DNA of 64,000 nucleotides from positions 1,906,001-1,970,000 of the forward strand of contig NZ_CP093337.1 of assembly GCF_022637395.1 (NCBI RefSeq), given 5' to 3'. Within the stretch, counting starts at the first letter, position 1. Each line of letters starts with the position of its first letter. Under the pieces are notes generated by a model. It saw nothing but the letters and a program-made list of their open reading frames with translations, was not told the origin of the DNA and ran no database searches. This document shows, piece by piece, positions 1-64,000 of this stretch. This DNA comes from Shinella sp. H4-D48 (GTDB lineage Bacteria; Pseudomonadota; Alphaproteobacteria; Rhizobiales; Rhizobiaceae). The position numbers and the translations under genes were made by a program.

Positions 1-2180
1 GTCTTGCCCTCGGACAGTTCCTTCTTCGTCAGCGCCAGCTCCTTTGAGCCCACGAGGCGCGAAGCCTGCTGCACGCGGATGGGCAGGCCGCGGAAGCGGT
101 CCGCAAAAGTCTTGAAATGCTGACGGGCGAGCAGTGTCGTCGGCACGACGACGGCGACCTGCACACCGTTCATGGCGGCGATGAAGGCGGCGCGCAGCGC
201 CACTTCCGTCTTGCCGAAGCCGACGTCGCCGCAGACGAGGCGGTCCATAGGACGACCGGCACCGAGATCGTCGCGCACGGCATCGATGGCATTCGCTTGA
301 TCGTCCGTCTCGTCGTAGGGAAAGCGCGCGGCGAACTCGTCATAGACGCCTTCCGGCGTGCTGAGCACCGGCGCATGGCGCACAAGGCGCGCGGCGGCGA
401 TCTGGATAAGACCGCCGGCCATGTCGAGCAGGCGCTTCTTGAGCTTGGCCTTGCGCGCCTGCCAGGCGACGCCGCCCAGCTTGTCGAGCAACGCATCCGT
501 GCCCTCACCGCCATAGCGCGTCAGGAGATCGATGTTTTCGACAGGCAGGAAGAGTTTCGCCTCGTCGGCGTAGACCAGTTCGAGACAGGCATGCGGCGCG
601 CCGGCGGCCTCGATGGTGCGAAGTCCCACGAAGCGGCCGATGCCATGCTCTGCATGCACGACGATGGAGCCCTCGTCGAGTCCGGCGACCTCCGTGAGGA
701 AATCCGCGCCGCGCTTGCGCCGCTTGGCACGCCGCACCATGCGGTCGCCAAGAATATCCTGTTCGCCGATAACGACGATGTCGCCCGCTTCGAAGCCGCT
801 TTCCAGGCTGAGCACGGCAGACCCTGCCTCACCCGGCTTCAGCTTGCGCAGATCGGAAAACTTCTCCACCGCCACGACATTGCCGAGACCGTGCTCGGCC
901 AGGACCTGCAGAAGGCGGTCGAGCGAACCTTCCGACCAGCCTGTGACGAGAACCTTGGCGCCCGACGCGCGTTTGTCGGCGATGTGTTTGACTGCCTGAT
1001 CGAAGACGTTGACGCGACCGCCGTCGGCGTCCTCGCTGCCGGCGGGCTTTGCCCAGCGCTGGCCAGGGCGAGCCTCTATGGTCACGACCTGTCGCGCCTC
1101 GCCTTCATGTTCGTTGAAGGGAGACAGGCGAATGGCAGAGCGCTCGTCGAGTTCGCGGGCAAAGCGTTCCGCGTCGAGATAGAGCTGGCCCGGCGGCACC
1201 GGCTTGTAGGGTGTCGCCTGCGCCACTTGCCCCTTGCCGGGCGTGGCGGAAGCGAGGCGCGCGTCGTAATAGTCGCGCACGAGCCGAGAACGCTCGACCG
1301 CGGCCTCACGTACGGTGTGGTCCGTGACGATACGGAAGCCGGCGAGATAGTCGAAGGTGGTTTCCAGCTCGCCATAAAACAGCGGCAGCCAGTGTTCCAT
1401 GCCCGCATAGCGCCGGCCCTCGGAGACGGCCTGGTAGAGCGCATCGTCGCGCGTGGCGGCACCAAAAGACGACAGATATTGCTTGCGGAAATGCGAGATG
1501 GTTTCCGGCGTCAGCGTCACTTCGCTCATGGGATTGAGATCGAGCGAGCGGGCCTGCCCCGTCGTGCGCTGGCTGGCGGGATCGAAGGAGCGGATGCTTT
1601 CGAGCGTATCGCCGAAGAAGTCGAGGCGCACGGGCTCGAGACTGCCAGGTACGAAAACATCGAGGATGCCACCGCGAACGGCAAATTCGCCCACCTCGCG
1701 CACGGTCGCGACACGGTCGAAACCATTGCGTTCCAGCCGCGCGGCGATGTCGTCCATGCGCACCTGGTTGCCGGGCTTGGCGGAGAAGGCGAGGCTTTCG
1801 ATGGTCGTGCGCGGTGCCGTCTTCTGCAACATCGCATTGACGGTGACGAGCACGATCGCCGCATGCGGCTTCTTCTGATGCGCAATCAGCGCCGAAAGCG
1901 CCGAAAGGCGGCGGGCGGAGACATCCGCACTGGGGGAGACGCGGTCATAGGGCAGGCAGTCCCAGCCGGGCAGCGTCAACACTGGAATGTCGGGCGCCAC
2001 GAACCCCAGCATCTGCTCCAGATCGGAAATGCGCTGGCCATCGGACAGCACATAGGCAACAGGACCGGACTTGCGCGCCAGGTCGGCCAGGATCAACGGC
2101 TCGACGCCCGATGGCACCGCGCCGATGGTCAGCGGCCTGTCGGCGGCGGCGATGCGTTCAGGAGAAAAACCGGGAATCAT
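1..2180 (-). CDS. mfd: Transcription-repair coupling factor Mfd, 5' part only (C-terminus cut by window start)
   Basis: Mfd removes RNA polymerase stalled at DNA lesions and recruits UvrA for nucleotide excision repair. Translating the minus strand from the ATG at 2180 gives an open frame of about 726 residues to the window edge. It begins MIPGFSPERI and has, in order, a UvrB-like N-terminal region, a region fitting the RNA-polymerase-interacting domain (HAEHGIGRF, about residues 490-560) and the helicase P-loop GDVGFGKTE (about residue 650). Family members are about 1,150-1,200 residues, so roughly a third, including the remaining helicase motifs and the UvrA-masking C-terminal domain, lies outside the window. 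The start overlaps the end of sdhE by 4 bp (ATGA), which suggests translational coupling. Confidence 0.95.
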   Translation of the reverse strand, partial: MIPGFSPERIAAADRPLTIGAVPSGVEPLILADLARKSGPVAYVLSDGQRISDLEQMLGFVAPDIPVLTLPGWDCLPYDRVSPSADVSARRLSALSALIAHQKKPHAAIVLVTVNAMLQKTAPRTTIESLAFSAKPGNQVRMDDIAARLERNGFDRVATVREVGEFAVRGGILDVFVPGSLEPVRLDFFGDTLESIRSFDPASQRTTGQARSLDLNPMSEVTLTPETISHFRKQYLSSFGAATRDDALYQAVSEGRRYAGMEHWLPLFYGELETTFDYLAGFRIVTDHTVREAAVERSRLVRDYYDARLASATPGKGQVAQATPYKPVPPGQLYLDAERFARELDERSAIRLSPFNEHEGEARQVVTIEARPGQRWAKPAGSEDADGGRVNVFDQAVKHIADKRASGAKVLVTGWSEGSLDRLLQVLAEHGLGNVVAVEKFSDLRKLKPGEAGSAVLSLESGFEAGDIVVIGEQDILGDRMVRRAKRRKRGADFLTEVAGLDEGSIVVHAEHGIGRFVGLRTIEAAGAPHACLELVYADEAKLFLPVENIDLLTRYGGEGTDALLDKLGGVAWQARKAKLKKRLLDMAGGLIQIAAARLVRHAPVLSTPEGVYDEFAARFPYDETDDQANAIDAVRDDLGAGRPMDRLVCGDVGFGKTEVALRAAFIAAMNGVQVAVVVPTTLLARQHFKTFADRFRGLPIRVQQASRLVGSKELALTKKELSEGK

Positions 2181-2485
2181 GCGCGGTCGTCTTTAAAGAG
2201 CGGGGAAAAATCGGGGCGGTAGGCGGCGATGCGCGGAAAGAGACCGTCACGGAAATCGTCAGGCACGGGCTTTTCCCCCGTCACCCACTTGATGAGGTCG
2301 TTATCCTCTTCGGCCATGATGCGCTCCAGCTCATCCAGCTCGGTATCGGACAGCGTCTCGATCTCCGCGTCAGCAAAGGCGCCGAGCACCAGATCCATCT
2401 CGCGGATACCGCGATGCCAGCAGCGGAAGAGGATGCGCTTGCGGCGCGGGTCGATATCGGCACTCGAGCGTGTCGTTCCCGTCAT
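2177..2485 (-). CDS. sdhE: Succinate dehydrogenase assembly factor SdhE (DUF339 family)
   Basis: The 102-residue product is a small acidic protein of the SdhE/Sdh5/YgfY family, which helps attach FAD covalently to the succinate dehydrogenase flavoprotein subunit. The family signature is clear: an RRKRILFRCWHRG stretch followed by REMDLVLGAF, which contains the RGxxE flavinylation motif (RGIRE), and an acidic C-terminal half (LERIMAEEDNDLIKWV). It is the first gene of a minus-strand pair with mfd, whose start it overlaps by 4 bp. Between its start and the divergent recG are 109 bp that must hold both promoters. Length is usual for alphaproteobacterial members. The assignment is firm; the functional link to mfd is probably only genomic. 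Confidence 0.93.
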   Translation of the reverse strand: MTGTTRSSADIDPRRKRILFRCWHRGIREMDLVLGAFADAEIETLSDTELDELERIMAEEDNDLIKWVTGEKPVPDDFRDGLFPRIAAYRPDFSPLFKDDRA

Positions 2486-2594
2486 GATCGTCCTCGCCTT
2501 TCTGGTATCGCAAAGAATTTTGCGCTTCTATAGACCGGCAAAAGCCGCTTGTCAGCCTTGCCAAAGACACCATCTCCGGCGATTTTGGCGCCCC

Positions 2595-4700
2595 ATGAGA
2601 CCCGCCCTGCTCGATCCACTCTTCGCACCGCTCTCCACGCTTCCCGGCATCGGCCCGAAGCTGGGGGAACTCTTCGCGCGCCTTCTCGGCCAGGAAAGCA
2701 TCGAGGACTGCCGGGTTGTGGATCTCGTTTTCCATTTTCCGCATTCCATCGTCGACCGGCGCAACCAGCCTGGCATCGCCAATGCGCATGACGGCGTCAT
2801 CGTCACGATCACCGGCCGCGTGGATCGCCATCAGCCGCCGCCACCGGGCAAATCGAGCATGCCCTACCGTGTCTTTCTTCACGACGAGACCGGTGAACTG
2901 GCACTCACCTTCTTCCGCGCCAAGGGCAACTGGCTGGAAAAATCGCTGCCGATCGATGAAACCGTCGTGGTCAGCGGCAAGGTCGACTGGTTCAACGGCC
3001 GCGCCTCCATGGTGCATCCCGACTATATGGCGCGGCTCAGCGACGCCGACAACGTGCCGCTTGTCGAACCGGTACATGGCCTCACCGCCGGCCTCACCTC
3101 CCGCGTTTTGCGCAAGGCGGTGGAAGCGGCGGTGGCCCGCGTGCCGCACCTGCCGGAATGGATCGATCCGGCGCTCGCGCAGCGGCAGGATTTTCCGACG
3201 GCCTTCGATGCCATCCACCGGCTGCACGATCCGCGCGACGAAACGGACCTCGACCCCCAGTCGCCAGCCCGACGCCGGCTTGCCTATGACGAATTTCTGG
3301 CGGGCCAGATTTCGCTCGCGCTGGTTCGCCAGAAGCTGCGCAAGGTCGCAGGGCGGCCGGTCATCGCGACCGGTGCTCTCAGCCGCCCCGTCATCGACGC
3401 CCTACCCTTCTCGCTGACCAACAGCCAACAGGTGGCGATTGGGGAGGTGCTCAAGGATATGGCCGGCGAGCAGCGCATGCTGCGGCTCCTGCAAGGCGAT
3501 GTCGGCGCCGGCAAGACAGCAGTGGCGCTGATGGCGATGCTCGCTGCCGTCGAATCCGGCGGGCAGGCCGTGCTGATGGCCCCAACCGAAATACTGGCGC
3601 GGCAGCATTTTGCGACACTGTCCAAAATGGCTGCCCCGGCCGGCTTGTCCATAGATGTGCTGACGGGCCGCACCAAGGGTCGCGAGCGCGACGCCATCCT
3701 GGAACGCATCGCCTCGGGCGAAACGCAGATCGTCATAGGCACGCACGCCCTCTTCCAGGACAATGTCGCCTATAAGGACCTCGTGCTGGCCGTGGTGGAC
3801 GAGCAGCACCGCTTCGGCGTGCACCAGCGCCTGCGCCTGACAGCCAAGGGCATTTCGCCGCATATGCTGGTCATGACGGCCACGCCGATCCCCAGAACAC
3901 TGGTTCTGGCGGCGTTCGGCGACATGGATGTGTCGAAGCTGACGGAAAAGCCCGCCGGGCGAAAGCCGATCCAGACCGTCGTCGTCGCGCAGGAGCGCGT
4001 CGGGGAGATCGTGGATCGTCTGCGGGCCGCCCTTGCCGAAGGCAAGAAGGCTTACTGGATCTGCCCGCTCGTCGAGGAATCGGAAGAAAGCGACCTCATG
4101 TCCGTCGAGGAGCGGCATGCGACGCTTGCCAGCATCTTCGGTAACGACGCCGGGCTTGTCCATGGCCGCATGAGCGGACCGGAAAAGGACGCCGCCATGC
4201 TCGCCTTCAAGAGCGGCGAGACACGTCTTCTCGTGGCGACAACGGTCGTGGAAGTCGGTGTCGACGTGCCCGATGCCTCCATCATGGTCATCGAGCACGC
4301 CGAGCGCTTCGGCCTCGCCCAGCTCCACCAACTGCGCGGGCGCGTGGGTCGCGGCGAGGAAGCATCGAGCTGCATCCTGCTCTACAAGGGCCCGCTCAGC
4401 GAGAATGGCCGGTCAAGACTTTCCATCCTGCGCGAGACGGAAGACGGGTTCCGCATCGCGGAGGAGGACCTGAAGCTGCGCGGCGAAGGCGAGCTTCTGG
4501 GGACGCGACAGTCCGGCACGCCGGGCTTTATCGTCGCAAGCCTTGAGGCGCATGGCGACCTTCTGGAGATCGCCCGCAAGGACGCCGCCTATATCCTGGA
4601 GCGCGATCCGGAACTGACGAGCGAACGCGGAGAAGCGATCCGCACCCTGCTCTATCTCTACCGCCGTGACGAGGCGATCCGCTTCCTCAGGGCCGGCTGA
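2595..4700 (+). CDS. recG: ATP-dependent DNA helicase RecG
   Basis: RecG is a monomeric superfamily 2 helicase that reverses stalled replication forks and branch-migrates Holliday junctions. The ATG at 2595 gives MRPALLDPLFAPLSTLPGIG and a 701-residue product, close to the family norm of about 690-700. The open frame continues upstream to 2229, but that part overlaps the divergent sdhE and has no family similarity. An N-terminal wedge domain is followed by P-loop GDVGAGKT (about residue 302), the DEQH box (about 401), TATPIPRTL (motif III) and the C-terminal QLRGRVGRG motif VI. Twelve bases after the stop there is a small GCCC-GTCA-GGGC inverted repeat (4727-4738), too weak to call as a terminator. 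Confidence 0.96.
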   Translation: MRPALLDPLFAPLSTLPGIGPKLGELFARLLGQESIEDCRVVDLVFHFPHSIVDRRNQPGIANAHDGVIVTITGRVDRHQPPPPGKSSMPYRVFLHDETGELALTFFRAKGNWLEKSLPIDETVVVSGKVDWFNGRASMVHPDYMARLSDADNVPLVEPVHGLTAGLTSRVLRKAVEAAVARVPHLPEWIDPALAQRQDFPTAFDAIHRLHDPRDETDLDPQSPARRRLAYDEFLAGQISLALVRQKLRKVAGRPVIATGALSRPVIDALPFSLTNSQQVAIGEVLKDMAGEQRMLRLLQGDVGAGKTAVALMAMLAAVESGGQAVLMAPTEILARQHFATLSKMAAPAGLSIDVLTGRTKGRERDAILERIASGETQIVIGTHALFQDNVAYKDLVLAVVDEQHRFGVHQRLRLTAKGISPHMLVMTATPIPRTLVLAAFGDMDVSKLTEKPAGRKPIQTVVVAQERVGEIVDRLRAALAEGKKAYWICPLVEESEESDLMSVEERHATLASIFGNDAGLVHGRMSGPEKDAAMLAFKSGETRLLVATTVVEVGVDVPDASIMVIEHAERFGLAQLHQLRGRVGRGEEASSCILLYKGPLSENGRSRLSILRETEDGFRIAEEDLKLRGEGELLGTRQSGTPGFIVASLEAHGDLLEIARKDAAYILERDPELTSERGEAIRTLLYLYRRDEAIRFLRAG

Positions 4701-4775
4701 CCACAAAATCGTGATTTCGCCGATAAAGCCCGTCAGGGCATACTTCTCCCGCACAAGCGAAAAAGGAGAAATGCC

Positions 4776-4991
4776 ATGAAGACAGTTCTCGCAGTCGCAG
4801 CAGTATTCGGGCTTTCGGCATCCGCCGCCTTCGCGGATTGCGCCTGGCACAACAAGACCACCGCCGCGGCGGATGTCGACAAGACGATCACCACCGCCAG
4901 CGTCGTCACGACGGAAAAGCAATCCCGCCTCCCGGCAGATGCCGATACGATCCGTTTGGATGACCGCAAGGATGCGGCAGCCGCGGAATAG
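4776..4991 (+). CDS. Small exported protein of unknown function
   Basis: A 71-codon frame with a good ribosome binding site (AAAAAGGAGAA, 6 nt before ATG). The product starts MKTVLAVAAVFGLSASAAFA, a clear Sec signal peptide with likely signal peptidase I cleavage after AFA (residue 20). The mature part is about 51 residues, rich in Ala, Thr and Asp, with one Cys just after the cleavage site (ADCAWHNK) that is probably too far from it to be a lipobox. I do not recognise a domain. It stands alone between recG and the convergent DUF502 gene. The RBS plus signal peptide make it more credible than a chance frame. Confidence 0.65.
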   Translation: MKTVLAVAAVFGLSASAAFADCAWHNKTTAAADVDKTITTASVVTTEKQSRLPADADTIRLDDRKDAAAAE

Positions 4992-5114
4992 GCTCTATAG
5001 GTCAGCTTTGACGACCACGGTGTTCGGCTGGTGTCATCCATCCGGCACGATCATCAGCTTGATCATATGACGTTCATGTTGTGGATTAACGACTGACGTC
5101 AAGTGCCGGTTATG

Positions 5115-5819
5115 TCAGCTTTTCTTGCGATCCTTTGATTTCGCCTTGCTCTCCGGCTTCACGGCCGGAAGCGACGCTCCTTCCGGCGGCGTTACGAGCC
5201 CGACGGAGATGACGAGTTTGGCGGCGTCCTCCGCGCTCATGTCGAGCGGCACAATCTTTTCTCTTGGAATATAGACAAGCCAGCCGGCGGTCGGGAACGG
5301 CGTTGGCGGCAGGAAGCAGGCCACCATGTCCTTGCCCATGGAGCGGAACTTGGTGGCGATCTCGCCGCGCGCATCGGTGGCCACGAAGACGATCGACCAG
5401 AGGCCCGCGCTTGGATACTCGATCATGGCAGCCTTGTTGAAGGACGTTCCCTTGTCCTTCAGAACGGTCTCGAAGATCTGCTTGAGGCTCTTATGAACCG
5501 TGCGCACGAGCGGCGTGCGATTGAAAAGCCCGTCGCCGAACTCGACGATCGAGCGGCCGATAAGGTTCTTGCCGAGAAAGCCGATCAGCGTGATCAGCAC
5601 CAGCGCGATCAGGAGACCGAAGCCGGGAATGGCGAACTGAAGATAACTCTCGGGATTATAGCGTGCGGGAATATAGGGTTTGACCCAGCTATCCGCCCAA
5701 TGAATGAACGTCCAGGTCAGCCATATGGTGATGGCGATCGGCGCGCATATGACCAGGCCGGTCAGGAAATTGTTGCGCAGCCGCGTGGGCAGCGACGGTC
5801 TCGGGAGGGGTTCGGTCAT
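5115..5819 (-). CDS. DUF502 family membrane protein
   Basis: The 234-residue product belongs to the DUF502 family of inner-membrane proteins, whose biochemical role is not known. Two hydrophobic segments are visible: about residues 17-38 (FLTGLVICAPIAITIWLTWT) and 63-85 (AIPGFGLLIALVLITLIGF). These are followed by the family-typical FGDGLFNRTPLVRTVHKSLK and a soluble beta-rich domain with FLPPTPFPTAGWLVYIPREK. The tail is lysine-rich (KPESKAKSKDRKKS). It lies 35 bp downstream of a possible 51-codon gene that overlaps the glmS stop, so it may be the last gene of a glmU-glmS transcript. Confidence 0.85.
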   Translation of the reverse strand: MTEPLPRPSLPTRLRNNFLTGLVICAPIAITIWLTWTFIHWADSWVKPYIPARYNPESYLQFAIPGFGLLIALVLITLIGFLGKNLIGRSIVEFGDGLFNRTPLVRTVHKSLKQIFETVLKDKGTSFNKAAMIEYPSAGLWSIVFVATDARGEIATKFRSMGKDMVACFLPPTPFPTAGWLVYIPREKIVPLDMSAEDAAKLVISVGLVTPPEGASLPAVKPESKAKSKDRKKS

Positions 5820-5854
5820 CGAATATCCAGCGTGTGGCGAGCGCGGGAGGCCGC

Positions 5855-6010
5855 TCAGCCATAGAATGCCGGATGATAGGAAACCGTTCCGCCGCCGTAA
5901 ACCTGTGAAAACGCCAGGCGCAGGAAATACTCGGGCGGCACGCCATCGACCCGAAGGGCGGGATCCGCAACGAAGCCCACATCGGCGGGCCGCTCCGGCC
6001 TGACGGTCAT
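5855..6010 (-). CDS. Possible 51-residue protein overlapping the glmS stop codon
   Basis: A short frame begins at the ATG whose ATGA overlaps the glmS stop (TGA on the minus strand, 6007-6009) and runs 51 codons to a TGA at 5855-5857, 35 bp before the DUF502 start. The product begins MTVRPERPADVGFVADPALR and ends with an aromatic-rich stretch (VSYHPAFYG). No domain is recognised. The ATGA overlap fits translational coupling to glmS, and the frame fills a gap that would otherwise be empty. Without conservation data it could still be a chance ORF. Confidence 0.35.
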   Translation of the reverse strand: MTVRPERPADVGFVADPALRVDGVPPEYFLRLAFSQVYGGGTVSYHPAFYG

Positions 6011-7833
6011 TCCACCGTCACTGACTTGGCGAGGTTGCGCGGCTGGTCAACGTCCGTGCCCATGAAGACGGCCGTGTGGTAGGCCAGCAGCTGGATTGGC
6101 AGCGAATAGATCATGGGCGCGATCACCTCATCGACATCGGGAAGCACGATGGTCGCCATTGTTTCCAGCTTGGAGGCCGCAGCCCCCTTCGCATCGGTGA
6201 TGAAGATGATCCGCCCGCCGCGCGCGGCCACTTCCTGCATGTTGGACACCGTCTTCTCGAAGAAGCGGTCATGCGGGGCAATGACGATGACGGGCATATT
6301 CTCGTCGATCAGCGCGATCGGCCCATGCTTCAGCTCGCCGGCGGCGTAGCCTTCGGCGTGGATGTAGGAGATTTCCTTGAGCTTCAACGCCCCTTCCATG
6401 GCCAGCGGATAGCTGGTGCCGCGGCCGAGATAGAGCACGTCCTTGCACTTGGAGAGATCGCGCGCCAGCTGTTCGATGGACGGCTGAATGGTGTTGAGCA
6501 CGCCGGCCATGATCCGCGGCATCTCGGCGAGGTTACGCACGAGAGCCTTCTCCTCCGCCTCCGTCAGCGTTCCGCGCGCCTTGCCGGCGCCGATGGCGAG
6601 TGCAGCGAGCACCGTCAGCTGGCAGGTAAAGGCCTTGGTCGAGGCGACGCCGATCTCCGGGCCTGCGAGGATCGGAAAGACGGCGTCCGATTCGCGTGCG
6701 ATGCTCGATTCTCTCGTATTCACCACGGCGCCGATCTTCAGACCGTGCTCCTTGCAGTACCGTAGCGAGGCGAGCGTATCGGCGGTCTCGCCGGACTGCG
6801 AAATAAAAAGCGCGGCGGATGCCGGATTCAGCGGGATTTCGCGATAGCGGAATTCCGAGGCGACGTCGATTTCGACCGGCAGGCGCGCATAACGCTCGAA
6901 CCAGTATTTGCCGACAAGACCGGCGAGATAGGCGGTGCCGCAGGCAGAAATGGCAAGGCTCGGGATCTTGGCGAAGTCGATGCTGCCGGCGACAGGGCGA
7001 ACCGTATGCTCCAGGAAATCGACATAGTGGCCGAGCGCGTGGGATATCGCCTCCGGCTGCTCATGGATTTCCTTTTCCATGAAGTGACGGTGGTTGCCCT
7101 TGTCGATGAGATAGGCCGCCGCCGAAGAAATCTGCTTCGGGCGCTCGACGCGGTTGCCGTCCATATCGAAAATATGGGCGCCGTCGCGGCCGAGAATGGC
7201 CCAATCGCCATCGACGAGATAGCTGATCTCGTTGGTGAACGGTGCAAGCGCGATCGCGTCGGAGCCCAGAAACATCTCTCCATGGCCATGGCCGATCGCC
7301 AGCGGCGGGCCGCTGCGGGCCGCCATGATGGTGGACGGATCGTCCGCGAAAATCACGGCAAGCGCATAGGCGCCGGTCACCCGGCGCAGCATTGCATGCA
7401 TCGCCTCGCGGCGGCCGAGGCCATCGCGGCGATATTTCGCGAGCAGTTGGGCAACAACCTCTGTATCCGTCTGCGTGGAGAAAGTCGCGCCATCAGCGAT
7501 CAGCTCGTCCTTGAGTTCCGAGAAGTTCTCGATAATCCCGTTGTGGACGACCGCGACGCTATCGACGAAATGCGGATGGGCATTGCCTTCGGTCGGCGCG
7601 CCATGCGTGGCCCAGCGCGTATGTGCGATTCCGATCGTACCGGCGAGCGGCTCCTCGGCAAGGCGCTTCTCCAGGTTGAACAGCTTTCCCTCGGCCCGGC
7701 GACGGGCGAGCACGCCATCGACGATGGTCGCAACGCCGGCGGAATCGTAACCTCGGTATTCAAGGCGCTTCAAGGCATCGACCAGCCGGCCCGCGACAGG
7801 CTGATTTCCGACGATACCGACAATTCCGCACAT
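6007..7833 (-). CDS. glmS: Glutamine--fructose-6-phosphate aminotransferase (isomerizing)
   Basis: GlmS makes glucosamine-6-phosphate from fructose-6-phosphate and glutamine, the entry step to UDP-GlcNAc for peptidoglycan and lipid A. The 608-residue length is exactly the family norm. The N-terminus MCGIVGIVGN exposes Cys as the Ntn-hydrolase nucleophile after Met removal. The glutaminase domain fills about 1-235, and two SIS isomerase domains follow (SACGTAYLAG; ISQSGETADTLASLRY), ending in the usual KSVTVE. It lies 123 bp downstream of glmU on the same strand. That gap carries two perfect palindromes (reported separately). No glmS ribozyme is expected in this group and none was seen. Confidence 0.97.
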   Translation of the reverse strand: MCGIVGIVGNQPVAGRLVDALKRLEYRGYDSAGVATIVDGVLARRRAEGKLFNLEKRLAEEPLAGTIGIAHTRWATHGAPTEGNAHPHFVDSVAVVHNGIIENFSELKDELIADGATFSTQTDTEVVAQLLAKYRRDGLGRREAMHAMLRRVTGAYALAVIFADDPSTIMAARSGPPLAIGHGHGEMFLGSDAIALAPFTNEISYLVDGDWAILGRDGAHIFDMDGNRVERPKQISSAAAYLIDKGNHRHFMEKEIHEQPEAISHALGHYVDFLEHTVRPVAGSIDFAKIPSLAISACGTAYLAGLVGKYWFERYARLPVEIDVASEFRYREIPLNPASAALFISQSGETADTLASLRYCKEHGLKIGAVVNTRESSIARESDAVFPILAGPEIGVASTKAFTCQLTVLAALAIGAGKARGTLTEAEEKALVRNLAEMPRIMAGVLNTIQPSIEQLARDLSKCKDVLYLGRGTSYPLAMEGALKLKEISYIHAEGYAAGELKHGPIALIDENMPVIVIAPHDRFFEKTVSNMQEVAARGGRIIFITDAKGAAASKLETMATIVLPDVDEVIAPMIYSLPIQLLAYHTAVFMGTDVDQPRNLAKSVTVE

Positions 7834-7918
7834 GGCCCGCTCCGCGTTCTAGAGATGCTTCGATTGCGCTCTGTCGTAGAGTTTTTTCGTCACGGCGCAA
7901 CAGATGCACACTCACTTT

Positions 7919-7951
7919 CGATTGCAATCGTTAATGTGGGCGCGCCCACAT
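7919..7951. promoter_or_regulatory. Two adjacent perfect palindromes between glmU and glmS
   Basis: CGATTGCAATCG (7919-7930, 12 bp) is followed after three bases by ATGTGGGCGCGCCCACAT (7934-7951, 18 bp). Both are exact palindromes. They sit 85-118 bp upstream of the glmS start and within 40 bp of the glmU stop. The first resembles an operator half-site arrangement; the second could also act as an RNA hairpin in the glmU-glmS transcript. The function is inferred only. Confidence 0.5.
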
Positions 7952-7956
7952 GCAAG

Positions 7957-9336
7957 TCATCGGTCGCCCTTCTTCTTCGCGTCCTTGATCGCCTGGTTTC
8001 GCTCGCGGATCAGGACGGCCCTGCCCTCCTTGTTTTCCTGGCGCGCGCGGCCGAAGGCGACGGCGTCGTCGGGCACATCGACCGTGATGACACTGCCAGA
8101 TGCGATATAGGCGCCGTTGCCCACCGTCACGGGTGCGACGAGCGACGTGTTGGAGCCTATGAAGGCATCGGCACCGATGCGCGTGATGTGCTTGTTGATA
8201 CCGTCATAGTTACAAGTGATGGTGCCGGCGCCGACATTGGTGTGCGCGCCGATGAAGGCATCACCGATATAGCTGAGATGATTGACCTTGGCCCCCGCGC
8301 CGACCTCCGCCTTCTTGATCTCGGTGAAGTTACCGACCTTGGAGCCCGTTCCCAGCTTGGCGCCGGGCCGCAGGCGGGCATAGGGGCCGATCTCGGCATC
8401 CGCGCCGACATGCGCGCCTTCGAGGTGCGAGAACGAATGGATGACCGCACCGCTCTCGACCGTCACGCCCGGACCGAAGACGACGTTCGGTTCTATCGTC
8501 GCATCGGGACCGATCTCTGTGTCATAGGACAGGAACACCGTTTCGGGCGCGACCATCGAGACGCCCTCGATCATCATGGCGTGACGGCGGCGCTGCTGCC
8601 AAAGCCGCTCGATCACGGCAAGCTCGGCGCGCGTGTTGCAGCCGGTCAATTCCTCCTCGGGCGCCGCGACCGCGATGGCACGGCCGCCGGAGGCACGCGC
8701 GACCTCTACGATATCGGTCAGGTAGTATTCGCCCTTGGCGTTTTCATTGCCGATTAGGCCGATCAGCTTGAGCGCCTTGCGGCCGTTGACCGCCATCAGG
8801 CCACCATTGCAATAGGTGACGGCGCGCTCGGTATCGGTGGCGTCCTTATGCTCGCGGATGGCCAGCAGTTCACCGTTTTCCACGATAAGGCGGCCGTAGC
8901 CAGTTGGATCGGCGGTCTCGAAACCAATGACGACGACATCCGCCCCGTCAGCCAACCCTTCGCGCGCCGCAATCAGCGGCGCTTCGGTAATGAGCGGCGT
9001 ATCGCCGAAAACAATGAGCAGGTCATCATAACCGCGGGCGATGGCCTCGCGAGCGGCCAGCACGGCATGCGCCGTGCCGAGGCGCTCAGTCTGGATATGC
9101 ACGGTGCTTTCCACCGCGGCGTTCTTTGCCGCGGCCTCGACCTTCTCCGCATCGCGGCCCAGCACCAGCGCGATATCGGCAATACCGGCCCGCGCCAGCG
9201 CGTCGACCACATGGGCGATCATCGGGCGGTTTGCGACCGGATGCAGCACCTTGGACTTCGAGGACTTCATCCTCGTGCTTTCACCGGCGGCCAGGATAAC
9301 GGCCAGGCAAGTGCGCTTCGTCCGGTCTGCGGTCAT
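7957..9336 (-). CDS. glmU: Bifunctional GlmU: glucosamine-1-phosphate acetyltransferase / GlcNAc-1-phosphate uridylyltransferase
   Basis: GlmU carries out the last two steps to UDP-GlcNAc. The 459-residue product has an N-terminal nucleotidyltransferase domain with [19 protein letters not shown] (about 16-34; the consensus is LAAGxGTRMxSxxPKVLH) and a C-terminal left-handed beta-helix of hexapeptide repeats. That helix carries the acetyltransferase residues around [20 protein letters not shown] and YDGINKHIT. The tail [14 protein letters not shown] is basic. It is transcribed toward glmS on the same strand, a pairing found in many bacteria. The reduced glycine content of the pyrophosphorylase loop (ES in place of xG) is a small deviation that I would not take as loss of function. 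Confidence 0.96.
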
Positions 9337-9414
9337 GGGAATCCCTCGTTCAGGCGTCTTCGATGGCGTTCCTTAGCAAAAAGCGATGAGAAGACACAAA
9401 AGGATTTCGCACGA

Positions 9415-11061
9415 TCAGCTGGTGCTGCGCAGGCGGCTTTCCGTCAGCAATCCGCTTTCGTCCAGGATCGGATAAGCGACGGAGACGAGGTGCGCGTTGA
9501 CGCGCTTGAGGTCGCGCAGCATGTCGAGATGCAGCGAACTGGTCTGGAGGCTGTCGAGACGGCCATCGCGCAACCGTTCCAGATGGCGCTCTGAGGACTG
9601 CTTCTCCATGCGGCGCACATCGACCTTGACCTCTACAAGCTGGCGCGCCAGCGCAGAATCGCGCGTGACGAAGATGGTCTGGGCGATGCGCAGATTCTCG
9701 ATGGTCAGGTTGAAGAGATTGGCCAGCTCCTTGTAGCCGTCCTCGGAAAATTTCAGGCCGTTGACGACCTTCTTGCGGACCTGCTCCTGCAAGCCCTTCT
9801 CGATGATGTCGCCGACATGCTCGAGGTTGATCGCGTAGTCGATGATGACGATCGACCGCGCCGCGCACTCGCCGTCCACGCCCTGCCGCCCGAGCCGCGA
9901 AAGGTATATCTTCACCTCCTGCTGAAGCCCGTCGACCTGCTGCTCCAGGTCGCCGATATCCTTGAGCGGCGTCAGATTGTTGTCGTTGAAGGCACGCATG
10001 GTGCGGATCAGCATGGCCTCGATCAGGTCGCCGACACGCAGTACTTCGCGGGTTGCACCGGAGAGCGCGACGACCGGGCTGGAGAGCGCGGAATCCTCCA
10101 GATATTTCGGCCCGGTTTCCTCCGGCTTGTCATCGGGCACCAGCTTCTCCATTAGCCGCGAGAGCGGCCCGGACAAAGGCCAGAGCACAAGCGCCACGAC
10201 GAGGTTGAAGGCGAGATGAACGTCAACCGGCAGCTTCGCCGCCGGCACGGGCAGGAGCGCAAGCAGGTCGGCCACCTGTCCGGCGAACGGCAGAACGACA
10301 AGGCAGCCCGCGCCACGCACCAGCAGGTTCCCGAGCGTCACGCGTCGCGCGGAGGCAGCAGCACGGAGCGTTGCGATGACCGGTGGAACGGCGCCGCCGA
10401 GATTGGCGCCGAGCACGAGGATCACCGTCAGCGCCGGCGACAGGATGCCCATGGCCGAAAGCGACAGGACGAGCACGACGACCGCCAGACTCGACGAAGA
10501 CACGATGGCAAGCACGGTGGAAAAAGCCAGCGCCGCCGGCCATGCACCATCCAGTAGCGTCAGGAAGGCGGCGAGCGCCGGCGACTGGCGCATCGGCTCC
10601 GTCGCAAGGCTGAGAAGATGAAGCGACAGCAGCATGAGGCCGATACCGACCAGTGCCGAGCCCAGGCCCTGACGCGCCGTCGATCCCGTGGACTTGTAGA
10701 ACACGACACCGACGAGAATGATCAGCGGCGAGATCGACTCGATTCCCGTCGCAACAAGCCAGGCGGTGACGGCGGTGCCGACATTGGCTCCGAGCAGCAC
10801 GATCTGCGCCATGCGCGCCCGAACAAGGTTTTTTTCCACGAAAGAGGCGATCATGAGTGCCGTCGCCGTCGAACTCTGCAGCGCGACGGTCGCCACGAAA
10901 CCGGCGAAAAACGAACGGAAAGGCCCACGCGTGCCGAGTGCCAGGCCCGAGCGCAGCTTGACGCCGAACGCACGCGTCATGCCATCCTTGACCAGCGCGA
11001 GGCCGAAGAGCAGCAGCGCGACGGCGCCAAAAAGGTTGATCATGACGATCGTGGATTCCAC
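9415..11061 (-). CDS. Na+/Pi cotransporter family protein with C-terminal PhoU-like domain
   Basis: The 548-residue protein belongs to the NptA/YjbB-type sodium-phosphate cotransporters. Its N-terminal two thirds hold the paired Na/Pi repeats, recognisable by QSSTATALMIASFV (about 61-74), the GANVGTAVTAW element and, in the second half, SSSSLAVVVLVLSLS with LGANLGGAV. The C-terminal 200 residues are helical and PhoU-like, as in many bacterial members. The frame starts at a GTG (11061) with AAGGAG 9 nt upstream; ATG at 11043 is an alternative seven codons in. It is divergent from ppiD. A single CTGTCAT half-site lies upstream, but a full PHO box was not found. Confidence 0.88.
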   Translation of the reverse strand: MESTIVMINLFGAVALLLFGLALVKDGMTRAFGVKLRSGLALGTRGPFRSFFAGFVATVALQSSTATALMIASFVEKNLVRARMAQIVLLGANVGTAVTAWLVATGIESISPLIILVGVVFYKSTGSTARQGLGSALVGIGLMLLSLHLLSLATEPMRQSPALAAFLTLLDGAWPAALAFSTVLAIVSSSSLAVVVLVLSLSAMGILSPALTVILVLGANLGGAVPPVIATLRAAASARRVTLGNLLVRGAGCLVVLPFAGQVADLLALLPVPAAKLPVDVHLAFNLVVALVLWPLSGPLSRLMEKLVPDDKPEETGPKYLEDSALSSPVVALSGATREVLRVGDLIEAMLIRTMRAFNDNNLTPLKDIGDLEQQVDGLQQEVKIYLSRLGRQGVDGECAARSIVIIDYAINLEHVGDIIEKGLQEQVRKKVVNGLKFSEDGYKELANLFNLTIENLRIAQTIFVTRDSALARQLVEVKVDVRRMEKQSSERHLERLRDGRLDSLQTSSLHLDMLRDLKRVNAHLVSVAYPILDESGLLTESRLRSTS

Positions 11062-11343
11062 GTCTTCAATCTCCTTGCACCCCGCCTATCATGGGACTCA
11101 TCGGGCTGATCGTTCATCCGAACACGAATCTTTCGATTATGACAGCGCCAGGCGATCGGAATCCGCTAATAATTTCAGGAAATTTTATTTTGCCGGCGAA
11201 GAATATCGACAGCGTCGCGCCGATTTGCGCCATCGCTCGATTTTGGCGGAAATTGCGGAAGTCCGCGGACTTCATTTCCCGAGAACTTTCCGTTATGAGA
11301 CGATCTCCGGCCGCATGGCCGCCGAGATGAGGAAATGTAGACG

Positions 11344-13233
11344 ATGCTCGAAGCCCTGAGACGCGCCGCCCAGACCTGGGTGGCAAAAGCCCTGCTGATC
11401 GTTCTGGTCGGTTCCTTTGCGATTTGGGGCGTTTCGAGCTCGATCGTCACAGGCGCGTCCAATGCCGTCGTCACCGTGGGCGACGTCAAGGTTTCGCCGA
11501 CCGATTTCCGCCTTGCCTATGAGCGGCAGGTCGCCACCATGTCGCAGCGCTTCGGCATGCGGCTCAACGCAGAGCAGGCCCGCGCCTTCGGCGTCGAGAA
11601 CCAGGTCTTTGCCGAACTCGTTGCTGGCGCTGCGCTCGACCAACTGTCGCGCGACATGAATCTCGGCCTGTCCGAGGGCCGCCTTGCGCAGCTGATCGCT
11701 GACGACCCGGCCTTCCGCGGCGTCAACGGCCAGTTCGACCGCACGGCCTTCTCCGCCATCCTGCGCAATGCGGGCTTGCGCGAAAACGACTATATCAACA
11801 ACCGCAGCCAGGTCGCGATCCGCACCCAGGTCGTCGAGGCGGTCTCGGATGGTTACAAAGCGCCTGAAACGCTTCTCGAAGCGCTTCGCCAGTACCGCGG
11901 CGAGGCCCGCTCGATCGATTACCTCATCCTTACCAATGCCAATATCGATCCGGTAAAGGCACCCGGTGACGACGTGCTGGCGCCATGGTTCGAGCAGAAC
12001 AAGGCAAAGTATCGCGCGCCTGAATACCGCAAGTTCGTCTATGTCTCGCTTGAGCCGAAAGACATCATGGACACGGCAGCCATCACCGACGAGGCGGTGA
12101 AGGCTGATTACGACAAGAACGTCGACAAATATCGCACGCCGGCCACGCGCACGATCGAGCAGCTCAGCTTCTCCGACCGCGCAGCCGCCGACGCCGCGGC
12201 CGCAAAGCTGGCAGCCGGCACGACCTTCGACGCCCTCATCGCGGAAGAAGGCAAGACGGCCGCAGACGTGCTGCTTGGCGACTTCACGCAAGCCAATGTA
12301 CCCGACCAGAAGCTCGCCGCCCCCGCCTTCGCCGTAACCGCAGACGGCGGCACGACCCCGGTGATCGACGGCACGTTCGGCCCGATCATCCTGCGCATCA
12401 CGAATATTCGTCCGGAAACCGTCAAGAGCTTCGACGAGGTCAAGGACGAGCTTCGCAACGAACTGGCGCTCAACGAGGCAGCCCAGGGCATCCTCGCTGT
12501 CCACGACCGCATCGAGGACAGCCGCGCCGATGGCATGACGCTCGCGGAAGCCGCCGCCAAGAACAACCTCAAGGCTGTGACGGTCGAGGCCGCCGATGCG
12601 CAGGGCAACGATGCCAAGGGCGAAGAGATCACCGGCATTCCCGAAAAGGCGGCCCTGATCGGCGAGGTCTTCAAGACCGACGTCGGCATGGAGACGTCGC
12701 CGGTCAATATCGGCCGCGAAGGCTACGCCTGGTACGAAGTGCTCGATATCGTGCCGGAGCGCGACCGTACGCTCGACGAGGTCCGCGACCGCGCCGTCGC
12801 CGACTGGACGGCAGAACAGCAGCGCCAGGCTCTCGGCAAGAAGGCCGAAGAACTTGCCGAGCGCGTGCGCAAGGGCGGTGATCTCGCCGCAATCGCGGCC
12901 GAACTCGGCATGGTCGTTGAAACGAAGGCGGGCCTGCATCGCGGCGCGCAGGATGCCGTCCTGAGCCCGGCCGCCGTTGCGGCAGCTTTCGGCGGTCCGG
13001 TTGGCCACGTCGCCAACACGCCCGGCGTCGATGGTGAAGGCCAGATCCTTATGAAGGTCACAGAGGTGAACACCGATGCCACCACGGACGCGCTGTCCAA
13101 TGACGCACAGCAGATCGAGGCTGTTGCCCGTGTCAGCGGCGACGACATCCTCGACCAGATGGTCAGCGCGCTCCAGACGTCCTATGGCGTCTCCATCAAC
13201 CGGACGCTCGCCGAACAGAGCATCACGCGCTGA
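11344..13233 (+). CDS. PpiD-like peptidyl-prolyl isomerase (SurA N-terminal domain protein)
   Basis: The 629-residue protein fits the PpiD family: a membrane-anchored periplasmic chaperone at the Sec translocon exit. One N-terminal membrane segment (ALLIVLVGSFAIWGVSSSIV, about 17-36) follows a short cytoplasmic start, then a SurA_N-type helical domain (about 40-240). The central parvulin-like region (about 240-390) and C-terminal helical part are alanine and acid rich. Parvulin catalytic residues are not obvious, as is common in PpiD, so isomerase activity is doubtful while the chaperone role is likely. It is the first gene of a plus-strand run; trpD begins 15 bp after its stop. Confidence 0.87.
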   Translation: MLEALRRAAQTWVAKALLIVLVGSFAIWGVSSSIVTGASNAVVTVGDVKVSPTDFRLAYERQVATMSQRFGMRLNAEQARAFGVENQVFAELVAGAALDQLSRDMNLGLSEGRLAQLIADDPAFRGVNGQFDRTAFSAILRNAGLRENDYINNRSQVAIRTQVVEAVSDGYKAPETLLEALRQYRGEARSIDYLILTNANIDPVKAPGDDVLAPWFEQNKAKYRAPEYRKFVYVSLEPKDIMDTAAITDEAVKADYDKNVDKYRTPATRTIEQLSFSDRAAADAAAAKLAAGTTFDALIAEEGKTAADVLLGDFTQANVPDQKLAAPAFAVTADGGTTPVIDGTFGPIILRITNIRPETVKSFDEVKDELRNELALNEAAQGILAVHDRIEDSRADGMTLAEAAAKNNLKAVTVEAADAQGNDAKGEEITGIPEKAALIGEVFKTDVGMETSPVNIGREGYAWYEVLDIVPERDRTLDEVRDRAVADWTAEQQRQALGKKAEELAERVRKGGDLAAIAAELGMVVETKAGLHRGAQDAVLSPAAVAAAFGGPVGHVANTPGVDGEGQILMKVTEVNTDATTDALSNDAQQIEAVARVSGDDILDQMVSALQTSYGVSINRTLAEQSITR

Positions 13234-13248
13234 GGGAGACGCAGCCGC

Positions 13249-14271
13249 ATGTCCGACCTGAAACCCTATATCGCCAAGGTCGCCGCCGGCGCCTCCCTTG
13301 ACCGGGAGGAGGCGCGCGGCGCGTTCGAGATCATCATGTCGGGCGCAGCAACGCCATCGCAGATCGGCGGTTTCCTCATGGCGCTGCGCGTGCGTGGCGA
13401 GACCGTCGACGAGATCTACGGCGCAGTCGGGTCGATGCGTGCGCGCATGCTGCCGGTGGACGTGCCGGCAGACGCCATCGACATCGTGGGTACGGGCGGC
13501 GATGGCGCCGGCACTTACAACATCTCAACGCTTGCGGCGATCATCGTGGCCGGCGCAGGCGTGCCCGTCGCCAAGCACGGCAACCGCGCACTCAGCTCCA
13601 AGTCAGGCACGGCGGACGCGCTCTCCTGCCTTGGGGTAAAGCTCGATATCGGCCCGAACGACATTGCGCGCTGCGTGCACGATGCCGGCCTCGGCTTCAT
13701 GTTCGCGCAGTTGCACCATCCGGCAATGAAGCATGTCGGCCCGTCCCGCGTCGAACTGGGCACGCGCACGATCTTCAACCTGCTCGGCCCGCTTTCCAAT
13801 CCCGGCGGCGTCAAGCGCCAGCTGCTCGGCGTCTTCTCTCCACAGTGGCTATTGCCGCTGGCCGAAGTGATGCGCGATCTCGGTTCGGAAAGCCTGTGGG
13901 TCGTGCACGGCGAAGGGCTCGACGAGATCACGACAACAGGCACGACGCAGGTCGCGGCTCTGGAGGATGGGAAGATTCGTACCTTCGAGCTGACACCCGC
14001 CGATTTCGGCCTGCCACAGGTGACGCTCGACGATCTCAAAGGTGGCGACGGCGTGCACAATGCCGCGGCGCTTCTGTCGGTGCTCGGCGGCGCGCATATG
14101 CCCTATCGCGACATCTCGCTCGCCAACGCCGCCGCCTCGCTCGTCGTTGCCGGCAAGGCCGAAACGCTGGCGGATGGCATGAGGCTTGCGACCGAATCTC
14201 TCGAAAGCGGCCGCGCACGCACCGCCTTGGAACGCCTCGTCACGGTTTCCAACGAAGCCGCGGCGGGTTAG
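13249..14271 (+). CDS. trpD: Anthranilate phosphoribosyltransferase
   Basis: TrpD joins anthranilate to PRPP in tryptophan synthesis. The 340-residue length matches the family. The PRPP loop [14 protein letters not shown] starts at residue 81, [15 protein letters not shown] follows, and the anthranilate-binding region [12 protein letters not shown] is present. Start ATG 13249 lies 15 bp after the ppiD stop, with GGGAGACG upstream as ribosome binding site. trpC follows after 8 bp. The ppiD-trpD-trpC-moaC-moeA-lexA order is typical of Rhizobiales, where trp genes are split between loci. Confidence 0.97.
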
Positions 14272-14279
14272 GATTGATC

Positions 14280-15095
14280 ATGACCGATATCCTCAAGAAG
14301 ATCGAAGCCTACAAGCTGGAAGAAATCGCGGCCGCCAAGACGCGCGTCGCTCCAGCCGAGCTTCGCGCCCGCATCCGCGACCAGGAGCCGCCGCGCGGTT
14401 TCTTCGCCAGCCTCAAGAACAAGAAGGCACAAGGCCAGTTCGGCCTGATCGCCGAGATCAAGAAGGCCAGCCCTTCCAAGGGTCTCATCCGCCCGGATTT
14501 CGATCCACCTGCGCTTGCCAAGGCCTATGAAGCCGGCGGTGCGGCCTGCCTTTCCGTCCTGACGGACACGCCGAGTTTTCAGGGCGCGCCGGAATTTCTC
14601 ACTGCGGCGCGCGACGCCTGCGCGCTGCCGGCACTGCGCAAGGACTTCATGTTCGACAGCTATCAGGTGCTGGAAGCCCGCGCCTGGGGTGCCGACTGCA
14701 TTCTTCTCATCATGGCCTCTCTAACGGACGAAACGGCGAAAATGCTGGAAGACTCCGCCTTTTCGCTTGGCATGGATGTCCTGATCGAGGTGCATGACGC
14801 AGCGGAAATGGAGCGGGCGCTCAAGCTGAAATCCAAGCTCGTCGGCATCAACAATCGCAACCTGCGCACCTTCGAGGTCGATCTCGCCGTCTCCGAAAAA
14901 CTGGCCGGCATGGTGCCGGAGGACCGACTGCTCGTGAGCGAAAGCGGCGTCTTTACCCACGCCGATTGCCAGCGCCTCGCCAAGGTCGCCATCTCCACCT
15001 TCCTCGTCGGCGAAAGCCTGATGCGCAAGGACGATGTAACAGCGGCCACGCACGAATTGCTGACCGGCTCCGCTGGCATGCTGGCAGCGGAATGA
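14280..15095 (+). CDS. trpC: Indole-3-glycerol phosphate synthase
   Basis: TrpC closes the indole ring of CdRP, with release of CO2 and water, to give indole-3-glycerol phosphate. The monofunctional 271-residue (beta/alpha)8 enzyme starts at ATG 14280 ([20 protein letters not shown]). The catalytic-lysine motif [12 protein letters not shown] is at about 57-68, [12 protein letters not shown] follows, and the phosphate-binding [11 protein letters not shown] is near 220. The open frame extends upstream through trpD in another reading frame and is not coding there. There is no fused TrpF domain. Its stop TGA (15093-15095) lies inside the overlapping moaC start region (ATGATG at 15092). Confidence 0.97.
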
Positions 15096-15589
15096 TGGGC
15101 GACGACGCCCGCACGCTCACGCATATCGACGCCTCCGGCGAAGCCCATATGGTCGACGTCGGCGACAAGGCGGAGACCGTGCGGATCGCCGTGGCCGAAG
15201 GCTTCGTGCGCATGAAAACCACGACGCTCGACCTCATTCTCAAGGGCGATTCGAAAAAGGGCGATGTCATCGGGACTGCGCGCCTCGCCGGCATCATGGC
15301 CGCCAAGCAGACCTCAAACCTCATTCCGCTCTGCCATCCGCTGATGCTCACCAAGGTCTCCGTGGAGATCCGTGAGGACCGCGCCCTGCCCGGCCTGCGC
15401 GTCGAGGCCATGGCCAAGCTCACCGGCCGCACCGGCGTGGAGATGGAGGCGCTGACGGCCGTCAGCGTCGCGTGCCTCACCATCTACGACATGGCGAAGG
15501 CGGCCGATCGCGAGATGGAGATCGGCGGTGTCCGCCTCGTCGAAAAGTCCGGCGGCCGTTCAGGCGACTACAAGCGCAGAGAGAGCTGA
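15092..15589 (+). CDS. moaC: Cyclic pyranopterin monophosphate synthase MoaC
   Basis: MoaC converts the MoaA product to cyclic pyranopterin monophosphate in molybdenum cofactor synthesis. From ATG 15092 the protein has 165 residues (from 15095, 164), the normal size. Family motifs are [15 protein letters not shown] and [17 protein letters not shown], with the conserved lysine and aspartate region ([21 protein letters not shown]) near the C-terminus. The start overlaps the trpC stop by 4 bp, and the stop TGA (15587-15589) overlaps the moeA ATG by one base, so trpC, moaC and moeA are probably translationally coupled. Confidence 0.96.
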
Positions 15590-16812
15590 TGTCCCTTCTG
15601 CCCGTTGCCGACGCCCTCGACCGCCTGTTGTCCGCGGCCAAGCCGGTGCAGCGGACGGATCGCGTCCAGCTCCACGACGCGGCAGGACGGGTGCTGGCCG
15701 AAGATGTCGCCGCCCGCCTTACCCAGCCGCCCTTCGACAATTCCGCAATGGACGGTTATGCCGTTCGCCATGCCGATATCGCCGGGATCGGATCCGTCCT
15801 CAGCGTCGCCGGCGTATCCTCAGCCGGTCATGCGTTCGAGGGTACGGCCGGTCCGGGTGAAGCGGTGCGCATCTTCACCGGCGCCCCGCTCCCGGCCTTT
15901 GCCGATACAGTCATCCTCCAGGAAGACACGGAGCCCCTTGAGGACGGTCGAATTCGCACCACCTTCCTCACGCCCAAGGGCCGCCATATTCGCCCGCGCG
16001 GGCAGGATTTCACCAAAGGCGAGGTCGTTCTGAAGGCCGGCCAGATGCTGGATGCTGGCCGATTGACCGTTGCAGCAGCGATGAACCACCCGCAGCTGCC
16101 CGTCTATGCCCGCCCGCGGGTCGCGATCCTCGCGACGGGCGACGAACTCGTGCCGCCCGGAGAGACGCCCGGCGCAAGCCAGATCATCGCGTCCAACAGC
16201 TACGGCGTCGCCGCCATAGCCCGGCAGGCCGGTGCGGAGATCGTAGACCTCGACATCGTGAGAGACGACAAGCAGGCCATTCTGGATGCCGTGCGCCAGG
16301 CGCTGCAGATGGACATCGACGTGCTCGTGACACTCGGCGGCGCGTCCGTGGGCGATTTCGACCTTGTTCAGCCTGTGCTCGGCGAGGCCGGCATGGAACT
16401 CGACTTCTGGCGCATCGCCATGCGACCCGGCAAGCCGCTGATGGTCGGACGTCTTGGTGATATCCAGGTGGTCGGCCTGCCCGGCAATCCCGTCTCCAGC
16501 CTTGTCTGCTCCTATCTGTTCCTGGAACCATTGCTCCGAAAACTCGCCCGCTTGCCTGCAAAGAACCGGGTAAGCCGGGCCGTCGCCGCCGTGCCGCTCA
16601 AACAGAACGACCGCCGGCAGGATTACATTCGCGCAGGCCTTGCACGCGCGCCCGACGACGCGCTTCTCGTCACGCCATTCGAGAAGCAGGATTCGTCGAT
16701 GATGAAGATCTTCGCAGAATCGGACGGCCTCCTGATCCGTCCGCCGCATGCACCTGCAGAGGATGCCGGCGCCCTCTGCGATGTGCTCGTTCTCAGGGAT
16801 CCCGCCGCCTGA
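15589..16812 (+). CDS. moeA: Molybdopterin molybdotransferase MoeA
   Basis: MoeA inserts molybdate into adenylylated molybdopterin. The 407-residue product from ATG 15589 starts [14 protein letters not shown] and carries QPPFDNSAMDGYAVRHAD (about 45-62), ATGDELVPPGETP and the molybdopterin-binding LGGASVGDFDLV (about 246-257), then RPGKPLMVGRL and LPGNPVSS. All fit the gephyrin/MoeA family. The longer open frame from 15472 overlaps moaC and is rejected because the ATG overlapping the moaC stop gives the family N-terminus. lexA follows after 93 bp containing SOS boxes, so lexA has its own promoter. Confidence 0.96.
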   Translation: MSLLPVADALDRLLSAAKPVQRTDRVQLHDAAGRVLAEDVAARLTQPPFDNSAMDGYAVRHADIAGIGSVLSVAGVSSAGHAFEGTAGPGEAVRIFTGAPLPAFADTVILQEDTEPLEDGRIRTTFLTPKGRHIRPRGQDFTKGEVVLKAGQMLDAGRLTVAAAMNHPQLPVYARPRVAILATGDELVPPGETPGASQIIASNSYGVAAIARQAGAEIVDLDIVRDDKQAILDAVRQALQMDIDVLVTLGGASVGDFDLVQPVLGEAGMELDFWRIAMRPGKPLMVGRLGDIQVVGLPGNPVSSLVCSYLFLEPLLRKLARLPAKNRVSRAVAAVPLKQNDRRQDYIRAGLARAPDDALLVTPFEKQDSSMMKIFAESDGLLIRPPHAPAEDAGALCDVLVLRDPAA

Positions 16813-16842
16813 GCGGCATTATTGTCCTGGCAGCCACTTGCA

Positions 16843-16857
16843 GAACACATGTGGAAC
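16843..16857 (+). promoter_or_regulatory. LexA (SOS) box upstream of lexA
   Basis: GAAC-ACATGTG-GAAC; read on the minus strand this is GTTC-N7-GTTC, an exact match to the alphaproteobacterial SOS box. It ends 48 bp before the lexA start and indicates autoregulation of lexA. Confidence 0.88.
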
Positions 16858-16868
16858 GGATAGTGTCT

Positions 16869-16883
16869 GTTCTGGATTTGTTT
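16869..16883 (+). promoter_or_regulatory. Second, near-consensus LexA box
   Basis: GTTC-TGGATTT-GTTT differs from GTTC-N7-GTTC at one base. It starts 12 bp after the first box and in opposite orientation (centres 26 bp apart). It ends 22 bp before the lexA start, where binding would block transcription or early elongation. Confidence 0.6.
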
Positions 16884-16905
16884 CACGATTCTCGCTGGAG
16901 ATGCC

Positions 16906-17628
16906 ATGCTGACGCGCAAACAACAGGAACTGCTCCTGTTCATTCACGAGCGTATGAAGGAGTCAGGCATTCCTCCGTCTTTCGACGAGATGAAGGATGC
17001 GCTGGATCTCGCTTCGAAATCCGGGATTCACCGCCTGATCACGGCGCTGGAGGAGCGCGGCTTCATCCGCCGCCTGCCGAACCGGGCTCGTGCGCTCGAG
17101 GTCATCAAGCTTCCGGAGGCCTATTCGCCGAGCCTCCAGCCGCGCCGGGGATTTTCGCCATCGGTCATCGAAGGCAGCCTCGGCAAGCAGCCCGCAGCCG
17201 TGACGCCATCCAGGCCTGTAACGCCGCCGCAGAATATGTCGTCGTCCGTTTCCGTGCCGGTCATGGGCCGTATCGCCGCGGGTGTGCCGATCTCCGCCAT
17301 CCAGAACAACACGCACGAGATCACCGTCCCGGCTGAGATGATCGGCAACGGCGATCACTATGCGCTCGAGGTCAAAGGCGATTCGATGATCGAGGCCGGC
17401 ATTCTCGATGGCGACACGGTCATCATTCGTAACGCCAGTACTGCCAATCCGGGCGAAATCATCGTTGCCCTCGTCGATGACGAAGAGGCGACGCTGAAGC
17501 GGTTCCGCCGCAAAGGCGCATCCATCGCGCTGGAAGCGGCAAATCCTGCCTATGAGACCCGCATCTTTGGCCCCGACCGGGTCAAGATCCAGGGCAAGCT
17601 TGTCGGGCTCATCCGCCGGTATCACTGA
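16906..17628 (+). CDS. lexA: SOS repressor LexA
   Basis: LexA represses the DNA damage regulon and self-cleaves when RecA filaments form. The 240-residue protein is the longer alphaproteobacterial form (E. coli has 202), with an N-terminal winged helix ([21 protein letters not shown], about 25-45) and an extended proline/serine-rich linker (about 70-112). The autoproteolysis site is Ala125-Gly126 in GRIAAGVP. The dyad is Ser160 in GDSMIEAG and Lys198 in EEATLKRF. An upstream SOS box and near-match support self-regulation. The neighbour comEC is convergent. Confidence 0.97.
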
Positions 17629-17793
17629 GACGCGGTAGCCAATAAGGCTGGCTCTGACAGTCTTGTTGATGGAGCGCACGGGGCCGAGTTGCTCTGCCTC
17701 TTTGCAAGTGCTCTGCTGCTTGGTGTGGAGTACTGCCAGATCGCTATCTCTGTAACGCCCTCCCATCCGATAAGCTCGGCCGCTTCCTGGACG

Positions 17794-20313
17794 TCATGGG
17801 AGTGGCAAAGGTGAGGGATCGGTCTCCTTGATCTCAGGCTCTGCCAGCGGTGCTGCAGCTGGCGTCTCGAAGGTATCGCTGCGCCAGTCATAGGTGCGAT
17901 GTCGCGACCAGGCGCGCGCGACAGTTTCCACGGCCGACGTGTAAATCGCATCGGTAAGGCTTGCTCCGGCATCATCGGTCGATGGCGTAATTTCCAGGGC
18001 GCCCGTTCGGCGCAGATGCCGCGCGGTCAGGAGCTTGGCGCCAGAACGGCAACTGTCGAGCCGCAAAGCGAAGGGCACGACAACGAGATCAGCCCTATCG
18101 CAAGCCGTGCCCAGAAAGGCCGTATCCTCAAGGGTCACGATCTTCCAGCCGCTGGGCGAGACGGCGGCGCAGAAAGCCTTCGCCTCGCAGATAAACGTTT
18201 GCGTCTGCCGCGCGGCGACCAAAGCCGACATCATGGCTTCTTTCGCCTTCTCCCTGTCCGCCTTGCGACGCGGCCGTTTCCGTTCGGTCTCGGCAGCAGC
18301 CGCCTCCGTCGCCGTTTCCGCCAGCAGCATATCGGCGGTCTTTCGCATGTCCGGTCTGGCAAGGTCGCCGAGCCGCAAGGCACGGCGCCACTGGTCGTAG
18401 ATGAAGCCCGGCGGCTTGGCGCGGTTCGTTGCGACCGCATCGTCGCGCAGGATCGCAACAAGTCGCCCGTCTTCGGAAATCAGCAACTCCGGTTTCCCGC
18501 GTGTGGGAGGCCATACGGCCATCAGCGCACCGACGACAATAAGAACCGTCCCGGCGTGCCGAAGCCGCGTGCGCAGGATGCAGAGCAGTCCGCCACCAAC
18601 ACCGATCAGCACGAAAGCGGACATGGGTATACGACCGGTGACGACATCCCCACCCTTCCAGCGCGAAACCCATTCGGCCAGCGCGATCATCCATTCGATC
18701 CCTTTTCCCATGATGGCAAAGGGGATCGCATCAAGTCCGAAAGGCATGAGCAGAACCGCGATGAGACCGAAGGGCATGACGATTGCGCTGATTGCCGGCA
18801 TGGCGAGCAGGTTGCCGGCGAGCCCATAGGCGGGCACACGGTGAAAGTGGCCGATGGAGTAGATCAGCGTGGACAGGCTTCCGATTGCCGATGAAAGCAG
18901 AAGTCCGCCGAAGAAGCGCCCGGCCGCACCGCCGGTCAAACGCAGCGCGCCGCCTTTGCCCTCCTTGCGCACGGGCCGCTCGCGCCACGCCGCGTAACCG
19001 GCGACGAGACCGAGCGTTGCGGCGTAAGACATCTGGAAACCGGGATTGGTGACGGCGGAGGGCGTGACGGCAAGGATGATGATGGCCGACAGCGCTACAT
19101 TGCGCAGACTGATGGCGGAGCGGCCGAAAAGCACGGCGATCAGCATCACGCAGATCATGATCCATGAGCGGACAGCCGAAATCGCGCCGCCCGACACGAG
19201 AATGTAGAGTGTGACCATTATGAGCGCGCCGCCCGCGGCAATCTTGCGGGTTGGGAAGCGTTCGGCAAAGCCGGGTATGAGCGCCATCAGCATACGTGCG
19301 CCGACAAGAAATGTGCCGGCCGCAAGCACCATGTTGAGGCCGGAAATGGCAAGGACATGAGCAAGCCCCGCCTGCCGGAGCGCTTCCACCGTCTCGTCGC
19401 TGATAGCCCGCTGTTCCGCCGTAACCAGAGCCGCGGCAATCGCCCCGGCATCGCCGCCGATGCGGCCGCGGATATGCTCGGTCAGGTTGTTTCGCCATAT
19501 CGCAATCCGCTGCGCTATGTGGTCGCTCCACCCGCCGGACCCCGTCTCGATTGCGACCGGCGCGCTATAAAAGTATCCGACCGCGCCCGTGCCGGCAAAA
19601 TAGGCGTCGAAAGCGAAGTCGTTGAGGCCGGACAAGGCGGGTCCCGAGGGGGGCCCGAGACGCGCGCGGCCGGATATGCCGTGGCCGATGGCAATCGGAT
19701 CATGGCGGCTTCGCGCCAGTAGCGTTACGATCCGCGGCGCGCGTTTCAGGGTTGGCTCTCGCGTCTTCTCCAGCGCGATGCGGTAACGGATCGTGTTGCC
19801 CGCCCCGCTTTCGCGCGAAAGCACACGTCCCTCGATCATGGTCGTCACGGACGTATCGAGAATGACGGTACCGAGCCTTGCGCTTTCCAGCGTCGCGAGC
19901 AGCATTCCGATCGGAACGAGAAATGCGCCGCCCGCCAGGATCGCGCTCAAATTTTCGCGATGGCGAAGCCGCCAGGCGGGCATCATGGCGGCAATGGCCA
20001 ACAGAACCATGGCATAGATCGGCGGATCGACCTCGGCAGCGAACCAGAGAGCCGCGCCTATTCCAAGCAAGACCGGCACGAACAGAAAGAAGTGCCCGTG
20101 CGTGCGCTCTTCGGCAAAGGCCTCCGACAGGCTTTCACGGATTGCGCGGCGCGGTCGCAGCCAGCCCACAGCCCTTCCGTACCACCGCGCGGCCCTCTCA
20201 ACCGGCGCAGGCGCCACGTCGAACTCCGCGGGCACCGCGCCATCACGCGGCCGGACATCCCACCGATAGGCCTTTGCGGCCCTCTTCCGCTCTGCGATCT
20301 CCGTCCCGGCCAT
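17794..20313 (-). CDS. comEC: ComEC/Rec2-related membrane protein
   Basis: ComEC forms the inner-membrane channel for DNA uptake in transformable bacteria. The 839-residue protein has hydrophobic segments near 65-120, then a long competence-domain core with HVLAISGLNMVLAAG (about 330-344; the family has HxxAxSGxH), then AVRSWIMICVMLIAVLFGR and many membrane spans to about residue 590. The histidine of the SGLH consensus is Asn here. A C-terminal soluble region of about 200 residues remains where a metallo-beta-lactamase-like domain would be, but HxHxDH motifs are not seen. In rhizobia this gene commonly sits beside lexA. Natural transformation cannot be inferred from it alone. Confidence 0.88.
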   Translation of the reverse strand: MAGTEIAERKRAAKAYRWDVRPRDGAVPAEFDVAPAPVERAARWYGRAVGWLRPRRAIRESLSEAFAEERTHGHFFLFVPVLLGIGAALWFAAEVDPPIYAMVLLAIAAMMPAWRLRHRENLSAILAGGAFLVPIGMLLATLESARLGTVILDTSVTTMIEGRVLSRESGAGNTIRYRIALEKTREPTLKRAPRIVTLLARSRHDPIAIGHGISGRARLGPPSGPALSGLNDFAFDAYFAGTGAVGYFYSAPVAIETGSGGWSDHIAQRIAIWRNNLTEHIRGRIGGDAGAIAAALVTAEQRAISDETVEALRQAGLAHVLAISGLNMVLAAGTFLVGARMLMALIPGFAERFPTRKIAAGGALIMVTLYILVSGGAISAVRSWIMICVMLIAVLFGRSAISLRNVALSAIIILAVTPSAVTNPGFQMSYAATLGLVAGYAAWRERPVRKEGKGGALRLTGGAAGRFFGGLLLSSAIGSLSTLIYSIGHFHRVPAYGLAGNLLAMPAISAIVMPFGLIAVLLMPFGLDAIPFAIMGKGIEWMIALAEWVSRWKGGDVVTGRIPMSAFVLIGVGGGLLCILRTRLRHAGTVLIVVGALMAVWPPTRGKPELLISEDGRLVAILRDDAVATNRAKPPGFIYDQWRRALRLGDLARPDMRKTADMLLAETATEAAAAETERKRPRRKADREKAKEAMMSALVAARQTQTFICEAKAFCAAVSPSGWKIVTLEDTAFLGTACDRADLVVVPFALRLDSCRSGAKLLTARHLRRTGALEITPSTDDAGASLTDAIYTSAVETVARAWSRHRTYDWRSDTFETPAAAPLAEPEIKETDPSPLPLP

Positions 20314-20619
20314 GCGCCCCGGCCTCGCTGTCCCAGACCATCATGCAATCGATCGGAGCAATGTTCAATCGAAAGTAGCTGACCGGGATGATAAGGCAGA
20401 CAGAAAGGATGCGCCCTCCGCAATTTTCAAACCACCCTCAATAGTTGCTTGCAACTTCGCTCAAAGGGTAGATATTGCGTTGCCGGAAAGCCTGTTACCG
20501 CAATGCACAATTTGCCTTTCGTATCGCTTGGCAGGACATCGCAAATGGGCTAGCAAAACGGGCATGCTCGTGGCGCCGGTACAACCGGATGCCGCCATTC
20601 GAAACAACGGAGGATCGTT
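20314..20619. other. Intergenic region between divergent comEC and gltA
   Basis: About 306 bp without a credible gene. It should hold the comEC promoter and the gltA promoter. A candidate gltA promoter is noted at 20445-20474. No glutamyl-tRNA synthetase gene is present between comEC and gltA. Confidence 0.6.
20445..20474 (+). promoter_or_regulatory. Candidate gltA promoter
   Basis: TTGCTT, 18-nt spacer, TAGATA; about 145 bp upstream of the gltA ATG. A sequence-match call only. Confidence 0.35.
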
Positions 20620-21909
20620 ATGACAGGAAAAGGCGCGGACGTATCGGTCGGTGGCAAGACAATCGAGCTGCCGACGCGATCCGGGACGATCGGCCCCGAT
20701 GTGATCGACATCGGCACACTCTACAAGAACACGGGTACCTTCACCTACGATCCCGGCTTCACCTCCACGGCCTCGTGCGAATCGAAGATCACCTATATCG
20801 ACGGCGATGAAGGCGTGCTTCTGCACCGCGGTTACCCGATCGAGCAGTTGGCAGAACACGGCGACTTCCTCGAAGTCTGCTATCTTCTTCTCTACGGCGA
20901 CCTGCCGACCAAGGCGCAGAAGGATGATTTCGATCATCGCGTCACGCATCACACGATGGTGCACGAGCAGATGAGCCGCTTTTTCACCGGCTTCCGCCGT
21001 GATGCCCACCCCATGGCCGTAATGTGCGGCTGCGTGGGCGCGCTGTCGGCCTTCTATCACGACTCGACGGATATCACGGATCCGCATCAGCGCATGGTCG
21101 CCTCGCTGCGCATGATTGCGAAGATGCCGACGATCGCGGCAATGGCCTACAAGTACCATATCGGCCAGCCCTTCGTTTACCCGAAGAACGACCTCGACTA
21201 CGCATCGAACTTCCTGCGCATGTGTTTTGCGGTTCCCTGCGAGGACTATGTGGTCAATCCGGTCCTGTCGCGCGCGATGGACCGCATCTTCATCCTTCAT
21301 GCCGACCACGAGCAGAATGCGTCTACGTCGACGGTTCGTCTTGCCGGCTCCTCGGGCGCCAATCCGTTCGCCTGCATTGCGGCCGGCATCGCCTGCCTGT
21401 GGGGCCCCGCCCATGGCGGCGCAAACGAAGCAGCGCTCAACATGCTGGCCGAGATCGGCTCCGTCGATCGCATTCCGGAATATGTTGCGAGGGCCAAGGA
21501 CAAGAACGATCCGTTCCGCCTGATGGGTTTCGGCCACCGCGTCTACAAGAACTACGATCCGCGCGCGCGCATCATGCAGAAGACGACGCACGAGGTTCTC
21601 GGCGAACTCGGCATAAAGGACGACCCGATGCTGGAAGTCGCGATGGAGCTGGAGCGCATCGCCTTGACGGACGAGTACTTCATCGAGAAGAAGCTCTATC
21701 CGAACATCGACTTCTATTCGGGCATCACCCTGAAGGCGCTGGGCTTCCCCACGACCATGTTTACCGTTCTCTTCGCGCTCGCCCGCACCGTGGGCTGGAT
21801 CGCCCAGTGGAACGAGATGATCGAGGATCCCGAGCAGCGCATCGGCCGTCCGCGCCAGCTCTATATCGGTGCACCGAAGCGGGATTACACTCCGGTCTCC
21901 AAGCGCTGA
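20620..21909 (+). CDS. gltA: Citrate synthase (type II)
   Basis: Citrate synthase condenses oxaloacetate and acetyl-CoA at the entry to the TCA cycle. The 429-residue length fits the hexameric Gram-negative type. Active-site elements are [12 protein letters not shown] (catalytic His, about 266), [12 protein letters not shown] (His, about 306) and [11 protein letters not shown] (catalytic Asp, about 363). The start is backed by an AACGGAGGATCGTT ribosome binding site. The gene ends 20 bp before a strong bidirectional terminator whose stem is also the 3' end of convergent lpxB. Confidence 0.98.
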
Positions 21910-21928
21910 TCCCTAAAAGACAAAATTA

Positions 21929-21962
21929 AAAAAGCCCGGTCAGAAGTGACCGGGCTTTTTTG
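21929..21962. terminator. Bidirectional terminator between gltA and lpxB
   Basis: AAAGCCCGGTCA (21931-21942), loop GAAG, TGACCGGGCTTT, then a T-run; A-rich on the left, so it works both ways. The lpxB stop codon (TCA at 21940-21942 on the plus strand) lies inside the left arm. Confidence 0.92.
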
Positions 21963-23118
21963 TTGCGAGAAGATCCAGAATGACGGCTGCGCCGGTCTCT
22001 CCCGGCGGGCGAACGGTCTGCATACGCTCCAGAACGAGATCGTAGCCTTCCAGCATCGCCTGACGCTCGGTCGTGGCGGCGGCTAGCCGTTCGAAGCCGC
22101 GGGCAAGCGTGCCGGGACGTACCTGCTCGTTGAGAAATTCGGGCACGATGCCGTAGTCGGCGATCATGTTCGGTATGGCCGCCGTCCAGATCTTGAGCCG
22201 ACCCACGAAGAAATTGGCCAGCCAGTCGAAACGATAGGTGGAGAGCACCGGCACCCGGGCCAGCGCGAGCTCCAGAATAACGGTTCCGGAGGCGGCAATG
22301 GCAGCGTCAGCCTTGACAAAGGCCTGCCACTTCTCTTCCGGCGTCACGGTGATCACGGGCTTTACCGGCCAGTCTGACATCAGCCGGCGCACCAGCGCTT
22401 CCTGCCGTGGAACGGTGGGCAGAAGGAAACCGATACCGGGATTGCGCTCGGCCAGTATCCTTGCCGTTTCTCCGAAGACTGGCAGAAGACGTGTGATTTC
22501 GGTGCTGCGTGAACCCGGCAAAAGAAGGCATCGGCGCTCACCCGGCGGTGTTTCCGGCCGCGCAAGCCGTTGCGCACGTATCCGGCCTATGTCGGGGTCA
22601 CTCACAAGGCGGTGGCCGACATAGGTCGTCATCGGGCCGCCCAGCCGCTCCATGACTTCCGGCTCGAACGGCAACAGCGCAAGGACATGATCGACATAGC
22701 CGCGCATGCGCGGCGCGCGCTGTTCCTTCCAGGCCCAGACACTGGGGCAGACATAATTGACGACGGGAAGATCCGGCCTTGCCTTGCGCACCCGCTTGGC
22801 AACGCGATGGGTGAAATCAGGGCTGTCGATGATCAAAAGCACATCGGGCTCTGCCGCGACGATGGCATCCGCCGTCTGGCGGATACGGCGCAGCAGCAGC
22901 GGCAAGCGCTTCAGCACCTGAGAAATACCCATGATGGAGAGTTCGGAAAAGTCGAACAGGGATTTCAGCCCCTGCCGCTCCAGCGCCGGACCACCGACAC
23001 CAATGATGTCGATATCATCTGGATAGGCAGAGCGCAGGGCGGCAACAAGATCGCCGCCCAACAGATCGCCCGAGACCTCACCCGCGACGACAGCGATCTT
23101 CAGTGCTCCTTTCGTCAT
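21940..23118 (-). CDS. lpxB: Lipid-A-disaccharide synthase
   Basis: LpxB (GT19) joins UDP-2,3-diacylglucosamine and lipid X into the lipid A disaccharide. The 392-residue protein has the N-terminal VVAGEVSGDLLGGDLVAAL, then YVCPSVWAWKEQRAPRM and the nucleotide-binding LLPGSRSTEITRLLPVF. The start ATG overlaps the lpxI stop (ATGA), and it is the last gene of the envelope superoperon. Its final codons (KKPGHF plus stop) are written in the hairpin that terminates gltA, so coding and terminator functions share the same bases. Confidence 0.96.
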   Translation of the reverse strand: MTKGALKIAVVAGEVSGDLLGGDLVAALRSAYPDDIDIIGVGGPALERQGLKSLFDFSELSIMGISQVLKRLPLLLRRIRQTADAIVAAEPDVLLIIDSPDFTHRVAKRVRKARPDLPVVNYVCPSVWAWKEQRAPRMRGYVDHVLALLPFEPEVMERLGGPMTTYVGHRLVSDPDIGRIRAQRLARPETPPGERRCLLLPGSRSTEITRLLPVFGETARILAERNPGIGFLLPTVPRQEALVRRLMSDWPVKPVITVTPEEKWQAFVKADAAIAASGTVILELALARVPVLSTYRFDWLANFFVGRLKIWTAAIPNMIADYGIVPEFLNEQVRPGTLARGFERLAAATTERQAMLEGYDLVLERMQTVRPPGETGAAVILDLLATKKPGHF

Positions 23119-23993
23119 GGTGTCTTCTCCATTGTGTCCGGCACGATACCCGTCACGAAGAGACCGTGTGCGTCCGCTTCGGCGATGATGGCGTCACGCT
23201 CCAGAACCAGAGAACGGCCGGCTTCCACCGCGATGCCGGCAAGGCCCGCGGCGCGCGCACGCGACAGCGTTTCCACACCGATGGCGGGAAGATCGGCGCG
23301 CATATCCTGGCCCGGCTTGCAGAGCTTGACCAAAACCCCCTTGCGGCGTTGCGAGATACGTCCGGCGGCGCGCAGCGCGGCGACGCGCTCCAGCATGCCG
23401 TCGGTGCCTTCGGCTCCCTCCAGCGCCACCACCCGGCCGCCGACGGCGACAGCACCCTGCCCCACGTCCAGACGGCCCAGCGCCTGTGCGGCGGCCGTCG
23501 CGGCGGCAATATCGGCCTCAGCGTCTCGGTCGGGCGCAACTTTTCCCAGCGGTCCTTCACAGCCGAGGAGATCGGGCACGATTTCATGCGCGCCGACAAC
23601 GCGTACGCCCTCCGCCTCGATCAGACGTATCACCATACGTAGAACAGCGTCATCGCCCCCCTTCAGGAGAGTCCGCACGACGGAGGGAACGGCCAGCAGC
23701 ATACGCAAAGGCGCATGGATGTCGCGCCATTCCGGCCTGCGGCGCACCCAGCCCGACAGCACCGCCCGCCCGATTCCGTGCCGGCGAAAGGCCGCCCCGA
23801 TGCCGGCATAATTCCCGATGGAAATGATCTCGTGATCGAAATCCGACCAGTCGTCGCCGGCCTCGTTGCGCAAGGCGAGGATGTAGGGCGTTTCGCCCCG
23901 TGCACGCGCCGCCTCGGCAACGTAACGGGGCAGAAGACCGCCACCTGCGATGATGGCGAGCCGGTCACGGATATCGGGCCGGCTTTCTGCCAT
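23115..23993 (-). CDS. lpxI: UDP-2,3-diacylglucosamine pyrophosphatase LpxI (DUF1009)
   Basis: LpxI hydrolyses UDP-2,3-diacylglucosamine to lipid X and replaces LpxH in most alphaproteobacteria. The 292-residue protein starts IRDRLAIIAGGGLLPRYVAE after a short leader (LAIIAGxGxLP motif), with a C-terminal domain containing TDGMLERVAALRAAGR and VLVKLCKPGQDMRADLPAIG (the Asp of DxRxDxPxxG is retained). It lies between lpxA (5 bp upstream) and lpxB (4-bp overlap), as in Caulobacter and rhizobia. Confidence 0.95.
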   Translation of the reverse strand: MAESRPDIRDRLAIIAGGGLLPRYVAEAARARGETPYILALRNEAGDDWSDFDHEIISIGNYAGIGAAFRRHGIGRAVLSGWVRRRPEWRDIHAPLRMLLAVPSVVRTLLKGGDDAVLRMVIRLIEAEGVRVVGAHEIVPDLLGCEGPLGKVAPDRDAEADIAAATAAAQALGRLDVGQGAVAVGGRVVALEGAEGTDGMLERVAALRAAGRISQRRKGVLVKLCKPGQDMRADLPAIGVETLSRARAAGLAGIAVEAGRSLVLERDAIIAEADAHGLFVTGIVPDTMEKTP

Positions 23994-23998
23994 GCCGG

Positions 23999-24811
23999 TC
24001 AGCCCTTGCTGCCCCGATGCGGGGAAGAGAGAGCACGGTCGCTCTCGGCGGCAATGAAGTCGAGGATCTGCATGACCGGCACGCTGCCTGCGTAATCGTC
24101 GCGAATAGCGGCGGCGTTGGCGCGGATCGAGCCCTCGCCATCGAAAATCTGCTTGTAGGCGCGCCGGACCTCGTGGATCGTCGCCTTCTCGATACCTGCA
24201 CGCGCCATGCCCACGACATTGAGGCCGCTCAGCAGGCCGGGATTGCCGTTCAGCATGCCGTAGGGGATGACATCGTAAGACACGGCGGAAAGGCCACCGA
24301 TAAACGCCTGTCGGCCGATGCGGGTGAACTGGTGTACCGCAGAGCCACCGCCCAGGATGACCCGGTCCTCGACGATCACATGGCCAGCCAGCATCACATT
24401 GTTCGACATGACGATGTGGTCACCCAGGATGCAATCATGTGCGACGTGGGAATTGGCCAGGAACAGATTGTTGTTGCCGATAACCGTCTTGCCGCCGCCT
24501 TCGGTGGTGCCCGTGTTGACGGTGACGCCTTCGCGGAAGGTGCACTTCTCGCCGACGGTCAGGGTCGTTTCGGCCCCATCGTGATGCAGGCTCTGCGGAT
24601 CGCCGCCGACGACGGAGTTCGGGAAGAAACGGCAGCCACGGCCGATCACCGTGCGCCCTGTGACAACCGCATGCTGCAGCAGTTCCACATCATCGTGAAG
24701 AACGACCTTGGGACCAACATAGGAGAACGGGCCAACGACAACGTTCTCTCCGATGACCGCCCCGTCCTCAACAACGGCGAGCGGATGGACCCTTGCACTG
24801 GCGGCAATCAT
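23999..24811 (-). CDS. lpxA: UDP-N-acetylglucosamine acyltransferase
   Basis: LpxA adds the first 3-hydroxyacyl chain to UDP-GlcNAc, starting lipid A synthesis. The 270-residue product is a left-handed beta-helix of hexapeptide repeats ([20 protein letters not shown] and onward) with the catalytic histidine region [20 protein letters not shown] (about 115-134) and a helical C-terminal domain ([15 protein letters not shown]). It is 2 bp downstream of fabZ and 5 bp upstream of lpxI. Confidence 0.96.
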
Positions 24812-24813
24812 TT

Positions 24814-25284
24814 TCAGGCATCTTCCTTTTTCACAATCATGGCGCCGATATCAGCTTCGGCGACAAGATGCCCATCAACTTTTGCATCGCAGTGAAACTT
24901 CCAGATATTGCCGCGCTGCTTCTGCTTCGTGACATGGAACTCCACGCGGTCGCCCGGTACGACCGGCTTGCGGAAACGCGCATTGTCGATGGTCATGAAG
25001 TAGACAAGGTTCGAGCCCGTCGCGGCCTTGCGCGCGCAGATGGCGCCAGCGGTCTGCGCCATACCCTCGACCAGCAGAACGCCGGGCATGATGGGATGAT
25101 CGGGAAAATGGCCCATGAAGTGGGGCTCATTCACCGTCACATTCTTGATGCCGATGGCCGAATTGTCGCCATCGATCTCGATGATCTTGTCGACCAGCAG
25201 AAACGGATAGCGGTGCGGCAGCAGCGTCAGGATTTCACGCAGATCGGCTACGCCCAGAGTGGCCTTCGTCGTCTCTTCAGTCAT
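24814..25284 (-). CDS. fabZ: 3-hydroxyacyl-ACP dehydratase FabZ
   Basis: FabZ dehydrates 3-hydroxyacyl-ACP in fatty acid elongation and competes with LpxA for the same acyl pool. The ATG at 25284 overlaps the lpxD stop by 8 bp and gives a 156-residue protein starting [20 protein letters not shown]. It has [14 protein letters not shown], then [20 protein letters not shown] with the catalytic His and Glu of the hot-dog fold. An extended frame up to 25416 overlaps lpxD in another frame and is not coding. Confidence 0.95.
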
Positions 25285-26344
25285 CCTTGCTGCCCTTCTT
25301 CTTGTCTCGCGCGCTGGAGCGCATCGCCATTTCCGCCACGTCACGCAAGAAGTCGCGCATCGGGCGTGCGGGAATGCCGCCATATCGTTCACCGGGCGGG
25401 ATGTCGCCGACCACACCGCTCATCGCGGCAATCTGCACGCCGTCGCCGATGGTTATATGGCCGTTGATACCCGATGCACCGCCGATCATCACGCCGTCGC
25501 CGATGCGCGTGCTGCCGGCGATGCCGACGCCGCTGACGATGCCGCAGTGGCGGCCGATGCGCACGTTGTGGCCGACCTGCACCTGATTGTCGATCTTCGT
25601 GCCCTCGCCGATCACCGTGTCATCCATCGTGCCGCGGTCGATCGTCGTGTTGGAGCCGATCTCAACGTGATCCTGAATGATCACACGGCCAATCTGCACG
25701 ATCTTGATCATGCCGGGCTTGAGACCGGGCGCATAGCCGAAACCGTCCTGGCCGATACGGGCGCCGGGATGAATGATGACGTCGTTGCCGACCAGCGCGC
25801 ATTGCAGCGTCGCACCCGTGCCAATCGTACAGTTGCGGCCGATTCGCACATCAGCTCCGATGACGACACCGGGTCCGATACGGCTTCCCTCCCCGATCTC
25901 AGCCCCTTTGCCGATCACGGCCATGGGCTCGACGACCACGCCCGTTTCGAGGCGCGCGCCGGGATCGACGAAGGCGGCGGGAGAAATGCCGGTGGAATCG
26001 GAAGTCGTCACGCCAGGACGCATGGCCGCGGGATGCAGCATGGCGCCAGCGATTGCAAACGCAGTATGAGGACGTTTCGAAAGCAGCACAGCGATATGAG
26101 AGGGAATAAGCGACACCAGCGCGGCATCGCACAGGATCGCCGTCGCCTCGCTCGTTTCGAGCTCACCACGCATCTTCCGAGAAAGGATGTAACAGAGGTC
26201 GCCCTCTTTCGCACGACTGACCGGCGACACGTTGCGCACGATGCGGTCGGCATGTGCCGTATCAGCCAGCTCCGCCCCAAGCGCTACCGCTAGGTCTCCC
26301 AGACGAATGCCTTCGTGGGGCGGAAAGAACCAGTTATGTTCCAT
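25277..26344 (-). CDS. lpxD: UDP-3-O-acylglucosamine N-acyltransferase
   Basis: LpxD adds the second (N-linked) acyl chain in lipid A synthesis. The 355-residue protein has an N-terminal uridine-binding domain (about 1-100) followed by a long run of hexapeptide repeats and the catalytic-histidine motif [13 protein letters not shown] (about 246-258). The C-terminal helices end in [12 protein letters not shown]. Its start follows the bamA stop by 48 bp on the same strand, and its stop overlaps the fabZ start. Confidence 0.96.
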
Positions 26345-26392
26345 CGCAAGACTCCAGAACGTCCAAATACTCGCGGTTCTGGACGCGCTGCA

Positions 26393-28741
26393 TCAGAACT
26401 GAGTTGCGATACCGAACTTGAAGCGCTGGGTCTCGTCAAACTCTTCCTTCTTGATCGGAACAGCATAGTCGAAGCGCAGCGGGCCGAACGGAGACGCCCA
26501 GATGATCGAGGCACCGACGGACGCACGCAGGCTCATGTCCGTGCCCCGCACCTTGTCACTGTCAGCGTAGGCAACCTTGTTGCCGTAAAGCGTACCGGCA
26601 TCGATGAAGACGGCGCCACGGAAACCGGAGTCACGCGGGATTGCCGGCAGCGGGAACGACGCTTCGGCCGAAGCCGTGAAGTAGGTCGTGCCACCGAGCG
26701 CATCGCCAGTCGACGTGGCACGCGGACCGATACCAGCCGACTCAAAGCCACGCAGTTCGCTTGCCGAGAGCGTGAACTGATCGTAGACGCGGGTCGTGTC
26801 GCCCGTACCCCACATGTGACCGCCGCTGACGGACAGAGAGCCGATGACATCAGCATCTTCCAGCAGCGTGTGGAAGTAACGCGCCTTGCCGGAGATCTTG
26901 TAGTAGTCGGAGTCGCCGCCGAGACCAGCGAATTCCTGCGTAACCTGCGCAAAGATGCCCTCACGCGGCAGCGTGCGGTCGTCGATCGTATCGAAGGTCA
27001 GGCTGTGCGAGATCGACGAACGAACCCAGGGACCGTTGTTGACCACGTCCCAATACGGCGTCGACAGGCGCGGATCGTTAACCGGCAGCGACGACTTGTA
27101 GTCGAGCTTGGTGTAATTGTACCGGAACGTCGTCGACAGGTCTTCGGTGATCGGTGCGGTCACACGGAGCGTGAAGCCCTGCGTGTCGACATTGTAATAG
27201 TCTTCGCTCTTGTCTTCGTTCTTGAAGATGTCGAAACCGGCAGCCAGACGATAACCCAGGAAATAGGGCTCGGTGAAATTCAGGCTGTAGTTGCGGGAGT
27301 CAGCACCACCACCGGCAGCCACGCGAATATACTGGCCGCGACCAAGGAAGTTCTTTTCTTCGATCGACGCTTCGAGCTTGAAGCCACCATCATTGCCTGT
27401 CTCGTAACCCGCGCCGATGCCGAACGAACCGGTCGACTGGTCCTGAACATCGACAACGAGAACCACGCGATCGGATTCACTGCCCGGCGCAGTCGTGATC
27501 TCCACGGAAGAGAAGTAGCCCAGCGCTTCAAGGCGACGCTTGGCGCGCGTGATGACTTCCTGATTGAAGGCATCGCCTTCGCCGATATCAAACTCGCGAC
27601 GAATGACGTAGTCACGCGTGCGGGTGTTACCGCGGATTTCGATGCGCTCGACATAGGCGCGCTCGCCCTGGTCGACGAGATAATCGACGGCGATGGTGCC
27701 ATTGCCGAGGTCGCGGTTGCCGCGCGGCGTCACACGGGCGAACGGATAGCCGTTTGCCGCGACGCGCTGCGAAATCGCAGACATCGTGTCCTGCACATCC
27801 TTGGCACGGTAGGTCTTGCCGGCCTTCGTCTCGACGAGGCCCTTCAGCTCGCCGGGATCGATGCCTTCAACCGTCGATTCGACATTCACGTCGCCGAAGT
27901 TGTAGCGTTGACCTTCGTCCACCGTGAAAGTGACGACATATTCGTTCGATGCTTCATCCAGAACGGCATCCGAGGAGATGACGCGGAAGTCGGCATAACC
28001 GTTGTTGAAATAGAACTGGCGCAGCGCCTCTTCATCGGCGCGCAGCTTTTCCGGGCTGTAGACGTCCTTGCGGGTCAGGAACGACAGGAAGTTCGACTTC
28101 TTGGTCAGAATGACCGAACGCAGGCGACCATTGCTGTAAGCTTGGTTACCGACGAAGTTGATCTGAGAAATCTTCGTGCGATCACCTTCATCGACGACGA
28201 AGGCGAGGTTCACACGACCATTGCCCAGCGGGTAGGTCTGCGTGGTCACCTGCGCGTCGCTGCGGCCGATGGCGGCATAGGCGTCACGAATAGCCTGCTT
28301 GTCGGCTTCGATCGTTGCTTCGCTGTAAGGACCCTGCGAGCGAGAGCGAAGCACCGCCTGCAGCTTGTCGTCCTTGATCTTGCGGTTGCCGTTGATGACG
28401 ACTTCGTTGAGCAACTGGTTTTCGTTGACGGTCACGAGGAGCGTGCCGCCGGAAACGGAGACCTTGACGTCAGAGAAATAGCCGGTCGCGTAAAGGCGAC
28501 GAACAGACTCATCGATGTCCGCGCTGGTGAAGTTTTCACCAGGCTTGATCGACAAGTTGGCCTTGACCGTGTTGGCGCTCACGCGATCGGCGCCACGCAC
28601 CTGAATGCTGCGAATGACGGCCGCCTCTGCAACGGTTGCGGAGACAAGCGTGGCAACAGAGCCGCCCGTAACGACCATACTTGCCGACAATGCTACGGCA
28701 GACACGGCGTTCAAAAAGTTCGAACCAGCTTTCATCTTCAC
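26393..28741 (-). CDS. bamA: Outer membrane protein assembly factor BamA
   Basis: BamA inserts beta-barrel proteins into the outer membrane. A signal peptide covers the first 40 or so residues (SAVALSASMVVTGGSVATL ... AEAA); five POTRA domains follow (the first at VIRSIQVRGADRVSANTVKA), then a C-terminal 16-strand barrel with the conserved LRGF motif in ELRGFESAGIGPR and a terminal Phe (GIATQF). The 782-residue frame opens at GTG 28741 with AAGG 6 nt upstream; ATG at 28735 is an equally possible start. No skp gene follows; lpxD comes next directly. Confidence 0.97.
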   Translation of the reverse strand: MKMKAGSNFLNAVSAVALSASMVVTGGSVATLVSATVAEAAVIRSIQVRGADRVSANTVKANLSIKPGENFTSADIDESVRRLYATGYFSDVKVSVSGGTLLVTVNENQLLNEVVINGNRKIKDDKLQAVLRSRSQGPYSEATIEADKQAIRDAYAAIGRSDAQVTTQTYPLGNGRVNLAFVVDEGDRTKISQINFVGNQAYSNGRLRSVILTKKSNFLSFLTRKDVYSPEKLRADEEALRQFYFNNGYADFRVISSDAVLDEASNEYVVTFTVDEGQRYNFGDVNVESTVEGIDPGELKGLVETKAGKTYRAKDVQDTMSAISQRVAANGYPFARVTPRGNRDLGNGTIAVDYLVDQGERAYVERIEIRGNTRTRDYVIRREFDIGEGDAFNQEVITRAKRRLEALGYFSSVEITTAPGSESDRVVLVVDVQDQSTGSFGIGAGYETGNDGGFKLEASIEEKNFLGRGQYIRVAAGGGADSRNYSLNFTEPYFLGYRLAAGFDIFKNEDKSEDYYNVDTQGFTLRVTAPITEDLSTTFRYNYTKLDYKSSLPVNDPRLSTPYWDVVNNGPWVRSSISHSLTFDTIDDRTLPREGIFAQVTQEFAGLGGDSDYYKISGKARYFHTLLEDADVIGSLSVSGGHMWGTGDTTRVYDQFTLSASELRGFESAGIGPRATSTGDALGGTTYFTASAEASFPLPAIPRDSGFRGAVFIDAGTLYGNKVAYADSDKVRGTDMSLRASVGASIIWASPFGPLRFDYAVPIKKEEFDETQRFKFGIATQF

Positions 28742-28859
28742 AACTTACCTTCGTTTTACGTCCGGCAGGCATGCCCGATTCCGGACACGATGCCGTTTTA
28801 ACCGCTTTTGCCATACAAGCAAGGCCACGCGTTAATTTCTGTTTACTTCGATTGCAACA

Positions 28860-28877
28860 GTGGCCTCAACGCCACTA
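28860..28877 (-). repeat. Inverted repeat in the rseP-bamA gap
   Basis: AGTGGC-CTCAAC-GCCACT, flanked by GCAA/TTGC and, further out, TGTTTAC/GTAAACA arms, so a nested hairpin of about 65 nt (28839-28903) can form upstream of bamA. It has no U-run typical of a terminator. Confidence 0.4.
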
Positions 28878-28968
28878 ATTGCTTTTCATCACGGTAAACA
28901 GAGCGTTAGCGCACCCCGCCCAGACTGCGGCTCCCCTTAATAATGTGCCCCGGCGACACCGGCGGCCT

Positions 28969-30102
28969 TCAGCCAAGAAGCATGGATATGTCGTTCCAGG
29001 TCGCGAAGACCATCAGCATGAGCACCAGCGCCATGCCGATGCGAAATGCGAGGTCCTGCGCCCCGGGCCCGACAGGCCTGCCCCGGACAGCCTCTACCGC
29101 ATAGAACATCAGGTGGCCGCCATCAAGTACCGGAACCGGCATCAGATTCAAAAGTCCAATGGAAACAGAGAGAACGGCGGCGAGTTGCAGCAATGCGGCA
29201 ACACCCAGCGTGGCCATCTGGCCGGACGCCTGCGCCACACGGATGGGCCCGCCAAGCTGGTCGGCCTTCATGCGGCCGGTCACGAGGTTGGACAGATAAT
29301 CGAACGTCCCGGTGACGATATGCCAGCTCTGGACAACGCCCTGCCCCACGGCTTCAAGCGGCCCGTATTCCACGACACGGAAGTTGCCCGTCTCCTGATT
29401 GGTGACGATGCCGATCAGGCCGAGCTCCACCTTGTTGCCGAACTGATCGGTAATCTCCGTGCGCTTCGGCACCATGGGAAGATTGAGATCGGCCCCGCCG
29501 CGGCGCACGGTCACGGTAATCGGCAGTTCCGGGCGCACGCTCACATAGCGGCGGACGTCGTCAAAGGTCGTGACGGCATGACCGTCGAGCGCCACCAGCA
29601 GGTCGCCGGGCAGAACGCCCGCCTCCTGCGCGGCGCTGTCCGGCCGCACTTCCGCAACGATCGGGTCGGCGATCTGGCGGCCGTAGATGGAAAACATCAC
29701 CGCGAAGATGGCGATGGCGAGAATGAAGTTGGCAATAGGGCCTGCGGCGACCGTCACGGCCCTTTTCCACAGGGCCGCACCGAGGAAGGTGCGGTTGCGC
29801 TCGCTTTCCGGCAACGCGGCGACGGCATCGTAGTCAGGCGTCGAGGCAGGGTCGTCATCGCCCAGAAACTTCACGTATCCGCCCAGTGGAATTGCGGAAA
29901 GTTTCCACCGTGTCCCGTGCTTGTCCGTGAAGCCGAGGAGTTCCGGGCCGAAGCCGACAGAGAACGCGGTCACGCCGATGCCGGACCAGCGACCCGCCAG
30001 ATAATGGCCCATTTCGTGCACGAAGACGATGAGCGTCAGCACGATCAGAAAGGGAACGATATAGCCCGTCACGAAACCGAGAGAGCCTGCAAGCATTTCC
30101 AT
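28969..30102 (-). CDS. rseP: Site-2 intramembrane zinc metalloprotease RseP
   Basis: RseP cleaves membrane anti-sigma factors and remnant signal peptides within the inner membrane. The 377-residue protein has the active-site HEMGH at 29-33 in the first membrane helix, GGYVKFLGDDDPAS after it, a PDZ domain (about 130-215; AGVLPGDLLVALDG), and the second zinc-ligand segment LLNLMPVPVLDGGHL (about 318-332). One PDZ domain and the shorter length (E. coli RseP is 450) are usual for alphaproteobacteria. cdsA is 25 bp upstream and bamA 227 bp downstream; dxr, often found here in gammaproteobacteria, is absent. Confidence 0.95.
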   Translation of the reverse strand: MEMLAGSLGFVTGYIVPFLIVLTLIVFVHEMGHYLAGRWSGIGVTAFSVGFGPELLGFTDKHGTRWKLSAIPLGGYVKFLGDDDPASTPDYDAVAALPESERNRTFLGAALWKRAVTVAAGPIANFILAIAIFAVMFSIYGRQIADPIVAEVRPDSAAQEAGVLPGDLLVALDGHAVTTFDDVRRYVSVRPELPITVTVRRGGADLNLPMVPKRTEITDQFGNKVELGLIGIVTNQETGNFRVVEYGPLEAVGQGVVQSWHIVTGTFDYLSNLVTGRMKADQLGGPIRVAQASGQMATLGVAALLQLAAVLSVSIGLLNLMPVPVLDGGHLMFYAVEAVRGRPVGPGAQDLAFRIGMALVLMLMVFATWNDISMLLG

Positions 30103-30127
30103 ATGTCCAGTCCCCAGTCTTTCGCGG

Positions 30128-30961
30128 TCACGGGCCGAAAAGGAACACGCCGGCAGGCGTGTTGACGGTGCCCTTCATGATCGCGTCGCCCAATGCAATG
30201 AGGAACGCGGCGAAGCAGGCAAAAACAAGGCCGTCGACGCGGTCCATGACCCCGCCATGCCCCGGAATGAGACGGCTTGAATCCTTCACGCCGAAACGGC
30301 GCTTGATGAAGGATTCGAAGAGGTCGCCGATCTGGCTGAAGATGGACAGGATCAGCGCGATGGCCGGCACCCAAAGACCGTTCAGGGAAAAGAACGCCAT
30401 ATGGATCAGCGTGCCCGCAATCACGGCGGAAACGGCTCCGCCAATGGCGCCCGACCAAGTCTTGCCCGGCGAGATCGACGGCGCAAGTTTGGGGCCGCCG
30501 ATGGCCCGTCCGATGAAGTAGGCAAGGATATCCGTTGCCCAGACAACGCCGAAGATGAACAGCATCGCAGCAAAGCCATGCGCAGTGTCACCACGGATCG
30601 CCGCAAGCGAGATCACCGTCAGGCCCGCATAGACGATACCTCCCGGCAGCCAGCGGCTTGCCTTGGCGACCAGCACGTAGACGATACCGATGACCGTCGC
30701 CGCCAGAAGTGTCGGCAGCGCCAGCTCATCGAAATCGAAAAGCACGAGCGCGGCAACAAGCGCGACGGATAACCAGCCAAACGCGTTACCGCGGAAGTCC
30801 GATTCGGCAAGTCGGGTAATCGTCGACCACTCATAGTAGATCAGGACGCCGATACCGGCCGCGAGAACACGAAAGGCAAAACCACCGAACCAGGTTGCGG
30901 CAAGAACGGCGATAGCCAGCACGATGCCGGAGATGATGCGCAGGCGCAGTTCAGTCTGCAT
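30128..30961 (-). CDS. cdsA: Phosphatidate cytidylyltransferase
   Basis: CdsA makes CDP-diacylglycerol from CTP and phosphatidate for phospholipid synthesis. The 277-residue protein is strongly hydrophobic with about seven to eight membrane spans. It ends with the family signature SFIKRRFGVKDSSRLIPGHG followed by GVMDRVD (about 226-252), plus SISPGKTWSGAIGG before it. Its ATG (30959-30961) overlaps the uppS stop by one base, so the two are probably translationally coupled. Confidence 0.95.
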   Translation of the reverse strand: MQTELRLRIISGIVLAIAVLAATWFGGFAFRVLAAGIGVLIYYEWSTITRLAESDFRGNAFGWLSVALVAALVLFDFDELALPTLLAATVIGIVYVLVAKASRWLPGGIVYAGLTVISLAAIRGDTAHGFAAMLFIFGVVWATDILAYFIGRAIGGPKLAPSISPGKTWSGAIGGAVSAVIAGTLIHMAFFSLNGLWVPAIALILSIFSQIGDLFESFIKRRFGVKDSSRLIPGHGGVMDRVDGLVFACFAAFLIALGDAIMKGTVNTPAGVFLFGP

Positions 30962-31707
30962 CAGGAACCCGTTGCAAGCGTGGTGGCGGGTTGCAACCCG
31001 CCAAACCGCCTCTCCCGCATGGCATAGCGCGAGAGCGCGGCGACGAAAGTGTCGCGCGAAAAGTCAGGCCAGAATTCGGGTATGAACATCAGCTCGGCAT
31101 AGGCGGCCTGCCAAAGCAAAAAATTGGACAGCCGCTCCTCACCGCTCGTGCGGATGACGAGATCAGGGTCCGGGATTCCCGCAGTATCGAGTGCCGCGCC
31201 GATCCGTTCCGACGTGATGGCGGATGCCTCCAGGCGACCAGCTGCAACTTCCGCAGCAAGCTGCCTTGCCGCTCGTGCAATCTCGTCACGCGCGCCGTAG
31301 TTGAACGCGATGACGAGCGTGATACCGGTATTCGCGCGCGTGGTCTCCTCGGCTTCCAACAGGAGCGGGAGGATATCGCCAGACAGATTCGTCTTGTCGC
31401 CGATAATGCGGATGCGCACGTTCTGCTTGTGAAGAACCGCAAGGTCACGCCGGATAAACGCCTTCAGGAGGCCCATGAGGTCCGAGACCTCGCTTTCCGG
31501 GCGGCTCCAGTTTTCAGACGAAAAGGCGAACAGCGTGAGATAGGAGATGCCGCACTCGGCGGCCGTCTTCACGGCCTCGCGCACGGCTTCGACACCCTTG
31601 CGGTGCCCCATGGCGCGCGGCAGGCCGCGCGCATTCGCCCAGCGGCCGTTGCCATCCATGATGATGGCGACGTGGGCCGGAACGGTACTGGGCGAAAGCT
31701 GGTTCAT
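30961..31707 (-). CDS. uppS: Isoprenyl transferase (undecaprenyl diphosphate synthase)
   Basis: UppS builds the C55 carrier lipid for cell wall synthesis from FPP and IPP. The ATG at 31707 gives 248 residues beginning [20 protein letters not shown], with the catalytic Asp in [10 protein letters not shown] and the C-terminal [20 protein letters not shown] longer frame to 31782 adds a basic leader that family members lack. frr lies 40 bp upstream. Confidence 0.95.
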
Positions 31708-31747
31708 GGACAATCCGAGAAAGAAGAAAAGCAGGCGAGCCTTTGCT

Positions 31748-32308
31748 TTAAACCTGCATGATTTCCTTTTCCTTGTCTGCAAGCAAGCGATCGACGTCCA
31801 AAATCGTCTCGTCGGTCATCTTCTGCACCTTTTCAGACTGCGCACGGCTCAGATCCTGACCGATATCGCCATCCTTTTCGGCTTTCTTGAGGTCGTCCAT
31901 GCCATCGCGGCGCACGTGGCGGATCGCCACCTTTGCCTTTTCTGCATAATCATGCGCAACCTTCACGAGCGACTTGCGACGCTCTTCATTGAGTTCCGGC
32001 AGCGGAATACGCAGGTTCTGGCCGTCGATGATCGGGTTGAGGCCGAGATTCGATTCGCGAATGCCACGTTCGACCGCGCCGACCATACCCTTGTCCCAGA
32101 CGGAGACCGACAGCATGCGCGGCTCGGGAACGGAGATGTTGGCGACCTGATTGAGCGGCACGCGCGAACCATAGGCCTCGACCTGGACAGGATCGAGCAC
32201 GTTGGCCGAGGCACGGCCAGTACGCAACGAGGCGATGTCGTTCTTGAACGCGTTGATTGCGCCATCCATGCGGCGCTTCAATTCTTTGAGGTCGATACCT
32301 TCACTCAT
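31748..32308 (-). CDS. frr: Ribosome recycling factor
   Basis: RRF splits the post-termination ribosome together with EF-G. From ATG 32308 the protein is 186 residues (norm 185), starting [20 protein letters not shown], with the long helical domain containing [20 protein letters not shown] and the C-terminal three-helix bundle ([33 protein letters not shown]). The RBS GGGAGTATTCCG precedes that ATG; the upstream extension to 32341 is not used by the family. pyrH is 59 bp upstream. Confidence 0.97.
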
Positions 32309-32367
32309 CGGAATACTCCCATTGTCGCAGGACGACTGCACGCGATGAGCGTACAGCCGATCCAGAA

Positions 32368-33090
32368 TCAGTTGTCGGTTACGATGGTTCCGCGGCCGCC
32401 ACCGGTCAATATTTCGGCAAATCCACCCTTTTCGTGGATCGAGAACACGATGATCGGGATCGAATTCTCGCGCGCCAGCGCAACGGCGGCGACATCCATG
32501 ACGGCCAGGCCCTTCTCCAGAACCTCGCTATGCGTCAACTGGTCGAAGCGCGTGGCGGTCGGGTCCTTCTTCGGGTCTGCCGAGTAGATGCCATCGACTT
32601 GAGTTCCCTTGAAGATCGCCTCGGCGCCCATCTCGGCGGCGCGCAGTGCGGCGGCCGAATCCGTCGTGAAGAACGGATTGCCCGTGCCACCGGCAAAGAT
32701 GACGACGCGGCCGAGCGAGAGGTGGTAGAGTGTGGCGCGTTGCGAGAAGCTCTCGCAGATTTCCGGCATCGCGATGGCCGACAGCACGACGGTATCGATG
32801 TCGAGCTTGCGCAGCGAGGTCGCGAGCGCCAGTGCATTGATGACAGTCGCCAGCATACCCATGTGGTCGCCGGTAACGCGATCGCCCCCCTTCGACGCAA
32901 CGGCGACGCCGCGGAAGATATTGCCTCCGCCCACGACGACACCGACTTCGACGCCCAGCGCGCGCGCTTCGGCAATATCGGAGGCGATGCGGTCGGCAAC
33001 GGCGACATCGATGCCGAAGCCCTGCGAGCCCATCAGCGCCTCACCAGAGGCTTTCAGCAGAACACGTTTGTAGATTGGCGTGGCGGTCAT
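32368..33090 (-). CDS. pyrH: UMP kinase
   Basis: PyrH phosphorylates UMP to UDP. The 240-residue protein from ATG 33090 starts [20 protein letters not shown] and has [10 protein letters not shown] (about 55-64), the UMP-binding region AIMDVAAV-like segment near the end ([20 protein letters not shown]), and the C-terminal GTIVTDN. An in-frame extension to 33237 is not homologous and has no better start. It is separated from tsf by about 200 bp that includes a strong hairpin. Confidence 0.96.
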
Positions 33091-33220
33091 CGTCGCTCCT
33101 GAACTCGTGTGCCTGCTCACCCGTTCGGCCGCCGGGCGGGTACCGGGTCGGCTCCGCACAAGGCAGTCCTGGCCGCAGAGAAATTTCGGGGCAGGCATTT
33201 CGGCAAGCCGGATACACGAA

Positions 33221-33246
33221 GGGCGCCGCGTTGTCACGCGGCGCCC
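33221..33246. terminator. Strong hairpin between tsf and pyrH
   Basis: GGGCGCCGCG, loop TTGTCA, CGCGGCGCCC: a perfect 10-bp GC stem in the tsf-pyrH gap. Reading along tsf it is followed by TTCGTGT, not a U-run, so it may be an attenuator or a processing/stability hairpin instead of a full terminator. Confidence 0.6.
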
Positions 33247-33294
33247 TCCTCTTTTCCAAACCGAGATTACTTTTCCCTTGCGGGAGAAGTGAAA

Positions 33295-34221
33295 TCAGCC
33301 CTTTGCAGCGGCTGCGACCTCGGCGGCGAAGTCCGACTCTTCCTTCTCGACGCCTTCGCCGAGCAGGAGGCGGGCCATGCCGACGACTTCGATCGGCGCG
33401 CCGACGGTCTTTTCAGCTTCCTTGACGGCAGCGCCGACAGTCAGGTCGGGGTTCATGACGAAGGCCTGCGACAGCAGAGCAACTTCTTCGAAGAACTTGC
33501 GCATACGGCCTTCGACCATCTTCTCAATGATGGCGTCCGGCTTGCCGGAAGCGCGCGACTGCTCGATGAAGACGTTGCGTTCGCGCTCGGCGACGGCAGC
33601 ATCGACTTCTTCGGCGCGGATCGCGAGCGGCGCGGTTGCTGCAATGTGCATGGCAACCTGGCGGCCGATGGCGTTCAGGGCTTCCTTGTCGCCGGTCGAC
33701 TTGAGCGCGACGAGAACGCCGAGCTTGCCGAGACGGTCGGCGGCGGCGTTGTGGATATAGGTCGCGACAACGCCATCCTCGACCGAGAGAGCGGCCGAGC
33801 GGCGCAGGTTCATGTTCTCGCCGATGGTGGCGACGGCGTCCTTGATCGTGTCGGTGACCGACTTGCCGGTTGCCGGGTAGGTTACGGCGCCAACGGCTTC
33901 GACGGTGCCATCGGTGGTGAGCGCTACGTCGGCAATGCCGCGAACCATGGCCTGGAAGGCATCGTTGCGAGCAACGAAGTCGGTTTCGGAGTTGACTTCG
34001 ACGACAACGGCCTTGGTGCCGGAAGAAGCGACGCCGATGAGACCTTCGGCAGCCGTACGGCCCGACTTCTTGTCGGCCTTGGCGATGCCCTTGGCGCGCA
34101 GCCAGTCGATTGCCGCTTCGATGTCGCCGTTGTTTTCAGCCAGCGCCTTCTTGCAGTCCATCATGCCTGCGCCGGACTTTTCGCGCAGTTCCTTCACCAG
34201 TGCAGCGGTGATTTCAGCCAT
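33295..34221 (-). CDS. tsf: Elongation factor Ts
   Basis: EF-Ts exchanges GDP for GTP on EF-Tu. The 308-residue protein begins [20 protein letters not shown], with [20 protein letters not shown] and the signature [15 protein letters not shown] (about 76-90). It ends EVAAAAKG. It follows rpsB on the same strand after 235 bp that contain a 10-bp hairpin. Confidence 0.98.
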
Positions 34222-34385
34222 TGTGAGCCTCTTGTCGGTTGTTGCGTGCCGCCGGAAAACCTCGGCGAACTCAAGGTTTTGGGAACGAATGTACCCGGAA
34301 ATATGACAGGGTGATGAAGATCACCTCCGGCCCGTTGCCTCTGATGCAACCGCTTGGATTGCCGGCAGCAGGGCCTTCAAACAAG

Positions 34386-34416
34386 CCGAGGCCAGGGATC
34401 GTCTCTCTGGCCTCGG
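34386..34416. terminator. Hairpin between rpsB and tsf
   Basis: CCGAGGCCAG, 11-nt loop, CTGGCCTCGG: a perfect 10-bp stem 41 bp past the rpsB stop. A comparable intercistronic terminator/attenuator separates rpsB and tsf in E. coli. In the rpsB direction the downstream sequence is CTTGTTTGAAGG, only weakly U-rich. Confidence 0.6.
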
Positions 34417-34456
34417 TTTGATCAGGAAGCTGGAGCGGATCGCTCCTGCCTGGGCC

Positions 34457-35218
34457 TTACGCTTCGGCTTCGAGAGCCGGCTCGACCGGAACTTCGGCAG
34501 AGGCGCCGAGGTCACGACCCGAGGCGCCCTGCTGGCGCGCGATGCCGTCAATGGCGGCGCGGGCGATCAGGTCGCAATACAGAGCGATGGCGCGCGAGGC
34601 GTCGTCGTTGCCGGGGATCGGGAAATCGATCGGATCCGGGTCGCAGTTGGAGTCGATAACGGCGACGACCGGAATGCCAAGACGCTTGGCTTCCTGGATC
34701 GCGATCGATTCCTTGTTGGTGTCGATGATGAACATCAGGTCCGGGGTGCCGCCCATGTCGCGGATACCGCCGAGAGCCTTTTCAAGCTTCTCGCGTTCGC
34801 GCTCGAGGTTCAGGCGTTCCTTCTTCGAGTAGCCCGAGCCTTCCGAGGCCAGGATCTCGTCGAGCTTGCGCAGACGCTGGATCGAGTTGGAGATTGTCTT
34901 CCAGTTCGTCAGCATGCCGCCGAGCCAGCGGGCGTTGACGTAGTACTGGGCCGAGCGCTTGGCAGCGTCAGCGATGATGTCGGAAGCCTGGCGCTTCGTG
35001 CCGACGAAGAGAACGCGGCCGCCACCTGCAACGGTGTCGCTGACGACCTGAAGGGCGCGCGACAGCATTGGAACGGTCTGTGCCAGGTCGATGATGTGAA
35101 CGTTGTTGCGATCGCCAAAGATGTACGGCTTCATCTTCGGGTTCCAGCGGTGCGTCTGGTGGCCGAAGTGGATGCCGGCTTCAAGAAGCTGGCGCATAGA
35201 GAAATCGGGCAATGCCAT
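34457..35218 (-). CDS. rpsB: 30S ribosomal protein S2
   Basis: The 253-residue S2 starts [20 protein letters not shown], with [15 protein letters not shown] following, then [20 protein letters not shown] and [20 protein letters not shown]: all hallmarks of the family. The C-terminus is an acid/alanine-rich extension ending [29 protein letters not shown] precedes the start. It is the promoter-proximal gene of the rpsB-tsf-pyrH-frr series; the 243-bp leader holds a good promoter match. Confidence 0.98.
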
Positions 35219-35342
35219 GCCTAGTTATCCTTTTCCGGTTGAACCTCCGCGAGACGAACAGCCCTTCCTTCGGAAGCGCCACCGGTCGGAACAGTCCGGA
35301 TTTCTCCCGAACAATCCCATGTCTCACGTGTGGAATGGTTGC

Positions 35343-35371
35343 CCCATACCCCCAGTTTCCCGGTAAATCAA
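35343..35371 (-). promoter_or_regulatory. Candidate rpsB promoter
   Basis: On the minus strand TTGATT, 17-nt spacer, TATGGG, about 125 bp upstream of the rpsB start. The long leader is typical of rpsB, which is autoregulated by S2 in other bacteria. Confidence 0.45.
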
Positions 35372-35461
35372 GGGCAGCCGGGTAAAAAAGCACCTACGGA
35401 CGCTCTTTGGCCGACGTCATCACACAGGCAAAGGCATGTCCGCGTCCAAGCGGCAGACAGC

Positions 35462-36289
35462 CTACTTGCAGTCCTGCTGCTTGAGCATCTCGAGCTTGGC
35501 GAGCTTTCCGCTCAGCACGAACTCACCGTAATCCATCGTGAGATCACGGGTGATGCCGTTCTCATAGAGCTTGAAGGACATGCGGTAGACCGGCAAAGCG
35601 TCGCCGTCACTGGTGTCGTTGTAGTAGGCAACGGAAACCGGCCAGAATGCCTGCTTGGAGAAGGTCCCCGCCTTGTCGGCATCCGGATCGCCTGCCTTGG
35701 GCTGCTCCTTCTTGCCGACGACGGCGGTCGTCATCAACGTCTTGTCGCCCGAATCGGAGCCGTCGAAGATGCGCGATTCGAAGAACCGCTCACCCTTCTT
35801 GGCGTGGTCGATCACCTCGAGCATGTGTTCGGTCGGAAAACGGCTGGCGGCCAGTTCCACCTGCTTGGTATCCGGCGCGGTCAGATCGACACTGACGCCG
35901 GACTTTTCCTCTCGCGCAGTGCCGCGCACTTCCTTGTCCAGCTTCTCGTCCGTGAAGGAGCGGGTCAGGAAGCGGAAGCTGCCGTTCTTCAGGTCCTCGT
36001 AGGTCGTGGTCTGCTGGTCGGTGAGGCGCGTTTCCTCGCCCGTGTTGACCTGCGTGACGAAGCGGAAACTCACGGTGTAGCCATCGCAAGGGCTGCCGTT
36101 GAATTCATAGACCATGCGGCCATACATGCCGGCGATGCCGGAACGCTCGCTCGCATCCTTGAGCTGGAGGTCATAGACGGCGCGATGCGGCGCAAGCCCG
36201 CTCGCCGGGTTGGCGTAAGCGCTGGTCACGCCGCTGCTCGCGACACATGCCCCGGCCGCGAGTGCCGTGACAAAGGATGAACGAAACAT
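35462..36289 (-). CDS. eipB: Cell envelope integrity protein EipB (DUF1849)
   Basis: EipB is a periplasmic beta-spiral protein first described in Brucella, where it supports envelope integrity. From ATG 36289 (with an excellent CAGGAGGAAACGG ribosome binding site) the protein has 275 residues with a signal peptide (VTALAAGACVASSGVTSAYA, cleavage near 26). Two cysteines correspond to the conserved disulphide pair: Cys68 (NGSPCDGY) and Cys274 (QQDCK, second from the end). The in-frame extension to 36352 lacks an RBS. The gene lies alone on this strand between rpsB and the divergent RidA-family gene. Confidence 0.92.
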   Translation of the reverse strand: MFRSSFVTALAAGACVASSGVTSAYANPASGLAPHRAVYDLQLKDASERSGIAGMYGRMVYEFNGSPCDGYTVSFRFVTQVNTGEETRLTDQQTTTYEDLKNGSFRFLTRSFTDEKLDKEVRGTAREEKSGVSVDLTAPDTKQVELAASRFPTEHMLEVIDHAKKGERFFESRIFDGSDSGDKTLMTTAVVGKKEQPKAGDPDADKAGTFSKQAFWPVSVAYYNDTSDGDALPVYRMSFKLYENGITRDLTMDYGEFVLSGKLAKLEMLKQQDCK

Positions 36290-36409
36290 CCGTTTCCTCC
36301 TGTTGAATCCAGCGGCGATGTTATATGAACTCTTCCGGCAAAAGCGAGGCAATATCCGTGCGATGACATATTCATTTGCAACAGTGCGATCTGCCTTGCC
36401 GCAATGCCC

Positions 36410-36438
36410 CTGACAGTCGAACCGCGCCGACCCTATCT
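36410..36438 (+). promoter_or_regulatory. Candidate promoter of the RidA-family/GDPD operon
   Basis: CTGACA, 17-nt spacer, CTATCT; close to the rhizobial housekeeping consensus. The -10 lies in a small CCCTATCTAGGG palindrome, 30 bp before the ATG at 36468. Confidence 0.5.
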
Positions 36439-36467
36439 AGGGTGGTGATCACACTACGGAGACCGCA

Positions 36468-36932
36468 ATGTCCGCTGAAATCGAAAAACGCGTCAAGGAC
36501 CTGGGTTACGATATCCCGGTCGCCGCAGCCCCTGCAGCCAATTACGTTCCCTTCGTCATCAGCGGCAATGTCCTCCACATCTCCGGCCAGCTGCCGATGC
36601 TCGACGGCAAGATCGCGGTGACCGGCCATGTGGGCAAGGATGTCGACGTGACGGGCGCCCAGAAGGCCGCGGAACTCTGCGCGCTGGGCCTGCTCGCCCA
36701 GGCCAAGGCGGCACTTGGCGACCTGTCGCGCATCAAGCGCGTCATCAAGATCAACGGTTTCGTCGCCTCCACGCCCGATTTCGTCGAACAGCACCTCGTC
36801 ATCAACGGCGCCTCGAACTTCCTCGTCGGCGCGCTGGGCGATGCCGGCAAGCATGCGCGTGCTGCCGTCGGCATGGCTGCCCTGCCCTTTAATGCTGCGG
36901 TCGAGATCGACGCCATCATGGAAATTGCTTGA
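36468..36932 (+). CDS. RidA/YjgF-family protein
   Basis: The 154-residue product is of the RidA/YjgF/YER057c superfamily (COG0251, longer subgroup), starting MSAEIEKRVKDLGYDIPVAA. Family features are ISGQLPMLDGKIAVTGHVGK, AAELCALGLLAQAKAALGDL and the C-terminal AVGMAALPFNAAVEIDAIME. The archetype RidA deaminates reactive enamines; members of this longer group often differ in the active-site arginine, and HARAAVG supplies a possible counterpart. RBS CGGAGACCGCA precedes it. Its TGA overlaps the start of the GDPD gene by one base. Confidence 0.9.
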   Translation: MSAEIEKRVKDLGYDIPVAAAPAANYVPFVISGNVLHISGQLPMLDGKIAVTGHVGKDVDVTGAQKAAELCALGLLAQAKAALGDLSRIKRVIKINGFVASTPDFVEQHLVINGASNFLVGALGDAGKHARAAVGMAALPFNAAVEIDAIMEIA

Positions 36933-37657
36933 TGCACAAATTCAACTGGCTGACCGAGCGCCCGATTGCGCATCGCGGCTACCACGATCTCAACCGCGCC
37001 GTCTGGGAGAACACGCTCTCGGCGTTCTGCCGCGCGGTCGAGGCCGGCTTCTCTATCGAGTGCGACCTGCAATATGCGGCAGATGCCATTCCGGTCGTCT
37101 TCCATGACGATGATCTGAAGCGCTTGTGCGGCATCGAGGGCGATGTGCGCCAGCGCACGGCCGGCGAACTCGGGCTGCTGCCGATCGGCGGTACGGGCGA
37201 CCGCATCCCGACACTGAGACAGCTTCTCGATCTCGTGAAAGGCCGCGTGCCGCTGATTCTGGAACTCAAGGGCCGAAACGGCGATGACGAGGGTTTCGCA
37301 ATGGCGGTTCTCGACGCACTTGAAGGCTACGATGGACCGGTCGCGCTGATGAGCTTCGATCACTGGCTTCTCAAGGACCTGACGGCGATCGGTACCGACC
37401 GACCCGTCGGGTTGACGGCCGAGGGTGCGCGTCCGGAGAACTTCGCCGTGCACGAGGAAGCCATGCAGTATGGGCTCGACTTCATCTCCTACCACTACGG
37501 CCACCTGCCCAACGCCTTCATCAGCCGCCAGCGCGACCTCGGCAAGCAGATCATCACCTGGACCGTTCGCGACGACGAAGCGCGCACGATCACGGCACTC
37601 AACGCGGACCAGATGACCTTCGAGGGCTTCGATCCGCGCGAGCCTCTGACAGCATAG
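36932..37657 (+). CDS. Glycerophosphodiester phosphodiesterase family protein
   Basis: Hydrolyses glycerophosphodiesters to glycerol-3-phosphate and an alcohol. The 241-residue protein starts MHKFNWLTERPIAHRGYHDL. Active-site His-Arg in AHRGYHD with Glu in WENTLSAF, then SIECDLQYAADAIPVVFHDD (Glu/Asp metal ligands and second His), are conserved. No signal peptide is seen, so it acts in the cytoplasm. Start and stop are chained: one-base overlap with the RidA-family gene, and the acyltransferase gene begins 1 bp after its stop. The partner suggests phospholipid turnover, an inference only. Confidence 0.93.
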   Translation: MHKFNWLTERPIAHRGYHDLNRAVWENTLSAFCRAVEAGFSIECDLQYAADAIPVVFHDDDLKRLCGIEGDVRQRTAGELGLLPIGGTGDRIPTLRQLLDLVKGRVPLILELKGRNGDDEGFAMAVLDALEGYDGPVALMSFDHWLLKDLTAIGTDRPVGLTAEGARPENFAVHEEAMQYGLDFISYHYGHLPNAFISRQRDLGKQIITWTVRDDEARTITALNADQMTFEGFDPREPLTA

Positions 37658-37658
37658 G

Positions 37659-38852
37659 ATGACGGAAACGGTGCACATCCGAGTCGAAACGACTTTCGCC
37701 GATATCGCGGCGGACGACTGGGACCGCCTTTCCGGCGCCTCCCGGGCGGATGCGCAAACGCCCTATAATCCCTTTATCAGCCATGCCTTCCTGTCTTCAC
37801 TCGAGGAATCGGGATGCGCGGTCGCCGAAACCGGCTGGCTCGGCCAGCACCTGCTTCTGGAGGGCGACGACGGGGCGCTGCTCGGTGCCCTGCCCGCCTA
37901 TCTGAAAAATCACAGCCAGGGCGAATATGTTTTCGATCATGGCTGGGCGGACGCTTTCGAGCGCGCCGGCGGGCGCTATTATCCCAAGCTTCAGGCCTCC
38001 ATCCCCTTCACGCCGGCCACCGGCCCGCGCCTACTCTCCCGCGTCGGCCAACCCGTCCTTCCGACACAGACGGCTCTTGCCGAGGGACTGAAAGAACTGG
38101 CGAAACGGCATGGGGTCTCATCGGCGCATGTCACCTTTGCGCCGCAGGACGAAATGCCAGTCTTCGAGGCTACCGGCTATCTGCACCGCACCGACCAGCA
38201 GTTTCACTTCATCAATGAGGGCTACGGCTCACATGATGATTTTCTCGAAACGCTGGCGTCGCGCAAGCGCAAGGCGCTGAAGAAGGAGCGCCGCGCAGCG
38301 CTTGAAAACGGCATCGAGATCGACTGGCTGACAGGCGCGGATCTCACCGAATCCATCTGGGACCAGTTCTTTGCCTTCTACCTGGATACCGGCAGCCGCA
38401 AATGGGGCCGTCCCTATCTGAACCGGGAATTCTACAGCCTGATCGGCGAGCGCATGGCCGAGGATATCCTGCTGGTCATGGCCAAGCGCGACGGCCACTA
38501 TATCGCGGGCGCGATCAATTTCATCGGCAGCGATACGCTTTTCGGCCGACACTGGGGTTGCGTCGAGGATCATCCGTTCCTGCATTTCGAGGTCTGCTAC
38601 CATCAGGCCATCGACTTCGCGATCGCCAAGGGCCTCACGCGCGTCGAAGCCGGTGCGCAGGGCGAGCACAAGCTGGCGCGCGGCTACCTGCCGGTTACTA
38701 CCCATTCCGCGCATTACATCATCCATCCGGGGCTCCGTCGGGCCGTCGCCGAATACCTGGAGCGCGAGCGACGCGATGTAGAAATGGCAGGCGAGTACCT
38801 GGCCGAACACGGACCTTTCCGACGCGGCGGCGACAATAACGAGACTGAGTGA
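37659..38852 (+). CDS. GNAT-like acyltransferase of the DUF482/COG3146 (FemAB-related) family
   Basis: The 397-residue product fits COG3146, predicted N-acyltransferases related to FemAB peptidoglycan enzymes. Recognisable stretches are AQTPYNPFISHAFLSSLEES, YVFDHGWADAFERAGGRYYP, FLETLASRKRKALKKERRAA and HWGCVEDHPFLHFEVCYHQA, followed by GAQGEHKLARGYLPV; these recur across the family. The substrate is unknown. It begins right after the GDPD stop and is followed after 15 bp by a HIT gene. Confidence 0.88.
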   Translation: MTETVHIRVETTFADIAADDWDRLSGASRADAQTPYNPFISHAFLSSLEESGCAVAETGWLGQHLLLEGDDGALLGALPAYLKNHSQGEYVFDHGWADAFERAGGRYYPKLQASIPFTPATGPRLLSRVGQPVLPTQTALAEGLKELAKRHGVSSAHVTFAPQDEMPVFEATGYLHRTDQQFHFINEGYGSHDDFLETLASRKRKALKKERRAALENGIEIDWLTGADLTESIWDQFFAFYLDTGSRKWGRPYLNREFYSLIGERMAEDILLVMAKRDGHYIAGAINFIGSDTLFGRHWGCVEDHPFLHFEVCYHQAIDFAIAKGLTRVEAGAQGEHKLARGYLPVTTHSAHYIIHPGLRRAVAEYLERERRDVEMAGEYLAEHGPFRRGGDNNETE

Positions 38853-38867
38853 GACCGGGAGACGGGC

Positions 38868-39290
38868 ATGAGCTACGACACCAACAACATCTTCGCAAAG
38901 ATCCTGCGCGGCGAAATCCCGTCGCACCGCGTCTATGAGGACGAGCATACGGTTGCCTTCATGGATGTGATGCCTCAAGCAAACGGGCATACCCTCGTCA
39001 TTCCGAAAGCCAATTCCCGCAATATCCTGGATGCGGATCCCGAAACGCTGTCGCGCCTGCTGCCCGTCGTGCAAAAGGTTGCGAAGGCGGCAAAGGAGGC
39101 TTTCGACGCGGATGGCGTGGCTGTCATGCAGTTCAACGAACCGGCCGCCGGTCAGACCGTCTATCACCTGCATTTCCATGTCATCCCGCGCGTCGAAGGT
39201 GCAGCCCTCAGGCCGCATTCCGGGACGATGGAAGATCAGAGCGTGCTTTCTGCAAATGCGGAGAAGCTTCGCAAGGCACTGGCCGGCTGA
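38868..39290 (+). CDS. HIT family protein (HinT-like)
   Basis: Histidine triad proteins hydrolyse AMP-lysine-like adducts and other nucleoside phosphoramidates. The 140-residue product contains IFAKILRGEIPSHRVYEDEH, AFMDVMPQANGHTLVIPK and the histidine triad YHLHFHVIPR (about 97-106). RBS GGGAGACGGGC precedes it. It is the last gene of the plus-strand run; only 6 bp separate its stop from that of the convergent AzlD gene, so there is no room for a separate terminator. Confidence 0.94.
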   Translation: MSYDTNNIFAKILRGEIPSHRVYEDEHTVAFMDVMPQANGHTLVIPKANSRNILDADPETLSRLLPVVQKVAKAAKEAFDADGVAVMQFNEPAAGQTVYHLHFHVIPRVEGAALRPHSGTMEDQSVLSANAEKLRKALAG

Positions 39291-39296
39291 GACTGC

Positions 39297-39641
39297 TCAA
39301 AGGCCGATGAGCGCAAGTCCCGCGGCCAGGAATGCGATGGCCGCGGCGATGCCGAGAGGCTGGCGGAAACGCCCGCCGATGAAAAAGCAAAGGGCGCCGA
39401 ACAGGATCGACCCAAGCCGCAGCCACAGAGGCGAGTTCTCAAGAGCGCCTGTCGGGAAGAAGATGAGCTTGGCGATGACCGCAGCCACCAGCGCCGTGGC
39501 GACCGCCCTCACCCAGTTCAGCGTTTCGTAATTCTCGTCGATCCGCTTGCCGGCAATCACACCGGCCCAGCGCCAGATATCCGTTGCCAGCCAGCCAGCG
39601 ATGGCGATGTAGATATACGGCCAGACACCGTCGAAGCTCAT
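39297..39641 (-). CDS. AzlD-domain small membrane subunit
   Basis: The 114-residue protein from ATG 39641 (MSFDGVWPYIYIAIAGWLAT) has four hydrophobic segments and fits the AzlD family, the small partner of AzlC in branched-chain amino-acid export. ATG 39641 overlaps the AzlC-like stop by 4 bp (ATGA). An upstream in-frame extension overlaps the AzlC gene and is not coding. Confidence 0.85.
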   Translation of the reverse strand: MSFDGVWPYIYIAIAGWLATDIWRWAGVIAGKRIDENYETLNWVRAVATALVAAVIAKLIFFPTGALENSPLWLRLGSILFGALCFFIGGRFRQPLGIAAAIAFLAAGLALIGL

Positions 39642-40378
39642 TGCCCGGCCTCCTTCTGCCGCAACCGTTTCTCTCCCCACCATGCCAGCGTGCCGCCGAT
39701 TATGCCGGCCAGCAGGATATCGTATTCCGGTGCGATGACGGCAAAGAGGTAGCCGAGAGCAAGGCCGATGCCGAGCGCCCAGTAGATCACGCGATGACGC
39801 GCCGAAATCCAGATCGAGGTGAGGAAATACACCGGCGTCAGGAAGAAGAGGCAACCGGACACGATAGGCGGAAAGCTTGAAACCGCGCCGTAGACGAGGC
39901 CGACTAGGATGATGTTCGTCACCGTCAGCGTGATGCCGAAACCGGCAAAAAACGCCACGCGGCCGTAGCGCGGCACGTCGCGAACCTTCTCCATGGCAAA
40001 GACCCACGCGGTGATCGCGACGAAGTGAGAGATGATGAGCAGCAGCCAGGTCGGCGTGCGACGATCACGAATTTCCGGAATGAGCGCTGCAACCATCGGC
40101 ATCATGCGCACGGAAGAAAGCGTCACGGCGATGAAGGCGGTCGCGACATGCGCGCCTGACAGCATGGAGCCGACGAGGATGACCTTGGCCGGAAGCGCCC
40201 AGACCATGCCGGTCATGAACATCACCTGATCGACGGGAATGTTCGCCTCCGCCGTAAAGGCCGCAAAGCCCACGAAAGACAGCATCAGGATGATGGCCGG
40301 CAAGCTAAAAAGACCGCGCATGCCGATGAGGAACCAGTGGATCTGGGATTGGGTGTCTGGCGCCGTGTCAACCGTCAT
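39638..40378 (-). CDS. AzlC family branched-chain amino acid transporter subunit
   Basis: The 246-residue protein has seven or so membrane spans and the AzlC pattern: FVGFAAFTAEANIPVDQVMF (N-terminal helix), LVGSMLSGAHVATAFIAVTL and SSVRMMPMVAALIPEI (about 97-112). AzlCD pairs export branched-chain amino acids or their analogues in Bacillus and Corynebacterium (BrnFE); the substrate here is inferred. The stop overlaps the AzlD start. The clpA terminator is directly upstream, so this pair has its own promoter or depends on read-through. Confidence 0.87.
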   Translation of the reverse strand: MTVDTAPDTQSQIHWFLIGMRGLFSLPAIILMLSFVGFAAFTAEANIPVDQVMFMTGMVWALPAKVILVGSMLSGAHVATAFIAVTLSSVRMMPMVAALIPEIRDRRTPTWLLLIISHFVAITAWVFAMEKVRDVPRYGRVAFFAGFGITLTVTNIILVGLVYGAVSSFPPIVSGCLFFLTPVYFLTSIWISARHRVIYWALGIGLALGYLFAVIAPEYDILLAGIIGGTLAWWGEKRLRQKEAGQ

Positions 40379-40389
40379 CAGGAATCTCG

Positions 40390-40423
40390 TGCAAAAAGAA
40401 AGCCGGGCAGTTTCCTGCCCGGC
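40390..40423 (-). terminator. Terminator of clpA
   Basis: On the minus strand GCCGGGCAG, loop GAAA, CTGCCCGGC, then TTTCTTTTT; 20 bp past the clpA stop. A perfect 9-bp GC stem with tetraloop and U-run. It lies only about 12 bp before the AzlC start. Confidence 0.92.
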
Positions 40424-40443
40424 CTGTATCGTTTGTAAAGCCG

Positions 40444-42957
40444 TTATTTCTTGCGCGGCACCTTCGGAACGGCGCTGGAAGACTTCCGCGGCGGCTCGTC
40501 CTTTGGCTCCGCGGCCTTGGTTTCGGCCGCCTTCTTCGACGACTTCGCCTTGGCTGGGGCTGCCTCGGCGGCAACCGTTTCCTTGGCCTTGCGCGGCTTT
40601 GCCTTCTTAGCGGCAGCCTCTTCCACTTCGGCCTTCGGCTTGATCGGTGCGGTCTCCGGCACGGCGTCGAGGATCAGGCCCTTCGAGCCGTCTTCCTTGG
40701 TGCCGACAGAAACGCGAACGACGCCGCCCTTCTTGAGCTTGCCGAAGAGGATCTCGTCGGCAAGCTTCTTCTTGATGTTTTCCTGGATGACACGCGCCAG
40801 CGGGCGGGCACCCATCTTTTCGTCGTAGCCCTTCTCGGCCAGCCAGGCGATTGCGTCCTGCTGAAGATCGAAGGTGACGTTGCGCTCGGCCAGCTGGGTT
40901 TCCAGCTGCATGACGAACTTCTGAACGACCTGATGGATAACCGGCGTCGGCAGCGAGCCGAACGGGATAATCGCATCGAGACGGTTGCGGAACTCCGGCG
41001 TGAACAGGCGGTTGATCGCCTCCATGTCCTCGCCTTCGCGCTTGGACGAGCCGAAGCCGATGGCGGCCTTGGCCATGTCAGACGCGCCCGCATTGGTCGT
41101 CATGATCAGGATGACGTTGCGGAAGTCGATCTTCTTGCCGTTATGGTCGGTCAGCGAGCCGTGATCCATGACCTGCAACAGAATGTTGTAGAGGTCCGGA
41201 TGCGCCTTCTCGATTTCGTCGAGCAGCAGAACGCTGTGTGGATGCTGGTCGACGCCATCGGTCAGCAGACCGCCCTGGTCGAAGCCGACATAGCCGGGAG
41301 GTGCACCGAGCAGACGCGAGACCGTGTGCCGCTCCATGTATTCCGACATGTCGAAGCGCAGCAGTTCCACACCGAGCGAGGCTGCAAGCTGCTTGGCGAC
41401 TTCCGTCTTGCCGACGCCCGTTGGGCCGGAGAACAGATAGCTGCCGATCGGCTTGTTCGGCTCGCGCAGGCCCGCACGGGACAGCTTGATTGCCGAAGCC
41501 AGCGCCTCGATGGCCAGATCCTGACCGTAAACGACCGAACGCAGTTCCTTGTCCAGATTGGCGAGCACCTGCTCGTCATCCTTGGAAACCGTCTTCGGCG
41601 GAATGCGGGCCATGGTCGCGATCGTCGCCTCGATCTCCTTTTCGGTGATCATCTTGCGGCGCTTGCCGGCCGGCAGGAGCATCTGGGCGGCACCGGTCTC
41701 ATCGATCACGTCGATCGCCTTGTCCGGCAACTTGCGGTCGTTGATGTACCGTGCCGAAAGCTCGACGGCAGTCTTGATCGCCTCGTTCGAGTATCTCAGC
41801 TTGTGATACTCTTCAAAGTAGGGCTTGAGGCCCTTCATGATCTCGATCGTGTCATCGATGGTCGGCTCGTTCACGTCGATCTTCTGGAAGCGGCGCACGA
41901 GCGCCCTGTCCTTCTCGAAGAACTGGCGGTATTCCTTGTAGGTGGTCGAGCCGATGCAGCGGATAGCACCCGAGGAGAGCGCCGGCTTCAAAAGATTGGA
42001 CGCATCCATCGCCCCGCCGGATGTTGCACCGGCGCCGATGACCGTATGGATCTCGTCGATGAACAGCACGGCGCCCGGATACTCTTCCAGTTCCTTTACG
42101 ACCTGCTTCAGACGCTCTTCGAAGTCACCGCGATAGCGGGTGCCGGCAAGCAGCGTACCCATGTCGAGCGAGAAGATCGTGGCGTCCGCCAGCGCTTCCG
42201 GAACCTTGCCTTCGACGATGCGCTTGGCAAGGCCCTCGGCGATGGCCGTCTTGCCGACGCCGGGATCACCCACATAGAGCGGATTGTTCTTGGAACGGCG
42301 GCACAGAACTTGGATGGTACGGTTCACCTCGGCGTGACGGCCGATCAGGGGATCGATCTTGCCGCCCTTGGCCTTCTCGTTGAGATTGACGCAATAGGCG
42401 GTCAGAGCATCCTGCTTCTTGGCTGGTTCTTCCTGCTCGTTGCTGCCGTTGCGCTGCTGCTTCGGCTCGCCTTCTGTCTCGTCCGAGCCGCGCACAGGCC
42501 GTTGCTCGGAGGCGCCCGGCCGCTTACCGATGCCATGCGAGATGAAATTGACGGCGTCGTAGCGCGTCATTTCCTGCTCCTGCAGGAAGTAGGCGGCGTG
42601 GCTCTCGCGCTCAGCGAAAATCGCCACGAGCACGTTGGCGCCCGTCACTTCCTCGCGGCCGGAAGACTGGACATGGATGACCGCGCGCTGGATGACACGC
42701 TGGAAGCCGGAGGTCGGCTTGGAGTCTTCCTCATATCCGGTCACAAGGTTGGCGAGGTCGTGATCGACATAGTCGGTAACGGTCTTGCGCAGCGCATCGA
42801 GGTTCACATTGCACGCGCCCATCACGGCCGCCGCATCGGAATCGTCGATCAACGCCAGAAGCAGATGCTCCAGCGTCGCATATTCGTGGTGACGCTCGTT
42901 CGCGAAAGTCAGTGCCTGATGGAGCGCCTTTTCAAGGCTTGCAGAAAATGTTGGCAC
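40444..42957 (-). CDS. clpA: ATP-dependent Clp protease ATP-binding subunit ClpA
   Basis: ClpA unfolds substrates for ClpP; with ClpS it handles N-degron substrates. The 837-residue protein has the N-domain repeats (about 1-145), P-loop GDPGVGKT (about 232), a second P-loop GPTGVGKTE (about 516), and the ClpP-docking loop AAIGFGSSKREG (IGF in place of the E. coli IGL). About 75 residues beyond the usual C-terminus form a Lys/Ala/Glu-rich tail (KAKPRKAKETVAAEAAPAKA onward, ending VPKVPRKK) that E. coli ClpA lacks. clpS lies 9 bp upstream on the same strand. Confidence 0.96.
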   Translation of the reverse strand: MPTFSASLEKALHQALTFANERHHEYATLEHLLLALIDDSDAAAVMGACNVNLDALRKTVTDYVDHDLANLVTGYEEDSKPTSGFQRVIQRAVIHVQSSGREEVTGANVLVAIFAERESHAAYFLQEQEMTRYDAVNFISHGIGKRPGASEQRPVRGSDETEGEPKQQRNGSNEQEEPAKKQDALTAYCVNLNEKAKGGKIDPLIGRHAEVNRTIQVLCRRSKNNPLYVGDPGVGKTAIAEGLAKRIVEGKVPEALADATIFSLDMGTLLAGTRYRGDFEERLKQVVKELEEYPGAVLFIDEIHTVIGAGATSGGAMDASNLLKPALSSGAIRCIGSTTYKEYRQFFEKDRALVRRFQKIDVNEPTIDDTIEIMKGLKPYFEEYHKLRYSNEAIKTAVELSARYINDRKLPDKAIDVIDETGAAQMLLPAGKRRKMITEKEIEATIATMARIPPKTVSKDDEQVLANLDKELRSVVYGQDLAIEALASAIKLSRAGLREPNKPIGSYLFSGPTGVGKTEVAKQLAASLGVELLRFDMSEYMERHTVSRLLGAPPGYVGFDQGGLLTDGVDQHPHSVLLLDEIEKAHPDLYNILLQVMDHGSLTDHNGKKIDFRNVILIMTTNAGASDMAKAAIGFGSSKREGEDMEAINRLFTPEFRNRLDAIIPFGSLPTPVIHQVVQKFVMQLETQLAERNVTFDLQQDAIAWLAEKGYDEKMGARPLARVIQENIKKKLADEILFGKLKKGGVVRVSVGTKEDGSKGLILDAVPETAPIKPKAEVEEAAAKKAKPRKAKETVAAEAAPAKAKSSKKAAETKAAEPKDEPPRKSSSAVPKVPRKK

Positions 42958-42966
42958 GTTGGTTCC

Positions 42967-43317
42967 TCATTTCTTTTCCATGACACATTGCAGCGGGTGC
43001 TGGTGCTGGCGGGAGAAATCCATCACCTGTGTCACTTTGGTTTCGGCAACCTCGTAGGTGAACACACCACATTCGCCCACGCCATGATTGTGCACATGAA
43101 GCATGATCCGCGTGGCCGCTTCCCGGTCCTTCTGGAAGAAACGCTCCAGAATGTGGATCACGAACTCCATGGGCGTGTAGTCGTCATTCAGAAGCAGGAC
43201 GCGATAAAGACTCGGCTTCTTGGTCTTCGGCTTCGTGCGGGTAATGACGGACGTGCTGCGGCCGGGAGTATCGCCGCCGTCTTCGCCATCCTGCATTCGG
43301 ACCCGTCTCACTTCCAT
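42967..43317 (-). CDS. clpS: ClpS adaptor protein
   Basis: ClpS recognises N-degrons and delivers them to ClpAP. The 116-residue protein has a flexible N-terminus (about 1-32) followed by the fold [20 protein letters not shown] (with the substrate-pocket Asn-Asp), [20 protein letters not shown] and [11 protein letters not shown]. It is 9 bp upstream of clpA. Two clpS copies are common in rhizobia; this one sits in the clpS-clpA operon. Confidence 0.95.
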
Positions 43318-43489
43318 TTCCTGTTCATTCCCTGACTGCGTAGTCCGTCTCGAGGTCGCCTCTCGACGTGTTATCTAATGTCTCGACACACGATTGTAAG
43401 ACCCTCGCTTCGCACTGCAATCATAATCGCGGACCATCCGAAGGAAATAGCGAAATTTGCCGCCAGCACGCCAGCCTCGCACAATCCCC

Positions 43490-43532
43490 GAAACGGAAAA
43501 CGACCGGCTGCGGTTGCCCGCGGCCGGTCGTT
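43490..43532 (-). terminator. Terminator of the phasin gene
   Basis: Minus strand AACGACCGGC, 14-nt loop, GCCGGTCGTT, then TTCCGTTTC; 33 bp past the phasin stop. Confidence 0.8.
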
Positions 43533-43564
43533 GAACGTCATGCGCGTATTAAGGCGTGTCGGCC

Positions 43565-43918
43565 TCAGGCGGCGACTGCAGCCTTCGCTGCTGCCGTGGC
43601 CTTGGCAACCGGCGCTTCGTAAGGCTTGTAAGCGCCCTTGGCGAGATCGGCATAGAGCTCGCCGATCTTGGTGGCTTCCGCGACGAAGCCTTCATAGGAA
43701 GACTTCACGAATGCGGATTGCAGTTCGACGGCCGTCTCGATGCTCTTTACGCCCGAGAGTTTTTCAAAATGGGCAAGGCTGTTTTCGAAGGACTTCTTGG
43801 AATAGTCGGCGGTTTCCGTGGCGATCGCCTGCCAGCCCTGCGCGAGATTGGTATAGCTCTTCACGAACGTATCCATGGCTTCCTTGTTCTTCTTGCTTGC
43901 CTCGTCGAAATTGAACAT
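43565..43918 (-). CDS. Phasin family protein
   Basis: Phasins coat polyhydroxyalkanoate granules. From ATG 43918, with the strong RBS AAAGGAGACTTCG, the protein has 117 residues starting MFNFDEASKKNKEAMDTFVK. It is helical and Ala/Lys-rich, with SYTNLAQGWQAIATETADYS and KSFENSLAHFEKLSGVKSIE matching the phasin_2 family, and ends in an Ala-rich tail. A longer frame to 44251 runs into the intergenic region and is not used. It has its own terminator and an upstream region with two TGC-N3-GCA boxes. Confidence 0.9.
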   Translation of the reverse strand: MFNFDEASKKNKEAMDTFVKSYTNLAQGWQAIATETADYSKKSFENSLAHFEKLSGVKSIETAVELQSAFVKSSYEGFVAEATKIGELYADLAKGAYKPYEAPVAKATAAAKAAVAA

Positions 43919-43960
43919 CGAAGTCTCCTTTGGTCCCTTGTGACTTGGTTGAAATATATA

Positions 43961-43999
43961 TGCAGCGCACAAAAAAGTCAATGTATATGCTGCAATGCA
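43961..43999. promoter_or_regulatory. Twin TGC-N3-GCA boxes upstream of the phasin gene
   Basis: TGCAGCGCA (43961-43969) and TGCAATGCA (43991-43999), centres 30 bp apart (about three helical turns), 43-81 bp upstream of the phasin ATG. PhaR-type regulators of PHA genes bind TGC/GCA-containing palindromes in relatives; assignment by similarity only. Confidence 0.45.
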
Positions 44000-44086
44000 A
44001 TATTCCATAACCAAAGCAAGACGTTGGACGATAGGTATGATTATTGGCGCTGACAAAAGCCAATTTGCCAAAAAACAATAACAAAA

Positions 44087-44112
44087 GGCCCGGCGCCAAG
44101 GGCAGCCGGGCC
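44087..44112 (-). terminator. Terminator of the DUF3126 gene
   Basis: Minus strand GGCCCGGC, 10-nt loop, GCCGGGCC, then TTTTGTTATTGTTTTTT; 23 bp past the DUF3126 stop. The plus strand also has a T-run on the other side. Confidence 0.85.
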
Positions 44113-44135
44113 TTGTTTTTGGGAAATCCTTGAGA

Positions 44136-44339
44136 TCAGAGATCGATGTCGAGGATCGCCATGGAGAAGTTGTAGGACAGTTCGCCGTCTTCGTCGTCGC
44201 GGAAGATGACGCCGAGGAACTCGTCGGCGAGATAGACTTCGGCGGATTCATCTTTACGCGGGCGGGCCTTCACGACAATCTCCTTGTTGATATTGCGCTT
44301 GAAGTAGGCCTCGAGCTTCCTGATTTCTTCCGGCGTCAC
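44136..44339 (-). CDS. DUF3126 family protein
   Basis: The 67-residue protein (MTPEEIRKLEAYFKRNINKE, then VVKARPRKDESAEVYLADEF, DGELSYNFSMAILDIDL) is a DUF3126 family member, a small alphaproteobacterial family of unknown function. It lies 131 bp downstream of cysE on the same strand, a common rhizobial neighbour, and ends at a good terminator. No cysteine or metal motif is visible. Confidence 0.88.
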   Translation of the reverse strand: MTPEEIRKLEAYFKRNINKEIVVKARPRKDESAEVYLADEFLGVIFRDDEDGELSYNFSMAILDIDL

Positions 44340-44470
44340 GATACGTCTCCGTCAACGATTTGATGTGCCGCGCTTCTCGCACCTGCTCCCTGGCGTGTAA
44401 ACCCTTCAATGCAGGTGCGAGCCGACTTTTCCCGCGCTCAGGCGTTCAAGGCGGCGCCTCGCCGGCGCGG

Positions 44471-45304
44471 CTAGAGATCGTAATCGAAGGCCGCAAGTAG
44501 CTGGTCCATCGCACGCGACGGCTCGTTGCAACCCGCCTCGCCCACCACGCGCGCCGGCACACCCGCCACGGTCGATTTCGGCGGAACGGGCTTGAGAACG
44601 ACGGAACCGGCAGCGATGCGCGAGCAATGGCCGATATGGATATTGCCGAGGATTTTCGCGCCGGCACCGATCATGACACCGTCACCGATCTTGGGATGGC
44701 GGTCGCCGCCTTCCTTTCCGGTGCCACCGAGGGTTACGTTGTGGAGGATCGAAACGTTGTCCCCGATGGATGCCGTCTCGCCCACGACCAGACCCGTCGC
44801 ATGGTCGAGGAAGATGCCCTTGCCGATGCGCGCGGCCGGATTGATATCCGTCTGGAAGACGCTGGAGGAGCGGCTTTGCAGGTAAAGCGCGAGGTCACGC
44901 CGGCCGTTGTTGTAGAGCCAGTGGGCGACACGGTGCGTCTGGATGGCGTGGAACCCCTTGAAATAGAGCACGGCATCGAGGAACCGCAGGCATGCGGGAT
45001 CACGGTCGTAGACCGCCTGAATATCGACGCGCAGGATACCGCCCCACTCCGGCCAGTCTTCCAGCATCTCGTCGAAGATCTGGTGCAGCAGATTGGCCTG
45101 CAGGTCCGGATGATCGAGACGCTCGCAGACCCGATGGATGACGCTTTCCTCAAGCGAGTGGTGGTTCAGCACTGTCGAATAGAGGAAGGCAGCCAGCAGA
45201 GGCTCGGCCTGGGCGGCAACACGTGCTTCCTCGCGCAGGCTGTCCCAGATCGGATCCATAGCCTTGAGCCGCTCGGCAGCCCGCAGTTCGTTCGTCGCGA
45301 CCAT
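44471..45304 (-). CDS. cysE: Serine O-acetyltransferase
   Basis: CysE makes O-acetylserine for cysteine synthesis. The protein has an N-terminal helical domain (DPIWDSLREEARVAAQAEPL) and a hexapeptide beta-helix with FLDHATGLVVGETASIGDNV and NVTLGGTGKEGGDRHPKIGD (active-site His and acetyl-CoA site). It ends DQLLAAFDYDL, an Ile-less tail, so binding to CysK through a C-terminal Ile is not expected. ATG 45304 (277 residues) is chosen because GGAG lies 9 nt upstream; ATG 45325 is an alternative seven codons earlier. Confidence 0.95.
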   Translation of the reverse strand: MVATNELRAAERLKAMDPIWDSLREEARVAAQAEPLLAAFLYSTVLNHHSLEESVIHRVCERLDHPDLQANLLHQIFDEMLEDWPEWGGILRVDIQAVYDRDPACLRFLDAVLYFKGFHAIQTHRVAHWLYNNGRRDLALYLQSRSSSVFQTDINPAARIGKGIFLDHATGLVVGETASIGDNVSILHNVTLGGTGKEGGDRHPKIGDGVMIGAGAKILGNIHIGHCSRIAAGSVVLKPVPPKSTVAGVPARVVGEAGCNEPSRAMDQLLAAFDYDL

Positions 45305-45394
45305 CGCCGCACTCCTTGTCGTCATTCTCGTCCATATATAGAACAAACCGAGGGCGAGCGAAATGCCCCGGTCGTCATTGTCATGAAGGCCGCC

Positions 45395-46180
45395 TCAGCG
45401 TCCTTCGATCTCCGCATAGAAATCCAGCACCGCGCGCTTGAACACCTTGTCGCCGACCGCGAGCATGTGGTCGCGCCCGGGAATATCGAGCGCCCGCGCA
45501 TCCGGCATCAGGGCCGCCAGGGCCTGCGGCGCACCGGCAATGTCGTCTTTCGTGCCGACCCCGATCAAGGCCGGCATGTCGATACGGGCCATATCGGCTT
45601 CCGTCAGCAGGTCGCGCGATGTCATGATACAGGCAGCAAGCGCCTGCCGGTCGGATTTCGTCTGGTCGGCGAAGGCCCTGAACATGCGACCGCGAGCATG
45701 AGTCACGTCGTCAAGCGATGGCGCCAGCAGCGCGTCTGCGATCGGGTCCCACTCGCCCACGCCTTCGACCATGCCGATGCCGAGCCCACCGAAGACGACG
45801 GATCGCACCCGATGCGGATGGGCCAGTGCCATGAAGGCCGTGATGCGCGCACCCATCGAATAGCCGAAAACATGCGCTTCGGGGATCGCAAGATGATCGA
45901 GCAGTGCCGCAGCATCGCCAGCCATCAGCGGCGGCGTATAGAGTGCGGGCTCGTGCGGCTTGGCGCTGGCACCGTGTCCGCGATTATCGAGCGCGATAAC
46001 GCGGTAGCCAGCATCCCCCAACGTCTTCAGCCAGCCGGGAAACACCCAGTTGACATTGGCGCTGGAGGCGAAGCCGTGAATCAGCAGCACGGGATCGCCG
46101 GAGGGATCGCCCTCATCGAAAAAGGCCAGTTCGAGACCTTCGTGGGTGAACCGGGAAAAGGGCGGAGGATCAATATTCAT
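45395..46180 (-). CDS. Alpha/beta-fold hydrolase
   Basis: The 261-residue protein has an alpha/beta hydrolase pattern: oxyanion segment LIHGFASSANVNWVFPG (about 33-49), nucleophile elbow GYSMGAR (about 107-113) and the catalytic His in GRDHMLAVGD near 236. RVIALDNRGHGASAKPHEPA resembles the haloperoxidase/3-oxoadipate enol-lactonase group. The substrate is unknown. It is monocistronic, 90 bp upstream of cysE on the same strand, and divergent from the zinc-finger gene. Confidence 0.88.
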   Translation of the reverse strand: MNIDPPPFSRFTHEGLELAFFDEGDPSGDPVLLIHGFASSANVNWVFPGWLKTLGDAGYRVIALDNRGHGASAKPHEPALYTPPLMAGDAAALLDHLAIPEAHVFGYSMGARITAFMALAHPHRVRSVVFGGLGIGMVEGVGEWDPIADALLAPSLDDVTHARGRMFRAFADQTKSDRQALAACIMTSRDLLTEADMARIDMPALIGVGTKDDIAGAPQALAALMPDARALDIPGRDHMLAVGDKVFKRAVLDFYAEIEGR

Positions 46181-46409
46181 CGCGAGACCGTCTTTCGTTT
46201 TCTCGAACCGCTCTTACCGCCGTTTGCGCGCGGAGAAAACGCCCGGAGCGGAAAACTTCCAGCTCCAATACGTTCACGCATGAGCGTCCGGCACGAAAAA
46301 CCAGCGCAGCGGTACGATCATTGCCTCTCCGCGACGGTTTTGCATCTACACATTCCCGCGGAAGATGATTATGGTCCGGCCGACAAAACAGACCTGCACG
46401 GAGCATGAC

Positions 46410-46658
46410 ATGGCTGGGCACAGCATTCCCCATTTCCAGAACGACGGCGGCCACAGCGCAATCGAGATCGGCGTAAAGGAATTCATGTGCGTCGGCGCGT
46501 CCATTCCTTACGACCATCCGCACGTCTTCCTCGACATGGGCGACGACAACGAGAAGGTCTGTCCCTATTGCTCGACGCTCTACCGCTACAATCCCGCGCT
46601 GAAGGCCACGCAGACCAATCCGGTAGGCTGCACCTTCACCAACGTGGTGGCGGCGTGA
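46410..46658 (+). CDS. zf-CHCC zinc-finger protein (NDUFS6-like)
   Basis: An 82-residue protein from ATG 46410 (RBS GGAG 5 nt upstream) starting MAGHSIPHFQNDGGHSAIEI. Cysteine/histidine ligands fit the zf-CHCC family: Cys in FMCVGASIPYDHPHVFLDMG, and CPYC in KVCPYCSTLYRYN. The family includes the mitochondrial complex I subunit NDUFS6, so a respiratory role is possible. The FAD monooxygenase gene follows after 22 bp, a conserved pairing in rhizobia, but I see no functional link. Confidence 0.88.
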   Translation: MAGHSIPHFQNDGGHSAIEIGVKEFMCVGASIPYDHPHVFLDMGDDNEKVCPYCSTLYRYNPALKATQTNPVGCTFTNVVAA

Positions 46659-46680
46659 CGGCCAGAAGGCCGACACGATC

Positions 46681-47841
46681 ATGTCCCCGGTAAAATCTGT
46701 CACAATCGTCGGAGCCGGCATTGCCGGCCTGACGGCGGCCCTTGCGCTCGCCCGCAAGGGTATTGCGTCGCAAATCGTCGAACAGGCTTCAACGCTGGCG
46801 GAAGTCGGCGCCGGCTTACAGCTTTCGCCCAATGCGTCGCGCATTCTGGCAGATCTCGGCCTTCTGAAAGACCTTGAACAACGCTGGAGCGAGCCGGACC
46901 ACATCCTGCTGTCCTCGGGACACACGCTCGCGCCGCTCGCTTCGGTTCCCGCCGGCAGCGCCGCCCGTGCTCGGTGGGGAGCGCCCTACGGTGTCCTCCA
47001 CCGCGCCTCGCTTCAGGCCGTTCTTCTCGGCGCGGTCAGCCGCGAACCCTTATGCACGCTCGTCACCGGCCGGAGAATCGAAACGGCCGAAGAGGCCGCC
47101 GCCGTCGCGAACACCGATCTGGTGATTGCGGCAGACGGTGTGTGGTCCCGGTTGCGCGGATCAGTCCCGGGCGCCCTGCCCGCGCGCTATTCGGGCAATG
47201 TCGCCTGGAGGTTCCTGGTGCCCTACGATGGCGCACCGGCCTTGCTCAATCCACGCACGGTTACAGCCTTTCTCGGCCCGCACGCCCATCTCGTCGCCTA
47301 CCCATTGTCGGAAACGCGGGCTTTCAACATCGTTGCAATCCACCAGCAGGTTGACGCACCGCCGGAGGGTTGGTCCCGCACGGGCGATGCCACAGCCCGC
47401 AAGCGCCTGCTCGACGCCTTCTCCAGCTGGCACACCGACCTAAGACGGCTGATTGCGGCTGCAAACGATCCGTTGGTCTGGCCGCTGTTCGGCTGCGCCG
47501 ATGGTTCATGGACGGACGGCCGCAAGACGGTGCTGATCGGAGATGCTGCCCACGCTATGACACCCTTTGCGGCACAAGGCGCCGCCATGGCCATCGAGGA
47601 TGCTGCGCTGCTGGCAAACCGGCTTGCCGGGACGACGGACCTTCGCCAAGCCCTTCACCGCTTTGAGAGCGACCGCCGGGAACGGGTCGCAAAAGTCCGC
47701 AACCGCGGCGCCTTCAATCGCTTTGCCTATCACGCACGCGGCCCCGTCGCGCTCGCGCGCAATCTGGTGCTGTCGTTGCGAAAGCCCGAAAGCCTTGCCG
47801 GCGATTTCGACTGGCTCTACGGCTACCGCACGCCGGACTGA
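46681..47841 (+). CDS. FAD-dependent monooxygenase
   Basis: A 386-residue class A flavoprotein hydroxylase resembling salicylate-1-monooxygenase/6-hydroxynicotinate 3-monooxygenase. It has VGAGIAGLTAALALARKG (Rossmann, about 9-26), the DG motif in LVIAADGVWSRLRGSV (about 144-159) and the GD motif VLIGDAAHAMTPFAAQGA (about 282-299). Its exact substrate cannot be read from sequence; ubiquinone-type hydroxylases are an alternative. It is convergent with metC, from which it is separated by a long hairpin. Confidence 0.87.
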   Translation: MSPVKSVTIVGAGIAGLTAALALARKGIASQIVEQASTLAEVGAGLQLSPNASRILADLGLLKDLEQRWSEPDHILLSSGHTLAPLASVPAGSAARARWGAPYGVLHRASLQAVLLGAVSREPLCTLVTGRRIETAEEAAAVANTDLVIAADGVWSRLRGSVPGALPARYSGNVAWRFLVPYDGAPALLNPRTVTAFLGPHAHLVAYPLSETRAFNIVAIHQQVDAPPEGWSRTGDATARKRLLDAFSSWHTDLRRLIAAANDPLVWPLFGCADGSWTDGRKTVLIGDAAHAMTPFAAQGAAMAIEDAALLANRLAGTTDLRQALHRFESDRRERVAKVRNRGAFNRFAYHARGPVALARNLVLSLRKPESLAGDFDWLYGYRTPD

Positions 47842-47857
47842 TATCCGGCATCCTACA

Positions 47858-47891
47858 CGTCACCTGCCGGCAAAGACGCCGGCAAGTGACG
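47858..47891. terminator. Convergent hairpin between the monooxygenase gene and metC
   Basis: CGTCAC-C-TGCCGGC, loop AAAGAC, GCCGGCA-A-GTGACG: a 13-bp stem with one symmetric mismatch and no U-run. Probably serves both genes. Confidence 0.6.
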
Positions 47892-47911
47892 ATATGAGAT
47901 GCGTGAAACGG

Positions 47912-49102
47912 TCAAACGGCCCGGGCGGCGGCGAGGCCGCGTTCGATATCGGCCTTGATATCCTTCACGTCTTCAAGACCGATCTGCAGGCGCAGCACGG
48001 GGCCTCCTTCCGGTGCCTTGGCGATACGGCGATCGTCGAGGTTCACATGCACCGCGAGGCATTCGAAACCGCCCCAGGAGTAACCCAGCCCGAAAATGCC
48101 GAGCGCATCGAGAAACGCATGGGCCTTGCCCTTGTAGCGATCCGGTGAGCCACCGTTCAGCACGATCGAGAAGATGCCGCTCGAACCCTTGAAGTCGCGT
48201 TTCCAAAGATCGTGTCCCGGGAAGCTCGAAAGCGCGGGATGAAGAACGCGCGCAACGTCGTCGACGCCCTCCAGCCAGCGCGCCAGCTCCAGCGCACTCT
48301 CCTGATGGCGTTCCAGCCGCACGCCCATGGTACGCAGTCCGCGCAGCACCTGGTAGGAATCATCCGGCGAGGCGCAGGTGCCCAGCGTGATCTGCGTTTC
48401 GTGCAGTTGCTCCCAATGGGCGGCATTGGCCGACACCGTGCCGAACAGCACATCGGAATGACCGGCCGGATATTTCGTGGCCGCATGAATGGAAACGTCG
48501 ACACCGAAATCGAGCGGCTTGAAGTAGAGCGGCGTCGCCCAGGTATTGTCCATGGTGACAACCGCGCCATGCCGGTGCGCAACGGCGGCGATAGCCGGAA
48601 TATCCTGCATTTCGAAGGTATTGGAGCCGGGGGCTTCCGTATGCACGAGCCTGGTGTTGGGGCGGATCAGGGTCTCGATGTCAGCGCCGATCAAGGGATC
48701 GTAATATTCCACGGTCACGCCGAGCCGCTTCAGCATTGTGTCGCAGAACCGGCGTGTGGGGTTGTAGACGGAATCGACGATCAGCGCGTGGTCGCCTGCC
48801 GACAGATAGGCAAGGAACGGTACGGTCACGGCCGCCAGCCCCGAGGGCACGAGAATGGTGCCGGCGGAACCTTCCAGCTCGTTGATCGCCGCACAAAGCG
48901 CATCCGTGGTCGGCGTTCCGCGCGTGCCATAGGTGTATTTCTGCGCTCTGCTTTCCATGGTGGCAGCATTGGGAAAGAGGACCGTGGAGGCATGCACGAC
49001 CGGCGGATTGACGAAACCGTAATAGTCGGCCGGGTTGTTGCCGGCGTGGGCAAGGCGGGTATTCACGCCGGCGCCGGCGAAGATTTCGTCTTTGTTTTTC
49101 AT
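47912..49102 (-). CDS. metC: Cystathionine beta-lyase (Cys/Met metabolism PLP enzyme)
   Basis: The 396-residue protein belongs to the trans-sulfuration PLP family. It has TYGTRGTPTTDALCAAINEL, the PLP-binding lysine in SIHAATKYPAGHSDVLFG (about 205-222) and LGYSWGGFECLAVH near the C-terminus, fitting proteobacterial MetC. It cleaves cystathionine to homocysteine, pyruvate and ammonia. It diverges from aapJ across about 355 bp and is monocistronic. Confidence 0.93.
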   Translation of the reverse strand: MKNKDEIFAGAGVNTRLAHAGNNPADYYGFVNPPVVHASTVLFPNAATMESRAQKYTYGTRGTPTTDALCAAINELEGSAGTILVPSGLAAVTVPFLAYLSAGDHALIVDSVYNPTRRFCDTMLKRLGVTVEYYDPLIGADIETLIRPNTRLVHTEAPGSNTFEMQDIPAIAAVAHRHGAVVTMDNTWATPLYFKPLDFGVDVSIHAATKYPAGHSDVLFGTVSANAAHWEQLHETQITLGTCASPDDSYQVLRGLRTMGVRLERHQESALELARWLEGVDDVARVLHPALSSFPGHDLWKRDFKGSSGIFSIVLNGGSPDRYKGKAHAFLDALGIFGLGYSWGGFECLAVHVNLDDRRIAKAPEGGPVLRLQIGLEDVKDIKADIERGLAAARAV

Positions 49103-49457
49103 GGATCAATCCGAACGATGCAAATAGGTTTATCTCCGGCGGACTTTTCGCCAGCAGCCCCTAGAGGTCAACCCCGTGATGACGAAGAAGGCGAAATCCA
49201 AAGCGCTTGAAATTTGCGGCAAGCAGCTTTTTTGGGCGTGAGACTGCACCTATTCCCATTTCCTTGCCCAAAACCGCGCCAATTTTCCTTAAATTTCGAG
49301 AAGTGAATGGAAAATGGGCCGTGTCACTTGACCCTGCGAAATTTTGAGCATGAGATAAGCGACCTCGCGCCGGGAGGGTGGCGAGTTCCGCATACGTGTC
49401 CGTCCGGACCACGTGACCTGCGGATAAGACAAAGACAACAGAAAAAGGTCGTAAAAA
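49103..49457. other. Intergenic region between divergent metC and aapJ
   Basis: About 355 bp. No protein gene is credible. It should hold both promoters; a possible aapJ -35 is CTTGAC at 49327-49332. An imperfect inverted repeat CGTGTCCG/CGGACCACG lies at 49394-49412, in the likely aapJ leader. Confidence 0.5.
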
Positions 49458-50486
49458 ATGGCAAAAAAAATTGTGACGGCGCTCGTTGGTGCCGCCGTAC
49501 TGGGGTTTGGCGCTACAGCATCTCAGGCCGACACACTGTCTGACGTAAAGGCAAAGGGCTTCGTCCAGTGCGGCGTCAACGGCTCGAACCTCGCCGGCTT
49601 CGGCGCGCAGGATTCTCAGGGCAACTGGACCGGCCTCGACGTGGATCTCTGCAAGGCCGTGGCGGCTGCCGTCTTCGGCGACGCCACCAAGGTAAAGTAC
49701 ACCCCTCTTTCGGCCAAGGACCGCTTCCCCGCACTTCAGTCGGGCGAAATCGATCTTCTCGCGCGCAACACCACGTGGAGCATCAGCCGCGACACGCAGC
49801 TCGGTTTCGATTTCCGCGCCGTGAACTACTATGACGGCCAGGGCTTCATGGTGAAGAAGGAGCTCGGCGTTAAGTCTGCTCTGGAACTGTCAGGCGCTTC
49901 CGTTTGCGTCCAGTCCGGCACCACGACCGAACTGAACCTCGCCGACTACTTCCGCTCGAACAACATGGACTTCAAGCCTGTCGTTTTCGAAGCCCAGGAT
50001 GAAGCCGACGCTGCCTACAATGCCGGCCGTTGCGACGCCTACACGACGGACGCCTCCGGCCTTTACTCGATCCGCCTGAAGATGGCCAACCCGGACGACC
50101 ATATGGTTCTGCCGGAAATCATCTCCAAGGAGCCGCTCGGCCCGGCCGTTCGCCAGAACGATTCCAAGTGGCTCGACATCGTCAGCTGGTCGCACTACGC
50201 GATGGTGGCTGCCGAGGAGTTCGGCATCACGCAGGCGAATGTCGAGGAAATGAAGACTTCCGCGAATCCGGACATCAAGCGCTTCCTCGGTGAAGAAGCC
50301 GATTCGACCATCGGTGCAGACCTCGGCGTGCCGAAGGACTGGGCCGTGCAGATCATCAAGGCCGTCGGCAACTATGGCGAATCCTTCGAGCGCAATGTCG
50401 GCGAAGGCTCCCCGCTCAAGATCGCACGTGGCCTGAACGCCCAGTGGACGAAGGGTGGACTGCAGTACGCCCCGCCGATCCGCTAA
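49458..50486 (+). CDS. aapJ: General L-amino acid ABC transporter, periplasmic binding protein AapJ
   Basis: AapJ captures a wide range of L-amino acids in the periplasm. The 342-residue protein has a signal peptide (about 1-23, VGAAVLGFGATASQA) and begins the mature part DTLSDVKAKGFVQCGVNGSN. Family patterns include DLCKAVAAAVFGDATKVKYT, LARNTTWSISRDTQLGFDF and YTTDASGLYSIRLKM, all usual for AapJ/BztA. In Rhizobium leguminosarum the aap system also affects amino-acid efflux and nodule metabolism. A strong terminator follows it before aapQ. Confidence 0.97.
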   Translation: MAKKIVTALVGAAVLGFGATASQADTLSDVKAKGFVQCGVNGSNLAGFGAQDSQGNWTGLDVDLCKAVAAAVFGDATKVKYTPLSAKDRFPALQSGEIDLLARNTTWSISRDTQLGFDFRAVNYYDGQGFMVKKELGVKSALELSGASVCVQSGTTTELNLADYFRSNNMDFKPVVFEAQDEADAAYNAGRCDAYTTDASGLYSIRLKMANPDDHMVLPEIISKEPLGPAVRQNDSKWLDIVSWSHYAMVAAEEFGITQANVEEMKTSANPDIKRFLGEEADSTIGADLGVPKDWAVQIIKAVGNYGESFERNVGEGSPLKIARGLNAQWTKGGLQYAPPIR

Positions 50487-50505
50487 CACCGGACGACACC
50501 GCTTC

Positions 50506-50534
50506 GGGAGGGCAAGCCATTGCCCTCCCTTTTT
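50506..50534 (+). terminator. Intercistronic terminator between aapJ and aapQ
   Basis: GGGAGGGCAA, loop GCCA, TTGCCCTCCC, then TTTTT: a perfect 10-bp stem 19 bp after the aapJ stop. Partial termination here would give more binding protein than permease. Confidence 0.88.
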
Positions 50535-50581
50535 AAAACAACGCCCGGAAAACAGGGCGAACACAATGTCAGGGGACTTGC

Positions 50582-51790
50582 ATGGCTCTTGCGGACGCCC
50601 GAAACGGGTCCAGCGAACCGCCGAAGGTTTCGCTTCTCTACAATCCTGCGCTGCGAAGCGTGCTCTATCAGGTCGTTACACTTGTCGTGATCGTCGCGGC
50701 GGTCTGGTACGCTTGGAACAACGTCGTTCAGAACCTCGCCCGCGCCAACATGTCAGCCGGTTTCGGCTTTCTGAACAGCCGCGCGGGTTTCGACATCGCA
50801 CAGACGCTGATCGCCTATACCAGTGACTCGACCTATTTTCGCGCGTTGCAAGTCGGGCTGCTCAACACGCTAGTGGTTGCCGCTGCCGGTATCGTCACCG
50901 CGACAATCGTTGGCCTTCTCATTGGCGTCGGGCGCCTGTCGAACAACTGGCTGATCGCGCGGCTCTGCACGGTTTATGTGGAAATCTTCCGCAACATTCC
51001 GCCGCTTCTGGTCATCTTCTTCTGGTATCTCGGCGTTCTGGCCTTGCTGCCGTCGATCCGGTCGATCTTCCAGCACCTGGAGGAAAATCCGGACGCCATC
51101 TTCTTCATCTCCAACCGCGGGATCTACATGCCAGCCCCTGTCTTCGGTGAAGGGTTCGGCATGGTGGTCGGGGCGTTCATCCTCGGCATCATCGCAGCGA
51201 TCGCCTTCACGATCTGGGCCAATGCCCGCCAGCGGGCCACGGGCAAGCGTCCGCCGGTCCTGTGGGTCAATCTCGGCCTGATCGTGCTGTTCCCAATCGT
51301 CGTCTTCCTCGTGATGGGCAGCCCGTTGTCGCTGGATTACGCCGTTCCGGGGTCGTTCAACATGCGTGGCGGCATGTCGATCGGGCCTGAGTTCCTGGCG
51401 CTTTATCTCGCGCTCTCTCTCTACACGGCCTCGTTCATCGCCGAGATCGTGCGGGCGGGCATCCGTGGCGTGTCCAAGGGCCAGTCCGAGGCTGCCTTCG
51501 CACTCGGACTGCGGGCCGGCCATACGACACGCCTCGTCGTGCTGCCGCAGGCCTTGCGCATCATCATCCCGCCGCTTACCTCGCAATATCTCAACCTCAT
51601 CAAGAACTCGTCGCTCGCCGTCGCCGTCGGGTATGCCGACCTTGTCGCGGTCGGCGGTACCATCCTCAACCAGTCGGGCAAGTCCATCGAGATCATCGCG
51701 ATCTGGATGCTGGTCTATGTATCGATCAGCCTCATCACCTCGCTGTTCATGAACTGGTTCAACGCCAAGATGGCCCTGGTGGAGCGCTAA
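50582..51790 (+). CDS. aapQ: General L-amino acid ABC transporter permease AapQ
   Basis: One of the two membrane subunits of the aap system. The 402-residue protein has an N-terminal hydrophobic segment ([15 protein letters not shown], about 35-49) and a HisM-type permease core. The transporter coupling (EAA) loop is [20 protein letters not shown] (about 296-315), with [20 protein letters not shown] after it. It starts 95 bp after aapJ; aapM begins 1 bp after its stop. Confidence 0.96.
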
Positions 51791-51791
51791 G

Positions 51792-52946
51792 ATGTCCCAA
51801 AGCATTACCTATGTCCGCGAGGGGTTCATCGAGGCGGAAAAGCCGCCGAGCTCGGATTCGTCCGTGCTTGCCTGGATCCGTCACAACCTCTTCGCTTCCT
51901 GGAAGGACAGCCTTCTGACGGTGATTGCTCTTGCAGTGCTCGTCTACTACCTGCCGAAGGCCATCGACTGGCTGTTCGTCTCGGCGGTCTGGACGGGGGC
52001 CGACAGAACCGCCTGCCTGACGACCGACCAGGGCGGCCAGCTGCCGGCGGGCTGGAGCGGGGCCTGCTGGGCCTATGTGAACGACCGTTTCGTGCAGTTC
52101 ATGTTCGGCTCTTACCCGCGCGATCAGCTGTGGCGACCGCTTCTCGTCGCCGGCATGTTCGTCGCGCTGCTCGTGCCCTTCCTCATCCCGAAGGTGCCGC
52201 GCAAGGGGCTCAACGCGCTCCTGCTGCTCGTCGCCCTGCCGATCGTTGCTTATTTCCTGCTTCTCGGCGGTTCCTTCGGCCTGCGTTACGTCGAAACGTC
52301 GCTGTGGGGCGGGCTGATGGTGACGCTCATCATCTCCTTCGTCGGCATCGTCATGTCGCTGCCGATCGGCATTCTGCTGGCGCTCGGACGCCGGTCGTCC
52401 ATGCCGATCCTGAAGATGGTCTGCATCGGCTTCATCGAGCTGATCCGCGGCGTTCCGCTGATCACCGTCCTGTTCATGGCCAGCGTGCTTCTGCCGCTGT
52501 TCCTGGAGCCGGGCAACAATATCGACAAGTTCCTGCGTGCACTGATCGGTGTCTCGATCTTCGCGTCCGCCTATATGGCGGAGGTTATCCGCGGCGGTCT
52601 TCAAGCCATTCCGAAAGGGCAGTATGAAGCAGCCGATGCGCTTGGTCTAAACTACTTTCACAAGATGACCTTCATCGTGCTTCCGCAGGCCATCAAGCTC
52701 GTTATCCCGGGGATCGTGAACACCTTCATCGGCATGTTCAAGGATACCTCGCTCGTCACCATCATCTCGATGTACGATCTGCTCGGCATCGTGAAGGCGA
52801 GCTTCGGCGATTCGGGCTGGATCACTCCTGTCACGCCGCTCACGGGCCTGATCTTCGCCGGCTTCGTATTCTGGATTTTCTGCTTCGGCATGTCGCGCTA
52901 TTCGGCTTTCGTGGAACGCCGGCTCGACAAGGGCCATAAGAGATAA
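51792..52946 (+). CDS. aapM: General L-amino acid ABC transporter permease AapM
   Basis: The second permease subunit, 384 residues. It has an N-terminal membrane segment, then a long periplasmic loop with [20 protein letters not shown], and a permease core with [20 protein letters not shown] and the EAA loop [20 protein letters not shown] (about 275-294). It is 1 bp after aapQ and 16 bp before aapP, so the three are co-transcribed. Confidence 0.96.
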
Positions 52947-52962
52947 CTGAGAGGAAACACCA

Positions 52963-53739
52963 ATGGCCAACCAAGCCAATGCACAAAAGATGACTGTTTC
53001 GGCTACGGATGCCGCCGTCGAGATCATCAACATGAACAAGTGGTACGGCGATTTCCATGTGCTGCGCGACATCAATCTCAAGGTGATGAAGGGCGAGCGC
53101 ATCGTTATCGCGGGACCGTCGGGTTCCGGCAAGTCGACGATGATCCGCTGCATCAACCGTCTGGAAGAGCACCAGAAGGGCCAGATCATCGTCGACGGCA
53201 TCGAGCTGACGAACGACCTCAAGAAAATCGATGAGGTCCGTCGCGAAGTCGGCATGGTGTTCCAGCACTTCAACCTCTTCCCGCACCTGACCATCCTCGA
53301 GAACTGCACGCTCGCGCCGATCTGGGTGCGCAAGATGCCGAAGAAGGAAGCGGAGGAAATCGCGATGCACTATCTCACGCGCGTCAAGATCCCCGAACAG
53401 GCGAACAAATATCCGGGCCAGCTTTCTGGTGGCCAGCAGCAGCGCGTGGCAATCGCCCGCTCGCTGTGCATGAAGCCGAAGATCATGCTGTTCGACGAGC
53501 CGACCTCGGCGCTCGATCCGGAAATGGTCAAGGAAGTGCTCGACACAATGGTGTCGCTGGCGGAAGAAGGCATGACCATGCTGTGCGTGACCCATGAAAT
53601 GGGCTTTGCCCGCCAGGTCGCCAACCGCGTGATCTTCATGGACCAGGGCCAGATCGTCGAGGAGAACGCACCTGCGGAATTCTTCGACAATCCGCAGCAC
53701 GAGCGCACCAAGCTGTTCCTCAGCCAGATCCTCCACTAA
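52963..53739 (+). CDS. aapP: General L-amino acid ABC transporter ATP-binding protein AapP
   Basis: The 258-residue ATPase of the aap transporter: Walker [10 protein letters not shown] (about 47), Q-loop [13 protein letters not shown], signature [15 protein letters not shown] (about 151), Walker [15 protein letters not shown] (about 175) and H-loop CVTHEMGFA. The RBS GAGAGGAAACACC precedes ATG. The operon ends 24 bp later at a perfect 9-bp hairpin. Confidence 0.97.
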
Positions 53740-53763
53740 GCGGATCTCTATCCGATTCCGAAG

Positions 53764-53790
53764 AAGGCGGGCTGAATGCCCGCCTTTTTT
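53764..53790 (+). terminator. Terminator of aapJQMP
   Basis: AAGGCGGGC, loop TGAAT, GCCCGCCTT, then TTTT. It also stands between aapP and the convergent GlxA-type regulator. Confidence 0.9.
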
Positions 53791-53805
53791 CTTGCCCGCT
53801 ACGCT

Positions 53806-54807
53806 TCATTTCGTGCGAAGTCCCATCCGGAACTTCAGCGGGCTTGCGCCGAAATGATTGCGGAAGGCGCGCGAGAAGGCGGAGAGGCTGTCGAAGCCGC
53901 TGCGCAACGCGACCTCCTGCATGGAGAGCGGCGTATCGCGCACCAGGCGCTGTGCTGCCGTCAACCGCAGGCGCAGATAATATTTTCCTGGCGCCGCACC
54001 TAGCCCGCCAACGAACAGCGTCTCGAGTTTTCGCGTGGAAAACCCGAGGCGGCGCGCCAACGCGGCGATCGTCAGCGGCCGGTCGATCGTCCGCTCCATC
54101 AGACGGATCGCGGCCGCAAGTTCGGGCCTGTGCTCGCCGAGGCGGCCCAATGATACGAGCGGCTGGGCATCGGTGGCCGCATGGGTCTCGTCGTAGACGA
54201 ACACACTGGCCACATCCAGTGCGACCGCGGAACCGAACCGCTCGCGCACGAGATGCAACATCATGTCGAAGGTCGGAGAAGCACCACCTGACGTCCACAG
54301 CGGACCGTCCGTGACGAAGCGGTCAGCCCGAACGTTGAGCGCCGGAAAAGCGGCGGCAAAATCCTCCAGTTCCTCCCAGTGCGCCGTTGCGTCCCGTCCA
54401 TCCAAAAGGCCGGATCGCGCCAGCAGCCAGCAACCGGACTCGATGCCCGCGACAATCCCGAAGCGCCGCGCCACTTTCTTTAGCCGCGCAACGAAAGACC
54501 GTCCGGCATGGCGATCCTGGTTGAAGCCTGCGATCAGGAGTAAGGCATCGCCGCTCGTCACATCGGCGAATGCGCCGTCGACCCGCACTTCCACCCCACA
54601 GGTCAGCAGCACCGGCTGCCCCTCCGGCGAAAGAATTGTCCAGCGGAACACGGGTTCCGGCACCACGCGGTTGGCCGCGCGCATGGGATCCAGCACCGAA
54701 GCGAGCGACATGATCGACGATTCCGGCAGGAGAACGATGGTGACGTCGAGCGGTCCAGGTTGCGGCAATTCTTTGATCATGCGGAAATTGTCAAAAAACA
54801 CACGCAT
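53806..54807 (-). CDS. GlxA-family AraC-type transcriptional regulator
   Basis: A 333-residue protein with an N-terminal DJ-1/PfpI-like domain (LDVTIVLLPESSIMSLASVL ... GIVAGIESGCWLLARSGLLD) and a C-terminal AraC helix-turn-helix pair (ERTIDRPLTIAALARRLGFS; LSMQEVALRSGFDSLSAFSR). Members often respond to choline, carnitine, arginine or other amine catabolites; the ligand here is unknown. The start is uncertain: ATG 54807 or 54780, neither with a good RBS. It is divergent from the BA14K gene. Confidence 0.9.
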   Translation of the reverse strand: MRVFFDNFRMIKELPQPGPLDVTIVLLPESSIMSLASVLDPMRAANRVVPEPVFRWTILSPEGQPVLLTCGVEVRVDGAFADVTSGDALLLIAGFNQDRHAGRSFVARLKKVARRFGIVAGIESGCWLLARSGLLDGRDATAHWEELEDFAAAFPALNVRADRFVTDGPLWTSGGASPTFDMMLHLVRERFGSAVALDVASVFVYDETHAATDAQPLVSLGRLGEHRPELAAAIRLMERTIDRPLTIAALARRLGFSTRKLETLFVGGLGAAPGKYYLRLRLTAAQRLVRDTPLSMQEVALRSGFDSLSAFSRAFRNHFGASPLKFRMGLRTK

Positions 54808-54853
54808 TATGTCAATCGAGAAAACCGCAATCCGGCATGATCCATCTCACAGG

Positions 54854-54877
54854 TGATCCGGAGATGCAGCCGGATCA
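54854..54877. repeat. Inverted repeat in the regulator-BA14K gap
   Basis: TGATCCGG, 8-nt spacer, CCGGATCA; perfect arms. A related ATCCGGCATGATCC lies about 25 bp to the left (54829-54842). Possible operator. Confidence 0.4.
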
Positions 54878-55064
54878 TGGCGACAGCCCCTGTACCCCGA
54901 ACCCTGATCCGCGTTTTATCGGAACGGGTTGGCGAGCCTCACGGCGGACCAGCCCGTTTTTTTTGCGTGCTCTCCCGGTGTCGACCAAGGACACAAGGTT
55001 GCGGATGCGGAACCTACACCTGCCTTGCGCGTTGACACCGCAACCAAGCAGGAAAGGTTTCATC

Positions 55065-55502
55065 ATGCACAAACTCAGGTCCATTTTCGCCACAGGCGCC
55101 CTCTCCATCGCCGTGGCGCTTACCTCCTTCGTGCCGGCGCAGGCGATTACGTTCCCGAACGTTCCAGTTCCGTCGGCGTCCACCGTCGAACAGGTGCAGT
55201 ATCGCTACGAGCGTCGTGAACGCATGCACCGTCGAGACAGGGCAGAGCGACGCTGGCATGGCCACCGCGGTTATCGCGACCGCCGCCCCGGCTATCGTCG
55301 CCACTCCGATGGCTGGTGGTACCCGCTGGCTGCCTTCGGCCTGGGCGCGGCAATCGGCGGTGCGGTGTCCCGTGACCGCGATGTGAGCGGCTCCCACGTC
55401 AACTGGTGCTCGAACCGCTACCGTTCGTACCGTGCCTATGACAATACGTTCCAGCCGAACAACGGTCCGCGCAAAAGCTGCGTCTCGCCCTATTCGCGCT
55501 AA
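55065..55502 (+). CDS. BA14K family protein
   Basis: From ATG 55065 (RBS AGGAAAGG) the protein has 145 residues with a signal peptide (SIFATGALSIAVALTSFVPA, cleavage near AQA 28). A basic, Arg/Tyr-rich middle (ERRERMHRRDRAERRWHGHR) is followed by a membrane-like WWYPLAAFGLGAAIGGAV and the BA14K repeat WCSNRYRSYRAYDNTFQPNN with the second Cys in RKSCVSPYSR. The family includes a Brucella immunoreactive 14-kDa protein with lectin-like behaviour. The upstream part of the open frame (54837-55064) is not coding. Confidence 0.9.
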   Translation: MHKLRSIFATGALSIAVALTSFVPAQAITFPNVPVPSASTVEQVQYRYERRERMHRRDRAERRWHGHRGYRDRRPGYRRHSDGWWYPLAAFGLGAAIGGAVSRDRDVSGSHVNWCSNRYRSYRAYDNTFQPNNGPRKSCVSPYSR

Positions 55503-55525
55503 ACGTCAGGCCTTGATCCAATAAA

Positions 55526-55554
55526 AAACGCCCGCGATGATATCGCGGGCGTTT
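55526..55554. terminator. Bidirectional terminator between BA14K gene and tig
   Basis: AAACGCCCGCGAT, loop GAT, ATCGCGGGCGTTT; a perfect 13-bp stem with A-run and T-run on the two sides. Confidence 0.92.
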
Positions 55555-55601
55555 TGCATTCTATTGGGCATTGTGAAGGGTCAAAACCCTTCGCCGGATG
55601 A

Positions 55602-57083
55602 TTATTCCGCGTCGCCTTCAGCGGCCTTCTTCTTGGCCGGCGCCTTCTTCTTCGGAGCGGCTTCTTCGCCTTCGGCAGCTTCAGTTTTGGCAGCAGCCTT
55701 CTTCTTCGGCGCAGCCTTCTTGGCGTCTTTTTCGGAACCTTCCTCGTCGTCAGCCATCAGCTCGTCCTTGGAGACGGTCTTGTCCGTCACCTTGATTTCG
55801 CCGAGCAGGTGATCGACGACCTTTTCTTCGAAGATCGGCGCGCGCAGCGAAGCGGCGGCACCCGGGGTCTTCTGGAAATATTCGAGGATCTGCTTTTCCT
55901 GGCCGGGGAACTGGCGCAGCTGCTGATAGAGCGACTGCTGCATTTCCTCGTCCGAAACCTGGACGCCGGCCTTCTCGCCGATTTCCGAGAGCACGAGGCC
56001 GAGGCGGACGCGGCGCTCGGCCAGCTTGCGGTATTCTTCGCGAGCGGCTTCTTCCGTGGTGTCTTCGTCAGCGAAGGTCTTGCCGGACTGCTGGAGGTCC
56101 GTGTTGATCTGGCGCCAGATGTTTTCGAACTCGGCGTCAACCAGGCGCTCGGGCGTGTCGAACTTGTACATCTCGTCGAGCTGGTCGAGAATCTGGCGCT
56201 TGACCTTCTGGCGCGTGACCGAGCCGTACTGGCTTTCGATCTGGCCGCGAACGATTTCGCGCAGCTTGTCAGCCGATTCGAGGCCGAGCTTCGTGGCGAG
56301 GTCGTCGTTGATCTCGATGTCGGCGGCGGCAGCGACTTCCTTGACCTTGATGTCGAAGGTGGCTTCCTTGCCAGCAAGGTTTGCAGCCGGATACTCAGCC
56401 GGGAAGGTCACGGTGATGACCTTCTCGTCGCCAGCCTTGAGGCCAACGAGCTGCTCTTCGAAGCCCGGGATGAAGCGGTTGGAGCCGAGAACCAGTTCCG
56501 CGTCTTCGTCCTTGCCGCCGTCGAAGGCCTCGCCGTCGACCTTGCCGAGGTAATCGATGGTGACGCGGTCGCCGTCGGCGGCCTTGCCCTTCTTGGTTTC
56601 GTAGGAACGTGCGCTTTCGGCGATCTGCAGGATCTGGTCGTCGACTTCCTTGGCGTCGATTTCCACGACTTCGCGCGTTACGGCGATGCCGGAATTGTCC
56701 TTCAGCTCGATGGCCGGGATGACTTCGTAGGAAAGCGTGAACTCAAAATCGGCCTGGCCGGCGAGAATCTTCTCGGCTTCGGCCTGGTCTTCGGTCATCG
56801 CGACTTCCGGCTGGGTTGCAGACTTCTCGCCGCGCTCGGAAAGAATGGCGGACGGACGGTCGCGAACGATCTCGTTGACCAGCTCAGCCATGACAGACTT
56901 GCCGTACATCTTCTTGAGGTGTGCGAACGGCACCTTGCCCGGACGGAAGCCGTTGATGCGGACACGGCCCTTCACGTCCTCAAGACGCTCGTTCATCTGA
57001 GCTTCCATGTCCTTGGCCGGAATGACGACCTTGATTTCGCGCTTCAGCCCTTCAGCGAGCGTTTCGATAACCTGCATGTTCAA
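55602..57083 (-). CDS. tig: Trigger factor
   Basis: Trigger factor is a ribosome-bound chaperone and peptidyl-prolyl isomerase. The 493-residue protein has the ribosome-binding N-domain ([20 protein letters not shown], about 46-65; FRxGKxP signature), the FKBP-like domain with [19 protein letters not shown] (about 170-188) and a helical C-domain. Its last 55 residues are a Lys/Ala/Glu-rich low-complexity tail ([20 protein letters not shown] onward), similar in kind to that of ClpA in this window and typical of rhizobial Tig. Confidence 0.96.
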
Positions 57084-57257
57084 ACCTTCATTTCGAGTTG
57101 GCGGTGTTCAAACCGGGCTGCCGGTTATGGCGAACACCCCGCCGGTCCATTTGCCGGCAGTGGCTTTACTGAATTCGGTGGCCTTTTGGCAAGCAAAATG
57201 GCGCGCTCTAATATTCCACACCCCGCGGAACCGTCCGGTTTCCACGTTTGGTGGTTC

Positions 57258-57342
<85 letters not shown>

Positions 57343-57406
57343 GTCTCAGAAACCGCTGTCCACAGGCGGCCGGGCCGCTCCAGTGGCGCCTTCCGAGCGC
57401 GGCGTC

Positions 57407-57434
57407 TCTATATCATCCGTTTTGCAGGGATCAA
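57407..57434 (-). promoter_or_regulatory. Candidate tRNA-Leu promoter
   Basis: Minus strand TTGATC, 16-nt spacer, TATAGA, about 65 bp before the tRNA 5' end. Confidence 0.5.
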
Positions 57435-57477
57435 AGGAAAAATGACACATAAATGACCGTTCTTCCGGCGCTTCGGC

Positions 57478-58068
57478 TCAATAGAGCGGTTCGTCATAGA
57501 CGGGCTCTCCTCGCAACAGCAGCCGCGCGATCTGCGGCGTACCATCGTGCGAAACCCGCGCCTCCACTTCCAGCTCCTCCGCGTTGCGGGCATTTTCCAG
57601 CGCCCTGCCCTCGCCTTCGGGCACATAGTAGCGTTCGAGACCGTATTGTACAAAGAGCGTATCGGGCATCTCGCCGGCGCCGTAGGTATTGAAAACGATG
57701 GGCAGCGTGCGCAGGATGACCGAGCCATCCTCAGGCGCCATGTCAGCAAAGCGCGCTTCCGTCGCATTCCATAGCCCACTGGCATCGGGTTTCAGGCGCA
57801 CGGAAAGCCGGGTGCGAGTGCCATCCGGCGCAATATCGCCCGTGACGATAGATTTCGAAATGGTGGAGATCGGATAGGACAGGATGACATAGTCGCCGCG
57901 CAGCAGGTCGCGCGGATCGACCGGGCTCGTTTTCAAGCGGATATCTGCACCGTTGCGCAGGATGGCAGCCCGGCTTTCGACCATGTAGCCGATCACGCCC
58001 GTCTGGAGCACGGCAACGATGATACCGGCAACCAACGGCGAAAGGCGGAAGGAACGGGACAGGGTCAT
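57478..58068 (-). CDS. GDYXXLXY domain membrane-anchored protein
   Basis: From ATG 58068 the protein is 196 residues with an N-terminal membrane anchor (SPLVAGIIVAVLQTGVIGYM, about 10-29) and an extracytoplasmic domain bearing the family signature GDYVILSY (about 58-65). No biochemical function is established. It is 1 bp downstream of the DUF2157 gene on the same strand, a pairing that recurs in bacteria (often with DUF4401, which is missing here). Confidence 0.88.
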   Translation of the reverse strand: MTLSRSFRLSPLVAGIIVAVLQTGVIGYMVESRAAILRNGADIRLKTSPVDPRDLLRGDYVILSYPISTISKSIVTGDIAPDGTRTRLSVRLKPDASGLWNATEARFADMAPEDGSVILRTLPIVFNTYGAGEMPDTLFVQYGLERYYVPEGEGRALENARNAEELEVEARVSHDGTPQIARLLLRGEPVYDEPLY

Positions 58069-58069
58069 G

Positions 58070-59173
58070 TCAGGCCTCCGCCTTGTCTTCGGTTGACGCA
58101 AGGCGACGCTCCAGCGCGATCACCGCCCAGGCGATGACGGCGACCACAAGTCCGGACACGAGGAAGAAGCCGGAAGTACCGATGATCGAGCCGATCGTCT
58201 CTGAAGCGAGATAGAGTGTTTCCACCGCAAAGGCCACGTATCCGAGGTAACGGACCGCACCGTTTTCCTTGCCGGAAAGCGCGATGCCTGCGATCGCTGC
58301 GCCGAGTGTAACGATGCCGACGGCCAGACGTTCGCCCTCCGCATCAAACTCGACATGCAGGACCACCAGGCTGAGCATCAGCACGAGATAGGCGTAGAAA
58401 GCGGGCGCCGCACCGGCGCTGCGGGCAATCGCGTGCAGTGGTGATGGCGGCAGAGCGGCGGTGAGATAGGCAACGGCGCCGAAGACGACGATGGCAATAG
58501 CCGTCGTAGCGGTGGAATATTCGCTATAGATAAAGGCGAGCCAGGCGACCAGCAGCAGATAGCCGAGATGGCGTGCGCGGCCGGCGTCGGTGTAGCGCGC
58601 GAGGGCTATGACGATCACGGCCATGAGCGGCATGAGCCAGAGCAGCAACATCTGGTCGGCGGAATAGGACTGCGTCCAGTCGGTTCCGGCCACGCCGAAG
58701 GCGAGAAAGCCGGCGACGACGGTCACGGCGCCCGAACGGAAAAGCACGGCGGCCACCACCGTACCGCCGAACCAAACCAGCGCTGCGTGGAGCGCATCAC
58801 CCGAGAGGTGATACATCTGCCCTACCAGTGCGATGGCGCCGCCGAAGGATAGCGAACCCAGCACGAGAAAAGCTGCTGCAAGACGCTCTGCACCGCGCGC
58901 CATAAGCGCAGCACCGCCGAGATAGGCTCCCCAGATGATGCCGAGGATGGCGGCCAGCCTTGCCAGCCGCGGGATGACGTCCCAGTTGGCCGCGAGAAGC
59001 AGGAGGACGGCTGCCGCGAAGAGAAGCGCCGCGACGACCATCAGCACACGACCGGCACTAAAAGAGCTCGGACGGGAATCGTACTCTTTCAAGAGCAACA
59101 TTGCCGTCTGCGTATCGATCAGGCCTTGCCCAGTCCACGCTTTCAGGTCGCGCTCCAACCAACTCCTGTACAT
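58070..59173 (-). CDS. DUF2157 domain polytopic membrane protein
   Basis: From ATG 59173, with RBS GAAAGGAACGGCAGGGA, the protein is 367 residues. A short cytoplasmic N-terminus (MYRSWLERDLKAWTGQGLID) is followed by about ten membrane segments starting VLMVVAALLFAAAVLLLLAA; this N-terminus and first helix pair are diagnostic of DUF2157. Function is unknown. The longer frame to 59290 has no RBS. The GDYXXLXY gene follows immediately. Confidence 0.88.
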   Translation of the reverse strand: MYRSWLERDLKAWTGQGLIDTQTAMLLLKEYDSRPSSFSAGRVLMVVAALLFAAAVLLLLAANWDVIPRLARLAAILGIIWGAYLGGAALMARGAERLAAAFLVLGSLSFGGAIALVGQMYHLSGDALHAALVWFGGTVVAAVLFRSGAVTVVAGFLAFGVAGTDWTQSYSADQMLLLWLMPLMAVIVIALARYTDAGRARHLGYLLLVAWLAFIYSEYSTATTAIAIVVFGAVAYLTAALPPSPLHAIARSAGAAPAFYAYLVLMLSLVVLHVEFDAEGERLAVGIVTLGAAIAGIALSGKENGAVRYLGYVAFAVETLYLASETIGSIIGTSGFFLVSGLVVAVIAWAVIALERRLASTEDKAEA

Positions 59174-59599
59174 TCCCTGCCGTTCCTTTCGACAATCAGC
59201 CCGCGCGGCCGTGATTCCCGCCCTGTCAATCGCAGCACTATAGGCTGCGCAAAAATGTCCGGTCACGGCAAAAGTAAACAAATCCATCAAAGCGACCGCG
59301 AAACTGCAGAAATCCTTTCGAACTGGCGCGCAAGATTAACGAAACATAAAGAAAACCATGGCAGATTTGGCCTTAAGGCGACGACTTAGCCCGGTTTTTT
59401 TGCCATGCAGATAGTGCATATCATCCATGATCATATTGCACTGCACAAAACCGAATGAGGCGGTTATATTGCAAACATCGGATCGGTATTGATCCGGGCC
59501 GCAACCGAGGCGCCACAGCAGGCGACAGGCGCGGAAAGGCCAGATGATCAGGCCCGGCATGATGCCGAAAGATCAGGTTGCCGGAAACGGCGATCGATG
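59174..59599. other. Non-coding region upstream of the sRNA
   Basis: About 425 bp before the sRNA body with no credible protein gene. The left part must hold the promoter of the minus-strand DUF2157 gene. A candidate promoter for the sRNA is at 59436-59469; GTGCATAT...ATATTGCAC forms an imperfect inverted repeat around 59414-59441. Confidence 0.5.
59436..59469 (+). promoter_or_regulatory. Candidate promoter with shared TTGCACTGCACA element
   Basis: TTGCACTGCACA, then TTATAT 17 nt after CTGCAC. The same 12-mer at the same spacing from GTATAT occurs before the second DUF1127 gene. It would start transcription about 125 nt upstream of the sRNA hairpins. Confidence 0.45.
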
Positions 59600-59728
59600 G
59601 AATTCGAAGTGGCGCACTCCTCCTCCCAGCGCCCCTTCGATCGATTGGCAACACTCCTCCTCCCAGTTGCCAATCAATATCAATGACGCCCGCTGGATCT
59701 CCTCCCCCAGCGGGCGTTATTATTTTAC
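59600..59728 (+). ncRNA. Probable anti-Shine-Dalgarno small RNA, alpha-r14/NfeR1 type
   Basis: Three consecutive hairpins. Hairpin 1 (59604-59640): TCGAAG-T-GGCGC pairs GCGCC-C-CTTCGA around loop ACTCCTCCTCCCA. Hairpin 2 (59644-59674): ATTGGCAAC pairs GTTGCCAAT around the identical 13-nt loop. Hairpin 3 (59686-59717): ACGCCCGCTGG pairs CCAGCGGGCGT around ATCTCCTCCC, followed by TATTATTTT, so it is also an intrinsic terminator. Each loop is complementary to GGAGG ribosome binding sites. This matches the description of the rhizobial alpha-r14 family (S. meliloti NfeR1) with repeated CCUCCUCCC motifs. The 5' end is not determined; the nearest recognisable promoter is about 130 nt upstream, so processing or an unseen promoter is possible. 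Confidence 0.82.
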
Positions 59729-60048
59729 CCCCCCCCTTTTGATACGTCAGACACCCAGATCGTGTGGCTTCCCAGCAGGCCCGCACCTGCGCGTCACCGA
59801 CGCATGCATCGCCCTTTCGGTTGAGGCGAACTCCTACCGGATTCGCATAGCGAGTGTTTACCAGTGTGGCGATAGGGCCTTTTTTGGCCAGAATTTTGTC
59901 AAAATTTCCACTTGACATGCAATAATCGCATGGGTGCTGTGTCAATCGAGCGCTGTTCATTTCGCCGCCGCCGCGTATAGTCCGGCTCAACAGATCAGGG
60001 CGGCGCCAACGACGAGCGGCCGCTCAGTACGAAGCCCAAGAAAGGGGT
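59729..60048. other. Region between the sRNA and the first DUF1127 gene
   Basis: About 320 bp. It opens with a run of nine C followed by TTTT (59728-59740). No gene is supported. Possible promoters for the DUF1127 gene: CTTGACA at 59911-59917 without a clear -10, and CTGTTC, 17 nt, TATAGT (59953-59981). Confidence 0.5.
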
Positions 60049-60198
60049 ATGAAAATGAACCTGGCACGCTCTTTCAACAACTGGCGCAAGTATCGTCAGA
60101 CCGTCAACGAACTCGGCCGCATGTCCGACCGCGAACTTCGTGACCTCGGCATCGGCCGCAGCGATATCCCCTATATCGCACGCAAGGCTTCGATCTAA
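60049..60198 (+). CDS. DUF1127 small arginine-rich protein (first copy)
   Basis: A 49-residue protein starting MKMNLARSFNNWRKYRQTVN and ending SDIPYIARKASI. It has the DUF1127 core: WRKYRQTVNELGRMSDRELR followed by DLGIGRSDI. RBS AAAGGGG precedes ATG 60049; ATG 60055 is a second possible start. Such proteins are short, basic and often stress-induced; in Rhodobacter a DUF1127 protein (CcaF1) binds RNA and is encoded with CcsR small RNAs. A terminator follows 30 bp after the stop. Confidence 0.93.
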   Translation: MKMNLARSFNNWRKYRQTVNELGRMSDRELRDLGIGRSDIPYIARKASI

Positions 60199-60227
60199 GC
60201 CGAGCGGACCCATCGGGTCGCAAATTG

Positions 60228-60262
60228 AACGCCCTTCGGCTCTCGCCGGAGGGCGTTTTTGT
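60228..60262 (+). terminator. Terminator of the first DUF1127 gene
   Basis: AACGCCCTTCGGC, loop TCTC, GCCGGAGGGCGTT, then TTTG; 13-bp stem with one G-U pair. Confidence 0.88.
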
Positions 60263-60538
60263 TTGTCCGTCTTTTTGCGTCGCACAATGTCGCAAATCAT
60301 AGGCTACGACATGGCGCGCATAGCCCACGAGCGCAGTCACATCGTGGTATCTGCCTGATATGGCGCCGTTATCTGCCTCTTCCGCATGCAACAGCGGCAA
60401 CTGCCCTATCCTTCATCGTCTTATTGCACAAATGCATAGCAGCTGCATTTTCTTTGCACTGCACATTAACAGGGATGTCGCGTATATGAACGCCAACGCC
60501 GGGGGAAAGCCTCCGGACAACCCGTCAAGGACACGACC
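60263..60538. other. Region between the two DUF1127 genes
   Basis: About 275 bp after the terminator without a gene. It contains several TGCA-rich palindromic words (TGCATAGCAGCTGCA around 60434-60447) and a promoter match at 60454-60487. Confidence 0.5.
60454..60487 (+). promoter_or_regulatory. Candidate promoter of the second DUF1127 gene
   Basis: TTGCACTGCACA, then GTATAT 17 nt after CTGCAC; expected start near 60494, giving a leader of about 45 nt before the ATG at 60539. Same element and spacing as at 59436-59469. Confidence 0.55.
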
Positions 60539-60682
60539 ATGAACCCGATCCGCATCGCAAAGAACTGGATTTCCTACCGCCGCACCCTGAACGAACTCGG
60601 CAACCTGTCGAACCACACGCTCTCGGACATCGGCCTGACCCGTTACGACATTCGTGACATCGCTTCCCGTTCCTTCCGCTAA
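60539..60682 (+). CDS. DUF1127 small arginine-rich protein (second copy)
   Basis: A 47-residue protein, MNPIRIAKNWISYRRTLNEL then GNLSNHTLSDIGLTRYDIRD and IASRSFR. It matches the first copy in architecture (W-x2-YRxTxNELG then LxDxGxxRxDI) but is diverged, so the two are old paralogues. RBS CAAGGACACGACC. A perfect 10-bp terminator follows 56 bp after the stop. Confidence 0.93.
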   Translation: MNPIRIAKNWISYRRTLNELGNLSNHTLSDIGLTRYDIRDIASRSFR

Positions 60683-60738
60683 TTCATAGCCGGTTTCCAC
60701 CGCTGCGGCCGGAAACGGCGACGCGCGGAGAACGCTTC

Positions 60739-60764
60739 AAACGGCACCACAGGGTGCCGTTTTT
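60739..60764 (+). terminator. Terminator of the second DUF1127 gene
   Basis: AAACGGCACC, loop ACAG, GGTGCCGTTT, then TT; it lies upstream of trmFO. Confidence 0.88.
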
Positions 60765-60839
60765 GATTCCGGGGGCATGATGCCTCATTTCCATGCTTTT
60801 CCTTGGAATTGCGCCGTCGCCCATGGTAACGAACCGGCC

Positions 60840-62249
60840 ATGACCAAGACCTCTTCCCACACTCCCATCCATGTCATCGGTGGCGGCCTTGCTGGCTCGG
60901 AAGCCGCCTGGCAGATTGCCGAAAGCGGCATCCCCGTCATCCTGCATGAAATGCGCGGCGTTCGCGGCACGGATGCGCACAAGACCGACGGCCTGGCGGA
61001 ACTCGTCTGTTCGAACTCCTTCCGCTCGGATGACGCGACGAGCAATGCCGTCGGCGTGCTGCATGCGGAAATGCGGCTGGCCGGTTCGCTCATCATGCGC
61101 TCGGCTGATGCCAATCAGGTCCCGGCCGGCGGTGCGCTGGCGGTCGATCGCGACGGCTTCTCCAACGCCGTGACGGCTGCACTCGAAAGCCACCCGCTCA
61201 TCACCATCACACGCGAGGAAGTGACAGGGCTTCCGCCCGAGGAATGGGATCAGGCCATTATCGCGACCGGCCCGCTCACTGCCCCTTCGCTGGCCGAAGC
61301 CATCCAGGCGCGGACCGGTGCCGATTCGCTCGCCTTCTTCGACGCCATCGCGCCGATCGTGCATACGGCGAGCATCGACATGGATATCTGCTGGTATCAG
61401 TCGCGCTATGACAAGGTCGGACCCGGCGGCACGGGCAAGGACTATATCAACTGCCCGATGGATGAGGCGCAGTACAACGCGTTCATCGACGCTCTGATCG
61501 CCGGCGACACGACCGGCTTCAAGGAATGGGAGGGCACACCTTATTTCGACGGGTGCCTGCCGATCGAGGTGATGGCGGAACGTGGCCGTGAGACGCTACG
61601 CCACGGCCCGATGAAGCCGATGGGGCTGACCAATGCGCATAACCCGACGGTAAAACCTTATGCGGTCGTTCAGCTGCGCCAGGATAATGCGCTTGGCACG
61701 CTCTACAACATGGTCGGTTTCCAGACGAAGCTGAAATATGGTGCGCAGGCGGAAATCTTCCGGCTGATCCCGGGCCTCGAGAACGCGGAATTTGCGCGCC
61801 TCGGCGGGCTGCACCGCAATACCTATATCAACTCCCCCACGCTGCTCGACCGGTCGCTGACGCTGAAGGGCCGTCCGGGGCTTCGCTTTGCCGGCCAGAT
61901 CACCGGCTGCGAGGGTTATGTGGAAAGCGCGAGCATCGGGCTGCTTGCCGGCCGCTTCGCCGCCGCCGAGCGCCAAGGCCACGCTCCTGCCCTTCCGCCG
62001 GAAACCACGGCCTTCGGCGCGCTGCTTAACCACATCACCGGCGGGCATATCGTGTCGGATGATGAGCCGGGCAAACGTTCCTTCCAGCCCATGAACATCA
62101 ATTTCGGCCTGTTCCCGCCGCTGGAGCCGGGAACGGTGACAAAGCCCGAGGCCATGAAGCGTTTCCGTGGCAAGGACAAGGCAATCGCCAAGAAGCATGC
62201 GACCGCCGCACGCGCGCTGGACGATTGCGCCCGCTGGCTGAAAGGCTGA
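60840..62249 (+). CDS. trmFO: Methylenetetrahydrofolate--tRNA-(uracil-5-)-methyltransferase TrmFO
   Basis: TrmFO makes ribothymidine-54 in the tRNA T loop using methylene-THF and FADH2. The likely start is ATG 60840 ([20 protein letters not shown], 469 residues; family 430-480); ATG 60777 is an in-frame alternative with 21 extra residues that are not family-like. Motifs: FAD-binding [17 protein letters not shown] (about 13-29), [37 protein letters not shown] (a conserved Cys) and [18 protein letters not shown] near the C-terminus (GCEGYxES). Confidence 0.95.
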
Positions 62250-62257
62250 TTTAAGGG

Positions 62258-62707
62258 TCAGATCGGCTGTTGCTGCACCCGCTCGCCGGTGGCGGCAGCC
62301 ATCGGTCTGAAGCTTCCCAGCAGCCAAAGCGAGACCTCCGCGGCCTGCAGCTCATTGCGGAACTCGAATGTGCCGCCCTCGAAGGCAGCGTTGGCGAATG
62401 TCACGGAAAGCCGCCGTGGGCCGGCGCTTTCGACACGCACCGTGCCGGGCTCGATGAGATGGCAAGTGTAGTGCAGGCCGTGTGCGTTCATGCATCCGGC
62501 CTTCCCATCGTGCAGGCGCAGGAACACGGTCCCGCCATTTGCCGTGGTCACGACATCGCGGATCGCCTCATCGGGAAAAGCCCGGCCGAACTCCAAGATC
62601 GCCAGCCCGGAATCGTTCTCGGCTTTTTCACGTTCATCGCGATGAAACGCGTGACGAAAAATCAGCCCCGCCAGAAACAGGCAGACGATCGTGATGGTCC
62701 AGAGCAT
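62258..62707 (-). CDS. Membrane-anchored protein of unknown function
   Basis: A 149-residue protein starting MLWTITIVCLFLAGLIFRHA, which is a single N-terminal membrane anchor (about 1-18), then a soluble domain (SGLAILEFGRAFPDEAIRDV, TANGGTVFLRLHDGKAGCMN, GLHYTCHLIEPGTVRVESAG). Two cysteines (about 73 and 82) could form a disulphide if it faces the periplasm. I do not recognise a domain. It is convergent with trmFO (8 bp between stops) and 117 bp downstream of the phytoene-synthase-like gene. Confidence 0.75.
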   Translation of the reverse strand: MLWTITIVCLFLAGLIFRHAFHRDEREKAENDSGLAILEFGRAFPDEAIRDVVTTANGGTVFLRLHDGKAGCMNAHGLHYTCHLIEPGTVRVESAGPRRLSVTFANAAFEGGTFEFRNELQAAEVSLWLLGSFRPMAAATGERVQQQPI

Positions 62708-62824
62708 GGCGTGAACTCCCCCGCGCCGATAACATTCGCCTTCTCTAACGAACGAGGCTTGCGCCAGTTGTGCGTCTCGTCAAATGAAACGGCAGCGGGC
62801 GCCAGACGGTTCCGGCCGGACTTG

Positions 62825-63676
62825 TCACAAAGGACAACGCCGCAGCGCCCGCCACATCCACCATTGCCGTCGCCATTGCGCCGGTTGGAGCGAGCCTTCG
62901 AGTACATCCGCGCCGGCCTTTTCGGCGGCATCGAGAATATGCGGCACGAGCGCAATGGGCAGAAATGCCGGACGGTTGCCCACTGACACACCGTTTGCCG
63001 CACGCGCCTTGGCCAGATGTTCCCGGCCGAGGCCCGCAAATGCCTCGATCGCGCGCCTGGCGGCGGCTTTGTCGTCACCTGCAAGCAACGCCTCCGGCGA
63101 CAGGCCGGTCGCCGCAAGCAGATCCGCCGGCAGATAGACCTGTCCGCGCCGGCGATGAATCGGCAGCATCAGCAGAGCACCGGCCACTGTCTGCGCCACG
63201 CCGGCATGGCCTGCAGCGTCGGCAGACTTCGGCGCGTTTGCCGGATCGAGCACCAGGCTTGCAAGCTGGATGAGTGCCGAGGCCGTTTCGCCCGCATAAC
63301 CTTCAAAAGCGGAGCGGCTCTCCATCGGGTCGTTGTAGACATCGAAGATGCGGGCCTCGATCATATCGGTCAGCACGCCGACCGGCAGATGATGTTCCCG
63401 TACGCAGGCCAGAAGGCCGGCCGCCAGCGGATTCGCCGACGCATCGCCATCCGCCTCACCCTCCAGCAGATCCCGCCACCATTGCAGGCGGATTTCTCCG
63501 GGCAGCGCCTCGCGCACGACATCGCGCACCCGGGCGAGCTCGGCATTAAAGGCATAGAGGGCGGCAAGCGCGCCGCGCTTTTCAGCGGGCGCCAGAAGGC
63601 AGGCGAGATAGCGGTCGCGATCGGTGTCGCGAAGCACCGTCAGGCAGTGCGCATAATGAGTATCGTTATCGCTCAC
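62825..63676 (-). CDS. Phytoene/squalene synthase-like protein (NDUFAF6-like)
   Basis: A 283-residue all-helical protein of the squalene/phytoene synthase superfamily: RDRYLACLLAPAEKRGALAA, LYAFNAELARVRDVVREALP, EIRLQWWRDLLEG, and RRRGQVYLPADLLAATGLS. The first aspartate-rich motif position reads LARVRDVVREA and the second lacks DxxED before RGQVYLP (VAGALLMLPIHRRRGQVYLP), so metal-diphosphate catalysis is unlikely. This pattern fits the NDUFAF6 (C8orf38) subgroup, a complex I assembly factor in mitochondria. The NDUFAF3-like gene is 21 bp upstream on the same strand, supporting that reading. Confidence 0.87.
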   Translation of the reverse strand: MSDNDTHYAHCLTVLRDTDRDRYLACLLAPAEKRGALAALYAFNAELARVRDVVREALPGEIRLQWWRDLLEGEADGDASANPLAAGLLACVREHHLPVGVLTDMIEARIFDVYNDPMESRSAFEGYAGETASALIQLASLVLDPANAPKSADAAGHAGVAQTVAGALLMLPIHRRRGQVYLPADLLAATGLSPEALLAGDDKAAARRAIEAFAGLGREHLAKARAANGVSVGNRPAFLPIALVPHILDAAEKAGADVLEGSLQPAQWRRQWWMWRALRRCPL

Positions 63677-63697
63677 GTCGAAAAACCGCCTCGCCCG

Positions 63698-64000
63698 TCA
63701 CACGGCGATAAGCGCCGCGGCTACCGCGCGGCTTTCCGCCAGCATGACATTGAACGTACGCACGGCCGCGCCTGTGCTCATTGGATCGGAACTGATTTTG
63801 CGTTCACGCAGGGCCGCTTTGATCTCCGGCGCGAGCGGGCGGATCTCCTTGCCGGTGCCAACGAGCAGAACCTCGATATCGCCCGCCTCGTCCAGAACGC
63901 GCTCCAGATCGACCAGCGTCAGCGGGCTGCCATCCTCTTTGTCCCAGCCATGAATGCCCGAGGGCAGGCAGAGGATGGAGCCGCGATGCGACATATCCGC
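63698..64000 (-). CDS. Mth938-like domain protein (NDUFAF3-like), N-terminus cut by window end
   Basis: The last 100 residues of a protein that continues beyond 64000: the frame stays open to the edge (AD before MSHRGSILCLPSGIHGWDKE). IEVLLVGTGKEIRPLAPEIK and SSDPMSTGAAVRTFNVMLAE are diagnostic of the Mth938 domain family, which includes mitochondrial complex I assembly factor NDUFAF3. Full-length members are about 120-130 residues, so only 20-30 residues are missing. The internal ATG at 63994 is not the true start. It is 21 bp upstream of the NDUFAF6-like gene. Confidence 0.88.
   Translation of the reverse strand, partial: ADMSHRGSILCLPSGIHGWDKEDGSPLTLVDLERVLDEAGDIEVLLVGTGKEIRPLAPEIKAALRERKISSDPMSTGAAVRTFNVMLAESRAVAAALIAV

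Follow-up and report, generated by a model that had tools for sequence, protein, structure and literature searches.

In Sinorhizobium meliloti, the small RNA alpha-r14 (ar14, also NfeR1 or Smr14C2; Rfam family RF02344) represses translation via anti-Shine-Dalgarno (anti-SD) loops (PMC7143759), with transport mRNAs repressed through three redundant loops (PMC7143759, PMC8844928), and its promoter is bound and activated by LsrB (PMC10746234). In Agrobacterium and Brucella, the LysR-type regulator VtlR activates abcR, encoded beside vtlR, and a set of small-protein genes (PMC7486931) that are named as DUF1127 in Brucella (PMC12595884). In Rhodobacter sphaeroides, the DUF1127 gene ccaF1 and the cuckoo RNAs CcsR1-4 downstream of it stand under an RpoHI/RpoHII promoter, and the CcaF1 protein is reported to bind RNA and to take part in CcsR maturation (PMC10253847). 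Such pairing of anti-SD RNAs with DUF1127 genes has been described as the 'CIN1 locus' (PMC10253847), so the pairing of ar14 with DUF1127 is itself already known. In Agrobacterium tumefaciens, short DUF1127 proteins (SDPs) bind PhoR or act through it, a mutant is rescued by DUF1127 proteins of S. meliloti, R. sphaeroides and E. coli, and no RNA binding was found for Salmonella YjiS (PMC12501420). A leader attenuator has been reported for another DUF1127 gene (PMC12218461). Among the papers listed from a collection that lacks most subscription titles, no title or abstract was seen that joins ar14/NfeR1, DUF1127 and LsrB/VtlR, or that reports loss of the Shine-Dalgarno (SD).

The locus considered here lies in a 64-kb stretch of contig 1 of Shinella sp. 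H4-D48 (the window, meaning the whole stretch analysed; the genome is 4.77 Mb in three contigs). On the + strand an ar14 sRNA is followed by two short DUF1127 genes, D1 and D2, and then by trmFO (Table 1). An anti-SD hairpin RNA thus adjoins a short DUF1127 gene, as it does across genera in what has been defined as a CIN1-type locus (PMC10253847). The earlier note on this DNA had described a CTCCTCC sRNA with two DUF1127 genes behind it on the same strand, and family models bear this out: the sRNA scores 118.7 bits against RF02344 (cut-off 58.8, E 2.2e-21) and covers the covariance model in full (positions 1-123 of 123), and D1 and D2 score 64.9 bits (E 5.3e-18) and 54.3 bits (E 1.1e-14) against the Pfam DUF1127 model (cut-off 23.3).

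Table 1. Features of the ar14/DUF1127 locus, with positions counted from the first letter of the window
Feature	Position	Strand	Basis or parts
Predicted sRNA promoter	59415..59470	+	TGCATATCATCCATG, TTGCACTGCACA, -10
Predicted 5' leader, ~120 nt, ahead of ar14 unit	59477..59598	+	fold; inferred start
ar14 (NfeR1/cuckoo-type) sRNA, RF02344	59599..59722	+	covariance model match, fold
Predicted D1 promoter	59928..59981	+	GCATGGGTGCTGT 59928-59940; -10-like TATAGT 59976-59981
D1, DUF1127 protein, 49 aa from first Met / 47 aa from second	60049..60198	+	PF06568
D1 terminator-like hairpin	60227..60258	+	
Predicted D2 promoter	60423..60488	+	consensus box, GCATAGCAGCTGC, TTGCACTGCACA, -10-like
D2, second DUF1127 protein, 47 aa, separate lineage	60539..60682	+	PF06568
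D2 terminator-like hairpin	60739..60762	+	
trmFO, neighbour, outside module	60840..62249	+	context

The sRNA folds into three hairpins with an anti-SD motif unpaired in every loop (-59.2 kcal/mol, z -10.1; none of 200 shuffles as stable), and it shares with NfeR1 the full-length match above the cut-off, the three anti-SD hairpins and a promoter-like sequence with TGCA-rich boxes. Its CUCCUCC loops are formed by three copies of CTCCTCCC on the + strand, at 59620, 59657 and 59699; one further copy lies elsewhere in the window, where the count of this 8-mer by itself is not above chance (4 against 2.38 expected, with 22 of 100 shuffles reaching 4). The earlier note had suggested three motifs fused in one RNA, a reading that is not supported, the three-motif RNA being the normal form of ar14. 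The locus differs from that of NfeR1 in an inexact promoter box, in the two DUF1127 genes directly downstream and in the predicted 120-nt leader, NfeR1 being given as 115 nt (PMC8844928). The leader is predicted to be structured, and in other ar14-first loci the promoter-like box also lies well upstream. No relic of a DUF1127 gene was seen among 76 sRNA leaders (best E 1.4). A second ar14 above the cut-off in the Shinella genome (104.9 bits) lies behind a third short DUF1127 gene, so that both such copies adjoin DUF1127. Three weaker ar14-like matches below the cut-off (C1:1864930-1865042, C2:164326-164449 and C1:1365765-1365872, with 41.5, 33.8 and 31.5 bits) are not beside any DUF1127 gene of this genome. 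Five other Shinella loci among those listed (L214-L218) carry two tandem ar14 copies each where the window has one. Elsewhere in the window, a match to the rpsB sRNA family (RF01815) was recorded at 35222-35332 on the - strand (45.9 bits, cut-off 40).

The sequences between the genes suggest how they may be expressed. Ahead of the sRNA, TGCATATCATCCATG (59415-59429) is followed by TTGCACTGCACA (59436-59447), which overlaps a -35-like TGCACA (59442-59447), and then by a 17-base spacer and a -10 TATATT (59465-59470), giving a predicted start near 59477. This promoter does not exactly match the LsrB/VtlR consensus in print, GCAT-N3-TG-N3-T (PMC8844928, PMC7486931), and has 6 mismatches in 15 to the Brucella VtlR box (PMC12595884). 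GCATGGGTGCTGT, in the D1 promoter, is an exact consensus match on the + strand. The D2 promoter carries one on the - strand (60423-60435), followed by GCATAGCAGCTGC (60434-60446), TTGCACTGCACA (60454-60465), a 17-base spacer and a -10-like TATATG (60483-60488), and it has the same geometry as the sRNA promoter. A single consensus match means little, with 13 occurrences in the 64-kb window. A composite pattern (GCAT-N16-TTGCACTGCACA-N17-TATA, up to 3 mismatches) occurs twice in the 4.77-Mb genome, once ahead of the sRNA and once ahead of D2, and its reversed control not at all; having been read off these same two sites, it shows their rarity and is not an independent discovery. The two promoters agree, ungapped, at 35 of 67 positions, a value reached by none of 20000 shuffles, although one chance place in the window scores 34 and the identity by itself therefore proves little; the D1 promoter compared in the same way is not above chance against either of them. 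Counted from the predicted starts, the GCAT boxes sit at about -61 to -49, which is the position of the AbcR1 box (PMC8844928). A terminator-like hairpin stands behind each DUF1127 gene, in agreement with the earlier note, which gave each its own terminator, and the third ar14 hairpin with its T-rich tail (59682-59721) is also terminator-like; a consensus scan of the + strand flags only that of D1 among the three. Promoter-like and terminator-like sequences in the intergenic stretches argue against one shared transcript in the window, and the sRNA, D1 and D2 appear to be separate units, three in all.

D1 and D2 are identical at 21 of 47 residues. D2 is 100% identical to the D2 of Shinella zoogloeoides, S. 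fusca and Rhizobium alarense, and in a DUF1127 tree (112 rows, 47 columns) all 21 D2 rows form a clade that includes a single other row (support 99/83), while D1 is intermixed, in a weakly supported arrangement, with the DUF1127 genes found at other ar14 loci. A local duplication of one protein gene, as proposed in the earlier note, is therefore unlikely, on an alignment of only 47 columns. In length and arginine richness the two proteins resemble the A. tumefaciens SDPs, which are of 47-48 aa (PMC12501420).

The association of ar14 with DUF1127 is real, far above chance and common in relatives. RF02344 was searched in 101 Rhizobiaceae genomes, almost one per genus, with a match in 97 and a match above the cut-off in 91. 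The sample for linkage comprised at least 150 ar14 hits from 72 genomes in 124 clusters, of which 120 clusters (145 hits, 69 genomes) were scanned; the DUF1127 profile used for this was derived from D1 and D2 and one iteration. Among these listed matches a DUF1127 gene lies within 1 kb of 100 of the 145 ar14 hits, where each genome's DUF1127 density would lead one to expect 0.34 (within 500 bases, 92; within 3 kb, 102), and all 100 linked pairs are on the same strand. The earlier note had proposed such a comparison across genomes and looked to sister genera for the linkage, and a linked pair is present in 62 of the 69 genomes among the matches listed. The remaining 45 listed hits have no DUF1127 gene within 1 kb. 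Seen from the proteins, at least 113 of 334 DUF1127 genes in the sampled genomes have a listed ar14 no more than 1.5 kb away. In 20 further picked DUF1127 loci, a TCCTCC pair follows directly behind the gene in seven and stands in front in one, and in 12 more, inspected by eye, two or more TCCTCC lie closely behind on the gene's strand in nine (G034 among them was already in the set), so the counts of linkage are a lower bound; the small genomes G006 (1.1 Mb) and G091 (1.5 Mb) have no TCCTCC behind their DUF1127 gene. As a control, the suhB/AbcR family has a DUF1127 gene within 1.5 kb at none of 35 loci (the 30 best of the family and five of the Shinella genome). Four genomes without ar14 are also without DUF1127 (three of 1.2-2.0 Mb and one fragmentary), for which genome reduction may be the cause; one genome (G044) has ar14 and no DUF1127. 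In a sample of the same class outside Rhizobiaceae, RF02344 matches were found in 14 of 288 genomes, none above the cut-off of 58.8 bits. The best of these belong to two genomes of one family, G122 (56.9 and 52.9 bits) and G352 (56.1 and 46.8 bits), the only ones with DUF1127 within 1.5 kb (the other 12 have none); they lie directly behind a DUF1127 gene, with eight CTCCTCC motifs in G122 and six in G352, in arrays much like the described ccaF1-CcsR1-4.

The two genes occur in both orders. The ccaF1-CcsR order, with the RNA downstream of DUF1127, is not that of the window, but it is found in 74 of the 100 linked hits elsewhere, against 26 with ar14 first, among the matches listed. In 41 of the 74 the ar14 starts 7-24 nt past the end of the DUF1127 domain, that is, at the 3' end of the message, and some loci have two or three tandem ar14 units behind one DUF1127 gene; at one (L354, genome G037) nine TCCTCC stand in a row, as if from three tandem units. 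The order seen in the window, ar14 followed by two or more DUF1127 genes, occurs in 21 genomes of the sampled set. Three genomes (G013, G046 and G085) have this order with an additional DUF1127 gene in front, a doubtful match in G085, and this layout is a bridge between the two orders.

Among the best 80 of at least 367 confirmed relatives of the D2 locus in named genomes, D1 stands beside D2 in 79, trmFO is present in 70, and ar14 is present in 59 (58 by motif and one, L240, by Rfam). An Rfam scan gave no ar14 at the other 21 of these 80, which include all 13 named Agrobacterium loci; Agrobacterium loci carry D2 and, nearly all, D1. D1 is kept in 20 of the 21, and in 20 a tRNA lies about 0.3-1.1 kb before D1, so that the RNA was probably lost there and the protein genes kept. 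The window has a tRNA at 57261-57342, and a pair of membrane protein genes (GDYXXLXY and DUF2157, 57478-59290, - strand) stands beside the sRNA on the opposite strand; the short distance from tRNA to D1 in loci without ar14 suggests that the pair is missing there.

Upstream boxes were compared with two published motifs that are independent of these data. The consensus GCAT-N3-TG-N3-T, on either strand within 230 nt upstream, occurs ahead of 23 of 44 unlinked ar14 copies, 34 of 58 DUF1127 genes that precede ar14, 14 of 23 D1 and 7 of 21 D2 genes, against 31 of 560 long-ORF controls. The Brucella VtlR 15-mer, with up to 3 mismatches, gives 27 of 44, 38 of 58, 5 of 23 and 2 of 21, against 28 of 560. 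Unlinked ar14, DUF1127-before-ar14 and D1 promoters are therefore enriched in both tests and D2 in the consensus test only; ar14-first promoters, the class of the window sRNA (n=18), show clear enrichment in neither (3 of 18, p 0.08; 2 of 18, p 0.2), and all these p-values are too good, as orthologous promoters are not independent. TTGCNNTGCA is found ahead of 16 of 18 ar14-first units and 12 of 21 D2 genes (control 37 of 560), GCAT[AG]GCAG occurs in 78 of the best 80 of at least 367 named D2 loci, and TGCA-rich dyads are visible by eye upstream of all gene classes of the module. A 302-aa LysR-family gene adjoins tandem suhB-family RNAs elsewhere in the Shinella genome; its protein matches many LysR models, none above the curated cut-off among the 25 matches listed, and the consensus was seen by eye upstream of two (L207 and L209) of the four suhB-family RNAs above the cut-off.

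The promoters suggest that the RNA and the proteins stand under one stress regulator. The likeness to the VtlR/LsrB regulon (abcR, atu1667, BAB1_0914, BAB2_0512 and BAB2_0574) would be LysR-type activation of an anti-SD sRNA together with small DUF1127-type genes, although its sRNA is AbcR, encoded next to vtlR (PMC7486931), whereas here ar14 lies next to the DUF1127 genes themselves. We consider it probable that the locus is a CIN1-type module of three same-strand units, ar14, D1 and D2, under one LysR-type regulator (LsrB/VtlR), with the RNA and the proteins acting in parallel. LsrB/VtlR, likely the LysR-family gene beside the AbcR-type RNAs, would bind and switch on all three units when active under stress or nutrient change. 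Transcribed from a promoter of its own, the ar14 RNA would then pair with ribosome sites through three redundant CUCCUCC loops and block the translation of many mRNAs, chiefly those of transport genes. The small basic proteins D1 and D2 would be made simultaneously and may, in parallel with the RNA, influence signalling or RNA turnover. The functions proposed here are extrapolated from Sinorhizobium for NfeR1, from Agrobacterium and Brucella for VtlR, and, for the DUF1127 proteins, from Agrobacterium (PhoR) and Rhodobacter (CcaF1). The simplest reading is a single regulator with outputs of two kinds.

A closer relation between the partners, in which the DUF1127 protein or proteins bind ar14 and help RNase E to trim or stabilise it, would follow the example of CcaF1 (PMC10253847). 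The 7-24 nt between domain and RNA in the 41 DUF1127-first hits leave no room for an ar14 promoter, so that the RNA would need to be cut from the DUF1127 message; the tandem ar14 units behind one DUF1127 gene point in the same direction, and the predicted leader of the window sRNA would also require trimming. However, the window sRNA carries its own promoter-like and terminator-like sequences, D2 stands without ar14 in 21 of the best 80 of at least 367 named loci, and 45 of the 145 listed ar14 hits lack a DUF1127 gene within 1 kb. The PhoR route in Agrobacterium, the rescue across species and the finding of no RNA binding for Salmonella YjiS also argue against it (PMC12501420), and we regard such a partnership as rather unlikely; the best case for it is at loci whose RNA would be released from a DUF1127 message. 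The earlier note had suggested that the locus may be the rhizobial counterpart of CcaF1/CcsR, and this holds in part. An anti-SD hairpin RNA adjoining a short same-strand DUF1127 gene, the conserved linkage and the CcsR-like arrays of G122 and G352 agree with it. In the window, however, the RNA comes first and holds all three hairpins, what look like three units each have promoter- and terminator-like sequences, and the boxes are of LysR type where ccaF1 has an RpoHI/RpoHII promoter. Shared control is better supported as the link than binding or maturation of the RNA by the proteins. That the RNA and the proteins merely share an old neighbourhood and are functionally unconnected, as D1 and D2 staying adjacent in 79 of the best 80 of at least 367 named loci with or without ar14 might suggest, is very improbable given that both orders recur (74 and 26 among the matches listed), that the linkage exists at two places of the Shinella genome, and that the linked pairs share a strand in all 100 cases and share promoter boxes.

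The loci in which the RNA follows tightly on the protein gene show a further difference. An SD-like tetramer is present in 17 of 47 leaders of DUF1127 genes with hairpins tightly behind them (gap of at most 100; set L041-L160), against 51 of 55 leaders of D1, D2 and loosely linked genes (Fisher 8e-10). Within the 19 genomes that have both kinds in these data, the counts are 8 of 22 for hairpin-fused and 19 of 29 for other copies; some of the latter stand ahead of a second DUF1127 gene on the same strand, with which they may be co-transcribed. In 14 of these 19 genomes the hairpin-fused copy pairs less strongly with the anti-SD loop (Wilcoxon p 0.011). A narrower test of nine pairs within genomes, without the eligible G016, gave p 0.004, and the fuller test is the weaker one. 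In a small set (L323-L342), 4 of 7 genes with hairpins and 10 of 13 without have an SD-like sequence, which is little difference, and compared with long ORFs, whose starts are uncertain, the SD of hairpin-fused genes is no weaker (p 0.35). Phylogeny is uncontrolled, so that the tendency of hairpin-fused DUF1127 genes to be without SD is a lead. It is conceivable, and we put it forward with more doubt than conviction, that ar14 and DUF1127 are two outputs of one LysR switch that spread as a unit through Rhizobiaceae, and that the RNA-fused DUF1127 gene dropped its SD and is thereby kept from being silenced by the anti-SD loops of its own message. If true, this would amount to a built-in immunity: synthesis of the protein could continue in the cell while SD-led messages are shut down by the RNA. 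DUF1127 messages that are poor in SD and fused to anti-SD hairpins would then be expected to escape repression by that RNA.

Whether DUF1127 is an RNA-binding or a protein-binding domain is treated as an open question in print (PMC12501420). The locus joins three stories that have been studied separately, those of the NfeR1-type sRNAs, of regulation by VtlR/LsrB and of the DUF1127 proteins. Under shared control, deletion of one regulator should silence all three genes.
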